Positions 1 to 64,000 of a DNA stretch of 64,000 nucleotides are shown here, in pieces. Each line of letters begins with the position of its first letter. Within the stretch, counting starts at the first letter, position 1. The position numbers and the translations under genes are program-made. This stretch comes from Pseudonocardia abyssalis (GTDB lineage: Bacteria > Actinomycetota > Actinomycetes > Mycobacteriales > Pseudonocardiaceae): the NCBI RefSeq assembly GCF_019263705.2, contig NZ_JADQDK010000001.1:5146001-5210000 (forward strand), in the 5' to 3' direction. The notes beneath the pieces are model-generated. The model was not told where the DNA came from, ran no database searches, and was given only the letters and a program-made list of their open reading frames with translations.

Positions 1-1667
1 GTCTCGCCCTCCAGCATCCGGCCGGCGGGGATGCCGGTCCAGGCCGAGACGACGTCGGCGACGTCGTCGGGCCCGACCTCCTCCTTGAGCATGAGGTCGG
101 CCCCCGTCGAGACCGGGGCCGCGGCCAGCCGCTTCTCCAACTCCGGGATGCGGCCGTAGCGCAGCTCGGCGGCCCGCCCGAGGTCGCCGTCGCGCTCGGC
201 GCGCTCGGACTCCCCGCGCAGCGACTCCAGCTGCTCCTTGAGCTCGCGGACGTCCTCGATCGCGCCGCGCTCGTTCTGCCAGCGCGCGGTGAGGGCGGAG
301 AGCGTCTCCTTCTTCTCGGCCAGCTCGGCACGCAGAGCGGCCAGCCGGTCGACGGACGCGGCGTCGGACTCCTTCGCCAGCGCCATCTCCTCGATCTCCA
401 GCCGGCGCACCGACCGCTCGACGGTGTCGATCTCCACCGGCCGCGAGTCGATCTCCATGCGCAGCCGCGAGGCTGCCTCGTCGACGAGGTCGATCGCCTT
501 GTCGGGCAGGAAGCGTGCGGTGATGTAGCGGTCGGACAGCGTGGCCGCGGCGACGAGTGCGGCGTCGGTGATCCGTACGCCGTGGTGCACCTCGTAGCGC
601 TCCTTGAGCCCGCGCAGGATGCCGACGGCGTCCTCGACGGACGGCTCGCCCACGTAGACCTGCTGGAAGCGCCGCTCCAGCGCGGGGTCCTTCTCGATGC
701 GCTGGCGGAACTCGTCGAGCGTGGTGGCGCCGACGAGGCGCAGCTCGCCGCGGGCCAGCATCGGCTTGATCATGTTGCCGGCGTCCATCGAACCCTCGGC
801 GTTGCCCGCGCCGACGATCGTGTGCAGCTCGTCGATGAAGGTGACGACCTGGCCCGCGGAGTCGGTGATCTCCTTGAGCACCGCCTTGAGCCGCTCCTCG
901 AACTCGCCGCGGTACTTCGCGCCCGCGACCATCGAGCCGAGGTCGAGCGAGACGACGCGCTTGCCGCGCAGCGACTCCGGCACGTCACCGGCGACGATCC
1001 GCTGCGCCAGCCCCTCGACGATCGCGGTCTTGCCGACGCCGGGCTCGCCGATCAGCACCGGGTTGTTCTTGGTGCGCCGCGAGAGCACCTGCACGACGCG
1101 GCGGATCTCGGTGTCGCGCCCGATCACCGGGTCCAGCTCGCCGGAGCGGGCGCGCTCGGTGAGGTCGACGCCGTACTTCTCCAGCGCCTGGTAGGTGCCC
1201 TCGGGGTCGGGGCTGCTGACCCGCGCGGAGCCGCGGACCTTGCTGAACGCCTCGCGCAGCGCGTCGGGGGTGGCGCCGTGGCGCCCGAGCAGCTGCGCCA
1301 CCGGGCTCCCGGTCGAGGCGAGCCCGACGAGCAGGTGCTCGGTGGAGACGTACTCGTCGCCCATCTCGGTGGCCAGCTGCTGGGCCGCGGTGATCGCGGC
1401 GAGCGCGTCGCGGCTGAGCTGCGGGGCGCTGACCGTCGAGCCCGACGCCGAGGGCAGTCGGTTGCCCAGCTGGGCCAGCTCGGAGCGCACGGCGGCCGGG
1501 TCGGCGCCCGCGGCCGTGAGCAGGGGCGCGGCGATGCCGTCGCCCTGTGCGAGCAGTGCACCGAGCAGGTGGGTCGGGCCGACGTCGGGGTTACCGGCCA
1601 GCGCTGCGGCCTGCACCGCGGCGGAGATGGCCTGCTGGGCCTTGGTGGTGGGGTTGAACGAGTCCAT
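1..1667 (-). CDS. clpB: ATP-dependent disaggregase ClpB (N-terminal part; runs off the left edge)
   Basis: Hsp100 chaperone that pulls polypeptides out of aggregates together with DnaK/DnaJ/GrpE in the cytoplasm. The 555 visible residues hold the Clp N domain (about 1-145), NBD1 with Walker A GEPGVGKT at about 207-214 and Walker B FIDELHT, the charged coiled-coil M domain (about 395-520) and the first residues leading into NBD2, which lies outside the window. ATG at 1667 is preceded by AGGAGG. A HAIR operator lies 69 bp upstream, so it should belong to the HspR regulon along with the dnaK operon in this window. Identity is firm; only the 3' half is missing. Confidence 0.97.
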
Positions 1668-1735
1668 CCGCTCGGGTCCTCCTGCGTGTCGCCAGGGCAT
1701 CTATCGTGCCCATCGACTCTCCTAACGTCAGGAAA

Positions 1736-1756
1736 GTTGAGTGTGTTCCGCTCAAG
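1736..1756. promoter_or_regulatory. HAIR element (HspR operator) upstream of clpB
   Basis: GTTGAGT, 7 bases, GCTCAAG: a 7-7-7 inverted repeat that fits the HspR-associated inverted repeat consensus CTTGAGT-N7-ACTCAAG with one change in each arm. It sits 69 bp before the clpB ATG. The dnaK copy is 67 bp before its own start, so position and spacing agree. HspR with DnaK as co-repressor is the established regulator of such sites in actinobacteria. Confidence 0.9.
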
Positions 1757-1898
1757 TAGGATTCCCTGGTGCGTATCGGCGCCAGGGGTCAGATCACCAC
1801 GCCCCCCGCAGGTCCGACACGAACCGCGCTCGGCCGCCGGATGGTCGAGGCGCTGCTCGGCGAGGCCGACGTCGATCTGGGCACCGCCGAGATCGTGG

Positions 1899-1957
1899 CT
1901 TGCGCGACCCGGTGCTTGCGCGACCCGGTGCTTGCGCGACCCGGTGCTTGCGCGACC
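1899..1957. repeat. 16-bp tandem repeat, three full copies plus 11 bp
   Basis: The unit CTTGCGCGACCCGGTG is repeated exactly at 1899, 1915 and 1931, then CTTGCGCGACC from 1947 before diverging. It sits in the 333-bp non-coding stretch 1757-2089 between the clpB HAIR and the nitronate monooxygenase stop. Apart from these copies I see no gene in that stretch. A frame open from GTG 1768 translates the repeat, but it has no recognisable domain and runs antisense into the next gene. This is a candidate VNTR. Confidence 0.85.
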
Positions 1958-2089
1958 ATCGCCGCGGCGCGCGGTGCCCGCACGTCGGCCCGGCCCGACT
2001 TCCTCATCGGTGCCCATGCGGCTGGGGATGCGTCCGCTCAGCCGGGACGCCGGCGCCACCGCGCCTACTCCCCGACCGTCGAGGCGAAC

Positions 2090-3136
2090 TCACCCGAGCA
2101 GGGCCTCCGCCTCCCGCCACATCCGCGTCACGACCTCGCCCGCCGGCTCCGCGGTGGCGAGCGCCGCCGACTGCCCCGCCCAGTGGTTGGACCGGTCGAG
2201 CCTGCCCGGCTCCCCGCGCCGCATCCGGGCGACGAGCGCGCGTTGCTGCGGGTACGGCGCCGGGGCCGGGGCGTCGGGGGCGGCCCACGCCGTGACGTAC
2301 GGCGTCGGGGCGGCGCGGGCCAGGCGCCCGGTGTACGCCCGGGTGGTGACGGTCGCCTCCGGGGCGAGCCCGTCGAGCGCGGCCGCCCACTCCGCCGCGA
2401 TCGCGGTCTCCGGGCTGCGCAGCAGCGCCGTGCCGACCTGCACCGCGCTCGCCCCGAGCGCGATCGCGGCCGCCGCGCCCCGGCCGTCGGCGATCCCGCC
2501 CGCGGCGATCACCGGGACGTCCAGCGCGTCGGCCAGGCGCGGGACCAGTGCGAACAGGCCGACCGTCGTGGCCTCGGCGGCGGCCGGGGCGAACGTCCCC
2601 CGGTGCCCGCCGGCCTCCATCCCCTGCGCGACGACGGCGTCGGCGCCGGCCTCCTGCGCGGTGAGTGCCTCGTCGAGCGTGGTGGCGCACGCGAACCAGG
2701 CGATGCCCGCGGCGTGCAGCCGCCCGACGTACGCGGCGTCGAACACCCCCATGATCGAGGAGACGGCGGTGGGCCGGGCCGCGAGCACCGCGTCGCACTG
2801 CTCGGCGAACACCGGGGCGGCCGGTCCGGGGCCGCCGGGGGTGCCGAAGCGGTCGAGGAACGCGGACGCGGCGGCGGTACCCGCGGGGTCGTCGACCGGC
2901 TCGTCGGGAATCCACAGGTTGAGCTGCAGCGCCCCGGCCGAGCCCGCCCGGAACTCCGCGGTCCACCCCGCGATGCGTTCCGGGCCGTCGAGCACCACAC
3001 CGGCCGCGCCCATCCCGCCCGCCTCCGCGACGGCGACGGCGAGCGAAGGCGGGCAGGCCCCGGCCATCGGGGCGGACAGGACCGGGATCCGCAGGCCGAA
3101 CCGGTCGCAGAACTGCGCCACGCGCGTCGGGGTCAT
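2090..3136 (-). CDS. Nitronate monooxygenase (2-nitropropane dioxygenase) family flavoprotein
   Basis: FMN-dependent TIM-barrel enzyme expected to oxidise alkyl nitronates such as propionate 3-nitronate with O2. The 348 residues match the family length. Visible marks are the N-terminal LRIPVLSAPMAG strand, the EAGGHRG phosphate-binding/active-site segment about mid-protein, and IAAGGIADGRG plus GASAVQVGTALL near the FMN phosphate site. It begins with ATG at 3136, 53 bp from the divergent AAA-ATPase start, and is monocistronic as far as seen. Substrate is inferred from family only; related enzymes act as enoyl reductases. Confidence 0.85.
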   Translation of the reverse strand: MTPTRVAQFCDRFGLRIPVLSAPMAGACPPSLAVAVAEAGGMGAAGVVLDGPERIAGWTAEFRAGSAGALQLNLWIPDEPVDDPAGTAAASAFLDRFGTPGGPGPAAPVFAEQCDAVLAARPTAVSSIMGVFDAAYVGRLHAAGIAWFACATTLDEALTAQEAGADAVVAQGMEAGGHRGTFAPAAAEATTVGLFALVPRLADALDVPVIAAGGIADGRGAAAAIALGASAVQVGTALLRSPETAIAAEWAAALDGLAPEATVTTRAYTGRLARAAPTPYVTAWAAPDAPAPAPYPQQRALVARMRRGEPGRLDRSNHWAGQSAALATAEPAGEVVTRMWREAEALLG

Positions 3137-3189
3137 GCGCCTGTCCTATCACCGGGAGGGTCCCCGGGCGGCGTCGCCATACTGGGGAC

Positions 3190-4383
3190 GTGCCCGACGA
3201 CGCCCTCCTCACCAGCCTCCTCGCGGCGGTCGAAGCCACCCCCGACGACGTGCCGCTGCGGTTGCACGTCGCCGACCTGCTCGCCTCCCGCGACCGGCTC
3301 CCCGAGGCGCTCGCGCACGTGACGCAGGCGCTGACCCGCGCGCCGGGCGACCCGGGGGCCGTCGCGATGCTGCAGCGACTCACCGCCGCGATCGCGCGCC
3401 CGGTCGAGCCGGAGCCGTTCGACTGGGGGCGCGCGGAGGAGGAGATCGGGCCGGTTCCCGAGTTCGCCCAGAAGGAGTTCACGCAGGAGTTCCGTCCCGA
3501 CGCCGTCACCGAGGACGTCGAGCGGCCGTCGCTGCGCCTCGCCGACGTCGGCGGGATGGAGGACGTCAAGCGGCGCCTGGAGCTGACGCTGCTCGGCCCG
3601 ATGCGCAACCCCGAGCTGGCGAAGGCGTTCGGCACGAGCACCGGCGGCGGACTGCTGCTCTACGGCCCGCCCGGCTGCGGCAAGACGTTCGTGGCGCGGG
3701 CCGTCGCGGGCGAGCTGGGGGCGTCGTTCTACGAGGTCGGGATCTCCGACGTGCTCGACATGTACACCGGCTCCAGCGAGCGCAACCTCACCCAGGTCTT
3801 CGAGGCCGCGCGCCGCAACGCGCCGTGCGTCCTGTTCTTCGACGAGGTCGACGCGCTCGGGCAGAAGCGCTCGCACCTGACGCACTCCTCGAGCATGCGC
3901 AACACCGTCAACACGCTCCTGGCGGAGATGGACGCGGGCCGTAACGAGGGCGTGTTCGTGCTCGGCGCCACCAACCACCCGTGGGACGTCGACAGCGCGC
4001 TGCGTCGCCCCGGCCGCTTCGACCGGATGCTGCTGGTGCTGCCGCCCGACCCGCCCGCCCGCGCGGCGATCCTGCGCCACCACCTGCGCGACCGGCCCGT
4101 CAGCGGCATCGACCTCGACCGGCTCACCCGCTCCACCGAGCACTTCTCCGGCGCCGACCTCGCCCACCTGTGCACCACCGCCGTCGAGCGTGCGCTGGCC
4201 GACTCGGTGCGCCTGGGCTCGATCCGGCCCGTCGGGATGCCCGACTTCGACGCCGCGCTGCGCGAGGTCCGGCCGAGCACCGGCCCGTGGTTCGGCACGG
4301 CCCGCAACGTCGTCGCGTTCGCCAACACCGACGGGAGCTACGACGACCTGGCCGCCTACCTCAAGCGGAACCGGAAGTTGTGA
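3190..4383 (+). CDS. AAA+ ATPase with N-terminal TPR-like segment (CDC48/FtsH-type AAA module)
   Basis: 397 residues, GTG start. The first 70 residues resemble a TPR pair (PDDVPLRLHVADLL ... LAHVTQALTRAPGD). A classical AAA module follows with LADVGGMEDVKRRL, Walker A GPPGCGKT (about 160), Walker B VLFFDEVDALG, sensor GATNHPWD, arginine finger RRPGRFDR and a small lid domain FSGADLAHLC. This is one ATPase ring domain without protease or membrane segment, so it is probably an unfoldase or remodelling factor acting on an unknown partner. Its stop overlaps the GTG start of the following TPR membrane protein, so the two are translationally coupled and may work together. Confidence 0.85.
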   Translation: MPDDALLTSLLAAVEATPDDVPLRLHVADLLASRDRLPEALAHVTQALTRAPGDPGAVAMLQRLTAAIARPVEPEPFDWGRAEEEIGPVPEFAQKEFTQEFRPDAVTEDVERPSLRLADVGGMEDVKRRLELTLLGPMRNPELAKAFGTSTGGGLLLYGPPGCGKTFVARAVAGELGASFYEVGISDVLDMYTGSSERNLTQVFEAARRNAPCVLFFDEVDALGQKRSHLTHSSSMRNTVNTLLAEMDAGRNEGVFVLGATNHPWDVDSALRRPGRFDRMLLVLPPDPPARAAILRHHLRDRPVSGIDLDRLTRSTEHFSGADLAHLCTTAVERALADSVRLGSIRPVGMPDFDAALREVRPSTGPWFGTARNVVAFANTDGSYDDLAAYLKRNRKL

Positions 4384-5402
4384 GCGGCGCCGCGTCCCGG
4401 GTCGCGCAGCTCCGGACGCTGCGCCGGCTCGACGAGGCCGAGCGGATCGCGCGTGAGGCGCTGGCCGTCGACCCGCAGGACGCGGCCGTGCTCACCGAGC
4501 TGGCCGCCGTCCTGCTGTCCGCGGAGCGCAACGCCGACGGGCTCACCGCGGCCGACGCCGCTGCGGCCGTCGCACCTCAGGACGAGCGCGTGCACCGCAT
4601 CCGCGGGGTGCTGCTCGCCCGGCTGGGCCGCCATCCCGAGGCCCTGCAGGCCGGGTACGCGGCCGTGAGCCTCGCTCCGAACGAGCCGTTCGCCGCGCTC
4701 GGCTACGCCACCGTCCTGCAGCTGGCCGGGCGCCTCGACGACGCCCAGCAGGTGGCGCTGCGGGCCGTCGCGCTCGCCCCGGAGGAGCCTGCTGCGCACC
4801 TGCGGCTGGCCGACATCGCCGCCCAGCGCCGCGACACCGCCACCGCCCGCCGCGCCTACGCCGAGACGCTGAGGCTCGACCCCGACAACGCCGCGGCCCG
4901 CCACGACCTCGCCGTGCTCGACCTCCACTCCCGCCGCCCCGGCGACGCCCTCCGTGGGTTGGTGGAGGCGGGCACCATGGACCCGACGCAGCCGCTGGTG
5001 CTGGGCAACATCGCCGCCGTGCTGTGGCAGCTGGCCTGGCTGCTGCGGATCGTGCTGGTCGTGGCGGTGTTCGTCGTGATCGGGGTGGGGGCGCAGGACG
5101 GCGCGACGCCGACGGATGCGGTCCGGATCGCCGGCGCGCTGGTGCTCGCCGTCGTCGCGTTCCTGACCTGGCGCACGGTCCGGGACCTGCCGCCCAGCAC
5201 CCGGCCCGCCACGCTCGCCGCGGTGCGCGCCGACCGGCCGCTCGCGTTCACCGGCGTCGCGCTCGTGCTGTGCGTGGGGCTGTTCGCCCTGGTGGCGGTG
5301 ACCGGCGTCGCCGTCATCGCGGTGCTGGTGTGGGGGGTGCTGGCGCTGCTCGCCGTGGTCGCGGTGGTCGTCGGGCTCGCCCGCCGCAACCGGCGGTCCT
5401 GA
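4380..5402 (+). CDS. TPR-repeat membrane protein coupled to the AAA ATPase
   Basis: 340 residues from GTG 4380, overlapping the AAA-ATPase stop (GTGA). Residues about 1-205 are consecutive TPR helices (LAVDPQDAAVLTELAAVLL, AVSLAPNEPFAALGYATVL, ALAPEEPAAHLRLADIA, RLDPDNAAARHDLAVL). The C-terminal third has three or four hydrophobic segments (LLRIVLVVAVFVVIGVG, IAGALVLAVVAFLTW, FTGVALVLCVGLFALVAV, VAVIAVLVWGVLALLAVV), so it is an integral membrane protein with cytoplasmic TPRs. It may act as a membrane docking platform for the ATPase or its clients; this is inferred from coupling only. Confidence 0.75.
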   Translation: MSGAASRVAQLRTLRRLDEAERIAREALAVDPQDAAVLTELAAVLLSAERNADGLTAADAAAAVAPQDERVHRIRGVLLARLGRHPEALQAGYAAVSLAPNEPFAALGYATVLQLAGRLDDAQQVALRAVALAPEEPAAHLRLADIAAQRRDTATARRAYAETLRLDPDNAAARHDLAVLDLHSRRPGDALRGLVEAGTMDPTQPLVLGNIAAVLWQLAWLLRIVLVVAVFVVIGVGAQDGATPTDAVRIAGALVLAVVAFLTWRTVRDLPPSTRPATLAAVRADRPLAFTGVALVLCVGLFALVAVTGVAVIAVLVWGVLALLAVVAVVVGLARRNRRS

Positions 5403-6071
5403 TCAGGGGTTGTCCTTCGCCCCGAAGTAGTCGCCGCCCTTGCGGGCCGGGTCGTCGGTGCCCCACGCCCGGCGCAGCGGCACGCGCTGCATCTGCGGGA
5501 TGTGCTTGCGGCAGTGCACGTACGCCTCCTCGACGTCCACCACGACCCAGCGGTCCGGCTGACGTCCGGGGGCCGGGTCGCGCGGGACGTCCGGTTGCGC
5601 GGCGTGGAACGGCTCCGCGTCGACGATCCGCGCGGTGCCGTTGACGTGCAGCCCGATCCGGTCGTGCTCGAAGTCGAGCATCAGCAGCCCGACGTGCGCG
5701 TTCTCCGAGATGTTGCCCAGGCTCGCGTGCACACCGTTGCCGCGGTACTCCGGGTAGGCGAGCGTGCGGTCGTCGAGGACGGCGAGGAACCCGGGCGGAC
5801 CGGACCGCAGCGAGGCGTCGCACTCACCGCGGGAATCGGAGGTCGCGACGAACACCATCTCCATCCGTCGGACGAAGGCGGCCATCGCGGGGAGCAGTCG
5901 GTCCCTCACCTGTTCGGCGTAGAACTTCCCGGCGCGGTCGGCGGTGCCGTACGCGCACTGGAGCGCGTGCTCGCCCTCGGAACCGGGCTGGTCGTGGGGC
6001 TCGACCGGTGCCGTGACCTCGGTGGGTGCCGCCGGCGGACGGCGGGAGAGGGGGGAGTTGCGCGACGTCAC
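5403..6071 (-). CDS. Pyridoxamine 5'-phosphate oxidase-like FMN-binding split-barrel protein
   Basis: About 222 residues from GTG 6071; an alternative GTG at 6137 would add 22 Gly/Pro/Arg-rich residues that look non-native. The core has the split-barrel pattern of the PNPOx/general-stress family: MEMVFVATSDSRGECDAS, DDRTLAYPEYRGNG, NISENAHVGLLMLDFEHDR, LHVNGTARIV, then the C-terminal WVVVDVEEAYVHCRKHIP helix typical of the F420/flavin reductase-like subgroup. It probably binds FMN or F420 and reduces an unknown substrate. It is divergent from the globin-flavoreductase gene at 6229, with about 90-160 bp between the starts depending on which GTG is used, so a shared promoter region is possible. 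Confidence 0.75.
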   Translation of the reverse strand: MTSRNSPLSRRPPAAPTEVTAPVEPHDQPGSEGEHALQCAYGTADRAGKFYAEQVRDRLLPAMAAFVRRMEMVFVATSDSRGECDASLRSGPPGFLAVLDDRTLAYPEYRGNGVHASLGNISENAHVGLLMLDFEHDRIGLHVNGTARIVDAEPFHAAQPDVPRDPAPGRQPDRWVVVDVEEAYVHCRKHIPQMQRVPLRRAWGTDDPARKGGDYFGAKDNP

Positions 6072-6228
6072 ACCCCCACCGTGCCATCCGGGACCACCTC
6101 CGGTCACGCGCGGACTCGGTCGCCTGGGTGGCGTCACCCCCCCGTCCGTGCTTTAGGCTGACCCGCTAGCACCCCGCGTCACCGCTCCCCGACGCAGGTC
6201 CACCACGAGCAGAGAGAGCCGGCCGTCG

Positions 6229-7401
6229 ATGACCGCTGAACAGTTGCTCACCGCCGATCTCCCCACGGTCGGTGAGACCCGCAGCGAGGCGACCGGGATG
6301 GTCGAGGTCATCCGGTCCAGCTGGGCGGTGGTCGAACCGCAGGCGGAGAACGTCGGCCGCCACTTCTACGCCACGCTGTTCAGCCGCGCCCCCGAGACCC
6401 GGGACCTCTTCCCGGTCAACATGGAGGTGCAGCGCAGCCGCCTGCTCCGGGCGCTCGTGCACGTCGTCCAGATGGTCGACCAGCCCGACGACCTGGTGCC
6501 GTTCCTGGAACAGCTCGGGCGCGACCACCGCAAGTTCGGTGTACTCACCCAGCACTACGACGCGGTCGGTGCGGCCCTGGTGTCGGCGATCGGCGAGTTC
6601 GCCGGCGACGCCTGGACCCCTCCGGTCGAGAAGGCGTGGACCGACGCCTACGTCGTGGTCGCGAACGCCATGCGCACCGCCGCGCAGAACGAGCGCGGCC
6701 CGGCGTCGTGGCTGGGCCGGGTCGTCGGGCACCGGCGCCTGGGCTGGGACCTCGCCGTCATCACCGTGCAGACCAGCGAGCCGATCCCGTACCGGGCCGG
6801 TCAGTACCTCAGCGTCGAGACCCCGCAGCGTCCCCGGCTGTGGCGCTACCTCTCCCCGGCCAACGCCCCCCGCCCCGACGGCACGCTGGACTTCCACGTC
6901 CGCGCCGTCAACAGCGGATGGGTCAGCCGCGCGATCGTTGCCCACTCCCGCATCGGCGACACCTGGCGCATCGGCCCCCCGATGGGCCGCATGAGCATCG
7001 ACAAGGAGTCCACCCGCGAGCTGCTGATGATCGCGGGAGGCACCGGCATGGCGCCGCTCAAGGCACTGCTGGAGGACCTCGTGGCCCAGCCGAAGCGGCC
7101 CCGCACGCAGGTGTTCGTCGGTGGGCGGACCTGGGAGGACCTCTACGACTTCGGCGCCCTGCGCAAGCTGTCGTACTCCAACAACTGGCTCGACGTGGTC
7201 CCCGTGGTGGAGTCCGACGACGACGAGACCGGTGCCGAGCGTGGCACGCTCGCCGACGTCGTCACCCGCTACGGCGCGTGGGCCGACCACGACGTGCTGG
7301 TCTGCGGCTCGCCGTCGATGATCCGGGCCACGGTCTCGCGGATGTTGGTGGCGGGCACGCCGCTCGACCGCATCCGCTACGACCCGTTCACGATGGACTG
7401 A
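6229..7401 (+). CDS. Globin-FAD/NAD oxidoreductase fusion (flavohaemoglobin-like)
   Basis: 390 residues. A globin domain occupies about 20-155 (IRSSWAVVEPQAENVGRHFYATLF, proximal His in LGRDHRKFG, then HYDAVGAALVSAI). A ferredoxin-reductase-type FAD/NAD(P) module follows at about 160-390, with YRAGQYLSVETP and LWRYLSPAN for FAD, MIAGGTGMAPLKALL for NAD(P) pyrophosphate and a C-terminal VLVCGSPSM. Flavohaemoglobins of this layout detoxify nitric oxide by NO dioxygenation. The reductase part lacks the usual full linker, as in the actinobacterial subgroup. The gene ends 3 bp from the convergent hspR stop. Confidence 0.88.
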   Translation: MTAEQLLTADLPTVGETRSEATGMVEVIRSSWAVVEPQAENVGRHFYATLFSRAPETRDLFPVNMEVQRSRLLRALVHVVQMVDQPDDLVPFLEQLGRDHRKFGVLTQHYDAVGAALVSAIGEFAGDAWTPPVEKAWTDAYVVVANAMRTAAQNERGPASWLGRVVGHRRLGWDLAVITVQTSEPIPYRAGQYLSVETPQRPRLWRYLSPANAPRPDGTLDFHVRAVNSGWVSRAIVAHSRIGDTWRIGPPMGRMSIDKESTRELLMIAGGTGMAPLKALLEDLVAQPKRPRTQVFVGGRTWEDLYDFGALRKLSYSNNWLDVVPVVESDDDETGAERGTLADVVTRYGAWADHDVLVCGSPSMIRATVSRMLVAGTPLDRIRYDPFTMD

Positions 7402-7404
7402 GAT

Positions 7405-7827
7405 TCACTTCCGCGGCTTCGGCCGCCACACCACGAGGGCCTGGTTCCGCTCCACCGGCACGAGATCGCGCCGGTAGGAGGCGTGCACGGTGGCGGTGGC
7501 CTGCTCGGTGGCGGCGCGGGCGGCCAGCACCTCCTGGGCCAGCTCGTCGAGCCGGGTGCGGAGCTCGTCGACGAGCTGCTCGAGCTCGATGATCCGCTTG
7601 ATCCCCGCGAGGTTGACGCCCTCCTCCTGGGAGAGGCGCTGCACCTCGCGGAGCAGGGCGATGTCGCGCGCGGAGTAGCGCCGCCCGCCTCCCGCTGACC
7701 GGCCGGGGCTGACGAGCCCCAGCCGGTCGTAGCTGCGCAGCGTCTGGGCGTGCAGCCCGGCCAGCTCCGCGGCCACCGAGATCACGAAGACCGGTTGGTC
7801 GGGAGAGGGGCCGAGCGGCAGGTTCAC
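7405..7827 (-). CDS. hspR: Heat-shock repressor HspR (MerR family)
   Basis: 140 residues, GTG start overlapping the dnaJ stop by 4 bp. The N-terminal MerR winged helix contains VISVAAELAGLHAQTLRSYD, LGLVSPGRS and RRYSARDIALLREVQRLS, and the dimerisation coiled coil (about 75-110) contains GIKRIIELEQLVDELRTRL. HspR binds HAIR sites with DnaK as co-repressor and shuts off clpB and dnaK operon transcription in the absence of heat stress. Being last in the dnaK operon, whose promoter carries a HAIR, it should be autoregulated. Confidence 0.95.
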   Translation of the reverse strand: MNLPLGPSPDQPVFVISVAAELAGLHAQTLRSYDRLGLVSPGRSAGGGRRYSARDIALLREVQRLSQEEGVNLAGIKRIIELEQLVDELRTRLDELAQEVLAARAATEQATATVHASYRRDLVPVERNQALVVWRPKPRK

Positions 7828-9014
7828 CGGACGTCCCTGAGCAGGTCGGCCCGCGGGTCGAAGCCCTTCGTGGCCTCCGCGTAGGACTGCAGCGCCGCGG
7901 AGGCGGTGTCGTCGAGGGACTTCGGCACCGCCACCTCGACTGTGACGAGCAGATCGCCCTTCGACGTCTTGCGCTCCACCCCGCGCCCCTTGACGCGGAA
8001 CGTGCGCCCCGACGTGGTGCCGGGCGCGATCCGCAGCGACACGGTGGACTCCAGCGTCGGCACCGTCACGGTGCTGCCCAGAGCGAGCTCCGGGTACGTG
8101 ACGGGCACGGTGAGCGTGAGGTCGTCGGCGTTGCGGGTGGATCGCCCGAACAGCCGGTGCGGCGTGACGTGCACCGTGACGTAGAGGTCGCCTGCCGGAG
8201 CACCGCCCCGGCCGGGTTCGCCCTGGCCCTTCAGCCGCACCTTGTTGCCGTCGTCGACGCCCGCGGGGACGCGGACGGTGATCTGGCGGGTGCGGGTGCT
8301 CACGCCGTCGCCGCCGCACTCGGGGCACGGGTCGTCGATCAGCCGGCCGGTGCCGCGGCAGTCGCGGCACGGCTCGGAGAACGCGAACGCGCCCTGGCTG
8401 CGGCTGACCAGGCCCACCCCGTCACAGGTGGGGCACTGGCGCGGCGTGCTGCCCGGCTTCGCCCCGGTACCGCCGCAGCGGTCGCAGCGGCCCGGCGACG
8501 ACAGCCGGATCGGGACGTCGGCGCCCCGGACGGCCTGCACGAAGTCGATGCGCAGCTCCGTCTCGACGTCGGCGCCGCGGCGGGCCCCCGAGGGGGCGCC
8601 CCCGCGGCGGCCGCCGCCCTGGTTCGCGAAGATGTCGCCGAAGATGTCGCCGAGACCACCGGCCCCGGCGCCGCCGCGCTGCGCCTGCCCGAAGATGTCG
8701 CCGAGGTCGAAGCCCTGAGCCCCGCCCCCGCCTCCCGGGAAGCCGCCGCCGCCGAAGCCGCCGGGGACACGGCCCCCGGCGAACAGCGCGCGCGTCTCGT
8801 CGTACTCCTTGCGCTTCTTGTCGTCCGACAGCACCCCGTAGGCCTCGGAGACGGTCTTGAACCGGGCCTCGGCCTTCGGGTCACCGGGGTTGGCGTCCGG
8901 GTGCAGCTCGCGGGCGAGCTTGCGGTACGCCTTCTTGATCTCCTCGCCGGTGGCCTCGGAGGAGACGCCCAGCTCACGGTAGAAGTCCTTCTCGATCCAG
9001 TCGCGCTGGGTCAT
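7824..9014 (-). CDS. dnaJ: Chaperone DnaJ (class A Hsp40)
   Basis: 396 residues with all type-I features: J domain with catalytic HPD (ARELHPDANPG, about 35-45), Gly/Phe-rich linker (about 85-145), four CxxCxGxG zinc motifs (CDRCGGTG, CPTCDGVG, CRDCRGTG, CPECGGDG), then two beta-barrel substrate-binding domains. It delivers clients to DnaK and stimulates its ATPase. It lies third in dnaK-grpE-dnaJ-hspR; such operon-linked copies are usually called DnaJ1 in actinobacteria, a second DnaJ being expected elsewhere. Confidence 0.96.
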   Translation of the reverse strand: MTQRDWIEKDFYRELGVSSEATGEEIKKAYRKLARELHPDANPGDPKAEARFKTVSEAYGVLSDDKKRKEYDETRALFAGGRVPGGFGGGGFPGGGGGAQGFDLGDIFGQAQRGGAGAGGLGDIFGDIFANQGGGRRGGAPSGARRGADVETELRIDFVQAVRGADVPIRLSSPGRCDRCGGTGAKPGSTPRQCPTCDGVGLVSRSQGAFAFSEPCRDCRGTGRLIDDPCPECGGDGVSTRTRQITVRVPAGVDDGNKVRLKGQGEPGRGGAPAGDLYVTVHVTPHRLFGRSTRNADDLTLTVPVTYPELALGSTVTVPTLESTVSLRIAPGTTSGRTFRVKGRGVERKTSKGDLLVTVEVAVPKSLDDTASAALQSYAEATKGFDPRADLLRDVR

Positions 9015-9032
9015 GTCGCCTCGCTCCTCTCG

Positions 9033-9688
9033 CTACTGCTCGGGGCTCTCGACCAGGTCGGGAGCGGACGGGTCGACGGCCTGGTCGACGACCGTGACCA
9101 TCGCCGGCCGCAGGACGCGGTCGGCGATGCGGTAGCCGCGGCGCAGCACCGACGACACGACCGCGACCGACGGCCCGGCCACGTCGCCGCTCTCGTGCTG
9201 GACGGCCTCGTGCAGCGACGGGTCGAACAGGTCGCCGTCGGCCGCGAACGGCTCCAGGCCCTGCTTCTGCGCCACCGCGACGATCTTGTCGGCGACGGAC
9301 TTGAACGGGCCCGTGAGATCGCCGTGCGCGGCGGCCCGGTCGATGTCGTCGAGGGTCGTGAGCAGCTCGGAGACGAACTGCACCCGCGCCCCCACCAGCA
9401 CCGACTCCCGGTCGCGGTCGACGCGGCGCCGGTAGTTGGCGTACTCCGCGCTGACCCGCTGCAGGTCGGCGGTGCGCTCGGCCACCTCGGCGGTGAGTTC
9501 CTCGACCCGGGGGTCGAGGCCGGTCTCGCTCACGGGAACGTCCTCCTCTGCCGGCGTCGAGCCGGGGGTCGCGCCCCCGGCCGGGGACTCCTCCTCGGCC
9601 GGGGTGCGCACCTCACCGGTCACCGGGTCGACCCGGCGCCGGTCCCGGACCACGACCGGCTCACCCTCGGTGTTGCGGTCGTGGTCGC

Positions 9689-9692
<4 letters not shown>
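9033..9692 (-). CDS. grpE: Nucleotide exchange factor GrpE
   Basis: 219 residues from GTG 9692, overlapping the dnaK stop (GTGA). A disordered acidic N-terminus (about 1-60) precedes the long dimerisation helix ([20 protein letters not shown]) and the GrpE signature [27 protein letters not shown] and the beta domain [20 protein letters not shown]. It exchanges ADP for ATP on DnaK. It is the second gene of the HspR-controlled operon. Confidence 0.95.
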
Positions 9693-11542
<1,850 letters not shown>

Positions 11543-11608
11543 GGTGATGCCCCTCTTTCTCTGCCTTGCGTTGGTCCGGCTCAAGTCTGCCACGACCTGT
11601 CCACTCGG

Positions 11609-11629
11609 GTTGAGTGGGTCTGGCTCAAC
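11609..11629. promoter_or_regulatory. HAIR element (HspR operator) upstream of the dnaK operon
   Basis: GTTGAGT, 7 bases, GCTCAAC: a 7-7-7 perfect inverted repeat in the arms, differing from the consensus by one base per arm. An extra half-site GCTCAAG occurs at 11579-11585, between this HAIR and the dnaK ATG. Confidence 0.9.
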
Positions 11630-11709
11630 TTGCTCGAACCGTCCAACGGCGGAGGGGGCGCGCTTGTTCCGCGATCCCGGATCGCCCCGGGAGGTGTGGC
11701 CCGGCTCTC

Positions 11710-12138
11710 CTACAGGGGGGCGGCGGGGCGGGGCTCGACCCGGCCGCCCGTCGACCTGGGGAGGGGGTCGTCCACCGGGGCCAGTACGCGGTGCGCCGCC
11801 GGGTTCGTGACCGGTTCGTCCCGCGCGTCGCGGTACTCCAGCTCGCCGTCGGCGCCCAGGTCGGCGTGGTAGCCGGCGGCGGCGAGCTGCTCCTCGTCGA
11901 GGTCGGTGAGCAGCTCCCAGCGGCTCGGGACCACGCGGTAGTCCGGCCAGGGGAGGTCGCCGTAGGCGTCGTGCAGGTCGGCGAGCAGGCCGACGAACAC
12001 CTGCTGCCAGCGCAGCGGCATCGACTGCGCGAGCGAGCGCGGCACGACGAGGTGGTCCTCGGTGGCGCCGCGGGCGGGTCGGTCGAGGTAGTCCGCCACC
12101 GGGGTCGTGGAGGCCGGGGCGGGGGGTTCGGGGGGCAT
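11710..12138 (-). CDS. Conserved-looking hypothetical protein, 142 aa
   Basis: Unrecognised. It starts at ATG 12138 with CAGGAGCG just upstream. A Pro/Ala/Thr-rich first 15 residues leads into a compact acidic, Trp-rich region ([35 protein letters not shown]) and a Pro/Arg tail. No signal peptide or membrane segment. The coding pattern (third-position GC and residue composition) supports a real gene. It sits behind the dnaK promoter on the same strand and is divergent from the LuxR-type regulator. Confidence 0.6.
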
Positions 12139-12227
12139 CGTTCGCTCCTGGGGTCGTACGTCCCCCCAGCGTCCCAGCCCGCCACGACATGCGCCCGCGC
12201 CGGGGCCCGGTGCGCCATGCTGGACGG

Positions 12228-15002
12228 ATGACCGCAGGACTGCCGGGCCGCGACCGCGAGCTGGCCGCCCTGCGCGGCTGGCTCGACGGCGCGGTCGCGG
12301 GCCACGGGCGGTTGGTGCTGGTCCGGGGCGAGGCGGGCATCGGCAAGACCCGCCTCGCGCAGGAGCTCGCCCGGGACGGTGTGGCCGTCGCGTGGGGGCA
12401 CTGCGTCGACACCGAGGGTGCCCCGCCGTTCTGGCCGTGGCAGCAGGTGCTGCGCGCGCTCGGGGTGTCCGTGACCGCTCCCGCGGCCGGTCCGGACTCG
12501 CCGCAGGACCGCTTCCACGCCGTCGACGCGGTGGCCGCCGCGGTGCTGGCCGCCGCGCGGCCGCTGCTCGTGGTCGTCGACGACCTGCACTGGGCCGACG
12601 AATCGTCCGTGCTGGTGCTGCAGCGGCTCGCCGACCAGGCGCCGGGAGTGTCGTTGTTGCTGGTCGCCACGGTTCGCGACACCGGACCGGCCGCCCTCGC
12701 GGACCTGCAGCGCGCCCCGGACGCCGAGCTGGTCGAGCTGGGTGGCCTGGGCCCGGACGACGTCCGCCGGCAGCTGGACGCCCTCGGCGCCACCGGCGTC
12801 CCCGCCACCGACGTGCACGACGCCACCGGCGGCAACCCGTTCTTCGTGCGCGAGGTCGCCCGCTCGGTCCTGGACGGGACCTGGATGCCGGGCGCCGCGC
12901 CGCGGACCGTCCGCGACGCGGTCCGGGCCCGGGTCGACCGGCTGGCGCCCGAGGTCCGGCGGCTGCTGCAGGCGGGCGCCGTGCTCGGCAGGCGGTTCGC
13001 ACCCGCGGTCGTGGCCGACGTCCTCGGTGTCGCGGTGGCGGACGTCCCCGGGCCGGCCGACGCGGCCGTCGCCGCCGGGCTGCTCGCCCGTAGCGGGGCG
13101 GGCGAGCTGCGGTTCGCCCACGCACTGACCCGGGACGCCGTCCGCGCCTCGGTCCCGACCGGTGAGCTGCTGGCCCTGCACCGCGCGGCGGCCGACGCCC
13201 TGGAGGCGCACTGGGCGGGCGAGCTGGACGAGCACCTCGCCGAGCTGGCCTGGCACCGCCTCGCGCTGGCGCCCTACGGCGAGGGAGAGCGGGCCCGCCG
13301 ATGGGCGCTGCGCGCGGCCGCGGCGTCGGTGCGGCGGCTCGCCCCGGAGGAGGCGGTGCGGCTCTACCGGGCGGCGCTGGCCGTCCCCGACGCCTGGCCC
13401 GACGCCGACGGGCCGTGCCGCACCCGGCTCGACCTCGGGCGGGCCTGCGCCCTGGCCGGTGACCTGGACGGGGCGCTGGCCGCCGCCGTCGCCGCGGGGG
13501 ACCTCGCGCGGCAGGCCGGCCGGCCGGACCTGCTCGCCGAGGCCGCGCTCGTGGTGGAGCCGGTGCCGGACCCGGCGATCACCGCAGTGCTGGACCGGCT
13601 CGGCGGCGAGGCGCTGCGCGCCGTGGGCGAGCCCGGTGACCCGGCCCTGCGGGCCCGGCTGCTCGCCCGGCGCAGCCAGCTCGCCTTCTACGCGGGCGAC
13701 CACGAGTTGACGCGCGCGGCGGCGGCCGCGGCCGTCGAGCTGGCCCGCGGCACCGGCGACGACGGGGCGCTGGTCGCAGCCCTGCGCGCTCGGCACGACG
13801 CCTGCCCCGGGCCCGCCGGACGGCCGGAGCGCCTCGCGCTGGCCGCCGAGATGCTGGCGGTGACCGGTGACGCCCGGGCGGCGATGTGGGGCCGGCTGTG
13901 GCGGATCGACGCGCTCGTCGAGGACGGGGCGCTGACCGCGGCCGAGGACGAGCTGGGGGCGCTCGCCGCCGACGTGGAGCGCGTCGGCGGACCGGCTGGT
14001 CCCTGGCACCTGGACCGGGTCGCCGCGTGCGTGGCGCAGGCCCGTGGGCGCTTCGCCGAGGCGGCGGAGGCGGCGGCCCGCGGGTACGAGCGGATGCGGC
14101 GGATCGAACCGTCGTCGGCCACCGGGGTGTTCCTGGGCACGCACTGGGCCCTGGCCCGGCACGTGGGGAGCTCCGCAGACGGGCTCGCGTTCGCCCGGAC
14201 CTGGGTGGAGCCGCCGCCGCGGTTCCGGACGATGGGCCGGGTCTCGCGGGCCTACCTCCTGCTGCGCGCCGGCCACGCCGAGGAGGCCGCCGTCCAGTTC
14301 CGCCAGGCCGGGCCGCCCGAGGCGTGGTCGTGGCCGGTGTTCTTCGTCGCGCCCGGCTCGGTGCTGGCCGCGCTGGTGGCGATCGAGCTGGACCGGCGGG
14401 AGGAGCGGGACGCCGCGCTGGCCGCGCTGGAGGCGTTCCGCGGGGAGCACGTCGTCGGGAGCGGCGTGAGCTACTGCGGGCCGGCCGAGGTGACGCTCGG
14501 CATCGGGGCGCTCGCCCGGGGCCGGCTCGACGACGCCGTGGCCGATCTCGACGTCGCCGTCCGGGCGTGCGACCGGGCCGGCGTGCCCGCGTTCCTCGCC
14601 GAGTCGGGCCACCACCTGGCCCGGGCGCTGGTCGCGCGGGCCGGTCCCGGCGACCGGGACCGGGCCCGGCGCCTCGCCACCGAGAGCGACCGGCTGGTGC
14701 GGGCGCTCGGGATGGCGGCGTTCGCCGGTCCGAGCGCGGAGCTGCTGCGGCGGCTCGGCCCCGGCGACGGCGGGCTGTCCGCGCGGGAGGCCGAGGTCGC
14801 CGCGCTCGTGGCCGAGGGGCTGTCCAACCGCGGGATCGCCCAGCGGCTGGTGATCTCCGAGCGCACGGCGGGCAACCACGTCGCGCACATCCTCACCAAG
14901 CTGGGCTTCACCTCGCGCAGCCAGATCGCGGCCTGGGCCTCGCCGCGGATGAGCACCACGGTGAGTGATGCGGCTCATGTCGCGCCGCCGCTGCGCTCCT
15001 AG
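12228..15002 (+). CDS. LuxR-family transcriptional regulator with AAA/STAND ATPase domain (LAL type)
   Basis: 924 residues from ATG 12228. Layout: N-terminal AAA domain ([15 protein letters not shown], Walker [12 protein letters not shown] about 40, Walker [13 protein letters not shown] about 120), helical winged region, TPR-like repeats (about 330-840), and a C-terminal LuxR helix-turn-helix ([20 protein letters not shown] ... [18 protein letters not shown]) close to the end. Such large ATP-dependent regulators bind an unknown inducer through the repeat region and activate nearby genes. The small monooxygenase-like gene 52 bp downstream is a candidate target. The inducer cannot be told from sequence. 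Confidence 0.88.
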
Positions 15003-15054
15003 CGTCCTGCGTGACGGCCGGGTCCACCGGCCGCGGAGCAGCCAGGAGGCCGCC

Positions 15055-15339
15055 ATGTCCTACGTCACCGTCGTCGACGACTCGCCCGCCGGCTCGATCG
15101 AGAACCTCGACCGGTTGATGACCGAGATCCTGCCCGACCCGGAGGGCCTCGCCGCCCGCTACGCCGGCACGGTGGACGGCAAGCTGTGCATCGTCGCCGT
15201 CTGGGACTCCCGCGAGCACGCCGAGACGTTCATGGAGCGCGACCTCGGCCCCGGTCTGCGGCAGCTCCTGGGTGGCGCCGCCCCCACCTCCGCGCCGGGG
15301 TCGGTGGGGATCGAGATCGAGCACAGCTGGGTGCGCTGA
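15055..15339 (+). CDS. Small ABM-like (antibiotic biosynthesis monooxygenase fold) protein, 94 aa
   Basis: 94 residues, ATG 15055 preceded by CCAGGAGG. The pattern YVTVVDDSPAGS, GKLCIVAVWDSREHAETF and a C-terminal beta strand (SVGIEIEHSWVR) matches dimeric alpha-beta barrel proteins that bind small molecules or act as cofactor-free oxygenases. No catalytic residue can be assigned. It follows the LAL-type regulator on the same strand and converges with the NlpC/P60 gene with no gap. Confidence 0.6.
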   Translation: MSYVTVVDDSPAGSIENLDRLMTEILPDPEGLAARYAGTVDGKLCIVAVWDSREHAETFMERDLGPGLRQLLGGAAPTSAPGSVGIEIEHSWVR

Positions 15340-16353
15340 TCAGGCTCGGTTCGGGGCGGTTCCCGGGCGCGTGGCGAGGGGGACGAGCTCCTCGTAGTCC
15401 CACGGCACGGGCCGCACGCGGACGAACTCGCCGGTGTACGGGGCCTCGACCATCTGGTCGTCGCCGATGTACATGGCGACGTGGTGGATGGTCCGGGGGT
15501 CGTTGCGGTCGGTGGCGTAGAACAGCAGGTCACCGGGCTGCATCTCGCGGACGGGGAGATGCCCGCCCGCGTTGTACTGGTCGCGCGAGACCCGCGGCAG
15601 CGTGATCCCGGCCTCGCGGAACGCGGCGACGAGCAGCCCGGAGCAGTCCCAGCGGTCGGGCCCGTTGCCGCCCCACAGGTAGGGCGAGCCGACCTCGGCG
15701 AGGGCGAAGGAGATCGCGGTGCCGGCCACGCCGTCGGCGAGCACGGCGGTGGGCCGGCAGCCGATCGGGTCGGCCACGTCGGCGAGTCCCTGCACCAGCT
15801 CCGCGGCCAGGTTCTCCCACTTCGCGTAGGCGTTGGGGAACGCGGAGCGCTGCACGGTCTGCGCGGCGACGGTGACCGGCATCGTGTCCCAGCCCGGCAC
15901 CTCGAGCAGCCGCTCGATGAAGATCGTCGTGCTGTAGATCGGGTCGGTGACCTGGGCCGGGCTCCCCCACCCCTGCGACGGGCGCTGCTGGAACAGTCCG
16001 AGGGAGTCCCGGTCGCCGTAGTCGATGTTGCGCAGCGTCGACTCCTGCATCGCCGTGGCCAGCGCCACCAGCCAGGCCCGCGGCGGGGCGCCCATCCCCC
16101 GGGCGACGCCGATGATCGTGGCGGCGTTGGTGCGCTGCTCGTCGGACAGGGTGGCCGCCGTGGTGCCGCCCGCCCCGCCCGCGAGCGTCACGCCGCCGCG
16201 CAGCCCGGCGTCGCAGGATCCGGTCTGGGTCGTCGACCGGGCCCCGCCGCCGTTGACGGTGAACGCGATCAGGCTGACGACCAGCACCAGACCGAGTGCG
16301 GCGAACACCGCGACCGCCGGGACGAGCAGGCGCACCGGCCGCAGCAGGCGCAC
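15340..16353 (-). CDS. Membrane-anchored NlpC/P60 cell-wall hydrolase of the T4SS-like cluster (VirB1-like role)
   Basis: 337 residues. One N-terminal transmembrane anchor (LLVPAVAVFAALGLVLVV). A region about 75-190 contains MQESTLRNI and LGLFQQRPSQGWG, a lysozyme-like pattern seen in conjugation hydrolases. A C-terminal NlpC/P60 endopeptidase domain follows, with catalytic Cys in RWDCSGLL, His in HHVAMYIGD and GDLLFYA. It probably opens peptidoglycan locally for an envelope-spanning machine. GTG 16353 lies 1 bp after the preceding gene's stop; last gene of a six-gene coupled run. Confidence 0.85.
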   Translation of the reverse strand: MRLLRPVRLLVPAVAVFAALGLVLVVSLIAFTVNGGGARSTTQTGSCDAGLRGGVTLAGGAGGTTAATLSDEQRTNAATIIGVARGMGAPPRAWLVALATAMQESTLRNIDYGDRDSLGLFQQRPSQGWGSPAQVTDPIYSTTIFIERLLEVPGWDTMPVTVAAQTVQRSAFPNAYAKWENLAAELVQGLADVADPIGCRPTAVLADGVAGTAISFALAEVGSPYLWGGNGPDRWDCSGLLVAAFREAGITLPRVSRDQYNAGGHLPVREMQPGDLLFYATDRNDPRTIHHVAMYIGDDQMVEAPYTGEFVRVRPVPWDYEELVPLATRPGTAPNRA

Positions 16354-16354
16354 G

Positions 16355-16966
16355 TCAGGCCGCCCGGTCGTAGCCGGAGACCCGCCAGTCGCCCGCCTCG
16401 GTGCGCACCACGAGGACGAGCAGTGTCAGGGCGTCGGTGGGGACCTCCACGTCGACGGAGCTCGCGGCGACCCGCACCGCCCGCGCCGGCCCGGTGACGA
16501 CGGTGGCCGGCACCGCGCCCGGGTCGACGGTGGCGAGCACGCCGAGGTACTCCTCGGTGGTGAACGGGCGCAGGCCCTCGATCCACCGGTCCGCGGGGGT
16601 GCCGTCGGGTGGGCGGATCCACGCGGCCGACCAGCTCGCGGCGGCCTGCAGGGCGGCCGCGGGGGCGCTGGAGACGGGCAGCGAGGTGGGGGCGAGCTCG
16701 GAGACCGGGGGCAGCGCGGTCGGGACCGGGGTGCCCGGCGCGCGGGTCGACCGGGTGCTGCCGGGAGCGGTGGCGTTCGTGCCCGTCGTCGTGACGCCGG
16801 CGGGCGCCGGTTCGGGAGGGTTGATCGCGGTGAGCGCCGTGCTGATGCCCAGCACCACGGCGAGGGCCGCCACCCCGGAGACCGCGAGCCGGGCGGGGGA
16901 TCGCAGCGGCCACTGCCACAACGCCCGGTAGGCCGCAACGCGGCCGCGCGGGGACCTAATCGGCAC
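16355..16966 (-). CDS. Single-pass membrane protein with C-terminal globular domain, VirB8/TcpC-like position
   Basis: 203 residues from GTG 16966, overlapping the VirB6-like gene by 11 bp. A basic cytoplasmic tail (about 1-25) is followed by one transmembrane helix (RLAVSGVAALAVVLGISTAL), a Pro/Thr-rich linker, and a domain (about 105-203) with AASWSAAWIRPP, FTTEEYLGVLATVDPG and TEAGDWRVSGYDR. That is the topology and ending style of TcpC/VirB8 NTF2-like conjugation proteins. Assignment rests on topology and neighbours, not on clear sequence identity. Confidence 0.6.
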   Translation of the reverse strand: MPIRSPRGRVAAYRALWQWPLRSPARLAVSGVAALAVVLGISTALTAINPPEPAPAGVTTTGTNATAPGSTRSTRAPGTPVPTALPPVSELAPTSLPVSSAPAAALQAAASWSAAWIRPPDGTPADRWIEGLRPFTTEEYLGVLATVDPGAVPATVVTGPARAVRVAASSVDVEVPTDALTLLVLVVRTEAGDWRVSGYDRAA

Positions 16967-18872
16967 GGCCGCCGCCGGTCCGGTCGTAGACGGGGCCGGA
17001 GTAGCCGCGCGTCGGCGGGCGGTAGATGCGGTAGACGGGTACGCCGTCGACGATCTCGGCCTGCACCGGGCGGGCGGCCCCCGGGCGCATCGGCGAGGAG
17101 TCGGGCCTGCGGTAGATCGTGCGGTCGTCGACCTCTCCGGGCTCCGACCAGCGAGGTGACGCCCCCGAGCCCCCGACCCCGCCGCCACCCGACGGCAGCG
17201 CCGGGCGCCGCGCGCCGGGCACGAGCGTGGGCGTGGACGGGATCTCGATCTCGGTACGGGGCCGCCCGACTCGCTCGGCGGTGGCCCGCACGCGCATCGG
17301 CGCCTCGGCCTCGGGGCGGCTGCCGCCACCGACGGTGGCCCCGGCCGCGGCGCCGCGACGCTCGTCCCACCAGCGCGACTGGCGGTCGTCCTCCGGACCG
17401 CCGCGCATCCGCTGCCAGACCCGCGACATCGGCCCGGAACCGGCGCCCGGCACGATCCCGCCGAACTGCTCACGGGTGAGCGAGACCATCGACACCAGCC
17501 GCCGGAACGGCCGCGCGACGGCCCACAGCACCACCGTGACGACGCCGGTGACGAGCAGCGCGAGCCACAGGTCGATCCCCGAACCGGGCCGGAACAGCGA
17601 GACGACCAGCAGTGCGTGCAGCCCCGCGAGCGCGCCCACGACCAGCGTGTTGACGATCGCCGCCCCGCCGACGCGCAGCAACGCGGGCAGGATGTCGGGC
17701 TTGAGCACCGCGACGACGGCGATCGCGGGCGCGGTCATCACCATCAGGCGCAGGATCAGCATCGCGACGAGCACGAGCACCTTGGACAGCAGCTGGAACA
17801 GCGCGATGCAGATCGCCTGCACGACGGCGAGGATCCCGGCGCCGGTGCGGCTGCCCGCCTCGCCGGTGAAGTAGGGGTAGCGGTCGCCCATCTGCTCGCC
17901 GATCGCGGCGAAGTCGGCCTTCTTCTGCTCGGCGAGCTCCAGGGTGTCGCGGCCCTCGGCGATCTCGGCCTTGGTGAAGGTCTGCGCGCGCAGCAGGTCG
18001 CGGCCCAGCTCCTGGGCCTGCGGCACGTCGGGTGCGCCGAACTCGCCGCGCAGCCAGTTCTGGTAGATCACGTTGTCGACCAGCACGGTCGGCAGCGTGT
18101 CGCGGTTGCCCAGCCCGACCTGGTCGAGGAACCCCTCCTGCATCGACGTGACGCCGTCGAGCAGCAGACCGTCGGCGGCCTTGGCCCAGTCGATCGGGGT
18201 GAGGTACGCCGCCGACCCGATGACGAGCGCCGCCACCGCGAACGCCCCGCGCCGGGCCTGCTGCGCGAGGTCGCCGCGCAGGGCGAGCATCAGCAGGATC
18301 ACGGCGAGCACCGCGAGGACGGGCCCGATGAACGTGGAGAACACCGCGTCGTACATCGCGGTGGTGCCCGTCGTGATGAGGTCGTCGAGGGGGGAGAGCA
18401 GCTCCCCGCCGTCGGCGATCAGGTAGTGCGACCAGTTGACGCCGCCGACGGTGAACTTGGCGACGTTGAACGCCTGGTTGCCGAGCCACGTGTCGGTGGT
18501 GCTGGCCGGGTTGAACACCGCGGAGCCCGCACAGCCGAGGTCGTAGTTGTGCCAGAGCAGCCCGGCGTAGCCGACCTCGTCGTAGACGCTGCCCGGCTCG
18601 CCGACGCCGTAGACCGGGGGGTCGAGCGAGCCGACGAGCCCGGTGCCGGGCCGGTCGGGCTCGGGCGACTCCTTGCAGTCGAACGGCTGCGCCATCGCCG
18701 GCGTGCCGATCAGCACCGAACCACCGACGAGTGCGGTGACCACCAGCAGGGCCGCGCGACGCGACCGCGGCCGGTCGGGCCGCTCGCGTCTGCGCCGTCG
18801 ATGGGCCGCGACCAGCAGGGCGGCCAGGATCACCAACCCCACCGGCAGCACGCCTGCCGGTGCCCCCATCAC
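16956..18872 (-). CDS. Polytopic membrane protein, VirB6/TrbL-like
   Basis: 638 residues. GTG 18872 overlaps the VirB4 stop (GTGA). An N-terminal hydrophobic segment, then a signal-like segment (ALLVVTALVGGSVLIGTPAMA), an extracytoplasmic region with Cys pairs, and five to six hydrophobic helices (about 165-450, e.g. GPVLAVLAVILLMLALRG, LVLVAMLILRLMVMTAPAI, LWLALLVTGVVTVVLWAV). A long disordered cytoplasmic tail (about 470-638) with Arg/Gly/Pro and RxYRRP-like motifs follows. This layout is that of channel-forming VirB6/TrbL subunits in actinobacterial conjugation clusters. Secretion channel role inferred from layout. Confidence 0.7.
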   Translation of the reverse strand: MMGAPAGVLPVGLVILAALLVAAHRRRRRERPDRPRSRRAALLVVTALVGGSVLIGTPAMAQPFDCKESPEPDRPGTGLVGSLDPPVYGVGEPGSVYDEVGYAGLLWHNYDLGCAGSAVFNPASTTDTWLGNQAFNVAKFTVGGVNWSHYLIADGGELLSPLDDLITTGTTAMYDAVFSTFIGPVLAVLAVILLMLALRGDLAQQARRGAFAVAALVIGSAAYLTPIDWAKAADGLLLDGVTSMQEGFLDQVGLGNRDTLPTVLVDNVIYQNWLRGEFGAPDVPQAQELGRDLLRAQTFTKAEIAEGRDTLELAEQKKADFAAIGEQMGDRYPYFTGEAGSRTGAGILAVVQAICIALFQLLSKVLVLVAMLILRLMVMTAPAIAVVAVLKPDILPALLRVGGAAIVNTLVVGALAGLHALLVVSLFRPGSGIDLWLALLVTGVVTVVLWAVARPFRRLVSMVSLTREQFGGIVPGAGSGPMSRVWQRMRGGPEDDRQSRWWDERRGAAAGATVGGGSRPEAEAPMRVRATAERVGRPRTEIEIPSTPTLVPGARRPALPSGGGGVGGSGASPRWSEPGEVDDRTIYRRPDSSPMRPGAARPVQAEIVDGVPVYRIYRPPTRGYSGPVYDRTGGGRAD

Positions 18873-21832
18873 CTGACGGCCTCCCCGGCCGAGCGCGCCC
18901 GGTCGTGGCCGTTGCCGTTCGTGTGCGGCGCCCGGTCGTCCCCGGCGGGGCTGCCGTCGAGGTCGTCGACGAGGTCGAGCTCCTCGTCGTCGAGCAGTTC
19001 GGCGCCGGCGGGGAGGACGGGCGGCAGGTGCGGGGCGAAGTCGTCGAGGACGTCGTCGTCGGAGAGCACGTCACCGTCGGAGTACGCGTCGTCGTCGGCG
19101 AAACCGGGCCCCGCCACCAGCGTGACGGGCGGGGGCGGCTCGTCGGGAGCGCGCACCGCGGCGGGCGCGGTGGTCGGCGCGACGGGCACCCCGCGCGCGG
19201 AGACGCGGCTGGCGTCGGGGTTGGTGTCGAGCGCGGCGCGCACGTGCTCCAGGTGCGGGCCCTCGAGGTCGATGCGGATCTTCTCGACGCCGCCGTGACC
19301 GTCGGCGAAGACGAACTGCCGCGGCGTGTCGTCGGGACGGTCGTCGTGGCGCGGGCGCGGCGAGAGCGTGCCGAGCATCTGCTCGTAGCCGACGCCGGTG
19401 GGCACCTTGAGCAGGCGCAGTGCCTCGTCCTGGGCCTCGCCGTCGTCGGTGCGGCCCACGAACACGGCGTTGACCAGCGACGCGAAGCCCGACACCCGCA
19501 GCAGGTCGCCGGCGAGCTGCGAGGCGAACAGCGCGCGCACGTTGAACTTGCGGGAGTCGCGGGCGAGGCGGTCGATGAGGACCTTGCCGGTGGGCACCTG
19601 CGAGAGGAAGTGCGTCTCGTCGAGCGCCACGCCCTTGCGCAGGTTGCGGTCGGCCTCGTAGATGGTGCGTTGGGTGAGCCAGGACGCGAGGTTGAGCAGC
19701 TCGACGGCCAGCGACTCCCCGTCGGTCCACTCCTCGCGCGGGCTGCCCGGGCGGGGCAGCGTCATGCCCTGCATCGTCAGCACCGTGAGCCGGTAGTCGC
19801 GGTCGGCGTGCCACGGGTCGTCGCGGGTGGTGTCGGGGAACAGCAGTGCGGCCTGCGGCAGCTCGCGGCGCTCCTCCAGGAAGTCGGCGACGACCCCGGC
19901 GTGCTCCTCGCCGTCGCGGGCGTGGCGGCGCAGGGCGTCGATGACGAGCCCGGGGTGGCGGTCGTTCGCGCCACCCACCTCGCGCACGGCGCGCAGCAAC
20001 ACGATCCGGGTGTGCGGCATCCGCGAGATGTCGTAGGGCAGCAGGCCGGTGAGGACGTCGAGCACGAGACGCCTGCGGGTGGCCGCGGCCAGTGATCGCT
20101 CGCGGCGCCACGCCCGCTCGGGGTCCTCCTCGTCGACGAAGTGGTCCTGGCGCGGCTCGGCGACGACGCGGTACGGGTTGAGGATGCCCGGGTCGGCGCG
20201 TAGCAGGTTGATGTGCCGCGAGAACGGCGCCAGCTCCGGCAGCTTCGTCAGCTCGGCGAGGGGTCCGGACGGGTCGAGCACCGTCCACGTGGCCCCGGAC
20301 CGCAGTGTCTTGTAGACGATCAGCCCGGTCAGGAACGACTTGCCCGATCCCAGCCCGCCGACGACGGCGGTGAGCCCGGACGCCCGGCGCACCTCCTGCG
20401 CGAGCCACGGGTCCCAGGCCACGGGCCGTCGGGTGGCGGTGCAGGTCTCGCCGATCATGATGCCGCGGCGGTCGCCGACGGACGCCGTGGCCGCGGGGAC
20501 GGCCGCGGCCGCCCAGGTGACCGAGCCGCGCCGCCGGTACGCGGTGGACGCCAGCGGCTCACCGGGGATGAACTCGCGCGCGTACTTGTACTGCGCCTCC
20601 GGGTGCTCCATCTGCACCTTGGGCCGGTACACGTCGAGCACCTGCTGCGCGCGGCTGACGGCCTCGGCCTCGTCCTTGCCGGACACCGCGACCCGCCACC
20701 AGCCGTAGAGGCGGGTGTTGAGCTGGGTCAGCCCGGTGGTCAGCTCGTCCTCGACCTCCAGCACCCGGTCGGCCTGGCGGGCCAGCGACATCGGGGGGTC
20801 GAGGTCGTGGTCGTGGGTGTAGTGCCGGATCTGGCTGCGGACCTTGCCCATCTGCCGCTGCAGCTCGCCCGCGACCTCCTCCGGGCGCCGGACGTAGATC
20901 CGTGCCGACCACTCCACCGGGAACGGGAGGCGGTCGCTGTGCTGCATCCACGGGTCGTCGATCTCGGGGATGCGCAGCCCTTCCATCAGCCCGACGGAGA
21001 GCACGGCGACGTTGCGCTGCACCGTCTGCGACCGGATCCGCCCGATCACCTTGACGGTCGGCGCGTACGGCTCCTGGTACATGTCGACGCCGTCGGTGAA
21101 GCCCGCGAGGTCCTCGGTCTCCCACCGCGACACCCCGCCGGGCACGACCGACAGCGTCCGCGGCGCGGGCAGGCCGAGGGCGCAGGAGCGCTGCATGAGC
21201 CAGGCGACGTCGTCGGGGCGGGCGGGGACGGCGTCGAGGCCGCTGCCGGCGACCAGCTCGTCGATGTGGGCGACCTCGGAGTCGAGCGCGGCCAGCTCGG
21301 CCCGCACCGCGGCCGGTGCGATCCGCTCCAGCACGGGGGCGGCGGCGTCGACCCAGCGGTCGAGCATCCCGCGACCGGAGACCTCGATGCCGAGGAACAC
21401 CTCCTTGTCGCTCATGCTCAGGCCCATGAGGTGGCGCTGCTCGCCCTCCAGGAACCCGTCCCAGCCGAGCGCGCCCGCGACGTCGGGCATGCGGCCCAGC
21501 GCGTTGTTGTCGAACGACTCCGCCCACATGTGCACCGGGTAGGGCCGCGTCGTGACGCGCAGATGCAGCCAGCGGCCCTGCAGCTCGCCGAGCTGCGCGG
21601 CGATCTGACGGATCAGCACCTCGCGCTGCGAGTCGCTGCGGAAGCTCCAGGCCTGCGCGGCGAGCCGGTACCAGGCCATGACCTGGGTGCCGGTGCGCGT
21701 CAGGTGGCCGTCGATCGAGCGCAGTGCGATCTCGGGGGTGTAGTTCGGCAGCCCGGACTCCCCGGCCAGCGATCGCCCGCGCCGGCGGCGCGGCTTCCCC
21801 TCGGCGGCGCCGTTCTCGTCACGTCGTGCCAC
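18869..21832 (-). CDS. VirB4-family secretion ATPase
   Basis: 987 residues from GTG 21832; an upstream extension to 21904 is within the preceding gene. The N-terminal half is the VirB4/TraC-type domain. The C-terminal RecA-like domain has Walker A GGLGSGKSF (about 492-499), Walker B GVALDETHFLS (about 735-743) and LFASQLAGDLL sensor region. The tail is acidic and disordered (DDDAYSDGDVLSDDDVLDD). VirB4 powers pilus biogenesis and substrate transfer at the inner side of type IV secretion systems. It is the key marker that makes this six-gene cluster T4SS-like. No VirD4 or relaxase gene is next to it. Confidence 0.85.
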   Translation of the reverse strand: MARRDENGAAEGKPRRRRGRSLAGESGLPNYTPEIALRSIDGHLTRTGTQVMAWYRLAAQAWSFRSDSQREVLIRQIAAQLGELQGRWLHLRVTTRPYPVHMWAESFDNNALGRMPDVAGALGWDGFLEGEQRHLMGLSMSDKEVFLGIEVSGRGMLDRWVDAAAPVLERIAPAAVRAELAALDSEVAHIDELVAGSGLDAVPARPDDVAWLMQRSCALGLPAPRTLSVVPGGVSRWETEDLAGFTDGVDMYQEPYAPTVKVIGRIRSQTVQRNVAVLSVGLMEGLRIPEIDDPWMQHSDRLPFPVEWSARIYVRRPEEVAGELQRQMGKVRSQIRHYTHDHDLDPPMSLARQADRVLEVEDELTTGLTQLNTRLYGWWRVAVSGKDEAEAVSRAQQVLDVYRPKVQMEHPEAQYKYAREFIPGEPLASTAYRRRGSVTWAAAAVPAATASVGDRRGIMIGETCTATRRPVAWDPWLAQEVRRASGLTAVVGGLGSGKSFLTGLIVYKTLRSGATWTVLDPSGPLAELTKLPELAPFSRHINLLRADPGILNPYRVVAEPRQDHFVDEEDPERAWRRERSLAAATRRRLVLDVLTGLLPYDISRMPHTRIVLLRAVREVGGANDRHPGLVIDALRRHARDGEEHAGVVADFLEERRELPQAALLFPDTTRDDPWHADRDYRLTVLTMQGMTLPRPGSPREEWTDGESLAVELLNLASWLTQRTIYEADRNLRKGVALDETHFLSQVPTGKVLIDRLARDSRKFNVRALFASQLAGDLLRVSGFASLVNAVFVGRTDDGEAQDEALRLLKVPTGVGYEQMLGTLSPRPRHDDRPDDTPRQFVFADGHGGVEKIRIDLEGPHLEHVRAALDTNPDASRVSARGVPVAPTTAPAAVRAPDEPPPPVTLVAGPGFADDDAYSDGDVLSDDDVLDDFAPHLPPVLPAGAELLDDEELDLVDDLDGSPAGDDRAPHTNGNGHDRARSAGEAVR

Positions 21833-22229
21833 GCCGGCGCCCCCCCCTGCGGCGGGCCGGTGCGACGGGCGGGCCGGTGCGGACGTGCCCGGAGCGCACG
21901 GCACCCCCGGCCGTCGCGGTGCTGGCCCGGGGCCCGCGCACCTCGTGGCCGAAGAGTGCGACGACCTGGCCGAGCGGGCGCTCGTAGTCGATGCGCTGCC
22001 CGAGGAAGCGCGTGGCGACCACCGTGATCACCAGGGACCAGGCGACGGAGAAGAAGTCGAGCCCGATGCCCAGGCGCCGCTGGACGAACATCACCAGGAT
22101 CATCACGAGCAGGCCGACGCCGTAGGAGACGTAGCGGGCGCGCCAGGGGAAGGTGGCGCGCGGCGGGCCGAGCCAGACCGAGTCGACCCGGTACACCTCG
22201 TCGTCGGTGCGGACGAGCACGCCCGTCAC
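21819..22229 (-). CDS. Small membrane protein in PrgI/VirB3 position
   Basis: 136 residues from GTG 22229, overlapping the pilin-like gene by 4 bp and the VirB4 gene by 14 bp. Two adjacent hydrophobic helices (YVSYGVGLLVMILVMFV and FFSVAWSLVITVVATRFL) are followed by a basic tail (ARRRGGRRRG). Size, two-helix hairpin and location immediately before VirB4 are those of PrgI/VirB3 subunits; sequence identity is too low to be sure. Confidence 0.65.
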   Translation of the reverse strand: MTGVLVRTDDEVYRVDSVWLGPPRATFPWRARYVSYGVGLLVMILVMFVQRRLGIGLDFFSVAWSLVITVVATRFLGQRIDYERPLGQVVALFGHEVRGPRASTATAGGAVRSGHVRTGPPVAPARRRGGRRRGTT

Positions 22230-22486
22230 CCGGTGAGGAGGCTGGCCAGGAAACTGCCGATCTGCGGACCGTTCCCCGACACGGCGATGCCGAGCGCCAC
22301 CAGTCCGATGATCAGACCGACGCTCCGCCGGGCGACGCCCGCGTTGTCGCCGCGGCCACCGATCCACAGCAGGATGACGGCGATGCCGAGGAGTACCAGG
22401 GGAACGACGTTCTCCTGGATCCAGGTCTGCAGTCCACCGGTGCCCACTCCGCCCTGCGCGAGCGCGAACAGTTCTGGATCGATCAC
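22226..22486 (-). CDS. Small two-helix membrane protein, TrbC/VirB2 pilin-like
   Basis: 86 residues from GTG 22486, preceded by GGGAGGAG. Helices WIQENVVPLVLLGIAVILLW and SVGLIIGLVALGIAVSGNG are separated by a short basic loop (GGRGDNAGVARR), the pattern of VirB2/TrbC-like pilins and of small actinobacterial conjugation membrane proteins. First gene of the coupled cluster. The alternative start at 22642 would add a cysteine-containing basic leader without hydrophobic character and is not preferred. Confidence 0.65.
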   Translation of the reverse strand: MIDPELFALAQGGVGTGGLQTWIQENVVPLVLLGIAVILLWIGGRGDNAGVARRSVGLIIGLVALGIAVSGNGPQIGSFLASLLTG

Positions 22487-22797
22487 GGCGACTCCTCCCG
22501 TTCGTGGGGCGTGCACGTCCCAGTGCGGGCGGGCGGTGCCGTCCGGCAGAGCCCGGCACCGAGTGAAACACGAGTCACCGGACAATCCTAGGGTGCACGC
22601 GCGGTTACGGCCCGTCCGGGCGCGGGCCGTTCGCGGGCGCACACACGGATCTCACGGCGGGCGACCGGGCGCGTCGCGGTCGCCCGCCGTTCGGCGGTAC
22701 CGCCGATGCTTCGCGTCCGATGCGTGTCGGCGCGTCCGATCCGGTGCACGAGCCCGTCGTGCGAACCTTCTCACCCGTGCCGCGCCCGCGGTGTCTG

Positions 22798-22811
22798 TTA
22801 CCGACGGGTAA
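22798..22811. promoter_or_regulatory. Perfect palindrome TTACC-N4-GGTAA upstream of etfD
   Basis: TTACC GACG GGTAA, perfectly symmetric in the arms, 107 bp before the etfD GTG; a -10-like TAGTCT follows at 22856-22861. The rest of the 431-bp gap (22487-22917) shows nothing else I can name. Two close variants of the same palindrome precede the fadE5-like gene at 53260. Size and symmetry suit a TetR-family dimer; the binder is not known. Confidence 0.7.
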
Positions 22812-22917
22812 GTTCATGCGCGGTCCGGACGCCGTCGGAGCAGGTGGCGGCGGGCTAGTCTGCTGCGCATCGGTCCGCGATCCACCACTCGCGGACCTGT
22901 CCTGGGAGGAACCACCC

Positions 22918-25278
22918 GTGCTCGTGAGACTGATCATCGGCCTGGCGATGACCGTGATCGCCATTGCGGTCTCGGGCCGCCGGGCGCTCTGGATCTACAA
23001 GCTGATCTCGTCGGGTCAGCCGGACAACGACCGCGCCGAAGGGCTGGGCCAGCGGGTCCGCGCGCAGTTCGTGGAGGTCTTCGGTCAGCGCAAGCTGCTG
23101 AAGTGGTCGGTGCCCGGCCTGGCGCACCTGTTCACCTTCTACGCGTTCGTCATCCTGATCACGGTGTATCTCGAGGCCTACGGCGCGCTGTTCGTGCCGG
23201 ACTTCGCGATCCCGCTGATCGGCACGTGGCCCGTGCTCGGGTTCCTGCAGGACACCATCGCCGTGCTCGCGATGATCTCCCTGGGCGTGTTCGCGGTGAT
23301 CCGCGTGCGCAACGCCCCCGAGCGTCGCGCGCGGGACTCCCGCTTCTACGGCAGTCACACCGGTGGCGCGTGGCTGATCCTGTTCATGATCTTCAACGTC
23401 CTGTGGACGCTGTTCCTCTACCGCGCCGCCGCGTCCGCACTGGGCTACCTGCCCTACACCTCCGGCGCCTGGGCGTCGATCGGGCTGGGCACCCTGTTCG
23501 CCGGGGTGCCCGAGCCGACGCTGGAGATCATCGAGTCCGTCGGCCTGCTGCTGCACATCGGCGTGATGCTGGTCTTCACGGTGATCATCGCCTACAGCAA
23601 GCACCTGCACATCTTCACCGCGCCGATCAACGTCTCGGCCAAGCGCTTCCCGAAGGCGCTGGGCCCGCTGCAGGTCATGGAGTCCGACGGCAAGCCGATC
23701 GACTTCGAGGACCCGGGCGAGGACGACACGTTCGGCCGCGGGAAGATCGAGGACTTCACCTGGAAGGGCATGCTCGACTTCGCGACCTGCACCGAGTGCG
23801 GTCGCTGTCAGTCGCAGTGCCCGGCGTGGAACACCGGCAAGCCGCTCTCGCCGAAGATCCTGATCATGGACCTGCGCGACCACATGAACGCGAAGGCGCC
23901 GTACATGATCGGCGGCAAGGAGATGCCCGCCGAGGGCTCGATCGACTTCTCCGCCGGTCTCACCGCGCACCCCGGGCACGGCGTCCCCGAGTCCGGCTAC
24001 GAGCGGATCACCGGCTCCGGCCCCGAGCAGGCCGCGCGCCCGCTCGTCGGCACCGCGGAGCAGGGCGGGGTCATCGACCCCGACGTCCTGTGGGCGTGCA
24101 CCACCTGCGGGGCGTGCGTCGAGCAGTGCCCCGTCGACATCGAGCACGTCGACCACATCGTCGACATGCGCCGCAACCAGGTCCTGATCGAGTCGGAGTT
24201 CCCCTCCGAGCTCGGCACGCTGTTCAAGAACCTGGAGAACAAGGGCAACCCCTGGGGCCAGAACGCCAAGGAGCGCCTGGACTGGACGAAGAAGCTCGGC
24301 TTCACCGTCAACGTCTTCGACGGAGAGCTGGCCCCGGAGACGGAGTACCTGTTCTGGATCGGCTGCGCCGGCGCGTTCGACGACGGCGCGAAGAAGACCG
24401 TGCAGGCCACCGCGGAGCTGCTGCACCGCGCCGGGGTGACCTACACGGTCCTCGGCCCGGAGGAGACCTGCACCGGTGACCCGGCGCGGCGCTCGGGCAA
24501 CGAGTTCCTGTTCCAGATGCTGGCCCAGCAGAACGTCGAGGTCCTCAACGCGGTGTTCGAGGGCCGCGAGGCGGGCACCCGCAAGATCGTCACGACCTGC
24601 CCGCACTGCCTCAACACCCTGGGCCGGGAGTACCCGCAGCTCGACGGGCACTACGAGGTCGTCCACCACACGCAGCTGCTCAACAAGCTCGTGCGCGAGG
24701 GCAAGCTCGTCCCGGTCGCGGCCCCGGCCGAGGACAAGCTGGCCCCGGTCACCTACCACGACCCGTGCTACCTGGGCCGGCACAACGAGATCTACGAGGA
24801 GCCGCGCGAGCTCGTCGGTGCGGTCGCGACCATCACCGAGATGCCGCGGCACGCAGACCGGTCCATGTGCTGTGGGGCCGGTGGCGCGCAGATGTGGATG
24901 GAGGAGCGGATCGGGCAGCGGGTGAACGTCAACCGCACCGAGGAGGCCATCGCCACGCTCTCCGGTGCGGCGACGCCGGGCGAGGCCGCCCTCAACGCCC
25001 GCGGCGCGAACTCCGACACCCCCGTCGCCGGTGGTGACGGCGCCGTGAGCGGCACCATCGCGGTCGGTTGCCCGTTCTGCAAGACCATGCTGTCCGACGG
25101 TCTCACCCAGAAGCAGGGCGAGGGTTCCGGCGAGGGCATGCAGGTGCAGGACGTCTCGCAGATGCTGCTCACCGCGGTCAAGCGCGGCGACGCCTCCACG
25201 AACGGTCACTCCACCGACGGCGCCGCCACCGCGCCCGCGCAGGAGAAGGAGCCGGCCGAGGGCGACTCGCAGAGCTGA
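22918..25278 (+). CDS. etfD: EtfD-type membrane iron-sulphur oxidoreductase (HdrD/GlpC family)
   Basis: 786 residues; GTG 22918 chosen for the GGGAGGA site and because the membrane part starts there. About five to six transmembrane helices span 1-240. Two [4Fe-4S] motifs follow, CTECGRCQSQCP (about 291) and CTTCGACVEQCP (about 394), then two CCG-type domains (TTCPHCLNTL, CCGAGG about 651, GCPFCKTM). The mycobacterial counterpart Rv0338c was named EtfD: it passes electrons from acyl-CoA dehydrogenases, via EtfAB, to menaquinone. The disordered Thr/Ala/Glu tail is unusual but short. It has its own promoter and is divergent from the T4SS-like cluster. Confidence 0.87.
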   Translation: MLVRLIIGLAMTVIAIAVSGRRALWIYKLISSGQPDNDRAEGLGQRVRAQFVEVFGQRKLLKWSVPGLAHLFTFYAFVILITVYLEAYGALFVPDFAIPLIGTWPVLGFLQDTIAVLAMISLGVFAVIRVRNAPERRARDSRFYGSHTGGAWLILFMIFNVLWTLFLYRAAASALGYLPYTSGAWASIGLGTLFAGVPEPTLEIIESVGLLLHIGVMLVFTVIIAYSKHLHIFTAPINVSAKRFPKALGPLQVMESDGKPIDFEDPGEDDTFGRGKIEDFTWKGMLDFATCTECGRCQSQCPAWNTGKPLSPKILIMDLRDHMNAKAPYMIGGKEMPAEGSIDFSAGLTAHPGHGVPESGYERITGSGPEQAARPLVGTAEQGGVIDPDVLWACTTCGACVEQCPVDIEHVDHIVDMRRNQVLIESEFPSELGTLFKNLENKGNPWGQNAKERLDWTKKLGFTVNVFDGELAPETEYLFWIGCAGAFDDGAKKTVQATAELLHRAGVTYTVLGPEETCTGDPARRSGNEFLFQMLAQQNVEVLNAVFEGREAGTRKIVTTCPHCLNTLGREYPQLDGHYEVVHHTQLLNKLVREGKLVPVAAPAEDKLAPVTYHDPCYLGRHNEIYEEPRELVGAVATITEMPRHADRSMCCGAGGAQMWMEERIGQRVNVNRTEEAIATLSGAATPGEAALNARGANSDTPVAGGDGAVSGTIAVGCPFCKTMLSDGLTQKQGEGSGEGMQVQDVSQMLLTAVKRGDASTNGHSTDGAATAPAQEKEPAEGDSQS

Positions 25279-25281
25279 CGC

Positions 25282-25336
25282 GACGACCACGGCGGGGCCG
25301 GTCCGGACTTCTCCGGTCGGCCCCGCCGTCGTCGTC
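25282..25336. terminator. Bidirectional terminator hairpin after etfD
   Basis: Long GC-rich stem: GACGAC and ACGGCGGGGCCG on the left pair with CGGCCCCGCCGT and GTCGTC on the right, with an inner CCGG/CCGG pairing. It begins 3 bp after the etfD stop and lies between convergent genes, so it can serve both strands. Confidence 0.75.
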
Positions 25337-25345
25337 CCGAGGTGA

Positions 25346-26263
25346 TCAGCCCGTCGGTGCCCCGCAGGGGGTGAAGCCGGTGACGACGTAGCTCTGGCCG
25401 GTCGGCTCGCGGCCCACCGTGAGCACCCCGATCTGGGGTCCGGCGACCCCGGCGTCCCAGGTCAGTTCGCACGCGTCGACGACGAGGCCGTCGCCCTGCT
25501 CCTGGGTCGGGGCCTCGGCGTCGGCGTAGGAGTTGCGATCGGTGACCCCGGCGGTCACGGCCTGCACCGCGGTGACGCAGTCGGGGGCCCGCACGGACGC
25601 CACGAAGGCGGCGCGGGCGGCCTCGGCGAGCAGGTTGTCGCACACCGCCCCCGGGGCCCCGGGCCGGTCGCCGTAGGCCAGGCGGTTGAGCAGCACCGGG
25701 AGCAGCCGGGTCGGGGCCGGGACGCCCTGCAAACCCTTGCTCTCCTCCTGTGTCCGGGCCTGCGCCTGCGCAGCCTGCCGGGCGTCCTGCGCGCTCACGA
25801 ACGCGTACGCCCCCCCGCTGACGACGCACAGCACCGCCCCGACGGCGGCGAGCCGCCACCGCGGCAGCCGCAGCACCCCCGCGACGAGCACGCCGATGCT
25901 CGCGGCGAGCACCCATGCCCACGGGGTGGTCGACAGCATCAACCCGGCGACGACGACGAGTCCGCCCAGCGGCCACACCCAGCGGCCCAGCAACCGGTCG
26001 ACGCGGAGCAGGGCCAGCAGCACCAGCACCGCGATCCCGGCCAGCCACGGCCAGGGCGACCACCCCGAGAACGGCGTCAGGAGTACCGCCGTGGCGCCGA
26101 TGCCCAGCGCCGCGGTGCCGTAGGGGGTACGGGTGAGCCGCTTCCACAGGATCTCGCCGCGCGACGGCGGGGGCGGCGGCGGGACGTCGCCGGTCCACGG
26201 GGCGGGCGGAGGGGCGGGGTTCCACGGGACGGGTGGCCCCCCGGGTGCGCGCGGCTCGTCCAT
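25346..26263 (-). CDS. Membrane protein with proline-rich N-terminus, function unknown
   Basis: 305 residues from ATG 26263. The first 40 residues are Pro-rich (PWNPAPPPAPW, VPPPPPPSRGE). Five or so hydrophobic segments follow (about 50-155, e.g. WPWLAGIAVLVLLALL, WAWVLAASIGVLVAGVL, LAAVGAVLCVVSGGAYAFV), then a short coiled segment rich in Ala/Gln and an extracytoplasmic domain (about 180-305) with three Cys that could form disulphides. No family recognised. Its 3' end converges on etfD. Confidence 0.65.
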   Translation of the reverse strand: MDEPRAPGGPPVPWNPAPPPAPWTGDVPPPPPPSRGEILWKRLTRTPYGTAALGIGATAVLLTPFSGWSPWPWLAGIAVLVLLALLRVDRLLGRWVWPLGGLVVVAGLMLSTTPWAWVLAASIGVLVAGVLRLPRWRLAAVGAVLCVVSGGAYAFVSAQDARQAAQAQARTQEESKGLQGVPAPTRLLPVLLNRLAYGDRPGAPGAVCDNLLAEAARAAFVASVRAPDCVTAVQAVTAGVTDRNSYADAEAPTQEQGDGLVVDACELTWDAGVAGPQIGVLTVGREPTGQSYVVTGFTPCGAPTG

Positions 26264-26289
26264 CGATCGCCGACCCTACTGGGTCCCGG

Positions 26290-26901
26290 CTACAACCAGC
26301 CGTGGTCGCGGGCGCGCTCGACCGCCTCCGAGCGGTTGCCCGCCCCGAGCTTGTGCATCGCCGAGGACAGGTAGTTGCGGACCGTGCCCGGCGAGAGGTG
26401 CACGCGCTCGGCGATGTCGGCGGCGGTACCGGACGGGGCGACGTGACGCAGGACGTCGAGCTCGCGGTCGGTCAGCGGGCAGTCCTCCGTCATCAGCGCG
26501 GTCATCGCGAGGTCCGGGTCGACGTAGCGGCCGCCGCGGTGCACGCGGCGGATGACGTCGGCGAGCAGCGTGGCGGGCGCGCTCTTCGTGACGAACCCGG
26601 CCGCGCCGGCGGCGAGCGCGCGTCGCAGGACCCCGGGCCGGGCGTGCCGGGTCAGGATGATGCAGCGCGTGCCGGGCTCGTTGGCGGCGACCCACTGAGC
26701 GACCTCGGCCCCGTCGCGGCCGGGCATCTCGACGTCGAGCACGGCGACATCGGGCCGGTGCTCCCGGATCGCGACGACGGCCTCGTCGCCGGTGCCCGCC
26801 TCCCCGACGATCTCCAGGTCGGACTCCAGCCCGAGCAGCGCGCCGACCGCGCCGCGCGTCAGCGACTCGTCGTCGGCGAGGACGACGCGGATGGCAGTCA
26901 C
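26290..26901 (-). CDS. NarL/LuxR-type response regulator
   Basis: 203 residues. Receiver domain with phospho-acceptor Asp in DVAVLDVEMPGRDG (about 54), the acidic pair in VVLADDESL and Lys in FVTKSAP. LuxR helix-turn-helix from LTDRELDVLRHV to TVRNYLSSAMHKLGAGNR. Its GTG overlaps the kinase stop by 4 bp, so the two form a cognate pair. A perfect 14-bp palindrome in the kinase/ABC-transporter intergenic region is the natural candidate for its operator. Confidence 0.92.
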   Translation of the reverse strand: MTAIRVVLADDESLTRGAVGALLGLESDLEIVGEAGTGDEAVVAIREHRPDVAVLDVEMPGRDGAEVAQWVAANEPGTRCIILTRHARPGVLRRALAAGAAGFVTKSAPATLLADVIRRVHRGGRYVDPDLAMTALMTEDCPLTDRELDVLRHVAPSGTAADIAERVHLSPGTVRNYLSSAMHKLGAGNRSEAVERARDHGWL

Positions 26902-28076
26902 CGAACCCCCACGGGGAGGGATGCGTCGAGCCGGAACGTGCCCTCGGGCGTGAGCCCGGCGTCGAGGTGGCCCGCGTGCTCGGCGAGGTGGCGCTCCAGT
27001 GCGGCCAGGCCGGTGCCGGGGTCGGCCGCGTCGGTGGGCAGGGCTCCGTCGTTGACGACGACGAGCCGCGCGTCGCCACCGCTCACGTCGATCTCGATGG
27101 AGCAGTGGCTGGGCTCCGCGTGGCGCAGCACGTTGGTCATCGCCTCTCTCAGCACCCGGCCCAGCACGTTGCGGGCGGTCGGTCCGACGGTCTCGGGGTC
27201 GCCGCGGACGACGAGGGCGATCCCGGAGGAGTCCAGCACGGCGCGGGCCCCGACGAGCTCGGTGACGAGGTCGATCGTGCGGGTGTCGCGGACCAGCGCG
27301 CGCACCTCCGTCAGCGACTCCCTGGCCACCCGCTGCACCTCCACCATCTCCGCGCGGGCGCGCTCGTGGTCGGGGTGGCGCGCGGCCAGCTCGCTCTTGA
27401 ACGCGACGACCTCGAGCGCGTGCCCGAGGATGTCGTGCAGGTCGTCGGCCAGGCGCAGCCGCTCGCGGGCGGTGGCGAGCTCGGCGGCGGTGCGGCGCGA
27501 CCCGTCGATGTCGATCACGGCCTTGAGCCACCACAGCCGCTCGACGTCGAGGATCCACATGCCGGCGACGTAGGTGACGGCGAGGCCCACGGTGAACCAG
27601 CGGAAGGCCTGCGAGTCCGGGTCGAGCGGGTAGATCAGGCCGGTCGTCCAGTAGCCGAGTACGGCCGTCAGCACGGCGGCCGCGGTCACCCAGAGGAGCG
27701 TGACCCGCGCCCGACGGCCCCCGACGATGTCGCCGAGCAGCACCCCGCCGAGCAGGGACCAGGTGAACCCGAGCGCGCCGCTGCCCAGCCCGACGATGGT
27801 GACGGCGAGCCCGACCACCGACGCGGAGATCGTGAACCAGAGCGAGGCCGGGCGGCCGAGCGACCGCATGAGCTCACGGATCCGCCACAGGTGCAGGCCG
27901 AACCCGGCGACGTAGAGCACGATCATGATCACCACGAACTCGGGCCGGACCGCGTCGAGGAACAGGGGGATCGGCACCAGCGCGAGGTAGAGCAGCGTGC
28001 TCACCAGGCCGATGCGCCCGAACCGGCGGGCCGAGCGCACGCGGCGCTCCTCGAAACCGGGCGGCGAGGTGTCCAC
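26898..28076 (-). CDS. DesK/NarX-type sensor histidine kinase
   Basis: 392 residues from GTG 28076. About six hydrophobic helices in the first 180 residues form a membrane sensor without a large extracellular domain. The HisKA_3 motif RLADDLHDILGHALEVV carries the phospho-accepting His (about 226). An HATPase domain follows with REAMTNVLRHAEPSHCSIE and DPGTGLAALERHLAEHAG. It transfers phosphate to the regulator encoded next. Divergent from the ABC exporter; this kinase/regulator/ABC-2 arrangement typically senses membrane or antibiotic stress. Confidence 0.9.
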   Translation of the reverse strand: MDTSPPGFEERRVRSARRFGRIGLVSTLLYLALVPIPLFLDAVRPEFVVIMIVLYVAGFGLHLWRIRELMRSLGRPASLWFTISASVVGLAVTIVGLGSGALGFTWSLLGGVLLGDIVGGRRARVTLLWVTAAAVLTAVLGYWTTGLIYPLDPDSQAFRWFTVGLAVTYVAGMWILDVERLWWLKAVIDIDGSRRTAAELATARERLRLADDLHDILGHALEVVAFKSELAARHPDHERARAEMVEVQRVARESLTEVRALVRDTRTIDLVTELVGARAVLDSSGIALVVRGDPETVGPTARNVLGRVLREAMTNVLRHAEPSHCSIEIDVSGGDARLVVVNDGALPTDAADPGTGLAALERHLAEHAGHLDAGLTPEGTFRLDASLPVGVR

Positions 28077-28118
28077 GCGGCAACCGTAGCCGAGCGATCT
28101 CCGTCGTCGTCGCGGTCG

Positions 28119-28132
28119 ATGACAGCTGTCAT
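28119..28132. promoter_or_regulatory. 14-bp perfect palindrome between kinase and ABC transporter
   Basis: ATGACAGCTGTCAT, fully symmetric, 43 bp from the kinase GTG and 60 bp before the ABC ATPase ATG. In the centre of a divergent promoter this is a likely operator, probably for the response regulator at 26290. Confidence 0.7.
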
Positions 28133-28191
28133 GCCTGGTGGTGACCGTCGCGACTACTGCGGCACCCTCCGCGGTCGGCACCCTTGCTCTC

Positions 28192-29139
28192 ATGACACAG
28201 ACGACCACCGGACCCGCGGCCGTCCCGCGGGCGGCGGATCAGGACACCGCGATCTCGGTGCGGGACCTCCGCGTCAGCTACGGCGACTTCGACGCCGTCC
28301 GCGGCATCGACCTCGACGTCCGCCGCGGCGAGATCTTCGCCCTGCTCGGCACGAACGGAGCGGGCAAGACCACCACGCTCGAGGTGCTGGAGGGCTTCGG
28401 CTCGCGTACCGGCGGCACGGTGTCGGTGCTCGGTCTCGACCCCGCGGTCGACCGCGCCGCGCTCCAACCGCGGATGGGTGTCCAGCTGCAGGAGGGCGGG
28501 TTCGTCGACGAGCTGACGGTGCTGGAGACGCTGCAGCTGTGGCAGCGGCTCGTCGAGCGGCCGGACCGTCCCGAACGCCTGATGGAGCGCTTCGAGCTGA
28601 CGGCCCGGCGCGACGTCGGCGTCAACAAGCTCTCGGGTGGGGAGAAGCGGCGGCTCGACCTCGCGATGGCGGTGTGGGGATCCCCGGAGCTGGTGATCCT
28701 CGACGAGCCGACGACCGGGCTGGACCCGGAGTCGCGCCGCCGTACCTGGGACGCGATCCAGGAGTTGCAGGACGCCGGGCGCACGGTCGTGCTCACCACG
28801 CACTACCTGGAGGAGGCCGAGGCGCTGGCCGACCGGGTCGCGATCATGCACGAGGGGCGGGTCGCGGTGGCGGGGTCGCTCGCCGGGATCGTCGCGGCGC
28901 AGCCGTCGGGCTTCTCCGCGACGCTGCCCGGTGACGTGGGGGAGCTGCCGGTCGTCGGCGGGACGGTCGAGCGCGACGGTGACCGCGTCCGCGTCCGCAC
29001 CGAGGACCTGCAGGGCGACCTCACCGCGTTCCTGACCTGGGCGGCCGATCGAGGGGTTCGGCTGTCCGACCTGCGGGCGGCACCCGCCTCGCTCGCCGAC
29101 ATCTACCACGCTGTGCGCACCGGATCGGAGCAGCCATGA
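28192..29139 (+). CDS. ABC transporter ATP-binding protein (ABC-2 exporter)
   Basis: 315 residues from ATG 28192. There is no obvious ribosome-binding site before it, so the mRNA may be nearly leaderless; GTG 28138 is an alternative. Walker A GTNGAGKTT, Q-loop VQLQEGGFVDEL, signature LSGGEKRRLDLA, Walker B LVILDEPTTGLD and H-loop TTHYLEEAEALAD are all intact. A C-terminal extension of about 70 residues resembles the DrrA/CcmA group. It energises the permease whose start overlaps its stop. Confidence 0.93.
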   Translation: MTQTTTGPAAVPRAADQDTAISVRDLRVSYGDFDAVRGIDLDVRRGEIFALLGTNGAGKTTTLEVLEGFGSRTGGTVSVLGLDPAVDRAALQPRMGVQLQEGGFVDELTVLETLQLWQRLVERPDRPERLMERFELTARRDVGVNKLSGGEKRRLDLAMAVWGSPELVILDEPTTGLDPESRRRTWDAIQELQDAGRTVVLTTHYLEEAEALADRVAIMHEGRVAVAGSLAGIVAAQPSGFSATLPGDVGELPVVGGTVERDGDRVRVRTEDLQGDLTAFLTWAADRGVRLSDLRAAPASLADIYHAVRTGSEQP

Positions 29140-29936
29140 CCACCGCCGCCCCCACCCCGGTCACCACCCCCGGGAGCAACGCCTCGCGGGTCCTCGCGCT
29201 GGGCGCCGCCGAGGTGCGGCTGCTGCTGCGCAACCGGACGGCCGCGATCTCGTCGTTGTTCCTGCCGATCGCGTTCGGCGTGTTCTTCGCCTTCACCTTC
29301 GACGCGGGCTCCGAGAGCGGGCCGGGGATCTGGGCGACGATCGCGGCGCTGCAGCTGGTGCTGACGTTCACGATGGGCGTCTACATCACGATCACGCAGA
29401 CCGTGGTGGCGCGGCGGCAGACACGGGTGCTCAAGCGGATGCGCACGAGCAGCCTGTCCGACGCCGGCGTGCTGATCGCCACCACGGGTCCGGCCGTCGC
29501 GATCGCGCTGGTGCACCTGGTGCTCTACGCGATCATCAACACGCTCCTCGGGGCGCCGTTCCCGGCCGACGTCGTGCCGCTGGCGCTCGCCGTCGTCGGA
29601 GGGCTCGCGGTGTGCGTCACCGCCGGCTTCGCGACGTCGATCGTCACGCCGACGCCGGAGCGCGCGCAGATCACCACGCTGCCGCTGTTCTTCCTCATGT
29701 TCGCCGCGGCGTTCGTGGTGCCGATCCTGCCGGTCGACTCGTGGTGGCAGGCGCTGGTGCTGGTGCCCGGCGCCCCGATCGGGCTGCTCACCCAGCTCGC
29801 GTTCACCGGCGGCACCTGGGCCCCGGGCCTGCTCGGACTGCCCGCGGCGCTGCCCGGCGTCGTCAGCCTGATCGGCTGGACGGTGGCGTTCGCCGTGCTG
29901 GCCCAGCGCCGGTTCCGCTGGGACCCGCGCGTCTGA
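29136..29936 (+). CDS. ABC-2 type transporter permease
   Basis: 266 residues, ATG overlapping the ATPase stop by 4 bp. Six hydrophobic helices in the ABC2_membrane pattern (AAISSLFLPIAFGVFFAF, IAALQLVLTFTMGVYITI, GVLIATTGPAVAIALVHLVL, ALAVVGGLAVCVTAGFA, TLPLFFLMFAAAFVVPIL, LPGVVSLIGWTVAFAVLA). It probably exports a lipophilic compound or lipid; the substrate is unknown. It is convergent with dcd, 4 bp away. Confidence 0.9.
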   Translation: MTTAAPTPVTTPGSNASRVLALGAAEVRLLLRNRTAAISSLFLPIAFGVFFAFTFDAGSESGPGIWATIAALQLVLTFTMGVYITITQTVVARRQTRVLKRMRTSSLSDAGVLIATTGPAVAIALVHLVLYAIINTLLGAPFPADVVPLALAVVGGLAVCVTAGFATSIVTPTPERAQITTLPLFFLMFAAAFVVPILPVDSWWQALVLVPGAPIGLLTQLAFTGGTWAPGLLGLPAALPGVVSLIGWTVAFAVLAQRRFRWDPRV

Positions 29937-29940
29937 GGTG

Positions 29941-30522
29941 TCAGCGCCGGGTGTCGACCCGGTGGAAGTTGAGGTGCGCCCGCGACGGCGTCGGACCGCG
30001 CTGCCCCTGGTAGCGGGACCCGACGCCGTCGCTGCCGTAGGGGCGCTGCGCCGGGCTGGACAGCCGGAACAGGCACAGCTGGCCGATCTTCATCCCCGGC
30101 CACAGTGTGATCGGCAGGTTCGCGACGTTCGACAGCTCCAGCGTGATGTGCCCGGAGAAGCCCGGGTCGATGAACCCGGCGGTGGAGTGCGTCAGCAGGC
30201 CGAGGCGGCCCAGGGAACTCTTCCCCTCGAGGCGCCCCGCCAGGTCGTCGGGCAGGGTCACGGCCTCGAAGGTCGACCCGAGCACGAACTCGCCGGGGTG
30301 CAGCACGAACGGCTCGTCGCCGTCGGGCTCCACGGCGGAGGTGAGCTCGTCCTGCTGCTCCGCCGGGTCGATGTGGGTGTACCGCGAGTTCTGGAACACC
30401 CGGAAGAAGCGGTCGAGGCGCACGTCGATGCTCGAGGGCTGCAGCATCGCCCGGTCCCACGGATCGAGGACCAGTCGGCCGCCGTCGAGTTCCTTCAGCA
30501 GATCACCGTCGGACAGGAGCAC
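29941..30522 (-). CDS. dcd: dCTP deaminase (dUMP-forming type)
   Basis: 193 residues, GTG start. It carries the Dcd signatures [47 protein letters not shown] with the catalytic Glu, and [11 protein letters not shown]. In actinobacteria this enzyme usually converts dCTP directly to dUMP, doing both deamination and pyrophosphate removal and feeding thymidylate synthesis. The C-terminal [17 protein letters not shown] tail closes over the active site. It lies 9 bp downstream of the epimerase-like gene, probably co-transcribed. Confidence 0.95.
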
Positions 30523-30531
30523 GACGCCAGA

Positions 30532-31716
30532 CTAGGCCTCGGTGTTCGACGGCTCGTCGGCGTCCTCGCTGTCGACGACCGGCTCCGCGGCCGCCTGCTC
30601 CGGCACCACCGGCTCGGTGAGCACGGGCGACGGCGTGAGCCCGAACATCCAGGCGACGGACTGTTCGACGCGCTCCGCCTCCTTGCCGTCGGACGGCTCC
30701 ACCTCGTGCTTGGGCGACACGGCCAGCACCTGCCGCACCGTGGTCATCACGCGCGGGCTCAGGATGCTCCGTATCGAGTCGCCCGGCTGCGCCACGTGCG
30801 GGCCGTCGACCAGCACCGCGGGCGTGCCGAGCCCCGGGGCGTCGGTGACGAGCTCGGGATCGTCGGAGACGAGCACCGTGGCCGCGGCGATGAGCCCGAC
30901 CAGCTCCGCCAGCGGGAGCGCGCGCACCGCGATGGCCCGGTCGTGCTGGGCGATCGGGGCGGCGGCACCGTGGGCCGCGAGCTCGCCGTAGACGACGATC
31001 TCGACGTCGGACTCGCGGTCGAGGAGATTCGGCAGGCCGGCGAGCACGCCGAGGGAGTCGGGCCGGTCGAGACCGACCAGCACCAGCTTCGAGTCGCCCG
31101 CGCGGACGCGTCGGACCAGGCGGGCGAACCGCAGGTCGGCCGGCTGCGGGTTGGCGGCCATCGTGTCGCCGACGGGGATCGCGTTGGGCCCGATCGGGCT
31201 GCCCAGCGCCGCGCCGCCGGTGGTGAGGAACAGCGAGGCGAGCTGGCCGATGATGCGCCGGTTGGCCTCCTGCGGGAAGGGGCACAGCAGGTCGTCGCTG
31301 GCCACACCCGCCTGCAGGTGCACGACCGGGATCTGGCGCCAGAACGCGACCTGGGCGGCCATCGCGGCCGTCATCCCACCGCCGTAGACCATCACCGCGG
31401 ACGGGTCGAGATCGACGAGCAGCTCGTCGATCCGGGTCATGAGCATCGCGCCGACCGCCGCCGGGTGCGTACCGGGGGCCTCCCGCAGCAGCAGCGTGAC
31501 GTCGGCGGGTACCCCGAGGGCCTCGAACGCCTCGTGCACGCTCATCGGGTCGACACCCGTGGCGATGGTGAGCGCACGGATGCGGGCGGCATCGTTGAAC
31601 GCCGTGGCCACGGGGGCCAGGCGGGCGACCTCGGGGCGGCTACCGGCGATCAACAGGACATCGTGGTCATGGTCCTGATCCGGGAGCGAGCCCAGGGGTG
31701 GTTCGATCTGGGTCAT
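30532..31716 (-). CDS. UDP-N-acetylglucosamine 2-epimerase-like protein with altered motifs
   Basis: 394 residues with the GT-B two-domain fold of WecB/MnaA: LLIAGSRPEVARLAPVATAF at the N-terminus, PFPQEANRRIIGQLASLFL mid-protein and a C-terminal NDP-sugar domain. The family's usual HGDTTT and HVEAGLR segments read YGGGMT and HLQAGVA here, and GNTVID reads GDTMAA. By eye the catalytic Asp and Glu of WecB are therefore replaced. It may be a non-epimerising relative or a paralogue with another substrate. The C-terminal 40 residues are acidic and disordered. Confidence 0.75.
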   Translation of the reverse strand: MTQIEPPLGSLPDQDHDHDVLLIAGSRPEVARLAPVATAFNDAARIRALTIATGVDPMSVHEAFEALGVPADVTLLLREAPGTHPAAVGAMLMTRIDELLVDLDPSAVMVYGGGMTAAMAAQVAFWRQIPVVHLQAGVASDDLLCPFPQEANRRIIGQLASLFLTTGGAALGSPIGPNAIPVGDTMAANPQPADLRFARLVRRVRAGDSKLVLVGLDRPDSLGVLAGLPNLLDRESDVEIVVYGELAAHGAAAPIAQHDRAIAVRALPLAELVGLIAAATVLVSDDPELVTDAPGLGTPAVLVDGPHVAQPGDSIRSILSPRVMTTVRQVLAVSPKHEVEPSDGKEAERVEQSVAWMFGLTPSPVLTEPVVPEQAAAEPVVDSEDADEPSNTEA

Positions 31717-31828
31717 GCTCGGGTCCTTCTCGGCCGGGGGAGCTGGCCTTACGGGGCCCCGTCAGTGTGAACCGAAGCGGCACGGCCCGTCGAGTGGGGA
31801 TCCCACCTGGCGAGGCATCCGGAGCTCA

Positions 31829-31847
31829 TACCACCCGGTTGGTGGTA
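31829..31847. repeat. 7-5-7 inverted repeat upstream of tRNA-Gly
   Basis: TACCACC-CGGTT-GGTGGTA, perfect arms, 56 bp before the tRNA and 113 bp upstream of the divergent epimerase ATG. A -10-like TAGGCT occurs at 31884-31889, 14 bp before the tRNA. It could be an operator or a structured leader; function unknown. Confidence 0.5.
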
Positions 31848-31902
31848 CTGGATGCGCAACTGTCCTCGCTCAGGGTGAGCTGCTAGGCTCGGATCACGCA
31901 GT

Positions 31903-31973
31903 GCGGATGTAGTTCAATGGTAGAACATCAGCTTCCCAAGCTGAATACGCGGGTTCGATTCCCGTCATCCGCT
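31903..31973 (+). tRNA. tRNA-Gly, anticodon CCC
   Basis: 71 nt. Acceptor stem GCGGATG / CATCCGC with discriminator T; D arm GTTC..GAAC; anticodon stem CAGC / GCTG around the loop TTCCCAA, giving anticodon CCC; T arm CGGGTTCGATTCCCG. CCA is not encoded. The 3' part from the anticodon loop onward is repeated at 33534, marking the gene as an integration site. Confidence 0.95.
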
Positions 31974-31998
31974 CAGACATGAAGGCCCAGCTCAGAGG
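31933..31998. repeat. Left attachment repeat (3' half of tRNA-Gly plus terminator stem)
   Basis: 66 bp running from the anticodon loop through the tRNA end and the left arm of its terminator. The copy at 33534-33599 matches at 65 of 66 positions (T to C at 31980/33581). Direct repeats reaching into a tRNA 3' end are the standard footprint of tyrosine-integrase insertion. Confidence 0.88.
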
Positions 31999-32023
31999 GT
32001 GTTTCCCTCCGAGCTGGGCCTTC
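31981..32023 (+). terminator. Terminator hairpin after tRNA-Gly
   Basis: GAAGGCCCAGCTC pairs with GAGCTGGGCCTTC; inside, GAGGG pairs with CCCTC around TGTTT. The outer stem is the same in the second copy at 33582, whereas the inner part differs. Confidence 0.85.
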
Positions 32024-32065
32024 GTCGTTGACGGGGTACTCGCGTCCACAGCAACAGCCCAGCAA

Positions 32066-32440
32066 CTAGGCAACGGGGACCAGAGCACCCACCGGGCCGT
32101 CGTCATCGTCCGGGTCCTCCTCGCGGTCGCGGTGCTCGTCGATGAGTGACGACAGCCGATCCGCGATGGGCGGTCGGCGTCGCTCGTCGCGCGCTGGTAG
32201 ATCAGCGCGGCCCGCATGTCGTCGTGGTCCGGGACATCAGGTCCTCGGTCGACACGCCGGCCTTCGACGCCCAGATGTTCCAGCGTGCCGGAGGTCGTGG
32301 AAGTGCACGCCGGGCAGGCGCATCTTCGTCACGAGCTCGGGCCACTTCACGCGCTGACTCCATGCGCCACGGCGCAGCGCCCTCCCCTGCACGCCGGTGA
32401 AGACCAGCGCGTCCTCCGCCGGCTCGACGAACTCGGTCTA
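32066..32440 (-). pseudogene. Tyrosine-type phage/ICE integrase, C-terminal remnant with frameshifts
   Basis: Reading the minus strand across three frames gives a continuous integrase C-terminus: FVEPAEDALVFTGVQG, RALRRGAWSQRVKWPEL, LPGVHFHDLRH (catalytic HxLRH box), NIWASKAGVSTEDLM, DHDDMRAALIYQRATSDAD with the Tyr nucleophile, then RLSSLIDEHRD and GPVGALVPVA before TAG. At least three frame changes and an in-frame stop just upstream show it is dead, and the N-terminal arm-binding and core-binding domains are missing. It lies beside the left att repeat, as integrases usually do. Confidence 0.85.
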
Positions 32441-32572
32441 CCCCCCCCGCTCCCACCGATAGACGCGACCTCATCCCAGAGCCCGATCATCAGCACGACC
32501 GACGACGAGGTACCCGGGCGCTGCCCGGCCGGACCCGGCACCGCTCAGAGATCGGGGGAGTTGCGGTGCGGC

Positions 32573-32651
32573 GGTGATCTCCTCACGGCGCGCCAGAGGC
32601 GGCCAGACCGGCGGCCCGGCAGGGATGAACCCGCGCCGCGAGGAGATCACC
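32573..32651. repeat. 20-bp inverted repeat with 39-bp spacer inside the island
   Basis: Left arm 32573-32592 (GGTGATCTCCTCACGGCGCG) is complementary to the right arm 32632-32651 at 19 of 20 positions. It sits 24 bp past the end of the DUF6416-like gene. It may be a terminator, a protein-binding site or a relic of element replication/excision. The rest of 32441-32674 shows no gene. Confidence 0.75.
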
Positions 32652-32674
32652 ACTTGTCGTGAGACGCGAAGGGC

Positions 32675-33121
32675 TCAGCGGTCCCGTGCGTCGCGGAAGA
32701 GCTGCGCCACATCGGGGGTGAACCAGTAGCCCGGCGTTCCCTCCTGCAGGTAGCTGCTCCACGACCAGGGCCACGTCCGGTTGACCGCGGCACAGTGACG
32801 ACCCGGCCATGCGAGCACACCGGCGACACCGTGCTTGCCGTTGGGGATCCTGAGCATCTCGGACAGCTCGTCTCCGCTGAAGCGCTGCTCGGGGTTGTCG
32901 ATGAGGGCGGAGAACAGGCCCTTGGCCGTGTCGCTGAGCTTGTCCCAGACGATGGCCGCCAGGTCGGCGTCGGCGTCGGTCCACGGCAAGTGTCCGGCGT
33001 CGCCCTGCGACTGCAAGTCGACCAGCGGTTCGACGGGTGCCGGGCTGTTGAGCCAAGTCCCGTACATCGAGTAGAACTCCGGAACTCGGTCTTCGGGGAC
33101 CTTCACGGTGATGTCGATCAT
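32675..33121 (-). CDS. DUF6416-like protein, 148 aa, cargo of the tRNA-Gly island
   Basis: 148 residues from ATG 33121 with AGGAGCAGCA upstream. Features: IDITVKVPEDRVPEFYSMYG, a helical middle (AAIVWDKLSDTAKGLFSALI, FSGDELSEMLRIPNGKHG), then VAGVLAWPGRHCAAVNR and a Trp-rich end (TWPWSW, YWFTPDVAQLFRDA). This pattern, including PNGKHGVAGVLAWPGRHC, recalls the actinobacterial DUF6416 family; molecular function unknown. The middle looks like a winged-helix module (GDELSEMLRIP), so DNA or partner binding is possible. Apparently intact, unlike the integrase. Confidence 0.7.
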   Translation of the reverse strand: MIDITVKVPEDRVPEFYSMYGTWLNSPAPVEPLVDLQSQGDAGHLPWTDADADLAAIVWDKLSDTAKGLFSALIDNPEQRFSGDELSEMLRIPNGKHGVAGVLAWPGRHCAAVNRTWPWSWSSYLQEGTPGYWFTPDVAQLFRDARDR

Positions 33122-33161
33122 TGCTGCTCCTGCGCTTGGTGGAGCAGCCCGCGGCCCTCCG

Positions 33162-33195
33162 TTGAGGTAACTCTAGCCCCTTTTGAGGTAGCTCT
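33162..33195. repeat. Two 13-bp direct repeats upstream of the DUF6416-like gene
   Basis: TTGAGGTAACTCT (33162-33174) and TTGAGGTAGCTCT (33183-33195), one mismatch, starts 21 bp apart, i.e. two helical turns on the same DNA face. They lie 41-74 bp before the start codon, a normal operator position. The remaining sequence to 33533 is lower in GC than its surroundings and holds no gene I can support. Confidence 0.55.
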
Positions 33196-33533
33196 GCAAG
33201 GCTCTAGAGGGATTCCTAGATATCTCCAGGGCTTTGGCGCAGTCCAGCGACTGGGAACGGTCCGGCCGCCGGAGGGCGGGTCCGGACCGCAGGCAGTCTC
33301 ATTCGTAGTCTCGATTGCCGCCGTTCATGTACGTCCGACTCGCTCCATGGGGGAGTGGTGGACCAGGCAAGACGCTCGGGACCGCCGTCGTACGGGCGTC
33401 GGCAGAGCTCGAAGGCGTGTGAGCGTTCGCAGCGAAACCCAGCAACAAGCCCCGGCGAGCAGCGGTCAATCACGGTCGCTGCCAGCCACCCGCTATCGCA
33501 GGTCAAGGTCCGCGGCGGCAGCCGCGCCGCTGG

Positions 33534-33599
33534 TTCCCAAGCTGAATACGCGGGTTCGATTCCCGTCATCCGCTCAGACACGAAGGCCCAGCTCAGAGG
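33534..33599. repeat. Right attachment repeat (partial tRNA-Gly copy)
   Basis: Second copy of the 66-bp repeat: tRNA sequence from the anticodon loop to the end of the acceptor stem, followed by the terminator stem. The 5' half of the tRNA is absent, so it is not a functional tRNA. It closes a 1.6-kb island. Confidence 0.88.
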
Positions 33600-33622
33600 C
33601 GTCACCGCCGAGCTGGGCCTTC
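33582..33622 (+). terminator. Second copy of the tRNA terminator hairpin
   Basis: GAAGGCCCAGCTC pairs with GAGCTGGGCCTTC; the inner part is GGC-GTCACC-GCC, different from the copy at 31981. It is presumably the ancestral terminator of the tRNA gene, displaced by the insertion. Confidence 0.75.
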
Positions 33623-33711
33623 GTCGTCCACGGAGCGGGCGGCGATGAGTTCCGCCGTCCTCCGCGGTCGATCCTCGTGACACACCGTTCCGACGATCGC
33701 GAGGAGCCCTC

Positions 33712-34356
33712 ATGCCCCGGACCCGGGTGCACAACCTGAACATCTCGCTCGACGGCTATGCCGCCGGTGAGCACGTGACCCTCGACGCCCCGATCGGCGG
33801 CGCCGAACGGCTCTTCGCGGGGTTCGACGGGCGGTTCATCCACGGCATGGACGCCGTGGATGCCCCCGTCACGCTGGACCGCGCCCTGACCACCCTGTGG
33901 GGTCAGGGGATCGGCGCCGAGATCATGGGGCGGCGCAAGTTCGGGCCGCAGGTCGGCGAGTGGTCCGACGACGGATGGCGGGGGTGGTGGGGCGACGAGA
34001 CGCCTTTCCGTACCCCGGTGTTCGTCATGACGCACCACCCCCGTCCGCCGATCGACCTTCCCGACGGGACGAGCTTCCGCTTCGTCGAGGGGTCGCCGCA
34101 CGAGGTGCTCGCCCTGGCCCGGGAGGCCGCCGGCGGGCGGGACGTCCGCCTCGGCGGTGGCCCCTCGACGGTCCGCCAGTTCCTCGAGGCCGACCTGGTC
34201 GACTTCATGCACCTCGTGGTCGTGCCCGTCACCCTCGGCCGGGGTGTGTCCCTGTGGGAGGGGGTGAGCGGTGTCGAGGACCGCTTCACCGTCGAGTCGA
34301 TCGCCTCGTCGAGCGGCCTGACGCACCAGTTCTGGAACAGGAACGGCCGCGGCTGA
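33712..34356 (+). CDS. Dihydrofolate reductase/RibD C-terminal domain family protein
   Basis: 214 residues. Pattern of stand-alone RibD-C reductases: HNLNISLDGYAAG at the N-terminus, GAEIMGRRKFGPQ, PVFVMTHHPRPP, VRLGGGPSTVRQFLEADLVD for the NADPH side and LHLVVVPVTLGRG-type ending (MHLVVVPVTLGRGVSLWEG). These proteins reduce an unknown pteridine-like or other substrate with NADPH; they are not the essential FolA. Monocistronic, ending at a strong hairpin. Confidence 0.82.
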   Translation: MPRTRVHNLNISLDGYAAGEHVTLDAPIGGAERLFAGFDGRFIHGMDAVDAPVTLDRALTTLWGQGIGAEIMGRRKFGPQVGEWSDDGWRGWWGDETPFRTPVFVMTHHPRPPIDLPDGTSFRFVEGSPHEVLALAREAAGGRDVRLGGGPSTVRQFLEADLVDFMHLVVVPVTLGRGVSLWEGVSGVEDRFTVESIASSSGLTHQFWNRNGRG

Positions 34357-34375
34357 GCCCGGCCGGGTCCGAGGG

Positions 34376-34426
34376 GCGGACGACCGCGCCCCGTGCACCG
34401 GGGGTGTACGGGGCGCGGTCGTCCGC
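34376..34426. terminator. Bidirectional terminator hairpin
   Basis: GCGGACGACCGCGCCCCGT pairs perfectly with ACGGGGCGCGGTCGTCCGC: a 19-bp stem with a 13-nt loop between the convergent reductase-like and secreted hydrolase genes. Confidence 0.9.
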
Positions 34427-34437
34427 AGCGGGCGGGA

Positions 34438-35481
34438 TCAGCCGGTGCGCGCGTCCAGCCAGGCGTCGACGTCGTCGACGACCTGAGCGTGGTTCGCCTC
34501 CAGCACCGGGTAGTGCGACGCGTCCGCGATGATCGACTTCGTGACCTCGGGGCTGCCGAGGTAGCGGGCGGCCTGCAGGTCGGCGGCCGGGGGCGGGAAG
34601 ATCGCGTCGGCGTCGCCGAACTGGACCAGTACCGGAACGTCGATGCGGGCGAGCATGGCGGTGTCGACCGTCAGTGCCGGGCCGAGGGAGAGCACCTGGC
34701 CGCAGGGGTCGGCGTTCGGCGTCGGGACCGCCTCGCGGACGGCCTGCTCGGCGCTGTTGAAGTAGAACGTGTCGATGCTGTCCTTCGCGAACACCGCGTA
34801 GTTCGGCTCCGCACCGGGGTCGCCGCCGAGCAGGCAGCGCCGCGTGGCGTCGGCGACCTCGAGCACGCCGTACGGCGAGGCCGCGAAGTCGCCCCAGGAG
34901 AAGTTCAGCACGCCGTCGACGTTGCCGTAGTGCGCGGCCGTCAGGTTCGAGATCATCCCGCCCACCGACGAGCCGCCGAGGTAGACCCGGTCGAACGCCG
35001 GTGCCTTCGCCTTGTCCAGCTCGTAGTCGCCCGACCGCAGCGCGTCCACCATCTGGTGCGCGACGTCGGCCTCGGAGCCGAAGCAGGTGGCGAGGCCGGC
35101 CGGGTGGTCGCTCGCGCCGTAGCCGAGGCGGTCGACCGCGACGATCGCGTGGCCCTCCTCGGCCAGCTGACGCGCGACGTTGTAGTCCTCGACGCCGTCG
35201 AACTGCCAGTAGTCCTGGTCGAACGTCACCGCGTGCAGCAGCAGCGAGACGGATCCGCCGGACTCGACGGCCTGCGCGGGCGCGACGAGCGTGCCCCGCA
35301 CCGTGTACTCCGCGCCGTCCGAGGCACACGGCACGGTCGTGGTGTTCGTGTTCTGCACGGTGAACGAGATCGGCACCTCGACGACGCTGTCGTCGGCGAG
35401 GGCGACGGGGGCGGTCAGGATCGTGGCGGCGACGACGGCGGCACCGAGTGCGGCGGTCACGGTGATGGGGCGGCGGCGCAT
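34438..35481 (-). CDS. Secreted alpha/beta-hydrolase
   Basis: 347 residues from ATG 35481 (GAGGA spaced 5 bp; ATG 35487 is too close to that site). Sec signal peptide ending APVALA, then an alpha/beta-hydrolase domain with nucleophile Ser in YLGGSSVGGM, Asp in VQFGDADAIFPPP and His in DASHYPVLE near the end. Four Cys in the mature part probably form disulphides. Likely an exported esterase or lipase-like enzyme; substrate unknown. Confidence 0.82.
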   Translation of the reverse strand: MRRRPITVTAALGAAVVAATILTAPVALADDSVVEVPISFTVQNTNTTTVPCASDGAEYTVRGTLVAPAQAVESGGSVSLLLHAVTFDQDYWQFDGVEDYNVARQLAEEGHAIVAVDRLGYGASDHPAGLATCFGSEADVAHQMVDALRSGDYELDKAKAPAFDRVYLGGSSVGGMISNLTAAHYGNVDGVLNFSWGDFAASPYGVLEVADATRRCLLGGDPGAEPNYAVFAKDSIDTFYFNSAEQAVREAVPTPNADPCGQVLSLGPALTVDTAMLARIDVPVLVQFGDADAIFPPPAADLQAARYLGSPEVTKSIIADASHYPVLEANHAQVVDDVDAWLDARTG

Positions 35482-35683
35482 GGACATCCTCGGCCATTCG
35501 GGGGACGGTTTCGAATGGACAACTCGCCCCCACCTGGGACGATGCGCGAACGCGTCGAGCTTCACCTGTTCGGGAACCCCCGGTCGGGGAACGCGCGCTG
35601 CCCCGGGGGCGAGGCCGGTGTGCGGCGCCGGGCCCGTCCGCCGTCGGTCCGGGCTCAGCGGGCGGCCGACGGTACCGGTCGCG

Positions 35684-36919
35684 TCAGCTCATGCCCGACG
35701 CCGCGAGCGCGTCGTAGCCCTCCCCCATCAGCAGCGCCTGCATCTGTCGACGGCGGACGCCGATGTTGGACCCCTCGATGACCGGGTAGGCCAGCGCGTC
35801 GTTGAGGTACCGGACGAGCGGGAAGTCGTGGTCGTACGCCGAGACCCCGACGAGCCTGATCAGGTCGTTGATGACGTCCACGCCGGTCTCGGAGCCGAAC
35901 ACCTTCGCGTGCAGCGCCCACTCCAGCCCCGACGGGTGGCCGGACAGTGCGGCGTCGAGTGCTCGCCACGACAGCAGGCGGACCGCCTCGATCCGGGCCT
36001 TGGCGTCGGTCAGGACGTCGGCGACGGACTGGTGCTCGATGATCGGGACGGCGCCGCCGCGCCGCTCGGTGGTGGCGAAGCGGTGGGCCACGTCGAACGC
36101 CCGGCGCATCGCGGCCACGGCGAAGGTCCCGATCGACGCCCCGCTGCCGACGAACGCGTTGCGCGTGAGCTCGACGCCCTGGCCCTCCGCGCCGAGCAGG
36201 TTGGCCTTGGGGACGCGCACGTCGACCAACCGGATCCGGGCGGTGAGGCAGCCGCGCAGGCCGGGGAGGTCGTAGTACTGCTCCACCTCGATGTGCCCGG
36301 CGAGGTGCTCGCGCTCGGCCACGACCAGCGAGACGCCGCCCGGGGTGCGGCAGACGATCGTCATGACGTCGGGGCCGTCTCCGTCCCAGCCGGGCAGGTG
36401 CGACGCCCACGCCTTGCGCCCGTTGACGACCCAGTGGTCGCCGTCGTCGACCGCGGTGGTGCGGGTGCCCTCGGCGGGGGCGGGGAGGTCGAAGTTGGCG
36501 CTGCCACCGGGCTCGGAGTACGCCATCGCGGCGACGGGCGCACCGGCGTCGGCCAGGAAGGGTGCGACGAACCGCTCGATCTGCTCGGGCGTCCCGACCT
36601 GGTAGACCGGCGCCAGCGCGATCAGCGGCCCGGCCATCGAGATGACGAAGTCGGGGCTGTGCGCGGCCCACTCCTCGATGAGGATCGCGGCGTCGACCCC
36701 GCCGCCGCCGGCCCCGCCGAACGGCACCGGGACGAACCCCTTCAGGAACCCGGCCTCCACGGCCTTCTCGAACGCGGGCCGGGCGAGCAGGGCGCGGCGC
36801 AGCGGGTCGGGCTCGGCGCGTACGGCGTCGGCGAGGTCACGCAGGTGGGCCTCGGCGAACTGGCGGGCACCGTGCTTGAGCTGCTCCTGCTCGGGCGAGA
36901 GGGAGAACGAGACGGGCAC
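35684..36919 (-). CDS. Acyl-CoA dehydrogenase family protein
   Basis: 411 residues from GTG 36919 with GGAGGATCCC. FAD-binding dehydrogenase fold: MAYSEPGGSANFDLP and HWVVNGRKAWASHL for FAD/substrate, GASIGTFAVAAMRRAFDVA helices and catalytic Glu in PVIEGSNIGVRRRQMQ. It oxidises an acyl-CoA or related thioester at the alpha-beta bond, with ETF as acceptor. The AraC-type regulator is 27 bp upstream on the same strand and probably governs it. Confidence 0.87.
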   Translation of the reverse strand: MPVSFSLSPEQEQLKHGARQFAEAHLRDLADAVRAEPDPLRRALLARPAFEKAVEAGFLKGFVPVPFGGAGGGGVDAAILIEEWAAHSPDFVISMAGPLIALAPVYQVGTPEQIERFVAPFLADAGAPVAAMAYSEPGGSANFDLPAPAEGTRTTAVDDGDHWVVNGRKAWASHLPGWDGDGPDVMTIVCRTPGGVSLVVAEREHLAGHIEVEQYYDLPGLRGCLTARIRLVDVRVPKANLLGAEGQGVELTRNAFVGSGASIGTFAVAAMRRAFDVAHRFATTERRGGAVPIIEHQSVADVLTDAKARIEAVRLLSWRALDAALSGHPSGLEWALHAKVFGSETGVDVINDLIRLVGVSAYDHDFPLVRYLNDALAYPVIEGSNIGVRRRQMQALLMGEGYDALAASGMS

Positions 36920-36946
36920 GGGATCCTCCGACGGTCGGGGTGGCGG

Positions 36947-37930
36947 TCAGCCGTCAGGCTCCCGCGACGAGCCGTCGCCGTCTTGTCCCTGCGCGCGCGG
37001 GGGCTGTGCATCCCGTGCACCGTGCCGCACGGCGCTCGGCGTGCACCCGAACTCACGGCGGAACGCCCGGCTGAACGACGCGGCGTCGTCGAAGCCCACC
37101 GACGCGGCGATCTCGGTGATCGTCGGACCCGGGCCGGGGGCGGCGAGCAGCGCGGCACACCGGTCCAGGCGCAGCCGCCGCACCATCGCGGCGAACGACT
37201 CACCGCCGGCGAAGGTCGCGTGCAGCGTGCGCGGGGAGATCGCGAACCGGCGCGCCACCGTGCGCACCGACAGCGACCGGTCCCCGAACCGGCCGCGCAC
37301 GTACCGCTCGATCTCCGCCCGCAGCACGGCGCGCGGCGGCCCGTCGCCCGTGCGGCCGGACGTCGTGGCGGCCAGAGTGGCGGCGAACGCCTGCTCCAGC
37401 TCCGCCGCGGCGACCGGTCCGGCGTCGACGTCCCACAGCGACGCCATCAGCGCCCGCACCACCCCGCCCGGCCCGGTCGCGTCGAACCGCGCGCCGACCT
37501 GCGCGTGGACCGCGGCGGCCCGGCCGTCGAGCAGCGCGTGCGGCACCCGGTAGGACAGCATCTGCCACGGCGCGTCGAAGTCGAACCGGTAGGGCCGGGT
37601 CGTGTCGACGACCGTGAAATCGCCCGGCCCGACGACCGACTCCGCCCCGTCCTGGCGCACCCGGCACCGGCCCGCGACCTGCAGGTTGACGAAGAAGTAC
37701 GCGTCGTCGGTGCGGGAGACCTCGCGCGGACCGTGGACGGTCTCCTGCGGCTGCGAGGTGATGTGGGCCCGCACGACGCGCTGCAGCGGGCGCGTCTCCA
37801 CCCGGGCGGCGAAGCCGGTGCCGGGCCCGGAGCGACGGGGCACCAGCGGCACGAAGGCCTGGCAGATCACCTCGTGCCAGTAGTCGAACTGCTCCCGGTC
37901 GGGCCGGGCCGCGACATCCCACACCGCCAC
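36947..37930 (-). CDS. AraC-family transcriptional regulator
   Basis: 327 residues from GTG 37930 (GGAGG 5 bp before). The N-terminal ligand/dimerisation domain is AraC_binding_2-like (FDYWHEVICQAFVPL, DAYFFVNLQVAGRCRV, VVDTTRPYRFDF). The C-terminal double helix-turn-helix is at about 210-310 (VRTVARRFAISPRTLHATF, ITEIAASVGFDDAASFSRAF, FGCTPSAVR). Co-directional with the acyl-CoA dehydrogenase, which is its likely target. Confidence 0.88.
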   Translation of the reverse strand: MAVWDVAARPDREQFDYWHEVICQAFVPLVPRRSGPGTGFAARVETRPLQRVVRAHITSQPQETVHGPREVSRTDDAYFFVNLQVAGRCRVRQDGAESVVGPGDFTVVDTTRPYRFDFDAPWQMLSYRVPHALLDGRAAAVHAQVGARFDATGPGGVVRALMASLWDVDAGPVAAAELEQAFAATLAATTSGRTGDGPPRAVLRAEIERYVRGRFGDRSLSVRTVARRFAISPRTLHATFAGGESFAAMVRRLRLDRCAALLAAPGPGPTITEIAASVGFDDAASFSRAFRREFGCTPSAVRHGARDAQPPRAQGQDGDGSSREPDG

Positions 37931-38006
37931 TGGGCCTCCTCCCGCGCAGCCGGATGGTCGTACACGCACTCGTCGGTGGTCAATCGCCGACGGCAGGATG
38001 GGTGGC

Positions 38007-38570
38007 GTGGACATCGAGACCGAGCGGATGGTCCTGCGCCGCTGCACCCCCGCCGACGTCGACGACCTCGTCGCCCTGCACACCGACCCGGCCGTGATGC
38101 GCTACCTGGGCCCGTGTGACGAGACCGCCGAACACGTGCGCGACGCGGTCCTGCCCTCCTGGCACTCCCTCGACGAGCTCGGCGACGGGTTCGGCTACCG
38201 CGTGGCGATCGAGCGGGACGGCGGGGCGTTCCTGGGGTGGTTCCTGTTCCGGGCGCCGCGGAAGGACCCGCGGCCGGGGGTGATCGAGGTGGGGTACCGG
38301 CTGCACCGGGCGGCGTGGGGCCGCGGACTGGCCACCGAGGGCGCTCGCAGGCTCGTCGACAAGGGCTTCGCCGAGCTCCCGATCGACACGGTCGTCGCCG
38401 ACACGATGACGATCAACACCGGCTCCCGGCGGGTCATGGAGAAGCTGGGGATGCGCTACGTCGGCACCGTCCACCCGCACTACGACGACCCCGTGCCCGG
38501 CACCGAGCACGGCGACGTGCTCTACGAGATCACCCGCGCGGAGTGGGCCGCAGCGAGGCGGGCGCCTTGA
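38007..38570 (+). CDS. GNAT acetyltransferase (RimJ/RimL-like)
   Basis: About 187 residues; GTG 38007 has AGGATGG upstream, ATG 37998 is an alternative adding three residues. RimJ-type layout: IETERMVLRRCTPADVDDLV, YRLHRAAWGRGLATEGARRL with the acetyl-CoA pyrophosphate loop, VVADTMTINTGSRRVMEKLGM and a C-terminal strand. Probably N-acetylates a protein or small molecule. Its 3' end overlaps the convergent YjbR gene by 41 bp. Confidence 0.85.
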   Translation: MDIETERMVLRRCTPADVDDLVALHTDPAVMRYLGPCDETAEHVRDAVLPSWHSLDELGDGFGYRVAIERDGGAFLGWFLFRAPRKDPRPGVIEVGYRLHRAAWGRGLATEGARRLVDKGFAELPIDTVVADTMTINTGSRRVMEKLGMRYVGTVHPHYDDPVPGTEHGDVLYEITRAEWAAARRAP

Positions 38571-38868
38571 GCCGCCACGCCTGCTCCAGCAGCTCCGCGA
38601 GCTGGGTCCCGTCGACCGCGTCGAGGTCGACGAGGATCGCCCCGTAGCCCTCGTAGTGCGCCGTCGTGGAGAACGTGGGGTCGCCCGACGCGAGCAGTGC
38701 CTCCTTCTCCCCGAGGGTGCACATGACGACCAGCAGCCCCTCGGCCTCCGTGCGCAGCCGCACGAAGCCCTTGCCCTTCACCTTCAGCGCCGGGGTGCGA
38801 TACCAGGTCGACTCCTCGACCTCCGGCAGTGCACACCCGATCCGCACGACGTCGTCCCAGTTCGGCAT
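38530..38868 (-). CDS. MmcQ/YjbR family protein
   Basis: 112 residues. CyaY-like fold signatures: ALPEVEESTWYRTPALKVKG, GKGFVRLRTE, TFSTTAHYEGYGAILVDLD and the C-terminal LLEQAWRLKAP helix. Members bind DNA non-specifically in some studies; role unclear. The last 41 bp overlap the GNAT gene on the other strand. Confidence 0.85.
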   Translation of the reverse strand: MPNWDDVVRIGCALPEVEESTWYRTPALKVKGKGFVRLRTEAEGLLVVMCTLGEKEALLASGDPTFSTTAHYEGYGAILVDLDAVDGTQLAELLEQAWRLKAPASLRPTPRG

Positions 38869-38916
38869 GGGCCCATCCTGGCGGCCCGGACGGCCGTCGT
38901 CGTGGACGAAGCGGAA

Positions 38917-39618
38917 CTAGAGGAACCGCTCGATCGCCTCGCGGGCGGCCGGCTGGTCGGCCGGTTCCTTCCAGCGCTCGACGACCTCGGCCCCCGGCAG
39001 CGTCGCGAGCAGCCGGGACGCGCTCGCGGGGTGGTGCAGGTCGTCGCCGGGGAGCACGAGCAACGGTGTGGTGATGGACGGGAGCTCGGCGTCGGGCACG
39101 CTGAACAGCGTGTGGTCGCTTCCGTACATCGCCCGGTGGTAGCGCGCCCACTGTTCCTCGTGCGCCTCCGGGTGCGCGGGTGCCTGCTCCCCGATCCAGG
39201 ACCGGAACGAGTCGTCGAAGGCGACGCGGTTGCCGTCGCGGCCGATGGTCTGCAGCACCACGGCGGCGCGCAGCCGGTCCGGGGCCCGCTGCGCGAGCGT
39301 CAGCGCGAACGGGCCGCCGATGCACATGCCGAGCACCGCGAACTCCTCGACACCCAGGTGGTCGAGCACGGCGAGCTGGTCGTCGGCGTAGGTGTCCCAG
39401 CCCTCGTCACCCGTGACGGGAGCCGTGGAGTCGCCCGCGTTGCGCTGGTCCATCGCGATGACGCGGTGGGTACCGGACAGGTGCTCGATCGGGTTCCACG
39501 GGGCCCGTTCCCACCATGACACCGACGAGCGGAGCCCGCCGGGGGCGAGCAGCAGTACCGCGGGCCCGGACCCCTGGTCGACGACGGACAGCCGGGCGTC
39601 ACCGCGTTCGACGATCAT
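38917..39618 (-). CDS. Alpha/beta-hydrolase with a cysteine nucleophile
   Basis: 233 residues. Alpha/beta-hydrolase pattern: VLLLAPGGLRSSVSWW (oxyanion hole), VIAMDQRNAGDST, nucleophile elbow GMCIGG with Cys instead of Ser, Asp in LLVLPGDDLHHP and His nearby. A Cys at this place is found in dienelactone hydrolase relatives. It may be a hydrolase for a lactone or thioester. Followed 15 bp downstream by the DMT exporter start region on the same strand. Confidence 0.8.
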   Translation of the reverse strand: MIVERGDARLSVVDQGSGPAVLLLAPGGLRSSVSWWERAPWNPIEHLSGTHRVIAMDQRNAGDSTAPVTGDEGWDTYADDQLAVLDHLGVEEFAVLGMCIGGPFALTLAQRAPDRLRAAVVLQTIGRDGNRVAFDDSFRSWIGEQAPAHPEAHEEQWARYHRAMYGSDHTLFSVPDAELPSITTPLLVLPGDDLHHPASASRLLATLPGAEVVERWKEPADQPAAREAIERFL

Positions 39619-39633
39619 GACGCCCAGTAGAGC

Positions 39634-40455
39634 TCATCGACGCGCCGGTCGCTCGTGCGGCGAGCGGGCCAGCACCACCACGCCCGCGACGGCGATCGTC
39701 AGCCCCGCCGCGAGCACCGGCTCCCAGCCGGGGCGGACCGGGTCGCCGAGGAGCCAGATCCCGACGAGACCGGGGACGAGCACCTCGGTGACGGTCAGCA
39801 GCGCCGTCATCGACGAGACCTCGCCGCGGGTCAGAGCCGCGGAGTACCCCAGCAGCCCGACGAGGAAGAAGCCCAGCACGAGGTAGCTGGCCGGCTGGAC
39901 GAGCAGCATCGACGGGTCCAGCCCGCCCTGCACGTGCGCGGCGCGCACCGCGAGCGTCGACCCGCCGAACCCGAGGCCCGCCACGACGGCGAGCGGCCAC
40001 GCGCGGCGCCCGCGGCGCAGCACGAGCACGATCACGGACAGCAGCAGGACCGAGACGAGCAGGACGACGTCGACGATCGGCGAGCGCATCGGCGGCCGTG
40101 TCTGCCCCGCCGACGACGCCACGAGCACCAGGCCGACCAGGCAGGCGAGGACCGCGAGCCGGTCGACGCGCCGCAGCACCGTGCCGAACAGCCGCTCCCC
40201 GGCCAGCGCCGTCAGCGCGATGGTGCCGCCCAGTACGGCCTGCACCGCGAAGACCGGCAGGAACCGCAGTGCGACCACGCTGAACAGCCAGGCCACGACG
40301 TCGGCGCCGAGGCCGAGGAGGTAGCGCGGCTGCAGCGCGATCGGGCGGGTCCGGCTGGCGCGCAGGGCACCGTCGGCCTGCAGCAGCGCGCCCAGGCTGT
40401 TCAGGACCATCGCGACGAGAGCCGCTCCCACCCCGATCAGCACGCGATCCAGCAT
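39634..40455 (-). CDS. DMT/EamA-type membrane transporter
   Basis: 273 residues from ATG 40455. Nine to ten hydrophobic helices in two similar halves, with helix-ending patterns VAWLFSVVALRFLPVFAVQ and LLGYSAALTRGEVSSMTAL and a final VLARSPHERPARR tail, as in EamA/DUF-type drug/metabolite exporters. Substrate unknown. No ribosome-binding site is clear; an upstream frame extension is noise. Confidence 0.75.
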   Translation of the reverse strand: MLDRVLIGVGAALVAMVLNSLGALLQADGALRASRTRPIALQPRYLLGLGADVVAWLFSVVALRFLPVFAVQAVLGGTIALTALAGERLFGTVLRRVDRLAVLACLVGLVLVASSAGQTRPPMRSPIVDVVLLVSVLLLSVIVLVLRRGRRAWPLAVVAGLGFGGSTLAVRAAHVQGGLDPSMLLVQPASYLVLGFFLVGLLGYSAALTRGEVSSMTALLTVTEVLVPGLVGIWLLGDPVRPGWEPVLAAGLTIAVAGVVVLARSPHERPARR

Positions 40456-40576
40456 GCCCGGCCCGGACCGTGCCGGCAGCCGCGCCGCGCCGCGGGCCCG
40501 GTGTCGCGCACCGGATGGTGGTCCGCGCACGTCCGGACAAGCGCGGACGACCGGTGGGTGCGCGAACCGTGTCGGT

Positions 40577-41029
40577 TCACCCGTCCAGCGGCAGACGCAT
40601 CTGCGGGAGGGGGCGGCCGAGCGGCGAGTCCGACCAGCCGACGGTGACCGCGCCCATCCGCTCGTAGAAGCCGACGGCGTACGGGTCGGCGTCCCATTCC
40701 AGCACCCGCGCCCCGGCGGCGACCGCCCGTGCGACGGCGTGCTCGAACAGCAGCCGCCCGCTGCCCCGGCCGATCTCGGCGGGATCGAGCCACAGGTCGT
40801 CGAGGATCGTGCGCCCGGCCCGGTGCAGCAGCGTGCAGAAGCAGCGCACCACGCCGTCGCGCTCGCCGACCCACACCTCGTTGGCGGCCACCACCTCCTC
40901 GGACAACCCCTGGACACGGGCGAACCGGGCCAGGAACTCCGGCGGGTAGGGCCAGTGCCCCTTCGAGCGGACGGCCAGCGCCGCCAGCTCGGCGGCCTCT
41001 CCCGCCCGTGCCCGCCGGAGGTCCAGCAT
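40577..41029 (-). CDS. GNAT acetyltransferase
   Basis: 150 residues. Elements: LRRARAGEAAELAALAVRSK, acceptor region KGHWPYPPEFLARF, acetyl-CoA loop LDPAEIGRGSGRLLFEHAV, then VLEWDADPYAVGFYERMGA, the usual C-terminal GNAT ending. Its ATG overlaps the preceding stop by 1 bp (ATGA), so it is translated together with the small membrane protein. Confidence 0.85.
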   Translation of the reverse strand: MLDLRRARAGEAAELAALAVRSKGHWPYPPEFLARFARVQGLSEEVVAANEVWVGERDGVVRCFCTLLHRAGRTILDDLWLDPAEIGRGSGRLLFEHAVARAVAAGARVLEWDADPYAVGFYERMGAVTVGWSDSPLGRPLPQMRLPLDG

Positions 41030-41289
41030 CAGGCCGTGGGGACCTCGAAGAACCCGCTCATCAGGCCACCGCGCTCCGGCCCGTCCTCGTCGAAGCCGGC
41101 GGCGCGCCGTTCCTGCAACCGGCGCAGCGGCCTGCGCGACACCCACAGCCCGACCAGTACCAGCACCGTCGCCAACAGCACCGGCGTGCCGACGACCAGC
41201 GCCACCAGGCCGAACGACAGCGTCGCCAAAGCCAGCGCCGCCACCTCCATCGCGACGACCGCCGCGCCCACCCTCACCACAGGACCCAC
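41029..41289 (-). CDS. Small two-helix membrane protein, 86 aa
   Basis: GTG 41289. Two strongly hydrophobic helices (VAMEVAALALATLSFGLVAL and TPVLLATVLVLVGLWVS) lead into a basic then acidic cytoplasmic tail (RRPLRRLQERR, DEDGPERGG). Coupled to the GNAT gene and 111 bp downstream of the Hsp70-like gene on the same strand. No family recognised. Confidence 0.6.
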   Translation of the reverse strand: MGPVVRVGAAVVAMEVAALALATLSFGLVALVVGTPVLLATVLVLVGLWVSRRPLRRLQERRAAGFDEDGPERGGLMSGFFEVPTA

Positions 41290-41400
41290 TCCGCATTCTC
41301 GATTCGTGTCGTACCTGCTCGAGTCCGGGATCGGCGCGGGGCTCCCCTCCGCGCCGATCCCAGCTCCACCTCCACCTGATCGGCGGAGGAGTTCGTGGCC

Positions 41401-43467
41401 TCAGACCGCCTGGCCGGTGGTGGAGGGCGTTCCGGTCGACGCGGTCGGTGGGCTGGCCACCGGCTCGGCCGGCGTGCTCGAGCCGTCGGTGCCGCCCGGC
41501 GTGGTGGTGCCCTGCCCCGCAGGCGGCGTGTCGGTGCCGCCGCCGGTTCCTGCCCCGGCGCCGGGCTCGACCGGGACGACCGACGACTCGACGACCGGGG
41601 ACTCCACCGGCGGGTTGACGACCGGCGGGTCCGAGGACACCGGGGCCTGCGACGTGGGACCGCCACCGGTGGTGGTGCCGGAACCGCTCCCGGAACCGCT
41701 GCCCGATCCGCTGCCCGATCCGCTCCCGCCCGACGACCCCGACCCGCTGCCGGCCCCGGGGTCGGTGGGTGCCTCGGTGGGGGCGTCGACCTCGCTCGTG
41801 GGCACGGAGGTGTCGCCGGCGTTGCCGATCGACGGCGTGCCGGTCACACCGCCCTCGGATCGGGGCCACGCCACCACCGCGATGATCAGCAGGGCCACGG
41901 CGACCAGCCCGCCGATGCCGATGAGCAGGCCGATCGGGCGGCTGCGCGGTTCGTCGTCCGACCAGCCGTCGTAGCGGTCGTGGTCGTCGTGGTCGGTGGG
42001 AGGCAGGGCCCGGGGACGCGGCGGCGCCGACGGGCCGGCGCCCTGACCGGACAGCAGCGCGGTGGCCGGCTCGTGCGTCGGCCCGCCGCGGGCCGGGGTG
42101 TAGGACTGCTGGGGGGAGGACTGCTGGGGCGGGTAGGACTGCTGTGGGGCGGGCGCGGAGGACAGGGCGACCGCGGGGGACCGCGGGGGAGCCGACTGCG
42201 CCACCCCGTGCGGCGGCGTGCCGGTGCCCCGCCCCGGGCGCGGCGGCGGGCCGGTGGGTGCGGCGACGCGCGAGGTGACCATGTCGGCCCCGGCCGCCCC
42301 CACCCCGGCCACACCCGCGGCACCGGCACCCGCGACGACCGGGATCGACACCCCGGGCCACGACGCGGTGGGCTTCGGCGAGACCGCGAGCGCGGCGCCC
42401 TTCGCGATGGCGTTCTTCGGGTCGGTGTCGACCGCGACGGGCCGCCCGAGCTGCTCGGACACCAGCTGCGCGACCAGCGGGATCCGGGAGGACCCGCCGA
42501 CCAGCAGCACGGCGGTGAGCTGGTCGGGTGTGAGCCCGGCGGAGCGGACCGCGCTGCGCAGCGCGGCGACGGTCTCCTCCACGTGCGGCCGGATCATCGA
42601 CTCGAACTCGCTGCGGTGCAGGCGGACCGACCCGCGCGACCCCGGCAGCAGCACCGGGATGGAGACCTCGGTGTCGCTGCTCAGCGCCTCCTTGGCCTCG
42701 GTGCAGTCGCGGCGCACGCGGGCGACGGCCGACAGCGTGGCGGGGTCGGTGGCGTCGAGGTTCGCGAAGACCTCGGGCAGCCCGTCACGGACGTGGTCGA
42801 AGACGGCCTCGTCGAAGTCGATGCCGCCCAGGCGCTCCAGGCCCTCGGGCCGCCCGAGCAGGCCGAACCCGGCGGTCCCGGAGCCGGCGCGCGCCGGGTC
42901 GGCCTTGCGGACGACGGCGGCGTCGAACGTGCCGCCGCCCAGGTCGTAGACGGCGATCGTGGAACCGGGCTCGACGCGCTCGGCGGAGGAGTAGTGCAGG
43001 GCCGCGGCCTGGGGCTCGGCGAGGTAGGTGACGGAGACGCCCTGCGCGGCGAGGGCGCCCGCCAGCAGGTCGCGCTTGTGCGGGCCCCACGACGCCGGGT
43101 GCGTGACGGCGATCCGGGTGGCCGGGCCGCCCTCGCGCTCGGCGACGCGGTCGACGACCCAGCGGACCAGCCGGGCGGAGAGCTCCTCGGGCGCCCAGGC
43201 GCGGCCGGCCACGACGATCGGGGTGGGGTCGCCGATGCGGCGCTTGAACTCGCGGACCACGCGGTCGGGGTCGGTGAGCGCGCGGCGCTCGGCGGCGTCG
43301 CCGACGACGACGGAGCCGTCGGGGGCCAGGAACAGCACGGAGGGGATGGTCGCGCCGCGGGTCCCGAGCGTGACGACCTCGGGCTCCACCCAGCGCCGGT
43401 CGTCGGACCGGCACACCGCTGCTGACGTGTACGTCGTCCCCAGGTCGATCCCGAGCTGGTATCCCAT
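41401..43467 (-). CDS. Membrane-anchored Hsp70-family protein linked to iniBAC
   Basis: 688 residues from ATG 43467 (GAGGGGAC upstream). An N-terminal Hsp70 ATPase domain (about 1-380) has [27 protein letters not shown] and VLLVGGSSRIPLV. No canonical substrate-binding domain follows; instead a Pro/Gln/Ser-rich disordered stretch, one transmembrane helix (about 509-533, LLIGIGGLVAVALLIIAVV) and an extracytoplasmic Gly/Ser/Pro/Thr-rich tail with a (GS)n run. This is an actin-fold ATPase displaying a tail outside. Divergent from iniB across 276 bp; the pairing of this Hsp70 type with iniB suggests a shared job. Confidence 0.85.
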   Translation of the reverse strand: MGYQLGIDLGTTYTSAAVCRSDDRRWVEPEVVTLGTRGATIPSVLFLAPDGSVVVGDAAERRALTDPDRVVREFKRRIGDPTPIVVAGRAWAPEELSARLVRWVVDRVAEREGGPATRIAVTHPASWGPHKRDLLAGALAAQGVSVTYLAEPQAAALHYSSAERVEPGSTIAVYDLGGGTFDAAVVRKADPARAGSGTAGFGLLGRPEGLERLGGIDFDEAVFDHVRDGLPEVFANLDATDPATLSAVARVRRDCTEAKEALSSDTEVSIPVLLPGSRGSVRLHRSEFESMIRPHVEETVAALRSAVRSAGLTPDQLTAVLLVGGSSRIPLVAQLVSEQLGRPVAVDTDPKNAIAKGAALAVSPKPTASWPGVSIPVVAGAGAAGVAGVGAAGADMVTSRVAAPTGPPPRPGRGTGTPPHGVAQSAPPRSPAVALSSAPAPQQSYPPQQSSPQQSYTPARGGPTHEPATALLSGQGAGPSAPPRPRALPPTDHDDHDRYDGWSDDEPRSRPIGLLIGIGGLVAVALLIIAVVAWPRSEGGVTGTPSIGNAGDTSVPTSEVDAPTEAPTDPGAGSGSGSSGGSGSGSGSGSGSGSGSGTTTGGGPTSQAPVSSDPPVVNPPVESPVVESSVVPVEPGAGAGTGGGTDTPPAGQGTTTPGGTDGSSTPAEPVASPPTASTGTPSTTGQAV

Positions 43468-43573
43468 GGCCGTCCCCTCGTGCCCCCGATGGCGCGCCCT
43501 ACTCCTCGCCATCGGAGGAACACGCCCAGTTGTTAGCCCCCAGTCTCGACCACGACCCGATCGGGGCCTGCAT

Positions 43574-43599
43574 CCCCCAACCCCCTAACGCCCCCCAAC
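43574..43599. promoter_or_regulatory. CCCCYAAC direct repeats in the Hsp70/iniB divergent promoter
   Basis: CCCCCAAC (43574-43581), CCCCTAAC (43582-43589) and CCCCCAAC (43592-43599): three direct repeats with 8 and 10 bp periodicity, 145-170 bp upstream of iniB. Direct C-rich repeats of this kind resemble sites of MalT/LAL-class activators, making IniR the candidate binder. Confidence 0.5.
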
Positions 43600-43743
43600 G
43601 CGTTTCCCCGGTCATCACCTCGGGCGAACTGTGGGTGATCCCCGATGGCCCGGGGCCCCGGGGTGCCTAACGTTCACCTCAACGCCGGATCAGCCGGTGA
43701 GCGAGACCCACACCGAGCTCTCCCCACACACCCTGGAGTCATC

Positions 43744-44541
43744 ATGAGTGCCAGCCTCAGCGCCACCATCATGGAGTTCCTGAACAACATCTTCGGCGAC
43801 CCGGCCGAGCGCGCCGCCTTCCTCGCCGACCCCGAGGGCTTCCTGGCCGACAACGGTCTCGACGACCTGTCCTGCGCCGACTTCGACGACGCGATCGTCG
43901 CCTTCGTCGAGAACAACGGCCGCGACGACGTCAACCTGGGCGGCACCTTCACCAACACGGTCCCCCGCGACGGCGAGAGCGACCACGAGGCCATCGCCCG
44001 GCACCTCACCGAGATCGTGCACAACTACGGCGACACCTACATCACCAACGAGGACAACGACGTCTACAACGACCAGTCCTTCAACGGCACGGTCATCGCC
44101 GACGGCGACGTCACCTTCGACAACGACATCGTCTCCGCCTCCGGCGACGGCGCGGTGGCGGCCGGCGACGACATCGAGGACAGCAACATCGTGACCGGTG
44201 ACGACAACATCATCGGCAACGGCAACCAGGTCGGCGACGGCGCGTTCGGTGCCGGCTCGGTGGCCGGCGACGTGAACGTCGACGACGGTGGTGCCTACGC
44301 CAGCAACGGCAGCAACGCGTCCGGCTCGCAGGACGACAACTCGCAGGACAACGACCAGGACAACGACGACAACTCCACGACCACGGTCGACAACAGCACC
44401 ACCACCACCGTGGACGTCGACATCGACGACTCGTTCCAGGCCAACACCGACGTCGACGACTCGTTCCAGGACAACTCCGACAACAGCGACCCCGGCAACG
44501 ATGGCAACGTCGTTCTCGCGGGCGACGACGTCGACGCCTGA
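43744..44541 (+). CDS. iniB: IniB-like protein (IniB N-terminal domain, Asp/Asn-rich tail)
   Basis: 265 residues. The N-terminal domain (about 1-100) contains MSASLSATIMEFLNNIFGD, FLADPEGFLADNGLDDLS and ADFDDAIVAFVENN, the IniB N-terminal signature. The rest is an extremely acidic, Asn/Asp/Ser/Thr-rich low-complexity chain with beta-solenoid-like NIVTGDDNIIGNGNQVGDG and two DDSFQ repeats. No signal peptide. In mycobacteria iniB heads the isoniazid-induced iniBAC operon; its biochemical role is unknown. A stable hairpin follows its stop. Confidence 0.85.
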   Translation: MSASLSATIMEFLNNIFGDPAERAAFLADPEGFLADNGLDDLSCADFDDAIVAFVENNGRDDVNLGGTFTNTVPRDGESDHEAIARHLTEIVHNYGDTYITNEDNDVYNDQSFNGTVIADGDVTFDNDIVSASGDGAVAAGDDIEDSNIVTGDDNIIGNGNQVGDGAFGAGSVAGDVNVDDGGAYASNGSNASGSQDDNSQDNDQDNDDNSTTTVDNSTTTTVDVDIDDSFQANTDVDDSFQDNSDNSDPGNDGNVVLAGDDVDA

Positions 44542-44563
44542 TTCGACCCGTCCGGGCTACACA

Positions 44564-44602
44564 GCCGGCGCCACCCCCGGGGATACCGGGGGTGGCGTCG
44601 GC
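44564..44602 (+). terminator. Strong hairpin between iniB and iniA (partial terminator/processing site)
   Basis: 17-bp stem GCCGGCGCCACCCCCGG / CCGGGGGTGGCGTCGGC with one G-U pair and a 5-nt loop GGATA. There is no U-run, so it may attenuate or stabilise upstream mRNA rather than fully terminate. Confidence 0.75.
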
Positions 44603-44644
44603 TTCGTCGTATGGTGGCCCCGTTGTCCGGGGAGGGATGCGTCG

Positions 44645-46453
44645 GTGGCGGTACCTGCTGCGATGGAGCTGGTCGATCTCGCACTGCGGGCGACCCAGGC
44701 GTACGACCGCCCGGACCTGACGACCCGGCTGGAGCACACCCGCCGCCGCCTGGAGGACCCGAACGTCCGGGTCCTGATCGTCGGGGAGTTCAAGCAGGGC
44801 AAGAGCCAGCTGGTGAACGCGCTGATCAACGCGCCCGTCTGCCCCGTCGACGACGACCTGGCCACCGCGGTGCCCACGGCCGTCCTCTACGCCGAGAAGC
44901 CCGCCGTCACCCTGGTCTGGGACGGCGAGCAGCGCCGGCGCAGTGACGTGCCGGTGGCCAAGCTCGCCGACTACGTCTCCGAGGCGGGCAACCCCGGCAA
45001 CCGGCAGGGTCTCTCGCGCGCCGAGGTCGGGCTGCCGCGCAACCTGCTCAAGGACGGGCTGGTCCTCGTCGACACCCCCGGCGTCGGCGGTCTCGGTTCG
45101 GCCCACGGCGCGGCCACGATGGCGACCCTGCCCACCGCCGACGCCGTGCTGCTCGTCTCCGACGCCTCGCAGGAGTACACCGCGCCGGAGCTGGAGTTCC
45201 TGTCCACGGCGATGCGGTTGTGCCCCAACGTCGCAGGCGTGATCACCAAGACCGACCTCTACCCGCAGTGGCGGCGTATCACCGACCTCGACCGCGGGCA
45301 CCTCGCGACCGCGGGGATCACCGCGGAGCTGTTCCCCGTGTCGTCGGTGCTGCGGCTGGAGGCGGTGCGCAGCGAGGACGCGGAGCTGAACAAGGAGTCC
45401 GGCTTCGCCGAGCTGGTGACGTTCCTGCGCACCGAGGTGCTGGCCCGCGCCGACGAGCTGGACCGCCGCTCCACCAGCCAGGACGTGCTCGCCGTGGCCG
45501 ACCAGCTGGGTGCGAGCATGCGCGCGGAGCTCACCGCGCAGCGCGACCCGCAGCTCGCGGGGGCGCTGGTGTCGGACCTGGAGATCGCGCGCGGGCGCGC
45601 CGCCGCGCTCAAGGACAGGTCGGCACGCTGGCAGCACACCCTCAACGACGGCGTGCAGGACCTCACCGCCGACATCGAGTACGACATGCGCGACCGGCTG
45701 CGGGCGATCGGCCGCGAGGGTGAGCAGCTCCTCGACGCCGCCGACCCGGCCGACATCTGGGAGCAGTTCGCCGAGTGGCTCGAGGGCCAGGTCGCCACCG
45801 CGATGTCGGCGAACTTCGTCTGGGCCGGGCAGCGCGCGGAGTGGCTGGCCACGCAGGTCGCGGAGCACTTCGCGGCGGAGGGCGACTCCGTGCTGCCGGC
45901 GCTGCGCTCCGGTCGCTCCTCCGACGTGCACGGGCAGGTCGGCCGACTCGAACGGCCCGAGCAGGAGCGGATCGGCTTCGGTCAGAAGCTCTACATCGGC
46001 GCGCGCGGCGGGTACGGCGGGATGCTGATGATCGGGCTGGCGACCACGCTCGCCGGCTTCGCGATGCTCAACCCCCTCTCGATCGGCGCGGGCCTGTTGT
46101 TCGGCGCGAAGACGGTGCGCGAGGAGCAGGCGCGGCAGCTCGCCCGCCGCAAGGCGGAGTCGAAGGCGGCGATGCGCAAGCACCTCGACGAGGTGACGTT
46201 CCAGGTCGGCAAGGACTCCCGCGACATGCTCCGCCAGGTGCAGCGCCAGCTGCGCGACCACTTCACCTCCCTCGCCGAGGAGCTGCAGACCTCCGTCGAC
46301 ACGTCGGTGAAGGCGGCGCAGAAGGCCGTCAGCGGCGACGAGAACGTGCGCAGGGGCCGGATCCGCGACCTGGAGGCCGAGCTCGACCGCATTGGCAAGC
46401 TGGAGGACAAGGCCCGCGCACTCGCGCCGGCGGCGCGGAAGGTGCTCGTGTGA
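44645..46453 (+). CDS. iniA: Dynamin-like GTPase IniA
   Basis: 602 residues; GTG 44645 is preceded by GGGGAGGG. GTPase domain with G1 GEFKQGKSQ (about 47-55), G3 DTPG (143-146) and G4 TKTD (201-204). A long helical bundle follows, with a hydrophobic hairpin (YGGMLMIGLATTLAGFAML, LSIGAGLLFGA, about 455-485) typical of bacterial dynamin-like proteins that insert in membranes, then a coiled C-terminus. M. tuberculosis and M. smegmatis IniA mediates membrane fission and is induced by cell-wall antibiotics. Second gene of the iniBAC module. Confidence 0.9.
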   Translation: MAVPAAMELVDLALRATQAYDRPDLTTRLEHTRRRLEDPNVRVLIVGEFKQGKSQLVNALINAPVCPVDDDLATAVPTAVLYAEKPAVTLVWDGEQRRRSDVPVAKLADYVSEAGNPGNRQGLSRAEVGLPRNLLKDGLVLVDTPGVGGLGSAHGAATMATLPTADAVLLVSDASQEYTAPELEFLSTAMRLCPNVAGVITKTDLYPQWRRITDLDRGHLATAGITAELFPVSSVLRLEAVRSEDAELNKESGFAELVTFLRTEVLARADELDRRSTSQDVLAVADQLGASMRAELTAQRDPQLAGALVSDLEIARGRAAALKDRSARWQHTLNDGVQDLTADIEYDMRDRLRAIGREGEQLLDAADPADIWEQFAEWLEGQVATAMSANFVWAGQRAEWLATQVAEHFAAEGDSVLPALRSGRSSDVHGQVGRLERPEQERIGFGQKLYIGARGGYGGMLMIGLATTLAGFAMLNPLSIGAGLLFGAKTVREEQARQLARRKAESKAAMRKHLDEVTFQVGKDSRDMLRQVQRQLRDHFTSLAEELQTSVDTSVKAAQKAVSGDENVRRGRIRDLEAELDRIGKLEDKARALAPAARKVLV

Positions 46454-46526
46454 CCGAGCTTGCGAGGACACCGTTCGACACAGCACGCCGTGGCGCGGGC
46501 GCGACGAGCCTCGGCGAGGAGTCCCC

Positions 46527-47993
46527 GTGACGCCGCTGGGCGTCGCGGTGCGGGGGCTGCTGCGCGACGGCGTCGACGCCTACCGCGACAGCCCGCAGGC
46601 CACCGCGTGGCTGCGCCAGCACCTCGCGCGGTTCGAGGAGCCGCTGCGCGTCGCGATCGCGGGGAAGGTCAAGGCGGGCAAGTCGACGCTGCTCAACGCG
46701 CTGGTCGGCGAGGAGATCGCGCCCACCGACGCGGGCGAGTGCACGCGCGTCGTCACCTGGTACCAGGACGGGCCGAGCCCGAAGGTCATCATGATCCCGC
46801 GTGAGGGGCCGTCCCGGCCGCTCACGGTCGCCCGCCGCGACGGCGCGCTGACGATCGATCTCGGCGGCACGCCCGCGGAGCGCGTCGACCGGCTCGTCGT
46901 CGACTGGCCGTCGCAGAGCCTGCGCGCCACCTCGCTGATCGACACCCCGGGCATCGCGTCGATGTCGGCCGACACCTCGGCGCGCGCGGGCGCGTTCCTC
47001 GTGCCCGAGGACGCCCCCGCCCCGGCCGACGCGGTGCTCTACCTGATGCGCCACCTGCACCAGTCCGACGTGCGGTTCCTGGAGTCCTTCCACGACCAGG
47101 GCGTCGCGAAGGCGGCTCCGGTCAACACCGTCGCGATCCTGTCGCGCGCCGACGAGATCGGCGTCGGCCGGCTCGACGCGATGGCCTCGGCCCGGCAGAT
47201 CGCGGGCCGCTACCGCCGCGACGACAAGCTCCGCTCGCTGTGCCAGACCGTCGTCGCGGTGGCGGGCCTGCTCGCGCAGAGCGGGCGGACGATGCGCCAG
47301 GCCGAGTTCACCGCGCTCGCGACGCTGGCCAAGGCGGAGGCGTCCGACACCGAGCCGCTGCTGCTCTCGGCCGACCGGTTCGTCCGCGCGTCCGAGACGG
47401 CCCCGCTCGACCCCGAGACCCGCGCCGCGCTGCTCGACCGCTTCGGCCTGTTCGGCGTCCGCCTGGGGATCACGCTGATCCGCCGCGGCACCGACGACCC
47501 GAGCCGGCTCTCGGCCGAGTTGGTCACACGCAGCGGGCTCGACGAGCTGCGCACCGTGCTGACGACGCAGTTCACCGAGCGCCGCGACCTGCTCAAGTCG
47601 CGTTCCGCTCTGCTCGCGCTCGAACTGGTGTTGCAGCGCGAGCCCATCCCGGCGTCCCTGCCGCTGGCGCGGGAGGTCGAGCGGATCACCGCGGGGGCGC
47701 ACGAGTTCACCGAGCTGCGGCTGCTCACCGCACTGCGGACGCGGGTCGTGACGCTGCCGAAGGACGTGAAGGCGGAGGCGGAGCGACTGCTCGGCGGTGA
47801 CGGCGGCACCCCGGCCGCCCGGCTGGGCCTCGACCCGTCGGCCGACCCGGATCAGCTGCGCGAGGCCGTCCTCGACGCGCTCGGCGGGTGGCAGCGGCGC
47901 GCGGAGAGCCCGCTGTCGGACCGGGCGCAGGTCAGCACGGCCCGCACACTGGTCCGCACCTGCGAGGGGCTGCTCGCGAGTCTCCCCCGCTAG
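46527..47993 (+). CDS. iniC: Dynamin-like GTPase IniC
   Basis: 488 residues; GTG 46527 with GGCGAGGAG upstream. G1 GKVKAGKST (about 46-54), G3 DTPG (139-142), G4 SRAD (206-209), then helical segments without the hydrophobic hairpin seen in IniA. It probably forms heteromeric assemblies with IniA on the inner face of the membrane. Convergent with iniR, 19 bp apart. Third gene of the operon. Confidence 0.9.
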   Translation: MTPLGVAVRGLLRDGVDAYRDSPQATAWLRQHLARFEEPLRVAIAGKVKAGKSTLLNALVGEEIAPTDAGECTRVVTWYQDGPSPKVIMIPREGPSRPLTVARRDGALTIDLGGTPAERVDRLVVDWPSQSLRATSLIDTPGIASMSADTSARAGAFLVPEDAPAPADAVLYLMRHLHQSDVRFLESFHDQGVAKAAPVNTVAILSRADEIGVGRLDAMASARQIAGRYRRDDKLRSLCQTVVAVAGLLAQSGRTMRQAEFTALATLAKAEASDTEPLLLSADRFVRASETAPLDPETRAALLDRFGLFGVRLGITLIRRGTDDPSRLSAELVTRSGLDELRTVLTTQFTERRDLLKSRSALLALELVLQREPIPASLPLAREVERITAGAHEFTELRLLTALRTRVVTLPKDVKAEAERLLGGDGGTPAARLGLDPSADPDQLREAVLDALGGWQRRAESPLSDRAQVSTARTLVRTCEGLLASLPR

Positions 47994-48012
47994 CCGTGGT
48001 GACCCAGGACAG

Positions 48013-50484
48013 CTAGCTGCGGACGATCGAGCGCAGGTGGGCGAACAGCTCGCCGCGGCTGCCGGAGCCGAGTCGTTGGCGCATCCGGGCGACGTGGTGC
48101 TCCACGGTCTTCGCCGAGATGAACAGCTGCTCGCCGATCTGCTTGTAGGTCAACCCCTCCAGCACGAGTGCGGCCACCTCGCGCTCGCGGTCGCTGAGCA
48201 CGTCGTCGGGGCCGGTGCCCGGCGCCGGGGACTCCGGCGCGAACTCGACGGCCGTCACCTGCTCCACGACGTGCAGCGCGCGGGCGGTGCCCAGCAGCGA
48301 GGCCATGCCCTTCTTGTCGCGCGTCCGGATCGCGGCCTGGCCGGCGAGGCGGCCACCGTCCCAGGTCAGGCCGACGGCGTGCAGCCCCCGCGCCGCGGCC
48401 TCGACGGCGGCCGGATCGACCTCCCCGCGCAGCACGAGCAGCCACTGCCGCGCCCCGACGGCCATCGCGGCGGCGTAGCGGCTGGTGGAGGACCCGGCCT
48501 GCAGCGCGGCGACGTCGGGCGCGGCGGCGTCGGGGTTCTGGGCGAACATCGCCGCGTGCACCCCGGCCCAGTGCAGCGGGGCCGCCCACAGCAGCGGGTT
48601 GCCCAGCCGGGCCAGCAGGGCGGCGGCCTCGTCGAGGTGCGGGGCGACCCAGCTCTGCTCGCGCAGCCGGGCGGCCGCGACGCGCAGCTCGGAGAGCGGC
48701 TGGAGGACGAACAGGTCGACGGGGTGCTGCACGATCGCCTCGCGCGCCCGGGCCCAGCCGACCATCAGCGCGGCGGGGTCGCTCGCCCGCCGGGCCAGCG
48801 CCACCTCCAGCGCCGCGGCCAGCAGTTCGTCGCGCGGTTCGAGCAGGCGCCCGACGTCGAGCGCGGCCCGCGCGGTCGCGTGCGCGCCGCGGTACATCGC
48901 GATCCACCCCAGCAGCAGCCGGTGCCGCACCGCCGCGCCGCACCCGCCGAGCCCGGTGCGCTCCGCGCGCTCGAGCACCGACTGCGCGACGGCGAGCTCC
49001 CCGCACTGCACGGCGACGAGCGCGGCCAGGGCGGCTGGGGTGTCGGTGAGCAGCGCGGCCCGGTTGGGCGGCTCCAACAGGCCCGCCGCGCGCACCAGCT
49101 TCGACATCGCGCCGGTCGGGGCACCCACCACCGACTCCAGCACGCCCTGCGCGGTCAGCTCCTCGGCGCCCGAGCGCAGCGTCGGAGGCCTGCGGTCCGG
49201 CGCGGCCTGCCCGGCCACCGCGGCCCGGGCCTCGTCGAGCGCCCCCGTCCCGACGAGTGCGGGCACGGCGAGCACGGTGGGCCCGCCGAGGGAGGACATC
49301 CAGCGGTAGAGGTCGGCGCTGCGGGCGAGGTTGCCGCGGCGGGCGAGGACCGCGGCGGCCACGGCCCCGGCCCGGCGCGCACCCGCGTCCTCGACGGTGT
49401 CGACGTTGTCGAGGACCAGGTCGGCGTGGTCGAGCGCCACGTCGAGGTCACCGGCGATCACGGCGGCCTCGGCCCGGCGCGGGGCCAGGAGCAGCGGGGC
49501 GGCACCGGCCCGGATCGCGCCCTCGTAGAACTCGTCGGCCTCGCCCGCCGCCGTGCGGACGGCCTGGTCGCCCGCCGCGGTGAACACCGCGGCCACGCCC
49601 CTGCCCGTGGCCCCCGCGCGCAGCAGCCCGCGGGCCGCGCCCAGGACGTCGCCGCCGCGGTCCAGCTCGATCTCGGCGAGCGCGCGGCGCATCTCGGTGG
49701 CGGCGGCGGGGGGCGTGCGGGCCAGCACCGCGGACGAGACGAGCGGGACGGCCCCGCCGTCGGCCAGCAGCCGACCTTCGGCCCAGGCGGCGGTGACCAG
49801 CCCGTCGACGGCGCCGGCGCCGGGCAGCCCGAGCAGCGGGACGAGCACCTCGGCGTCGACGGGAGCGCCGATGGCCCGGGCCAGCAGCAGGTCGCGCACG
49901 CCCGGCGGCAGCTCCTCCAGCGCGTAGCCGAGCTGGGCGAGGACGCTGGCCTCGGCCGCGGTGTGCGCACCGAGCAGGGTGTCGACGAGAGAGGGGATCC
50001 CCGCGGTGCGCCGGAGCACCGAGTCGACGACGTCGGGGTCCGGCCGCCCGCCGAGCAGGAGTTCTGCACGGGTGGCGACCCCGGACCGGTCCAGCACCCC
50101 GAGCACCACGGGCCGCCCGCGTTGGGCGAGCTCGGCGCCCAACGCGGCCATCGCCCGCGACTCCGGGTACGGCCGGTGCGCGACCACGATGCGGCCCGCG
50201 TCGCCCGCGGCCAGCGCCGTGAGGTGCCGCAGCAGGTCGTCGGGGAGCAGGTGGGCGTCGTCGACGACGAGCGCGACGTCGGGGGCGAGGGTCTCGCCGG
50301 GAGCCGGGGCGTCGCGGCGCACGGGGACGCCCGCATCGGTGTACGCGGCGGCGACGGCGGCGAGCAGGACGGTCTTGCCGTACCCACCGGGGCCGACGAC
50401 GTCGATCCGGCGGGCGGTGAAGGGGTCGGCCGCGATGTCCCGCAGGGTGGACCGCGCTCCGTCGGCGAGTGTCGACGTGTTCAC
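48013..50484 (-). CDS. iniR: IniR-type ATPase/LuxR transcriptional regulator
   Basis: 823 residues, GTG 50484 with GGGGGAG. N-terminal ATPase with Walker A GPGGYGKTVLL (about 31) and Walker B VALVVDDAHLLP; long helical TPR-like middle; C-terminal LuxR helix-turn-helix (LSDREREVAALVLEGLTYKQ ... SAKTVEHHVARMRQRLG). In Mycobacterium marinum and M. tuberculosis, IniR activates iniBAC in response to free trehalose/cell-wall stress. Position next to iniC supports that role. Large size and domain order match the family. Confidence 0.87.
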   Translation of the reverse strand: MNTSTLADGARSTLRDIAADPFTARRIDVVGPGGYGKTVLLAAVAAAYTDAGVPVRRDAPAPGETLAPDVALVVDDAHLLPDDLLRHLTALAAGDAGRIVVAHRPYPESRAMAALGAELAQRGRPVVLGVLDRSGVATRAELLLGGRPDPDVVDSVLRRTAGIPSLVDTLLGAHTAAEASVLAQLGYALEELPPGVRDLLLARAIGAPVDAEVLVPLLGLPGAGAVDGLVTAAWAEGRLLADGGAVPLVSSAVLARTPPAAATEMRRALAEIELDRGGDVLGAARGLLRAGATGRGVAAVFTAAGDQAVRTAAGEADEFYEGAIRAGAAPLLLAPRRAEAAVIAGDLDVALDHADLVLDNVDTVEDAGARRAGAVAAAVLARRGNLARSADLYRWMSSLGGPTVLAVPALVGTGALDEARAAVAGQAAPDRRPPTLRSGAEELTAQGVLESVVGAPTGAMSKLVRAAGLLEPPNRAALLTDTPAALAALVAVQCGELAVAQSVLERAERTGLGGCGAAVRHRLLLGWIAMYRGAHATARAALDVGRLLEPRDELLAAALEVALARRASDPAALMVGWARAREAIVQHPVDLFVLQPLSELRVAAARLREQSWVAPHLDEAAALLARLGNPLLWAAPLHWAGVHAAMFAQNPDAAAPDVAALQAGSSTSRYAAAMAVGARQWLLVLRGEVDPAAVEAAARGLHAVGLTWDGGRLAGQAAIRTRDKKGMASLLGTARALHVVEQVTAVEFAPESPAPGTGPDDVLSDREREVAALVLEGLTYKQIGEQLFISAKTVEHHVARMRQRLGSGSRGELFAHLRSIVRS

Positions 50485-50605
50485 CGTTGGTCTCCCCCTC
50501 CGTCGGTACCGGCCGGGCGGGGGCGAGCGTAGCGCCGGTCACGATCCGGCCCGCGTCGCCGCCCGATCCCCGCCCGATCGGGTGGCACTGGAAGGATGCC
50601 CAGAC

Positions 50606-51259
50606 GTGACGGACGTCTGGGCGCTCGTGCTCGCCGGCGGCAGCGGGCAGCGCTTCGGCGGGCGGCCGAAGCAGTTCGAGCCCGTCGGCGGCATCCGGAT
50701 GATCGACCGCACCGTGGCGGCGGCCCGTCGCACCTGCTCCGGGGTCACGGTCGTCCTGCCGCCGGGCCGGGCGTGGGACGGCGAGGCGGTCGACGCGCTC
50801 GCCGTGGGCGGCGACCACCAGTCGGAGTCGCTGCGCGCCGGGCTCGCCACCGTCCCCGACGAGGCGGCGATCGTCGTCGTCTGCGATCCGGCCCACCCCT
50901 TGGCGCCGGACCGCCTGTTCCTCGACGTCGTCGACGCCGTGCGCCGCGGTGCCGCCGGTGCGGTGCCGGTGGTGCCGATCCTCGAGGTGGTGCAGCGCGT
51001 CGAGGCCGGGCGCGTCGTCGCCACGATCCCCAAGCACGACCTCGTGCTCACCCAGGCCCCGCAGGCGTTCGACGTCGCGGTGCTGCGCGAGGTGCACGTC
51101 GACCGGCCCCGGCCCGTCGAGAACTCCGGGTTGCTGGTCGAACGCGGGCACCGCGTCGACACGGTGCCCGGCGACCCCGCCAACCTGCACGTCACCACGC
51201 CGGACGAGCTCGCGATCCTGGACAGGATCGCCCTCCCGAGGGAAGGACACCCCCGCTGA
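50606..51259 (+). CDS. IspD/TarI-family cytidylyltransferase
   Basis: 217 residues from GTG 50606. CTP-binding loop LVLAGGSGQRFGGRPKQF, CDPAHPL around the metal-binding Asp, and the C-terminal RVDTVPGDPANLHVTTPDEL, all as in IspD (MEP pathway) and TarI (CDP-ribitol). The stop overlaps the next ATG (TGATG), a glucose-1-phosphate cytidylyltransferase, so a CDP-polyol role in a surface polymer is as likely as isoprenoid synthesis. A canonical ispD usually sits with ispF in actinobacteria; none is here. Confidence 0.75.
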   Translation: MTDVWALVLAGGSGQRFGGRPKQFEPVGGIRMIDRTVAAARRTCSGVTVVLPPGRAWDGEAVDALAVGGDHQSESLRAGLATVPDEAAIVVVCDPAHPLAPDRLFLDVVDAVRRGAAGAVPVVPILEVVQRVEAGRVVATIPKHDLVLTQAPQAFDVAVLREVHVDRPRPVENSGLLVERGHRVDTVPGDPANLHVTTPDELAILDRIALPREGHPR

Positions 51260-52056
51260 TGGACCCCAACACCCCCGTCGTCATCCTCTGCGGAGGTCAG
51301 GGGACCCGTATCCGCGAGGTCAGCGAGAAGCTGCCCAAGGGCATGGTCGACATCGGTGGCCGCCCGATCCTGTGGCACATCATGAAGCTCTACAGCCACT
51401 ACGGGTACCGGCGCTTCATCCTGTGCCTGGGCTACAAGGGCTGGGAGATCAAGCAGTTCTTCATGGACTACCGCGCGCACCTGTCGGACTTCACGCTCAC
51501 GCTCGCCGACGGCGACCACGAGCCGCAGTACACCGACGGCCGCGGCGACGAGGACTGGGAGATCACGTTCGCGGAGACCGGCCTCGACGCCGGTACCGGC
51601 GCCCGGCTGCGCCGCATCCGCGACTACGTCGACACCCCGCACTTCATGATGACCTACGGCGACGGCGTCAGCGCCGTCGACATCGAGCAGCTGGCCACGC
51701 TGCACGAGAAGGCCGGGCGGGTCGGCACCGTCACCGGCGTGCACCCCACGTCGAAGTTCGGGGAGATGAACGTCGACGGGGACGTCGTCGCGGAGTTCAA
51801 CGAGAAGCCGACGCAGGTCACCGGCTGGGTCAGCGGCGGGTACTTCGTGTTCGACCGCAGCTTCCTCGACGACTACCTCGACGACTCCGAGGGCCTGTTC
51901 CTGGAGGCCGAGCCACTGCAGCGCCTCGCCCGTGACCAGCAGCTCACCGTGAACAAGCACGAGGGCTTCTGGGCCGCGATGGACACCTACAAGGACTACC
52001 AGGCGCTCAACGAGCTGTGGGCCGCCGGCGACGCGCCCTGGAAGCTCTGGGACTGA
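51259..52056 (+). CDS. rfbF: Glucose-1-phosphate cytidylyltransferase (RfbF-like)
   Basis: 265 residues. Nucleotidyltransferase signature VVILCGGQGTRIREVSEKLP then KGMVDIGGRPILWHIMKLYS, catalytic region MMTYGDGVSAVDI, GWVSGGYFVFDRSFLDDYL and a C-terminal GFWAAMDTYKDYQALNELW; these closely follow RfbF, which makes CDP-glucose from CTP. Coupled to the IspD/TarI-like gene by TGATG. Downstream CDP-glucose dehydratase and related genes are not in the window. Confidence 0.85.
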   Translation: MDPNTPVVILCGGQGTRIREVSEKLPKGMVDIGGRPILWHIMKLYSHYGYRRFILCLGYKGWEIKQFFMDYRAHLSDFTLTLADGDHEPQYTDGRGDEDWEITFAETGLDAGTGARLRRIRDYVDTPHFMMTYGDGVSAVDIEQLATLHEKAGRVGTVTGVHPTSKFGEMNVDGDVVAEFNEKPTQVTGWVSGGYFVFDRSFLDDYLDDSEGLFLEAEPLQRLARDQQLTVNKHEGFWAAMDTYKDYQALNELWAAGDAPWKLWD

Positions 52057-52074
52057 GTCCGAACGGGAGGCGGC

Positions 52075-53073
52075 TCAGCGGGCGGCGGTCAGGAGCTGCT
52101 GCCACTGCTCCGGGCCGACCCGCGACGGAGGTCGGGTGGAGCTGGTGGCGGCGAGCGTCTCGACCGCCTCCGCCGCCTCCCCGCCGTCGCCCGCCTGCAC
52201 GGGCGCGGCGAGCAGCGGCCAGGACTCGCCTCCGATGATCCCGTTGACCTCCTCGGTGGCGTGCTCGGCCTGGAACACGCGCACCGACTCCGCCATCGCT
52301 GCGCTGAACGTGCCGTCGACGGCGACCTCGGTGCGACCGGCCCCGCGCAGCAGACGCTGGGCGGCCTCGACGACCGGGCCGCGGTCGTCCTCGCGCAGCA
52401 CCGGCCACGACGCGGCGCGCACCGAGGACCCCTCCAGTCGCTGGCCGAGCATCCCGCCGACCTCACCGCGCAGCCGCGGCAGCATCCCGTAGAGGACGTC
52501 GCCGGGGCACAGCGTGTCCTTGAAGTCGCGGTGGCCGTAGATCTCCGTGGGGGCGATCCCGTACTGGCCGCAGATGTAGGCGCACATCTCCCGGAGCCGG
52601 TCCCACAGCACTCCGGTCGGCTCGGTGTCCATGTAGGTGCCCTCGTTCTCGATGCCGATCGACACGAGGTTCTGCCCGGTGCAGTGCGCCCCCTCCACCT
52701 GCTTGCGCCCGTTGCGCAGCGCCTCGAGGCTGCGGTGGCGGCCCTCGAGCACGAACCCGCCGCGGCTGATCGTGAAGTGCTGCCCGGAGTCGAGCCATCC
52801 CCGACGGTCCATGTGGAAGTTCTGGATGCCGCGGGCGAGTGCGTCGGCCGCACCGCGCGAGAGGTCGGTGACGTTGGGGGTGGCGGTGTGGTGCACCAGG
52901 ATCTTCACCGGCCGCTGCACCACGACGTTGACGACCCGGCTGTTGGGCCGGGCCCCCCAGGCGGCGCAGTCGGCGATCTCCGGGGCGGTCGCGGCGAGCG
53001 CCGTCCCGGGGAGCGCCAGGAGGGCGGCTCCGCCGAGAAGGAAACCACGCCGCGTGACACGAGCTGCACCCAC
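52075..53073 (-). CDS. Tat-exported PGRP-type N-acetylmuramoyl-L-alanine amidase
   Basis: 332 residues from GTG 53073 (GGGGGAG 5 bp before); codons upstream of it are not starts. Twin-arginine signal (RVTRRGFLLGGAALLALPG). The amidase_2/PGRP domain has zinc ligands in ILVHHTATP and GHRDFKDTLCPGD, with IGIENEGTY between. A C-terminal peptidoglycan-binding domain (about 235-300) follows. It cleaves the lactyl amide of murein stem peptides. Confidence 0.87.
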   Translation of the reverse strand: MGAARVTRRGFLLGGAALLALPGTALAATAPEIADCAAWGARPNSRVVNVVVQRPVKILVHHTATPNVTDLSRGAADALARGIQNFHMDRRGWLDSGQHFTISRGGFVLEGRHRSLEALRNGRKQVEGAHCTGQNLVSIGIENEGTYMDTEPTGVLWDRLREMCAYICGQYGIAPTEIYGHRDFKDTLCPGDVLYGMLPRLRGEVGGMLGQRLEGSSVRAASWPVLREDDRGPVVEAAQRLLRGAGRTEVAVDGTFSAAMAESVRVFQAEHATEEVNGIIGGESWPLLAAPVQAGDGGEAAEAVETLAATSSTRPPSRVGPEQWQQLLTAAR

Positions 53074-53205
53074 AGTTACTCCCCCTGTGCACCATCCGAC
53101 CCAGGAGAACCCTGCTTCGCTCACGCACCGTGCACAACATCAGAACACCAAGGTGTGATCGCCCGGGAGGGGTGAGTCGCCGGGCGGTACTCCCCCTTGT
53201 CGTGG

Positions 53206-53219
53206 TTACCGATGAGTAA
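53206..53219. promoter_or_regulatory. TTACC-N4-AGTAA palindrome, first of two upstream of fadE5
   Basis: TTACC GATG AGTAA, one mismatch to the etfD palindrome arm. Centres of this and the next site are 24 bp apart. Confidence 0.65.
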
Positions 53220-53229
53220 TACGCTGTTG

Positions 53230-53243
53230 TTACCGACGGGTAG
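53230..53243. promoter_or_regulatory. TTACC-N4-GGTAG palindrome, second of two upstream of fadE5
   Basis: TTACC GACG GGTAG, sharing all but the last base with the etfD palindrome (22798-22811). It ends 16 bp before the ATG and overlaps the ribosome-binding area, so a repressor bound here would block initiation or early elongation. Confidence 0.7.
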
Positions 53244-53259
53244 AAGGAGTGACGGGGCC

Positions 53260-55092
53260 ATGGGCCACTTCAGGAGCAACCTGCGAGACCTCGAGTTCAA
53301 CCTCTTCGAGGTGTTCGCGGTCCAGGACCGACTCGGCAGCGGGCCGTTCGAGGGCGTCGACCTCCAGACGGCGCGCGACACGCTCAGGGAGCTCAACACC
53401 GTGGCCACCGGGCCGCTGGCCGAGCCCTTCGCCGACGCCGACCGCAACCCGCCCGTCTTCGACCCGGCCACGCACACGGTCACGCTGCCGCAGTCGTTCA
53501 AGGACTCCTACAAGGTCCTCTGGGACGGCGAGTGGTGGCGCCTGGGCCTGCCCGTCGAGCTGGGCGGCTACGGCATCCCCCCGACCGTGCAGTGGGCCGC
53601 CGCCGAGCTGATCCTCGGCTCCAACCCGGCCGCGTTCATGTACATGGCCGGCCCGAACTTCGCCTCCGTGGTGCACCGCAACGGCACCGAGGAGCAGCAG
53701 CACTGGGCCGAGCTGATGATCTCCCGGGCCTGGGGCGCGACGATGGTGCTCACCGAGCCCGACGCGGGCTCCGACGTCGGCGCGGGCCGCACCAAGGCCG
53801 TGCAGCAGGGCGACGGCACCTGGCACATCGACGGCGTCAAGCGCTTCATCACCTCGGCCGAGCACGACATGGCCGAGAACATCATGCACCTGGTCCTGGC
53901 CCGCCCCGAGGGTGCGAAGGCGGGCACCAAGGGCCTGTCGCTGTTCCTCGTGCCGAAGTTCCACTTCGACCCGGAGACCGGCGAGCCCGGTGAGCGCAAC
54001 GGCGCCTTCGTCACCGGCGTCGAGCACAAGATGGGGCTCAAGGCCTCCACCACCTGCGAGCTCACGTTCGGCCAGCACGGCACCCCGGCCGTCGGCTGGC
54101 TGCTCGGCGAGGTGCACGACGGCATCGCGCAGATGTTCGAGGTCATCGAGCACGCGCGGATGATGGTCGGCACCAAGGCGATCGGCACGCTGTCGGCCGG
54201 CTACCTCGCCGCGCTGGACTACGCGAAGGACCGCGTCCAGGGCGCCGACCTGCCGCAGATGCTCGACAAGACCGCCCCGCGCGTCACGATCACCCACCAC
54301 CCCGACGTCCGCCGCCTGCTCATGACGAACAAGGCCTACGCCGAGGGCCTGCGCGCGGTGTACCTCTACACCGCCACGTTCCAGGACCGGATCCGCGTCG
54401 GGAGGGCCGCGGGCGAGGACGTCTCCCTGGAGGAGCGCGTCAACGACCTGCTGCTGCCCATCGTCAAGGGCGTCGGCTCGGAGCGCGCCACCGAGCAGCT
54501 CCCGCAGGCGCTGCAGGTGCTCGGCGGCTCCGGCTACCTGCAGGACTACCCGATCGAGCAGTACATCCGCGACGCCAAGATCGACTCCCTCTACGAGGGC
54601 ACCACGGCGATCCAGTCGCTCGACCTCCTGTTCCGCAAGATCGTCCGCGACAACGGGCAGGCGCTCGGGCACGTCGCCGGGGAGATCCAGGCCTTCCTCG
54701 ACGCCGAGTCGGGCAACGGCCGGCTCAAGGAGGAGCGCGCGCTCCTCGCCACCGCGCTGGCCGACGTCCAGGGGATGCTCGGCACGCTCACCGGCTACCT
54801 CATGGCGTCGGCGGAGGACCCGTCGAGCATCTACAAGGTCGGCCAGCACAGCGTGCGGCTGCTGATGGCGCTCGGCGACCTGCTCGTCGGATGGCTGCTG
54901 CTGCGCCAGGCCGAGGTCGCCCTGACCGCACTGGGCGGCTCGGTCTCCGCCAAGGACCAGGCCTTCTACGAGGGCAAGCTCGGCGTCGCCCGGTTCTTCG
55001 CCAAGACCCAGCTCCCGCTGCTCACCAGCCAGCGGGTGATCCTGGAGCAGGCCGACAACAGCCTGATGGACCTGGCCGAGGCCGCCTTCTAG
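53260..55092 (+). CDS. FadE5-like acyl-CoA dehydrogenase
   Basis: 610 residues; ATG 53260 with AGAAGGAG. Long acyl-CoA dehydrogenase: [19 protein letters not shown] and FITSAEHDM for flavin/substrate, [20 protein letters not shown], catalytic Glu in [14 protein letters not shown], and an extra C-terminal helical domain (about 480-600) as in M. tuberculosis FadE5 (611 aa). It oxidises acyl-CoAs and passes electrons to ETF, then EtfD. Two operator-like palindromes precede it and the same palindrome precedes etfD. Confidence 0.87.
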
Positions 55093-55099
55093 GGTCGCG

Positions 55100-55720
55100 T
55101 CAGCCGCTGCGGCGGTCGCGGATCAGGCGGATCACCTCCGCCCGGTCCGCGGCCCCCACCCGCAGCAGGATCGTGGAGACGTAGTTGGCCACCGTCTTCG
55201 ACGACAGACCCAGGCGCGTCGCGATCACCGGGTTGGACAGGCCCCGGCCCAGCAGGTCGGCCACCGCCGCCTCCCGCGGGCTCAGGCCGGGGAACGCCGG
55301 GGCGGGGGTCGGGGCCGTCGCACCGGGGCGCGGCACCCCGCTGCCGAGCCACAGCGCACCCATCGTCGCCGCCTCGACGGCCGCCACGATCTGGTCGGGG
55401 GAGGCGTCCTTCGTGACGTAGCCGCTGGCGCCCGCGTCCAGCGCGGCCCGCACCGAGGCCTCGTCGTCGTAGGAGGTGACCACGACGACCCGCACGTCGG
55501 GGTGCGCCGCGGTGATCCGCTCGGTCGCCGCGGCACCGCCGAGGTCGGGGAGCCCGAGGTCCATCAGCACCACGTCCGGGACCTCCCGCGCGGCGGCCGC
55601 CACCGCCTCCGAGCCGCTCGCCGCCTCGGCCACGACGTCGAAGCCGCTGGCCCGCAGCAGCGCCGTCATCCCCCGGCGGAAGACCGGGTGGTCGTCGACG
55701 ACGAGCACGCGGGTGCTCAC
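55100..55720 (-). CDS. NarL-family response regulator
   Basis: 206 residues. Receiver with acidic pair VLVVDDHPVF, phospho-acceptor in VVLMDLGLPDLGG and Lys in YVTKDASPD; LuxR-type helix-turn-helix LSPREAAVADLLGRGLSNPV ... SSKTVANYVSTILLRVG. Coupled to the kinase by GTGA. Convergent with fadE5, 7 bp apart, without a visible terminator. Confidence 0.92.
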   Translation of the reverse strand: MSTRVLVVDDHPVFRRGMTALLRASGFDVVAEAASGSEAVAAAAREVPDVVLMDLGLPDLGGAAATERITAAHPDVRVVVVTSYDDEASVRAALDAGASGYVTKDASPDQIVAAVEAATMGALWLGSGVPRPGATAPTPAPAFPGLSPREAAVADLLGRGLSNPVIATRLGLSSKTVANYVSTILLRVGAADRAEVIRLIRDRRSG

Positions 55721-57468
55721 GTCGTCCCGCGCCCGGCCGGCAGCCGCACGTCCACCCGGGCGCCCCCGCCGTCGGCGGTGCCGAACTCGACCGTGCCGCC
55801 CAGCTCGGTGGCCCGCTCGCGGATCGAGGTGAGCCCGATGCCGGGCCGCACCCGGGCGGGCAGCCCCACCCCGTCGTCGGTGACGCGCACGGTCAGGGTG
55901 TCGTCGCGCAGGGCCAGCGCCACGGTGCACCGCGTGGCCCCGGCGTGGCGGCGGACGTTCGACACGGCCTCCTGCACGATCCGCAGCGCGGCCAGGTCGA
56001 CGGCGGCGGGGAGCTCCAGCGGCTCGGCGGGCCCGTCGATGCGTACGGTCAGCCCGTCGGGGCCGTGGACGCGCCCGGCGATGGCGGCGACCAGCCCGAG
56101 GTCGTCGAGGACCGGGGGGCGCAGCCCGTAGGCGATCTCGCGGGTCTGGGCCACCGCCCCGGCGATGTCGTCCTGCAGGTCGGCGGCGAGGCGGGCCAGC
56201 TCCGGGTCGGCCCCGGTCGCCCGTCGGGCGACGGCCGCCGCGCCGAGCCGGAGCCCGGCGAGGGTGGGCGAGAGGTCGTCGTGCAGGTCGCGGCGCAGCC
56301 TGCGGCGCTCCTCCTCGCGGGCCAGCAGCATCCGGGAGTGGGCGGCGGTCAGCTCGTCCAGCGCCCGTGCCCCGTGCAGGGCGGGCGCGGCGTGGACGGC
56401 GAGCAGGCGCAGCACGTGCCGGTCGTGGCCGGTCAGCGCGGTCTCCCCGCGCCGCGGTGCGACGGCCAGCACCGCGAGCTGCTCGCCCTGGTAGACGACC
56501 GGGAACTCCTCCGCCTCCTCGGGGGTCTCGCCGACGGCGGCGTCGAGGGCCCCGGCCCCGCGCAGCGCGGCACCGTCGAGGTGCAGGCTGTCGACCAGGG
56601 TGCGCAGCACGGTCTCGGGCACCAGCCGGGCCTGCGGCTGGGCGTCGAGGCGCCGTCCCAGGTCGGTGACGGCCGCGGCCCCGTCGCGCCGTCCGCGGTA
56701 CACCACCCAGGCCGACGTCCAGGCGGCGAGCCGGATCACCGGGACGGCCGCCGCGGCCACGACGGCCGCGCCCCACCAGCCGCCGACGAGAGCCAGCGTC
56801 GCGCCGTAGGCCAGCGCCAGCACCGGCGCGGCGAGCGCGACCGCGAGCACGATCCGCAGCGGCGCGTCGACGTCGAGGACGCGGGGCCGGAGCAGGCCGA
56901 TCGCCGCACCGACCGGCGCGGGCAGCACGGCCAGGTCGGCCAGTGCCACCGCGGTCGCGCTCCCCTCCCCGATCGGGCCCCCGCCCGCCGCCAGCAGGGC
57001 GAAGCACAGCACGCACACGACCACACCGAGGATCGCCCACCGCACGCTCTCCCGCTCGGCGGTGGAGGCCCGCCGCCGGTAGCGGTGCACCTGCCCGCCG
57101 ATCAGCAGGCCCTGCGCGATCCCCACCCACGGGGCGAACCACGGCTCGTCGGTGACGGCCCCGCCGGTGACGAGCACGGCCGCCCCGATCGCCAGCGAGA
57201 CGACGACCGGCCCGACGAACCAGCGCGGGACGAACCGCCCGTCCGGGTACGCCGCCAGCAGCAGCGGCAGGGCGGCGAACCAGACGCCGCCGCCGGAGTC
57301 GATCCCGGCCCGGTGCAGCGCGAGCTCCACCAGCAGCGCGGCCACGGCGAGCGCGGGCAGCGCCGGGCACCGCCGCCGCGCGACCGCCACGGCGAGCAGG
57401 GCCACGAGCGGCCAGGCCGTCAGGTGACCCGCGACGGTGCTCGCGAGCAGGAGGGGTTCGCCGTCCAT
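55717..57468 (-). CDS. NarL-type sensor histidine kinase, membrane integral
   Basis: 583 residues from ATG 57468. Eight or so hydrophobic helices in the first 265 residues, a GAF-like region (about 300-350), a HisKA_3 motif (REEERRRLRRDLHDDLSPTL, phospho-His about 400) and an HATPase domain with AVSNVRRHAGATRCTVALAL, DDGVGLP and GIGLTSIRERATELGG. Partners the regulator encoded next. Ligand unknown. Confidence 0.9.
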   Translation of the reverse strand: MDGEPLLLASTVAGHLTAWPLVALLAVAVARRRCPALPALAVAALLVELALHRAGIDSGGGVWFAALPLLLAAYPDGRFVPRWFVGPVVVSLAIGAAVLVTGGAVTDEPWFAPWVGIAQGLLIGGQVHRYRRRASTAERESVRWAILGVVVCVLCFALLAAGGGPIGEGSATAVALADLAVLPAPVGAAIGLLRPRVLDVDAPLRIVLAVALAAPVLALAYGATLALVGGWWGAAVVAAAAVPVIRLAAWTSAWVVYRGRRDGAAAVTDLGRRLDAQPQARLVPETVLRTLVDSLHLDGAALRGAGALDAAVGETPEEAEEFPVVYQGEQLAVLAVAPRRGETALTGHDRHVLRLLAVHAAPALHGARALDELTAAHSRMLLAREEERRRLRRDLHDDLSPTLAGLRLGAAAVARRATGADPELARLAADLQDDIAGAVAQTREIAYGLRPPVLDDLGLVAAIAGRVHGPDGLTVRIDGPAEPLELPAAVDLAALRIVQEAVSNVRRHAGATRCTVALALRDDTLTVRVTDDGVGLPARVRPGIGLTSIRERATELGGTVEFGTADGGGARVDVRLPAGRGTT

Positions 57469-57478
57469 GATGGTCGGA

Positions 57479-58174
57479 TCATCCGGTCCGGACGCGGTCC
57501 GCGGTAGTGCGCCGGCCGCGGAGCAGGAACGCGGCACCCAGGACGAGCAGCACGGGGATGAGCACGAGGACCCCGAACGGCACGGCGAGCACGAACATCG
57601 GCACCACGATGACCGCGGCCGCGACGGCGCAGACGACGGCGAGGCCCGTGCCGACGACGCCGACCCGGCGCCCGGCCGTGGCCAGCCCGACGAGCCAGCC
57701 CGCGGCCCCGATCCCGGCCGTGGCGACCAGACCGATGATGACGGTGTCGAGCGCGGTGATCACGGCGAGCTGGTCCTGCGCGCCGGGAAGGTCCTCACCC
57801 ATGCCTGCGGTGACCGAGCTGTACTTCGCCAGCGACATCCCGCCGATCAGGATCCACGCCGCGGCCGAGACCAGGCCCAGGGCGTCCCCGACCCGGCCGG
57901 CGACCGACGCGCCGCCCCGCAGCCGGCCCACGGCCAGCACCAGGACGAGCATGCCCAGCCCGAGCCCGCCGAAGATCACGCCCTCGACGGCGCCGTTCCA
58001 CGGTGCGGCCGCGATCCGGTCGGCCACCGGGGCGTCGTCGGGGTACTCGGAGAACAGGAGTGCGACCGCGAGGGGCTGGCCGAGGTAGGCGACGGCGGCG
58101 CCCAGCGCGCCCCATCCGGCGGTGCGGTGGAGCGCGCCGTCGGTGCGGGGCGGTCGGACGGGGGTGGTGGTCAT
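57479..58174 (-). CDS. Hydrophobic six-helix membrane protein
   Basis: 231 residues. Six hydrophobic stretches (GWGALGAAVAYLGQPLAVAL, VIFGGLGLGMLVLVLAVG, LGLVSAAAWILIGGMSLA, VITALDTVIIGLVATAGIG, VGVVGTGLAVVCAVAAAV, LVLIPVLLVLGAAFLL). No catalytic motif. Placed 10 bp before the two-component kinase on the same strand, so it may be a sensory accessory protein or a target. Confidence 0.65.
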   Translation of the reverse strand: MTTTPVRPPRTDGALHRTAGWGALGAAVAYLGQPLAVALLFSEYPDDAPVADRIAAAPWNGAVEGVIFGGLGLGMLVLVLAVGRLRGGASVAGRVGDALGLVSAAAWILIGGMSLAKYSSVTAGMGEDLPGAQDQLAVITALDTVIIGLVATAGIGAAGWLVGLATAGRRVGVVGTGLAVVCAVAAAVIVVPMFVLAVPFGVLVLIPVLLVLGAAFLLRGRRTTADRVRTG

Positions 58175-58184
58175 GGCGGTCTCC

Positions 58185-58210
58185 GATCGTCGGTGGAGGT
58201 GCCGACGATC
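58185..58210. repeat. 9-bp perfect inverted repeat just upstream of the six-helix membrane protein
   Basis: GATCGTCGG, 8 bases, CCGACGATC, 11 bp before the start codon of the gene at 58174; followed by two CGTTCCCGGG direct repeats. Could be an operator or part of the 5' leader. Confidence 0.5.
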
Positions 58211-58252
58211 CGGGCGACCGTTCCCGGGAGACCAGTGATCCCCGTTCCCGGG

Positions 58253-58678
58253 TCAGCTCGCGATGTAGCTCTGCAGCTGCTCGCGCTCGGCCTCGAGCAT
58301 GTCGATCCGGGTCTTCACCAGGTCGCCGATGCTGACGATGCCGGCGAGCGCCCCGTCGACGACGACCGGCAGGTGCCGGAAGCGTCCGGTGGTCATGACC
58401 CCGGCGAGGCTCGCGGCGTCGTCGTCGGGGGAGCAGGTCGTGACGGAGGTGGTCATGATGTCGGTGACCCGCGCCTCCAGGACGGCAGCGCCGCCCGCGT
58501 GCAGGCGCCGCACCACGTCGCGCTCGGAGACGATCCCGACCAGCCGGTCGTCCTCGACGACCGGCAGCGCACCCACGTTGCGCTCGGCGAGCAGGCCCAG
58601 CAGCTCGGCCACCGTCGCGGTGGGGAGGACGGTCACCACCTCGGTGCCCTTGTTCCGTAGTACGTCCGCTATGCGCAT
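58253..58678 (-). CDS. CBS-pair domain protein
   Basis: 141 residues formed almost wholly by two CBS motifs (VTVLPTATVAELLGLLAERN, GALPVVEDDRLVGIVSERDV and MTTSVTTCSPDDDAASLAG, RHLPVVVDGALAGIVSIGDL) and a short C-terminal helix. Such stand-alone pairs bind adenosine nucleotides and act as energy or stress sensors. Partner unknown. Confidence 0.9.
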   Translation of the reverse strand: MRIADVLRNKGTEVVTVLPTATVAELLGLLAERNVGALPVVEDDRLVGIVSERDVVRRLHAGGAAVLEARVTDIMTTSVTTCSPDDDAASLAGVMTTGRFRHLPVVVDGALAGIVSIGDLVKTRIDMLEAEREQLQSYIAS

Positions 58679-58718
58679 GGCGTCCCCGATCCGTCGTTGG
58701 ATGCACCGAGGGTACGAA

Positions 58719-58750
58719 CGTGGCCGGGGTCACGGAAGACCCCGGCCACG
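58719..58750. terminator. Terminator hairpin downstream of the VanW gene
   Basis: CGTGGCCGGGGTC / GACCCCGGCCACG, perfect 13-bp stem with a 6-nt loop, 28 bp past the VanW-type gene stop. Confidence 0.8.
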
Positions 58751-58777
58751 GACGGGCTACTGCGCGAGCGGGACGGG

Positions 58778-61459
58778 CTACCCGCAGACGACCCGCGGAG
58801 AGGGGTTGTAGCGGGTGGTGGTGGTCGGGTCGGTGCGGACCTCACCGGTGCGGACGTCGGTCAGGCGCCGCGTGTCGGTGATCGTGAACCCGGGTGCGCC
58901 CTGGCTGGGGTTGCAGTCCTCGCCCGCCGGGACGTTGACGGTGTTGGGGCTCGTCGGGTTGGTGCGCGGCCCCGTCTGCGACTCGACGTCGTAGTACTTG
59001 GTGCCCAGCAGCCGCACCGTGATCGACGACGGCGTCCACACCGTCTGGATGAGCACCGCGGTCGGCGTGTCGTTGCGGAACCGCATGTCGATGGTTCCGT
59101 CGGAGATGGTCGCCTCCCGGCCCGGGGGGTAACGGCTGATGTAGAAGCTGTGCGCGCGGTGCTCGACGTCGGTCATGCCGGCGAAGTAGGCCGCGTTGAA
59201 CAGCGTCGTGGACACCTGCGACGCCCCGCCCGCGATGCCGCGGGCGGGCTGGCCGTTGTCGATGACACCGGCCTCGACGTACCCGTTGGCCGGGGTCCGC
59301 GGCCCGCTGGCGGCATCCAGGCTGAACGTCTCGCCGGGGGCCACGACCATGCCGTTGATCAGCTCGGCCGCCCGGCGGATGTTGATGCCGGAGTCCGCGG
59401 CGAACCCGCCGGTCTGGAACTCGCTGATCACACCGGCGCTGCCGAGGGACTGCAGCTCCTCGGTGGTGACCTCGGCGGGCTGGTCGGCGTAGACCGCCGT
59501 GATCTGCCGCGGGCCCGTACCGGTGAGCACGGTCAGCAGATCGGCCAGCGTGGCGTCGTAGTCGACACCCCGGCCGTCCTGCGACGGGACGACGGTGGCC
59601 GGGGTGGTGGAGAAGTCCAGGCTCGCGTCGACGGGCTCGCGCTCGGAGCCGGCGAGCTGGTCGTCGAGGGCGTCGGTGATGACGGTCGGGTTGAGCACCG
59701 GCTCCAGACCGCCCGTCTCACCGGGCTCGAAGGTCAGTGCCTGGGCGATGACGGCGGGCTCCAGCACGCCCTCCGAGCCCTCCTCGCCGACGACCGTGAC
59801 GGGGGCCGACACGGCGGGGCCCGCGACCTGCTCGATCGCGTTCGCGACGTCCTCGGGGGTGGTGAGGGCGGGCACCGCGATCAGCGGCAGGGCCACCGGA
59901 CGGCCCGATGCCCAGTCGCGCGAGAGCACGTCGACGGCGGCGGGCTGGTCGAGGTGCTGGCCGGGCACCGGGTCGACGGGGATCGGCGTGACGCCCTCGA
60001 ACTGCACGGTGCCCTCGACCGGGACCTTGTCGACGATCGGCAGGAGCTCACCGAGTGCACCGTCGACGGCCGCGCGGTCGACGGCGGTGGCGACGCCGAG
60101 CTCGCGCTGGGTGAAGAACGACGTGATCCGGGTGATCGGGTTGAGCGGCTGCTCGCCGGCGCGGGCGAGCGTGCCGGCCCAGTCGACGGACAGGCCCGCC
60201 GTGATGGGGTCGATCTGGGTGGTGACCTCGCCCGCGGTGACCTCCACCGGCACCGTGGTGCGCGGCTCGATCTCGGTGCGGAGTTCCTGCTCGGCGTCGA
60301 CCAGGCTCATCCCGCCGACCGCCACGCCCGCCACGGTGACCCCGCGGGGCACCGATCCGGAGCTGATCAGCAGGTCGGCGACGTAGACGATCGCCAGCAC
60401 GGCCACGACCGCGGCGACGATCAGCAGCGGCAGGCGCCGCCGCGACCGTCCGGTCGACGGGGGCTCCCCGCCCGAGGGACGGCTCGGCGGCGTGTCGGCC
60501 GCCGCCGCGGCGACGGGGATGCGTTCGGTGGGCGGGTCGGCCGGTCCGGTCGTGGAGGGTGCCGCAGCGGCACCCTTGCTGATCGGAATCACCTGCGTCG
60601 CCTCGGAATCCCAGTTCGGTGTGCGCTCGGTCGGCGCGGGGTCGGTCTCGGTGGGCGCCGCGTCGGGGGCCGCCGCAGCTGCGGCCGCCGGTACGGCGAC
60701 GGTCGGCGCGTCGGTGCCCGGCCGGGGCGTGGGCCGGGTCGGGCCCTCCTCCGCGGCGGGTACCGGGGTGCGGACCGTGTCGTCGGCCGGGGCGGGCGTC
60801 GGTGCCGGGCGCGGACGTGGCCGCGGGGTGGCCGCGGGGACGGCGGTGGTCGTCGCCTCGACACCGGAGGGGGTGTCGGCGGGCTCGGCCTGCTGACCGC
60901 TGTCGGCCGCCGGGGCGGCCGGGTGCATCGACGGCCCGTCACCGGGCGGGGTGATCGGGTCGAACAACGACCGCGGGGCCGGGTGCGCCGGAGGGGCGTC
61001 GGCCGGGACGTCCGGCGTGGGGACCGCAGCGGGACGGTCCGCGGCGGGGGCGTGAGCGGGGACATCGGCGGCAGGGACATCGGCGGCGGCGGGGACGTCC
61101 CCGGCGATGCCGACCGCGCGGTCTCCGGTCATCACCGGCTCACCGCCGTCGGGCACCTCGTCCCCCGGCCCGGCCGGAGCGGGATCGACGGCCGCGGGCT
61201 CCGCAGCCACCTGATCGGCCACCTGGTCGGCGACCGGCGCGGGCGTGCCCCCGGGCGTCTCCCGGGCAGCCGGGGTGGCTCCGGTCCGGGCACCGTCGTC
61301 GACCGGGACCCCGTTCCCGGGCGCCCCGTTCCCGGGCGCCCCGTTGCCGGGCGTCCCGTTGCCGGGGGAGCCGTTCTCGTGGGTGGAGCTCCCGTTGGTC
61401 GACCCGTCCGTCTCGGGACGCGTCGTCGCCTCGCCGGGCGAGGACTGCCGCTCGGGCAT
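58778..61459 (-). CDS. VanW/YoaR-type membrane-anchored cell-wall protein with long disordered N-terminus
   Basis: 893 residues from ATG 61459; a GTG at 61513 is possible. About 340 N-terminal residues are disordered (Pro/Ala/Asp/Thr rich, with GNGxP repeats) and end in a signature TQVIPISKG segment. One transmembrane helix (LPLLIVAAVVAVLAIVYVADL) leads to PG-binding-4-like domains (about 385-640) and a VanW domain (about 680-840: GMVVAPGETFSLDAASG, GGASQVSTTLFNAAYFAGM, HSFYISRYPPGREATI). The bulk is extracytoplasmic and likely acts on or binds peptidoglycan. Confidence 0.85.
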   Translation of the reverse strand: MPERQSSPGEATTRPETDGSTNGSSTHENGSPGNGTPGNGAPGNGAPGNGVPVDDGARTGATPAARETPGGTPAPVADQVADQVAAEPAAVDPAPAGPGDEVPDGGEPVMTGDRAVGIAGDVPAAADVPAADVPAHAPAADRPAAVPTPDVPADAPPAHPAPRSLFDPITPPGDGPSMHPAAPAADSGQQAEPADTPSGVEATTTAVPAATPRPRPRPAPTPAPADDTVRTPVPAAEEGPTRPTPRPGTDAPTVAVPAAAAAAAPDAAPTETDPAPTERTPNWDSEATQVIPISKGAAAAPSTTGPADPPTERIPVAAAAADTPPSRPSGGEPPSTGRSRRRLPLLIVAAVVAVLAIVYVADLLISSGSVPRGVTVAGVAVGGMSLVDAEQELRTEIEPRTTVPVEVTAGEVTTQIDPITAGLSVDWAGTLARAGEQPLNPITRITSFFTQRELGVATAVDRAAVDGALGELLPIVDKVPVEGTVQFEGVTPIPVDPVPGQHLDQPAAVDVLSRDWASGRPVALPLIAVPALTTPEDVANAIEQVAGPAVSAPVTVVGEEGSEGVLEPAVIAQALTFEPGETGGLEPVLNPTVITDALDDQLAGSEREPVDASLDFSTTPATVVPSQDGRGVDYDATLADLLTVLTGTGPRQITAVYADQPAEVTTEELQSLGSAGVISEFQTGGFAADSGINIRRAAELINGMVVAPGETFSLDAASGPRTPANGYVEAGVIDNGQPARGIAGGASQVSTTLFNAAYFAGMTDVEHRAHSFYISRYPPGREATISDGTIDMRFRNDTPTAVLIQTVWTPSSITVRLLGTKYYDVESQTGPRTNPTSPNTVNVPAGEDCNPSQGAPGFTITDTRRLTDVRTGEVRTDPTTTTRYNPSPRVVCG
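61311..61370. repeat. 15-bp tandem repeat encoding GNGxP in the VanW-type gene
   Basis: Four 15-bp units (CCGTTCCCGGGCGCC twice exactly, then two diverged copies) in frame in the N-terminal disordered part. In-frame unit length means copy-number change would not break the gene. Confidence 0.8.
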
Positions 61460-61527
61460 GTGGTCCGACTTCCCCTCAAACACGCGACCGGGCCCCCTGG
61501 CTCCGATCGTCACCGCCGTCGCACGGC

Positions 61528-61845
61528 CTACATGTACAGGCCGGTGCCGTGCTCCGTCCGCTCGGTGGCGACGGCATGGAGCTCACGTTCCCGCATGACG
61601 AGGTACGTGGACCCCTGAACCTCCACCTCGTACTGGTCGTCCCGCGCGAACAGCACGCGGTCCCCCACCTGGACGGTGCGGACGTGGTGCCCGATGCCGA
61701 ACACCTCTCCCCAGACCAGACGCTTGGCGACCGCTGCGGTTGCCGGGATCACGATTCCCGCGTTGCTGCGGCGCTCCCCGGTGCCCTCGGTGTCGCGCAC
61801 CATCACCCGGTCGTGCAGCATCTGGATCTCGAGCTTGTCCTGCAC
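61528..61845 (-). CDS. GroES-like (Cpn10-fold) small protein, 105 aa
   Basis: GTG 61845. The Cpn10 fold is suggested by LHDRVMVRDTEGTGERRSNA, GIVIPATAAVAKRLVWGEV, VGDRVLFARDDQYEVEVQG and LVMRERELHAV. Length is close to GroES, but no groEL is adjacent and the mobile-loop sequence (GERRSNAGIVIP) differs from classic GroES. Likely a paralogue rather than the housekeeping GroES, which is normally beside groEL1 in actinobacteria. Confidence 0.75.
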   Translation of the reverse strand: MQDKLEIQMLHDRVMVRDTEGTGERRSNAGIVIPATAAVAKRLVWGEVFGIGHHVRTVQVGDRVLFARDDQYEVEVQGSTYLVMRERELHAVATERTEHGTGLYM

Positions 61846-61917
61846 CGCGCAGATGCTACGGGCCCCCGCCGACGCCCCGACGGGCGCCCGCACGGCTCCC
61901 GGAAACTGGAAAGCCCC

Positions 61918-61952
61918 GCGGTGCTGTCAGGTCGGGGGTCCGACAGCACCGC
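61918..61952. terminator. Terminator hairpin between the GroES-like and AAA-ATPase genes
   Basis: GCGGTGCTGTC / GACAGCACCGC, perfect 11-bp stem with a 13-nt loop, 90 bp past the ATPase stop on the minus strand. Confidence 0.75.
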
Positions 61953-62041
61953 GAGGCTGTACTGGGAATCGGCCTCCGGGCCCGAACCGTTAGCGTCCGC
62001 GGCCGCCGCATCGGCTTTTCACCCGTTCGGCGCAGCGACGG

Positions 62042-63274
62042 TCAGGTCTGGGCCAGGAGGTACCGGCCGAAGTGCGGCACGGTGAACGCGATCTGGCCGC
62101 GCTGCGCGGAGAAGACGAGGCCCTTCTTGAGCAGGCTGTCGCGGGCGGGCGACAGGGAGGACGCCCGCCGCTCCAGGTGCTCGGCGATCCCCGAGGTCCC
62201 GACGGGCTCGTCACGGCCGTCGGCCAGCTCGGCCATCGCGCGCAGGTACTCGCGCTCGGCCGGGGTGGCGCGCTCGAAGCGCGACCCGAAGAAGCCGACG
62301 GCGAGCTCCGCCTCCGCCTCCGGCGCGGCCATCTTCACGTCGGCCGCGCAGATCGGGGTGCGCGGCGCGGCGTCCCACGCGGCCTTGCCGTAGGCCTGCA
62401 CGAAGTACGGGTAGCCACCGGAGCGCTCGTAGAGGGCGTCCAGGGCGTCGACGTCGAACGTGGCGTCCTCGCGCTCGGCGGGGGCGAGGAGGGCGAAGTC
62501 GGCGTCGGCGCGGTCGAGCTGGCCGATCCGGGCGTAGCGGAACAGGCGCTCCGAGTACGACTTCGACGCGGACAGCACCGCGGGCAGGTGCGGCAGCCCG
62601 GCGCCCACCACCACCAGCGGCGACCGCGACTGCGACAGCTCGTGGCACGCCGCGCACAGGGCCGAGACGTCGTCGGCGCGGAGATCCTGCATCTCGTCGA
62701 TGAGGATGGCGACGCCGGTCTCCAGGTCGGCCGCGAGCGTCGCGACCTCGGTGAACAGCTCGACGAGGTCGATCTCGATGTCGCCGGAGTCGGCTTTGCC
62801 GGTGCGCACCGGAACGTCGATGCCAGGCTGCCAGCGGTCGCGCAGCTTGGCGTCGGCGGGGGCGGAGCGCAGCGCGAATGCCTTGAGGACGCCGAGCACC
62901 TCGTCGACGCGCTCGCCGTCGGGATGGCGGACGGCGAGGTCGCGGATCGCGCGGTGCAGGGCCGCGGACAGCGGGCGTCGCAGGTCGGCGTCCGGCCGGG
63001 CCTCGATCTTCCCGGCTCCCCAGCCCGCACGGACGGCCATCGACCGCAGCTCGCCCAGCAGCACGGTCTTCCCGACGCCGCGCAGCCCGGTGAGCACGAG
63101 GCTGCGCTCCGGACGCCCGCGCGCGACGCGCTCCAGGACGATCTCGAACGCGTCGAGCTCGCGGTCGCGGCCGGCGAGCTCGGGCGGCCGCTGGCCGGCG
63201 CCTGGGGCGAAGGGGTTGCGCACGGGGTCCACGGATCGGACGGTATCCGCGGTTCTCGGTGAAACCGTAGACAT
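62042..63274 (-). CDS. AAA_16-type ATPase (Orc1/STAND-like ATP-binding protein)
   Basis: 410 residues. ATPase domain with Walker A GLRGVGKTVLL (about 65), Walker B VAILIDEMQDL (about 190), sensor LVVVGAGLPHLP, lid region GGYPYFVQAYGKAAWD, and a C-terminal winged helix (ARDSLLKKGLVFSAQRGQIA). The layout resembles Cdc6/Orc1-like or MNS-type ATPases that are common orphans in actinobacteria. No effector domain is fused. Function unknown; a signalling or DNA-linked role is possible. Confidence 0.8.
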   Translation of the reverse strand: MSTVSPRTADTVRSVDPVRNPFAPGAGQRPPELAGRDRELDAFEIVLERVARGRPERSLVLTGLRGVGKTVLLGELRSMAVRAGWGAGKIEARPDADLRRPLSAALHRAIRDLAVRHPDGERVDEVLGVLKAFALRSAPADAKLRDRWQPGIDVPVRTGKADSGDIEIDLVELFTEVATLAADLETGVAILIDEMQDLRADDVSALCAACHELSQSRSPLVVVGAGLPHLPAVLSASKSYSERLFRYARIGQLDRADADFALLAPAEREDATFDVDALDALYERSGGYPYFVQAYGKAAWDAAPRTPICAADVKMAAPEAEAELAVGFFGSRFERATPAEREYLRAMAELADGRDEPVGTSGIAEHLERRASSLSPARDSLLKKGLVFSAQRGQIAFTVPHFGRYLLAQT

Positions 63275-63354
63275 CGCTATCGAAGGCGATGGCGTGTCGT
63301 CGATCGGTCCGTATCCGGCTCTCTGGTGTCAACCGGAGAAAGAAGTAGATTCGG

Positions 63355-64000
63355 CTACGCCCGACGGGTCGCCGCGTCGGCCAGGCAGAACAGGCCGAAT
63401 GCGGCGATCCCCGCGGCCACGACGATCAGCAGTCCCGCCCCTGCGACCGACGACCCGAGCACCCGCAGGGCCGCGTCCAGCCCGCCGGCGCGGCCGGGGT
63501 CCGACGAGATCGCCGCGGTGCCCGCGAGCACGCCGATCGCCCCGAGCGCGAGCGCGCGCGACAGGTGCCCGGCGACGCCCAGCCAGGCGATGGCGGCGCG
63601 CGCGACCGGCCCGACCCGGCGCAGGTCGAGATCGCCGAGGAAGGTGCGGCGCACGCCCGTGTACGTCATCGCCACGGCGAGCCCGAGCACCCCCACCGCG
63701 GCCGCCCCGAGCAGCACCCGGCCGAACGGCAGGCCGAGCGCGGTGGCGGCGAGGGAGCGGACCGCGGTGTCGCCACCGGGGCGGCGGATACCGAGCAGGT
63801 AGTCGAGGACGACCAGCGCGAGCCCGCCCGTCGCGATCGCCTTGGCCACCGCACCGAGTCGCTTGCGGACCCGCTCGCCGCCATGCACCCAGCGGAACCC
63901 GAGCGCGGCGGCGCTGACCTGCCACAGCGCGAACGCCGCCAGCCCGACGGCTCCGAGTGCGAGGGTGATGAACCCGCCGGGGGTGCGGGCGACGGTGCCG
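63355..64000 (-). CDS. DUF1206-type membrane protein (C-terminal part; start lies beyond the window)
   Basis: The frame stays open to the right edge, so about 215 residues are seen. Repeats of two-helix units (GGFITLALGAVGLAAFALWQ, AKAIATGGLALVVLDYLL, RVLLGAAAVGVLGLAVAMTY, AIAWLGVAGHLSRALALGAI, LGSSVAGAGLLIVVAAGIAA) with FRWVHGG and SRALALGAIGVLAG motifs match the triple-repeat DUF1206 family. Function unknown. Confidence 0.8.
   Translation of the reverse strand, partial: GTVARTPGGFITLALGAVGLAAFALWQVSAAALGFRWVHGGERVRKRLGAVAKAIATGGLALVVLDYLLGIRRPGGDTAVRSLAATALGLPFGRVLLGAAAVGVLGLAVAMTYTGVRRTFLGDLDLRRVGPVARAAIAWLGVAGHLSRALALGAIGVLAGTAAISSDPGRAGGLDAALRVLGSSVAGAGLLIVVAAGIAAFGLFCLADAATRRA

Follow-up and report, generated by a model that had tools for sequence, protein, structure and literature searches.

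Type IV secretion systems (T4SSs) are export machines that are usually borne by mobile DNA, and they are known chiefly as accessory features that mobile DNA or pathogens carry. A six-gene T4SS-like operon in the 64-kb stretch of Pseudonocardia abyssalis DNA analysed here (the window) raises the question of whether it belongs to a mobile element or to the resident genome, and what it could move. The initial annotation had proposed a stand-alone machine encoded by six overlap-chained genes, and the layout was confirmed: six open reading frames, all on the minus strand and in the order A to F with A at the highest coordinates, span positions 15340 to 22486 (Table 1), with overlaps of 14 bp (B/C), 4 bp (C/D) and 11 bp (D/E) and a gap of 1 bp between E and F. 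Genes A and B are separated by 5 bp or overlap by 4 bp, depending on the start chosen; an in-frame GTG at 22229 would lengthen B to 136 aa. The operon is not a chance arrangement, for the order A to F was the same in all 20 loci taken from other genomes of the Pseudonocardiaceae (out of 150 genomes searched) and in all 65 Micromonosporaceae/Glycomycetaceae loci that were at least 18 kb long. The 65 loci are what was left after 15 shorter ones had been excluded from 80 named loci, which were themselves the best 80 of 390 relatives, ranked with a query whose first row was an f13 protein and which thus favoured Micromonosporaceae. The gene maps omit loci L061, L062, L063 and L074, and L090 was mapped without a called VirB4.

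Table 1. Features of the operon and its downstream side (coordinates within the window)
Feature	Coordinates	Strand	Length	Description
Gene A	22226-22486	-	86 aa	Open reading frame; VirB2-position (pilin-like) small protein
Gene B	21819-22220	-	133 aa	Two-helix protein, probably TcpE/VirB3-like
Gene C	18869-21832	-	987 aa	VirB4/TcpF-type ATPase
Gene D	16956-18872	-	638 aa	Putative VirB6/TrbL-like protein, polytopic, long C-terminal tail
Gene E	16355-16966	-	203 aa	Predicted VirB8/TcpC fold: one membrane helix, linker, NTF2-like domain
Gene F	15340-16353	-	337 aa	Predicted wall hydrolase: membrane anchor, muramidase-like domain, NlpC/P60 domain
AAA/LuxR-type regulator	12228-15002	+		Pfam AAA_16 and GerE; between F and w117
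w117	11710-12138	-	142 aa	Family-specific gene downstream of F

Gene C had been described as a VirB4 ATPase with intact Walker motifs, which was borne out. Its product matched Pfam AAA_10 (E = 8.7e-24) and the NCBIfam model TcpF (E = 2.8e-27; 95 bits against a model cut-off of 1100), and the profile of its family matched the VirB4 structure 4ag5 (E = 1.4e-9). An alignment of 120 VirB4 sequences, among them the window's, has the same Walker A residue (Lys498) and Walker B pair (Asp738-Glu739) throughout; a stricter text pattern for the Walker B region matched fewer than half of these sequences.

Gene E was likewise borne out as VirB8/TcpC-like, by its fold: the predicted structure, compared by VIA-align, is a VirB8/TcpC-type NTF2 fold with one membrane helix. 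Its profile aligned to the VirB8-like protein of the f31 operon with a probability of 96%, although that protein's own match to Pfam TcpC (E = 0.0033) fell short of the cut-off; comparison with a true TcpC profile from f31 was weak (9%), and the PDB profile search gave a TcpC match at E = 1. Gene F had been called an NlpC/P60 wall hydrolase, and this domain was found (Pfam NLPC_P60, E = 3.7e-25, with further matches to the NlpC parts of PDB 4hpe and 4fdy), but the protein is predicted to carry two wall-cleaving domains rather than one. Residues 43 to 188 matched PDB 8b2h (E = 4.4e-11) and residues 73 to 184 the muramidase 8b2e (E = 7.6e-9). The putative active-site residues, assigned by motif, are E104 in the muramidase-like domain and C237 and H291 in NlpC/P60, and they are kept in 21 of 21 family rows, the window's included; the domains and residues together point to a combined muramidase and endopeptidase.

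The roles of A, B and D are in part more conditional. Position and topology (hydrophobic helices at residues 26 to 44 and 51 to 69) suggest that A is VirB2-like, and its family profile aligned to that of the Micromonosporaceae A proteins with a probability of 97%. Gene B had been placed at a PrgI/VirB3 position; moderate evidence favours the VirB3 side and not PrgI, since its profile is nearer to TcpE/VirB3. In a profile alignment it was collinear with proteins of the f31 operon that carry a TcpE domain (P = 9e-5, probability 59%), where two controls gave P = 0.37 and 0.5. One of these f31 proteins matches Pfam TcpE at E = 6.4e-22; that model matched neither gene B itself nor any of 27 scanned relatives. 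Gene D has nine hydrophobic segments and may be VirB6/TrbL-like, as UniRef labels several of its close relatives as TrbL/VirB6 plasmid conjugal transfer proteins; it gave no meaningful Pfam match and no PDB match.

We put at roughly 0.6 the probability that the operon is an MPF-FA-type core that parted from mobile DNA in the distant past and is now chromosomal and vertically inherited in the whole of the Pseudonocardiaceae. It resembles the MPF-FA T4SSs of pCW3 (Tcp), Tn916 and ICEBs1 in combining in one operon a VirB4/TcpF-type ATPase, putative TcpE/VirB3-like and VirB6-like proteins, a VirB8/TcpC-fold protein and a muramidase plus NlpC/P60 wall hydrolase. Unlike them, it is chromosomally fixed throughout the family, and no coupling protein, relaxase or integrase was found with it. 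The VirB4 gene was present in all 150 family genomes and all 46 genera, and housekeeping genes flank the operon in the mapped loci. The mean amino acid distance of VirB4 (0.24) equals that of the slowest flanking gene, and its distances track those of five of six flanking genes (10 to 13 loci); those of VirB6 (D) track the flanks less well, with three of six at 1 or fewer of 500 permutations and the remaining three at 21, 75 and 163 of 500. Between two close genomes, A to D are under purifying selection (dN/dS of 0.10 to 0.15, where the closest locus covers D in part and excludes E and F, and B was unpaired in two loci and A in one); the values of 0.29 to 0.64 toward more distant relatives perhaps reflect saturation. 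The family-wide presence and the synteny support the earlier description of the operon as domesticated.

It is very improbable that the operon is instead a conjugative or integrative element, or the decaying remnant of one, situated here by chance. Relatives are certainly found on mobile DNA: 308 plasmid records match VirB4, and six-gene sets of similar order occur on plasmids of Streptomyces (22 to 47 kb) and Rhodococcus and on Pseudonocardia p1, with VirB4 proteins approximately 35 to 43% identical to the window's among the matches listed. In each of four inspected plasmids, five of the six operon genes matched by sequence, and in two of the four an FtsK/SpoIIIE-domain protein lies within approximately 2 kb of the set. 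These sets differ in being plasmid-borne, and in the VirB4 tree the chromosomal sequences of the family group in a separate clade, with the plasmid cousins on the family's side. Presence in all 150 family genomes, the conserved order, the housekeeping flanks and the kept catalytic residues all argue strongly against a mobile element, as do a GC content of 0.741 for the operon against 0.737 for the window and the lack of any relaxase or VirD4 match in the window.

The claim that the machine has no adjoining relaxase or VirD4 protein held within the window for the queries used. Eleven query proteins (two TrwC relaxases from the same genome, four VirD4-like proteins, an EccC-like ATPase, an SCO6880 protein, one protein taken for an integrase and two plasmid FtsK-like proteins) gave no match in the 64 kb at E = 1e-3, and Pfam found no relaxase among 16 neighbouring proteins. 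The sole tRNA of the window sits 9.4 kb upstream of the operon, and the 20 largest of at least 60 repeat families were imperfect GC-rich repeats, with no convincing flanking pair. The lack of relaxase and VirD4 matches, taken with the fold of gene E and the profile comparisons, supports a stand-alone machine.

A partner elsewhere in the genome would make the operon a DNA exporter that borrows its coupling ATPase, either from an EccC/FtsK-like protein (G000:C1:3547621-3550050) or from the VirD4 proteins of other loci, a reading that we regard as unlikely. In 51 of 84 Micromonosporaceae-type loci, the operon has a nearby FtsK-domain gene that falls broadly into the same protein family, and the EccC/FtsK-like protein is its full-length homologue in the window's genome. 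Of 25 family genomes, 23 have a match to this homologue above 700 bits, and the FtsK-domain ATPases beside the set in two of the four plasmid cousins point the same way. However, genomes G036 and G042 retain the operon with only weak matches to this ATPase, and its best NCBIfam models are the type VII proteins EccC/EssC (below cut-off), not T4 coupling proteins. We therefore rejected the Micromonosporaceae FtsK-like gene as an obligate coupling protein, its homologue here being EccC-like and short of full strength in 2 of the 25 family genomes. A VirD4/TraG homologue was missing in 15 of 25 family genomes (one query, E = 1e-10), a single-query search that a divergent coupling ATPase could evade. 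In the window's own genome, a plasmid FtsK-like query matched only proteins that were judged by eye to be an ordinary FtsK and one of AICE type. The search for a VirD4/FtsK-like partner thus yielded the EccC-like ATPase and, in most tested family genomes, no VirD4/TraG homologue. SCO6880-type sets with their own VirD4 are present at three other loci of the window's genome (one of them was analysed with NCBIfam; that protein is 71 and 79% identical in the other two).

The machine may instead be a dedicated protein exporter, which would release or inject specific effectors (toxins against neighbours, or wall proteins) in two steps like Ptl; this is unlikely. T4SSs that export proteins without VirD4 are described in the available text of PMC12857230, and F could open the wall, but none of the flanking proteins scanned was named as a toxin, immunity protein or effector. 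By tblastn, 18 of 20 family loci have the linked gene w117 on the downstream side of F, and a search of 200 genomes from the order gave 29 matches, all in the window's family. The gene matched no Pfam or NCBIfam model and has no obvious export signal by eye. It is usually close to F; in the window, the regulator and a 94-aa gene stand between them. This alternative overlaps the reading of a domesticated core, in which pre-exported proteins remain possible cargo.

The regulator is outside the machine, and none of the other mapped family loci has it at this position. The initial annotation saw housekeeping neighbours, an etfD gene and a LuxR-type regulator; this is correct for the window, where the second neighbour is an Fe-S/cysteine-rich (etfD-like) protein. 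The gene order is constant in the family loci compared but the place beside etfD is not: an etfD-like neighbour was seen in no more than 3 of the 20 other loci of the family, and beyond the window's nearest relatives other housekeeping genes stand there instead. Anti-phage defence was set aside, as PADLOC gave no match for A to F or w117; it gave a weak CARF-model match for the regulator, at residues 850 to 892, which are its HTH region.

A DNA-uptake machine was also considered, in which VirB4 would retract a VirB2-like pseudopilus and ComEC would finish import, as in Helicobacter ComB; we judge this quite unlikely. The part list is similar to that of ComB, which has VirB4 without VirD4 or VirB11 (PMC12857230, in the text available). 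A ComEC-family protein was present in 50 of 50 genomes tested, but equally in those without the operon's VirB4, so its presence carries no weight and the co-occurrence was set aside as uninformative. The same text names ComB, Ptl of Bordetella and VirB of Brucella as T4SSs that work without VirD4; these differ from the operon in having Gram-negative envelope parts and established functions.

For the domesticated MPF-FA-type core, we envisage that VirB4 would dock with B and D to form a membrane motor and channel, that E would form a ring in the wall zone, that A would provide a short VirB2-like stalk or lining and that F would cut peptidoglycan to open the wall. Since the set has no motor other than VirB4, substrate would not enter via a VirD4 docking ATPase; either proteins already exported by Sec or Tat would be pushed onward, or A would be extended and retracted. 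The most likely role would be in envelope or hyphal development. In the VirB4 tree, plasmid cousins fall on the same side as the family, so the cargo could still be DNA.

A functional parallel may be cmdABCDEF (SCO4126-4131) of Streptomyces, also a chromosomal six-gene operon with a VirB4-like ATPase. Its mutants have sporulation and segregation defects with unchanged transfer of an SLP2-derived plasmid, and mutants of the closer cmd paralogues SCO6878 and SCO6881 have no phenotype, as far as PMC2782261 could be consulted. That source places cmd with the SCO6880-type family, and by this description the window's operon is set apart from it. The window's VirB4 profile shared only an 88-column P-loop stretch with the SCO6880-type ATPase (probability 36%), its probability against the SCO6880 profile was 0.2%, and within the operon NCBIfam gave no match to an SCO6880-family protein beside the ATPase. 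Identity with cmd was therefore rejected, and since cmd belongs to another protein family, homology gives no ground for extending its phenotype to the window's operon. Single virB4-like genes, conserved or isolated, are reported from Frankia and Micromonospora lupini (PMC2266912, PMC4182475) and are possibly related to the window's gene as described there; the accessible parts of these reports mention neither a system nor fixation across a family nor the lack of VirD4. The Frankia gene is similar to an ATP-binding protein of Streptomyces and could instead be of the cmd type. An earlier survey, in its available text, lists few T4SSs in actinobacteria (PMC3158045).

More tentatively, and with doubts that outweigh our confidence, we suggest that a conjugation-derived envelope machine is part of the core machinery of mycelial actinobacteria, perhaps gained at least twice (in Pseudonocardiaceae, in Micromonosporaceae and possibly in f31). 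Mycelial growth is typical of both lineages. With VirB4 as the only motor and no DNA-coupling ATPase, the machine would serve hyphal development or DNA uptake, not gene transfer, and in cmd another T4SS family would have been domesticated in parallel. A translocation core with VirB4 in every sampled family genome, and with no VirD4/TraG match in most of those tested, would imply that Gram-positive bacteria can use T4SSs as core housekeeping machines. The operon offers a testable system for what a VirB4-only T4SS can move, as well as a possible counterpart of the developmental cmd operon.

The DNA upstream of the operon was compared with motifs of the developmental regulators WhiA (GACAC), BldD (GTNAC), WhiG and MtrA, which gave nothing usable as regulator sites. 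Counts were inflated by the relatedness of the loci: GACAC occurred in 13 of 21 family loci (13.0 in shuffles) and 60 of 76 Micromonosporaceae loci (42.5), GTNAC in 20 of 21 (14.9) and 72 of 76 (55.0), and the MtrA pattern in 1 of 21 (1.4) and 9 of 76 (2.0). An alignment of the upstream DNA from three loci added no information. Some upstream words recur across loci, such as CGAGTAGA in 9 of 21.

The six densely packed minus-strand genes proposed in the initial annotation were borne out by ORF calls. We read them as A (VirB2 position), B (probably TcpE/VirB3-like), C (VirB4 ATPase), D (probably VirB6/TrbL-like), E (VirB8/TcpC fold), and F (a putative wall hydrolase with muramidase-like and NlpC/P60 parts). 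They make up what is largely an ordinary-looking type IV secretion system (T4SS) core in an extraordinary setting: the set is family-wide and mostly single copy, no mobile module was seen with it, and no VirD4 was found in most tested genomes of the window's family. The composition of the operon (GC, 0.741) is close to that of the whole window (0.737) in this two-contig, 6.3-Mb genome; GC3 was 0.956 to 0.970 for B to F, close to the 0.976 of dnaK, whereas A, a short gene, had 0.839.

Positions of the features discussed (window numbering, or genome/locus coordinates where given; G000 is the window's own genome)
Feature	Position	Strand	Remark
Genes A to F	15340-22486	minus	six-gene set
w117	11710-12138	minus	142 aa
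AAA/LuxR-type regulator	12228-15002	plus	between F and w117
SCO6880-type loci L078, L079, L080	G000:C1 near 2.50, 2.65, 0.71 Mb		related; each with VirD4
EccC/FtsK-like ATPase	G000:C1:3547621-3550050		unlinked to operon; small flanking genes
EccC-like FtsK/SpoIIIE ATPase	L066:674-3199		in a Micromonosporaceae-type locus
Second VirB4	G328:C14:51-2603
Second VirB4	G147:C15:56522-59104

VirB4 was present in all 150 genomes drawn from the window's family, f1 (46 of 46 genera), which is probably Pseudonocardiaceae, because close protein relatives bear Pseudonocardia names. A single match was found in 140 of these genomes and two or three in the other ten, four of which have one VirB4 gene split by an intein. 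Order-wide and class-wide draws gave matches in 121 of 298 and 50 of 394 genomes, respectively. Matches cluster in f1 and f15; we equate f15 with Micromonosporaceae/Glycomycetaceae on the basis of neighbors common to its loci and to named loci of genera that we assign to those families. Matches are sparse in f4, f5, f7, f8, f9, f11, f13, f22, f32, f33, f34, and f48, and family f31 contributed 40 at approximately 30% identity. The 20 negative genomes listed for the class draw were all f8; the 20 listed for the order draw span nine families, f1 and f15 not among them. In at least 4 of the 150 f1 genomes (G069, G037, G112, and G066; loci L174 to L177), an insert of approximately 360 to 400 residues with intein-like ends directly follows the Walker A lysine, and the frames are open. 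A few f1 genomes have a second, more divergent VirB4 (L147 type), 49 to 61% identical to that of the window; these copies perhaps sit on mobile DNA.

The order A-B-C-D-E-F on one strand was seen at 20/20 loci from other f1 genomes and, among named Micromonosporaceae/Glycomycetaceae loci no shorter than 18 kb, at all 65. One flank of the f1 set carries an RNase H/phosphatase fusion, a Zn-ribbon coiled-coil protein, and a NIF3 protein; RNase II and an F420-type oxidoreductase occupy the opposite flank. Each of the five, with domains assigned from one locus, is present at 10 to 13 of the 20 loci. In Micromonosporaceae-type loci, some of them incomplete, the neighbors are folP, folB, folK, and a DUF3180 gene (each at 60 to 62 of 84). 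The etfD-like neighbor noted initially does adjoin the set in the window and was present at just 3 of the 20 other f1 loci; a dnaK-grpE-dnaJ-merR-type cluster also adjoins the set in this genome.

The mean amino acid distance of VirB4 (0.24; 21 loci) equals that of the slowest of six flanking genes (0.24 to 0.40; 10 to 13 loci each). VirB4 distances were correlated with those of five of the six (rho, 0.42 to 0.75; equaled or exceeded in no more than 5 of 500 permutations) but not with those of the sixth (rho, 0.19; 101 of 500). Distances for D were clearly correlated with three flanking genes (0, 1, and 1 of 500 permutations) and weakly or not at all with the other three (21, 75, and 163 of 500). 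For A to D, dN/dS was 0.10 to 0.15 against the closest genome and 0.29 to 0.64 against two more distant ones; we discounted these higher values, which may reflect saturation. In Micromonosporaceae-type F proteins (L064 to L067 and L091 to L168), the muramidase glutamate is kept in 67 of 69, with two gaps; the C-terminal part differs, and the positions that align with the NlpC/P60 residues hold neither cysteine nor histidine.

The nearby gene w117 had 29 matches in 200 order genomes, every one in f1 and, judged by coordinates, within approximately 7 kb of VirB4; in the window, the LuxR-type regulator has pushed it away from the set. Its distribution marks it as a family-specific companion of A to F.

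We favor a developmental or envelope role for A to F, the mechanism and cargo of which we infer. The A-to-F operon would perhaps work like cmdABCDEF, reported as a chromosomal six-gene Streptomyces operon with a VirB4-like ATPase that is required for normal sporulation and chromosome segregation (PMC2782261); a transposon study states that Cmd proteins participate in aerial hypha formation (PMC6585502). According to PMC2782261, SCO6880 is similar to cmdC, which places cmd in the SCO6880-type family; mutants in the closer paralogues SCO6878 and SCO6881 lacked the sporulation/segregation defect, and cmd deletion did not significantly alter SLP2-derived plasmid transfer (data not shown there). 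The window's operon appears not to be a member of the cmd family, because it has no SCO6880-family protein; cmd itself is assigned by published statement, not sequence. We found no description of the system in Pseudonocardiaceae in the open-licence papers searched. VirB4-like genes are reported as kept in three Frankia strains (PMC2266912) and as present in Micromonospora lupini (PMC4182475); they may be related to the window's VirB4, and that of Frankia is perhaps cmd type. A 2011 survey describes T4SSs as scarce in actinobacteria (PMC3158045), actinobacterial ICEs have been surveyed (PMC3218068), and VirD4-less T4SSs are reviewed in section 20 of PMC12857230.

That neither a relaxase nor a coupling protein lies beside the machine was upheld, since eleven query proteins gave zero matches in the 64-kb window. 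Candidates for the partner suggested elsewhere in the genome are seven places with PF12696 (VirD4 type) and an EccC/FtsK-like ATPase unlinked to the operon. Three of the seven lie in SCO6880-type loci, where a VirB4-like ATPase also occurs and what we take to be Tad-like genes lie downstream; two lie in elements carrying TrwC relaxases, one is on a 32.8-kb contig, and the seventh is a weak match inside a long gene. No homologue of one SCO6880-locus VirD4 was found in 15 of 25 f1 genomes (E, 1e-10); all 25 have VirB4, and the complete A-to-F order was seen in 13 of those 15. The EccC/FtsK-like ATPase scored over 700 bits in 23 of the 25, and its matches were weak in G036 and G042, two genomes that retain the operon. 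Given the negative VirD4 searches in most tested f1 genomes and the weak ATPase matches in two, the machine would apparently operate in the absence of a canonical coupling protein, although a divergent one may exist. Live rivals to the developmental or envelope role are DNA uptake and the export of either DNA or protein; the odds of these readings overlap and do not add up to one. An EccC-like gene is near the operon at 51 of 84 Micromonosporaceae-type loci.

VirB4 also matched 308 plasmid records (best, approximately 43%, Nonomuraea and Streptomyces; Rhodococcus, approximately 35%) and, over half its length, three phage records. Every one of the four plasmids inspected has sequence matches to five of the six genes, and a similar-sized gene holds the sixth position. 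An FtsK/SpoIIIE-domain protein lies within approximately 2 kb of the set in two; in the third, a protein with no Pfam match weakly resembles it (E, 3e-6), and the candidate chosen in the fourth has a weak DUF87 match. The plasmid FtsK-like protein found just two weak places in the window's genome, which on visual inspection look like FtsK and an AICE-type protein. Two Streptomyces plasmids, L085 (35 kb) and L087 (24 kb), linear by record, harbor the T4SS set; both are typed non-mobilizable, and no relaxase is annotated within 25 of the 35 kb and all 24 kb, respectively.

In a 36-row VirB4 tree, nine f1 rows form one clade (100/99), eleven Micromonosporaceae-type rows form another (100/100) with f13 as sister, and f31 forms a third; plasmids fall at two places on the f1 side, tentatively, because several branches are very long. 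This topology would fit domestication on two or three separate occasions, or a single old event with later escapes. The f31 operon is a third, separate lineage. At its loci (L075 to L077), a chromosomal operon has TcpE and TcpC beside the distant VirB4; at L076, TcpE is inside a protein of more than 1,000 aa that has a weak ParA-type match near its end, and the operon is near sdhA/sdhB-looking genes.
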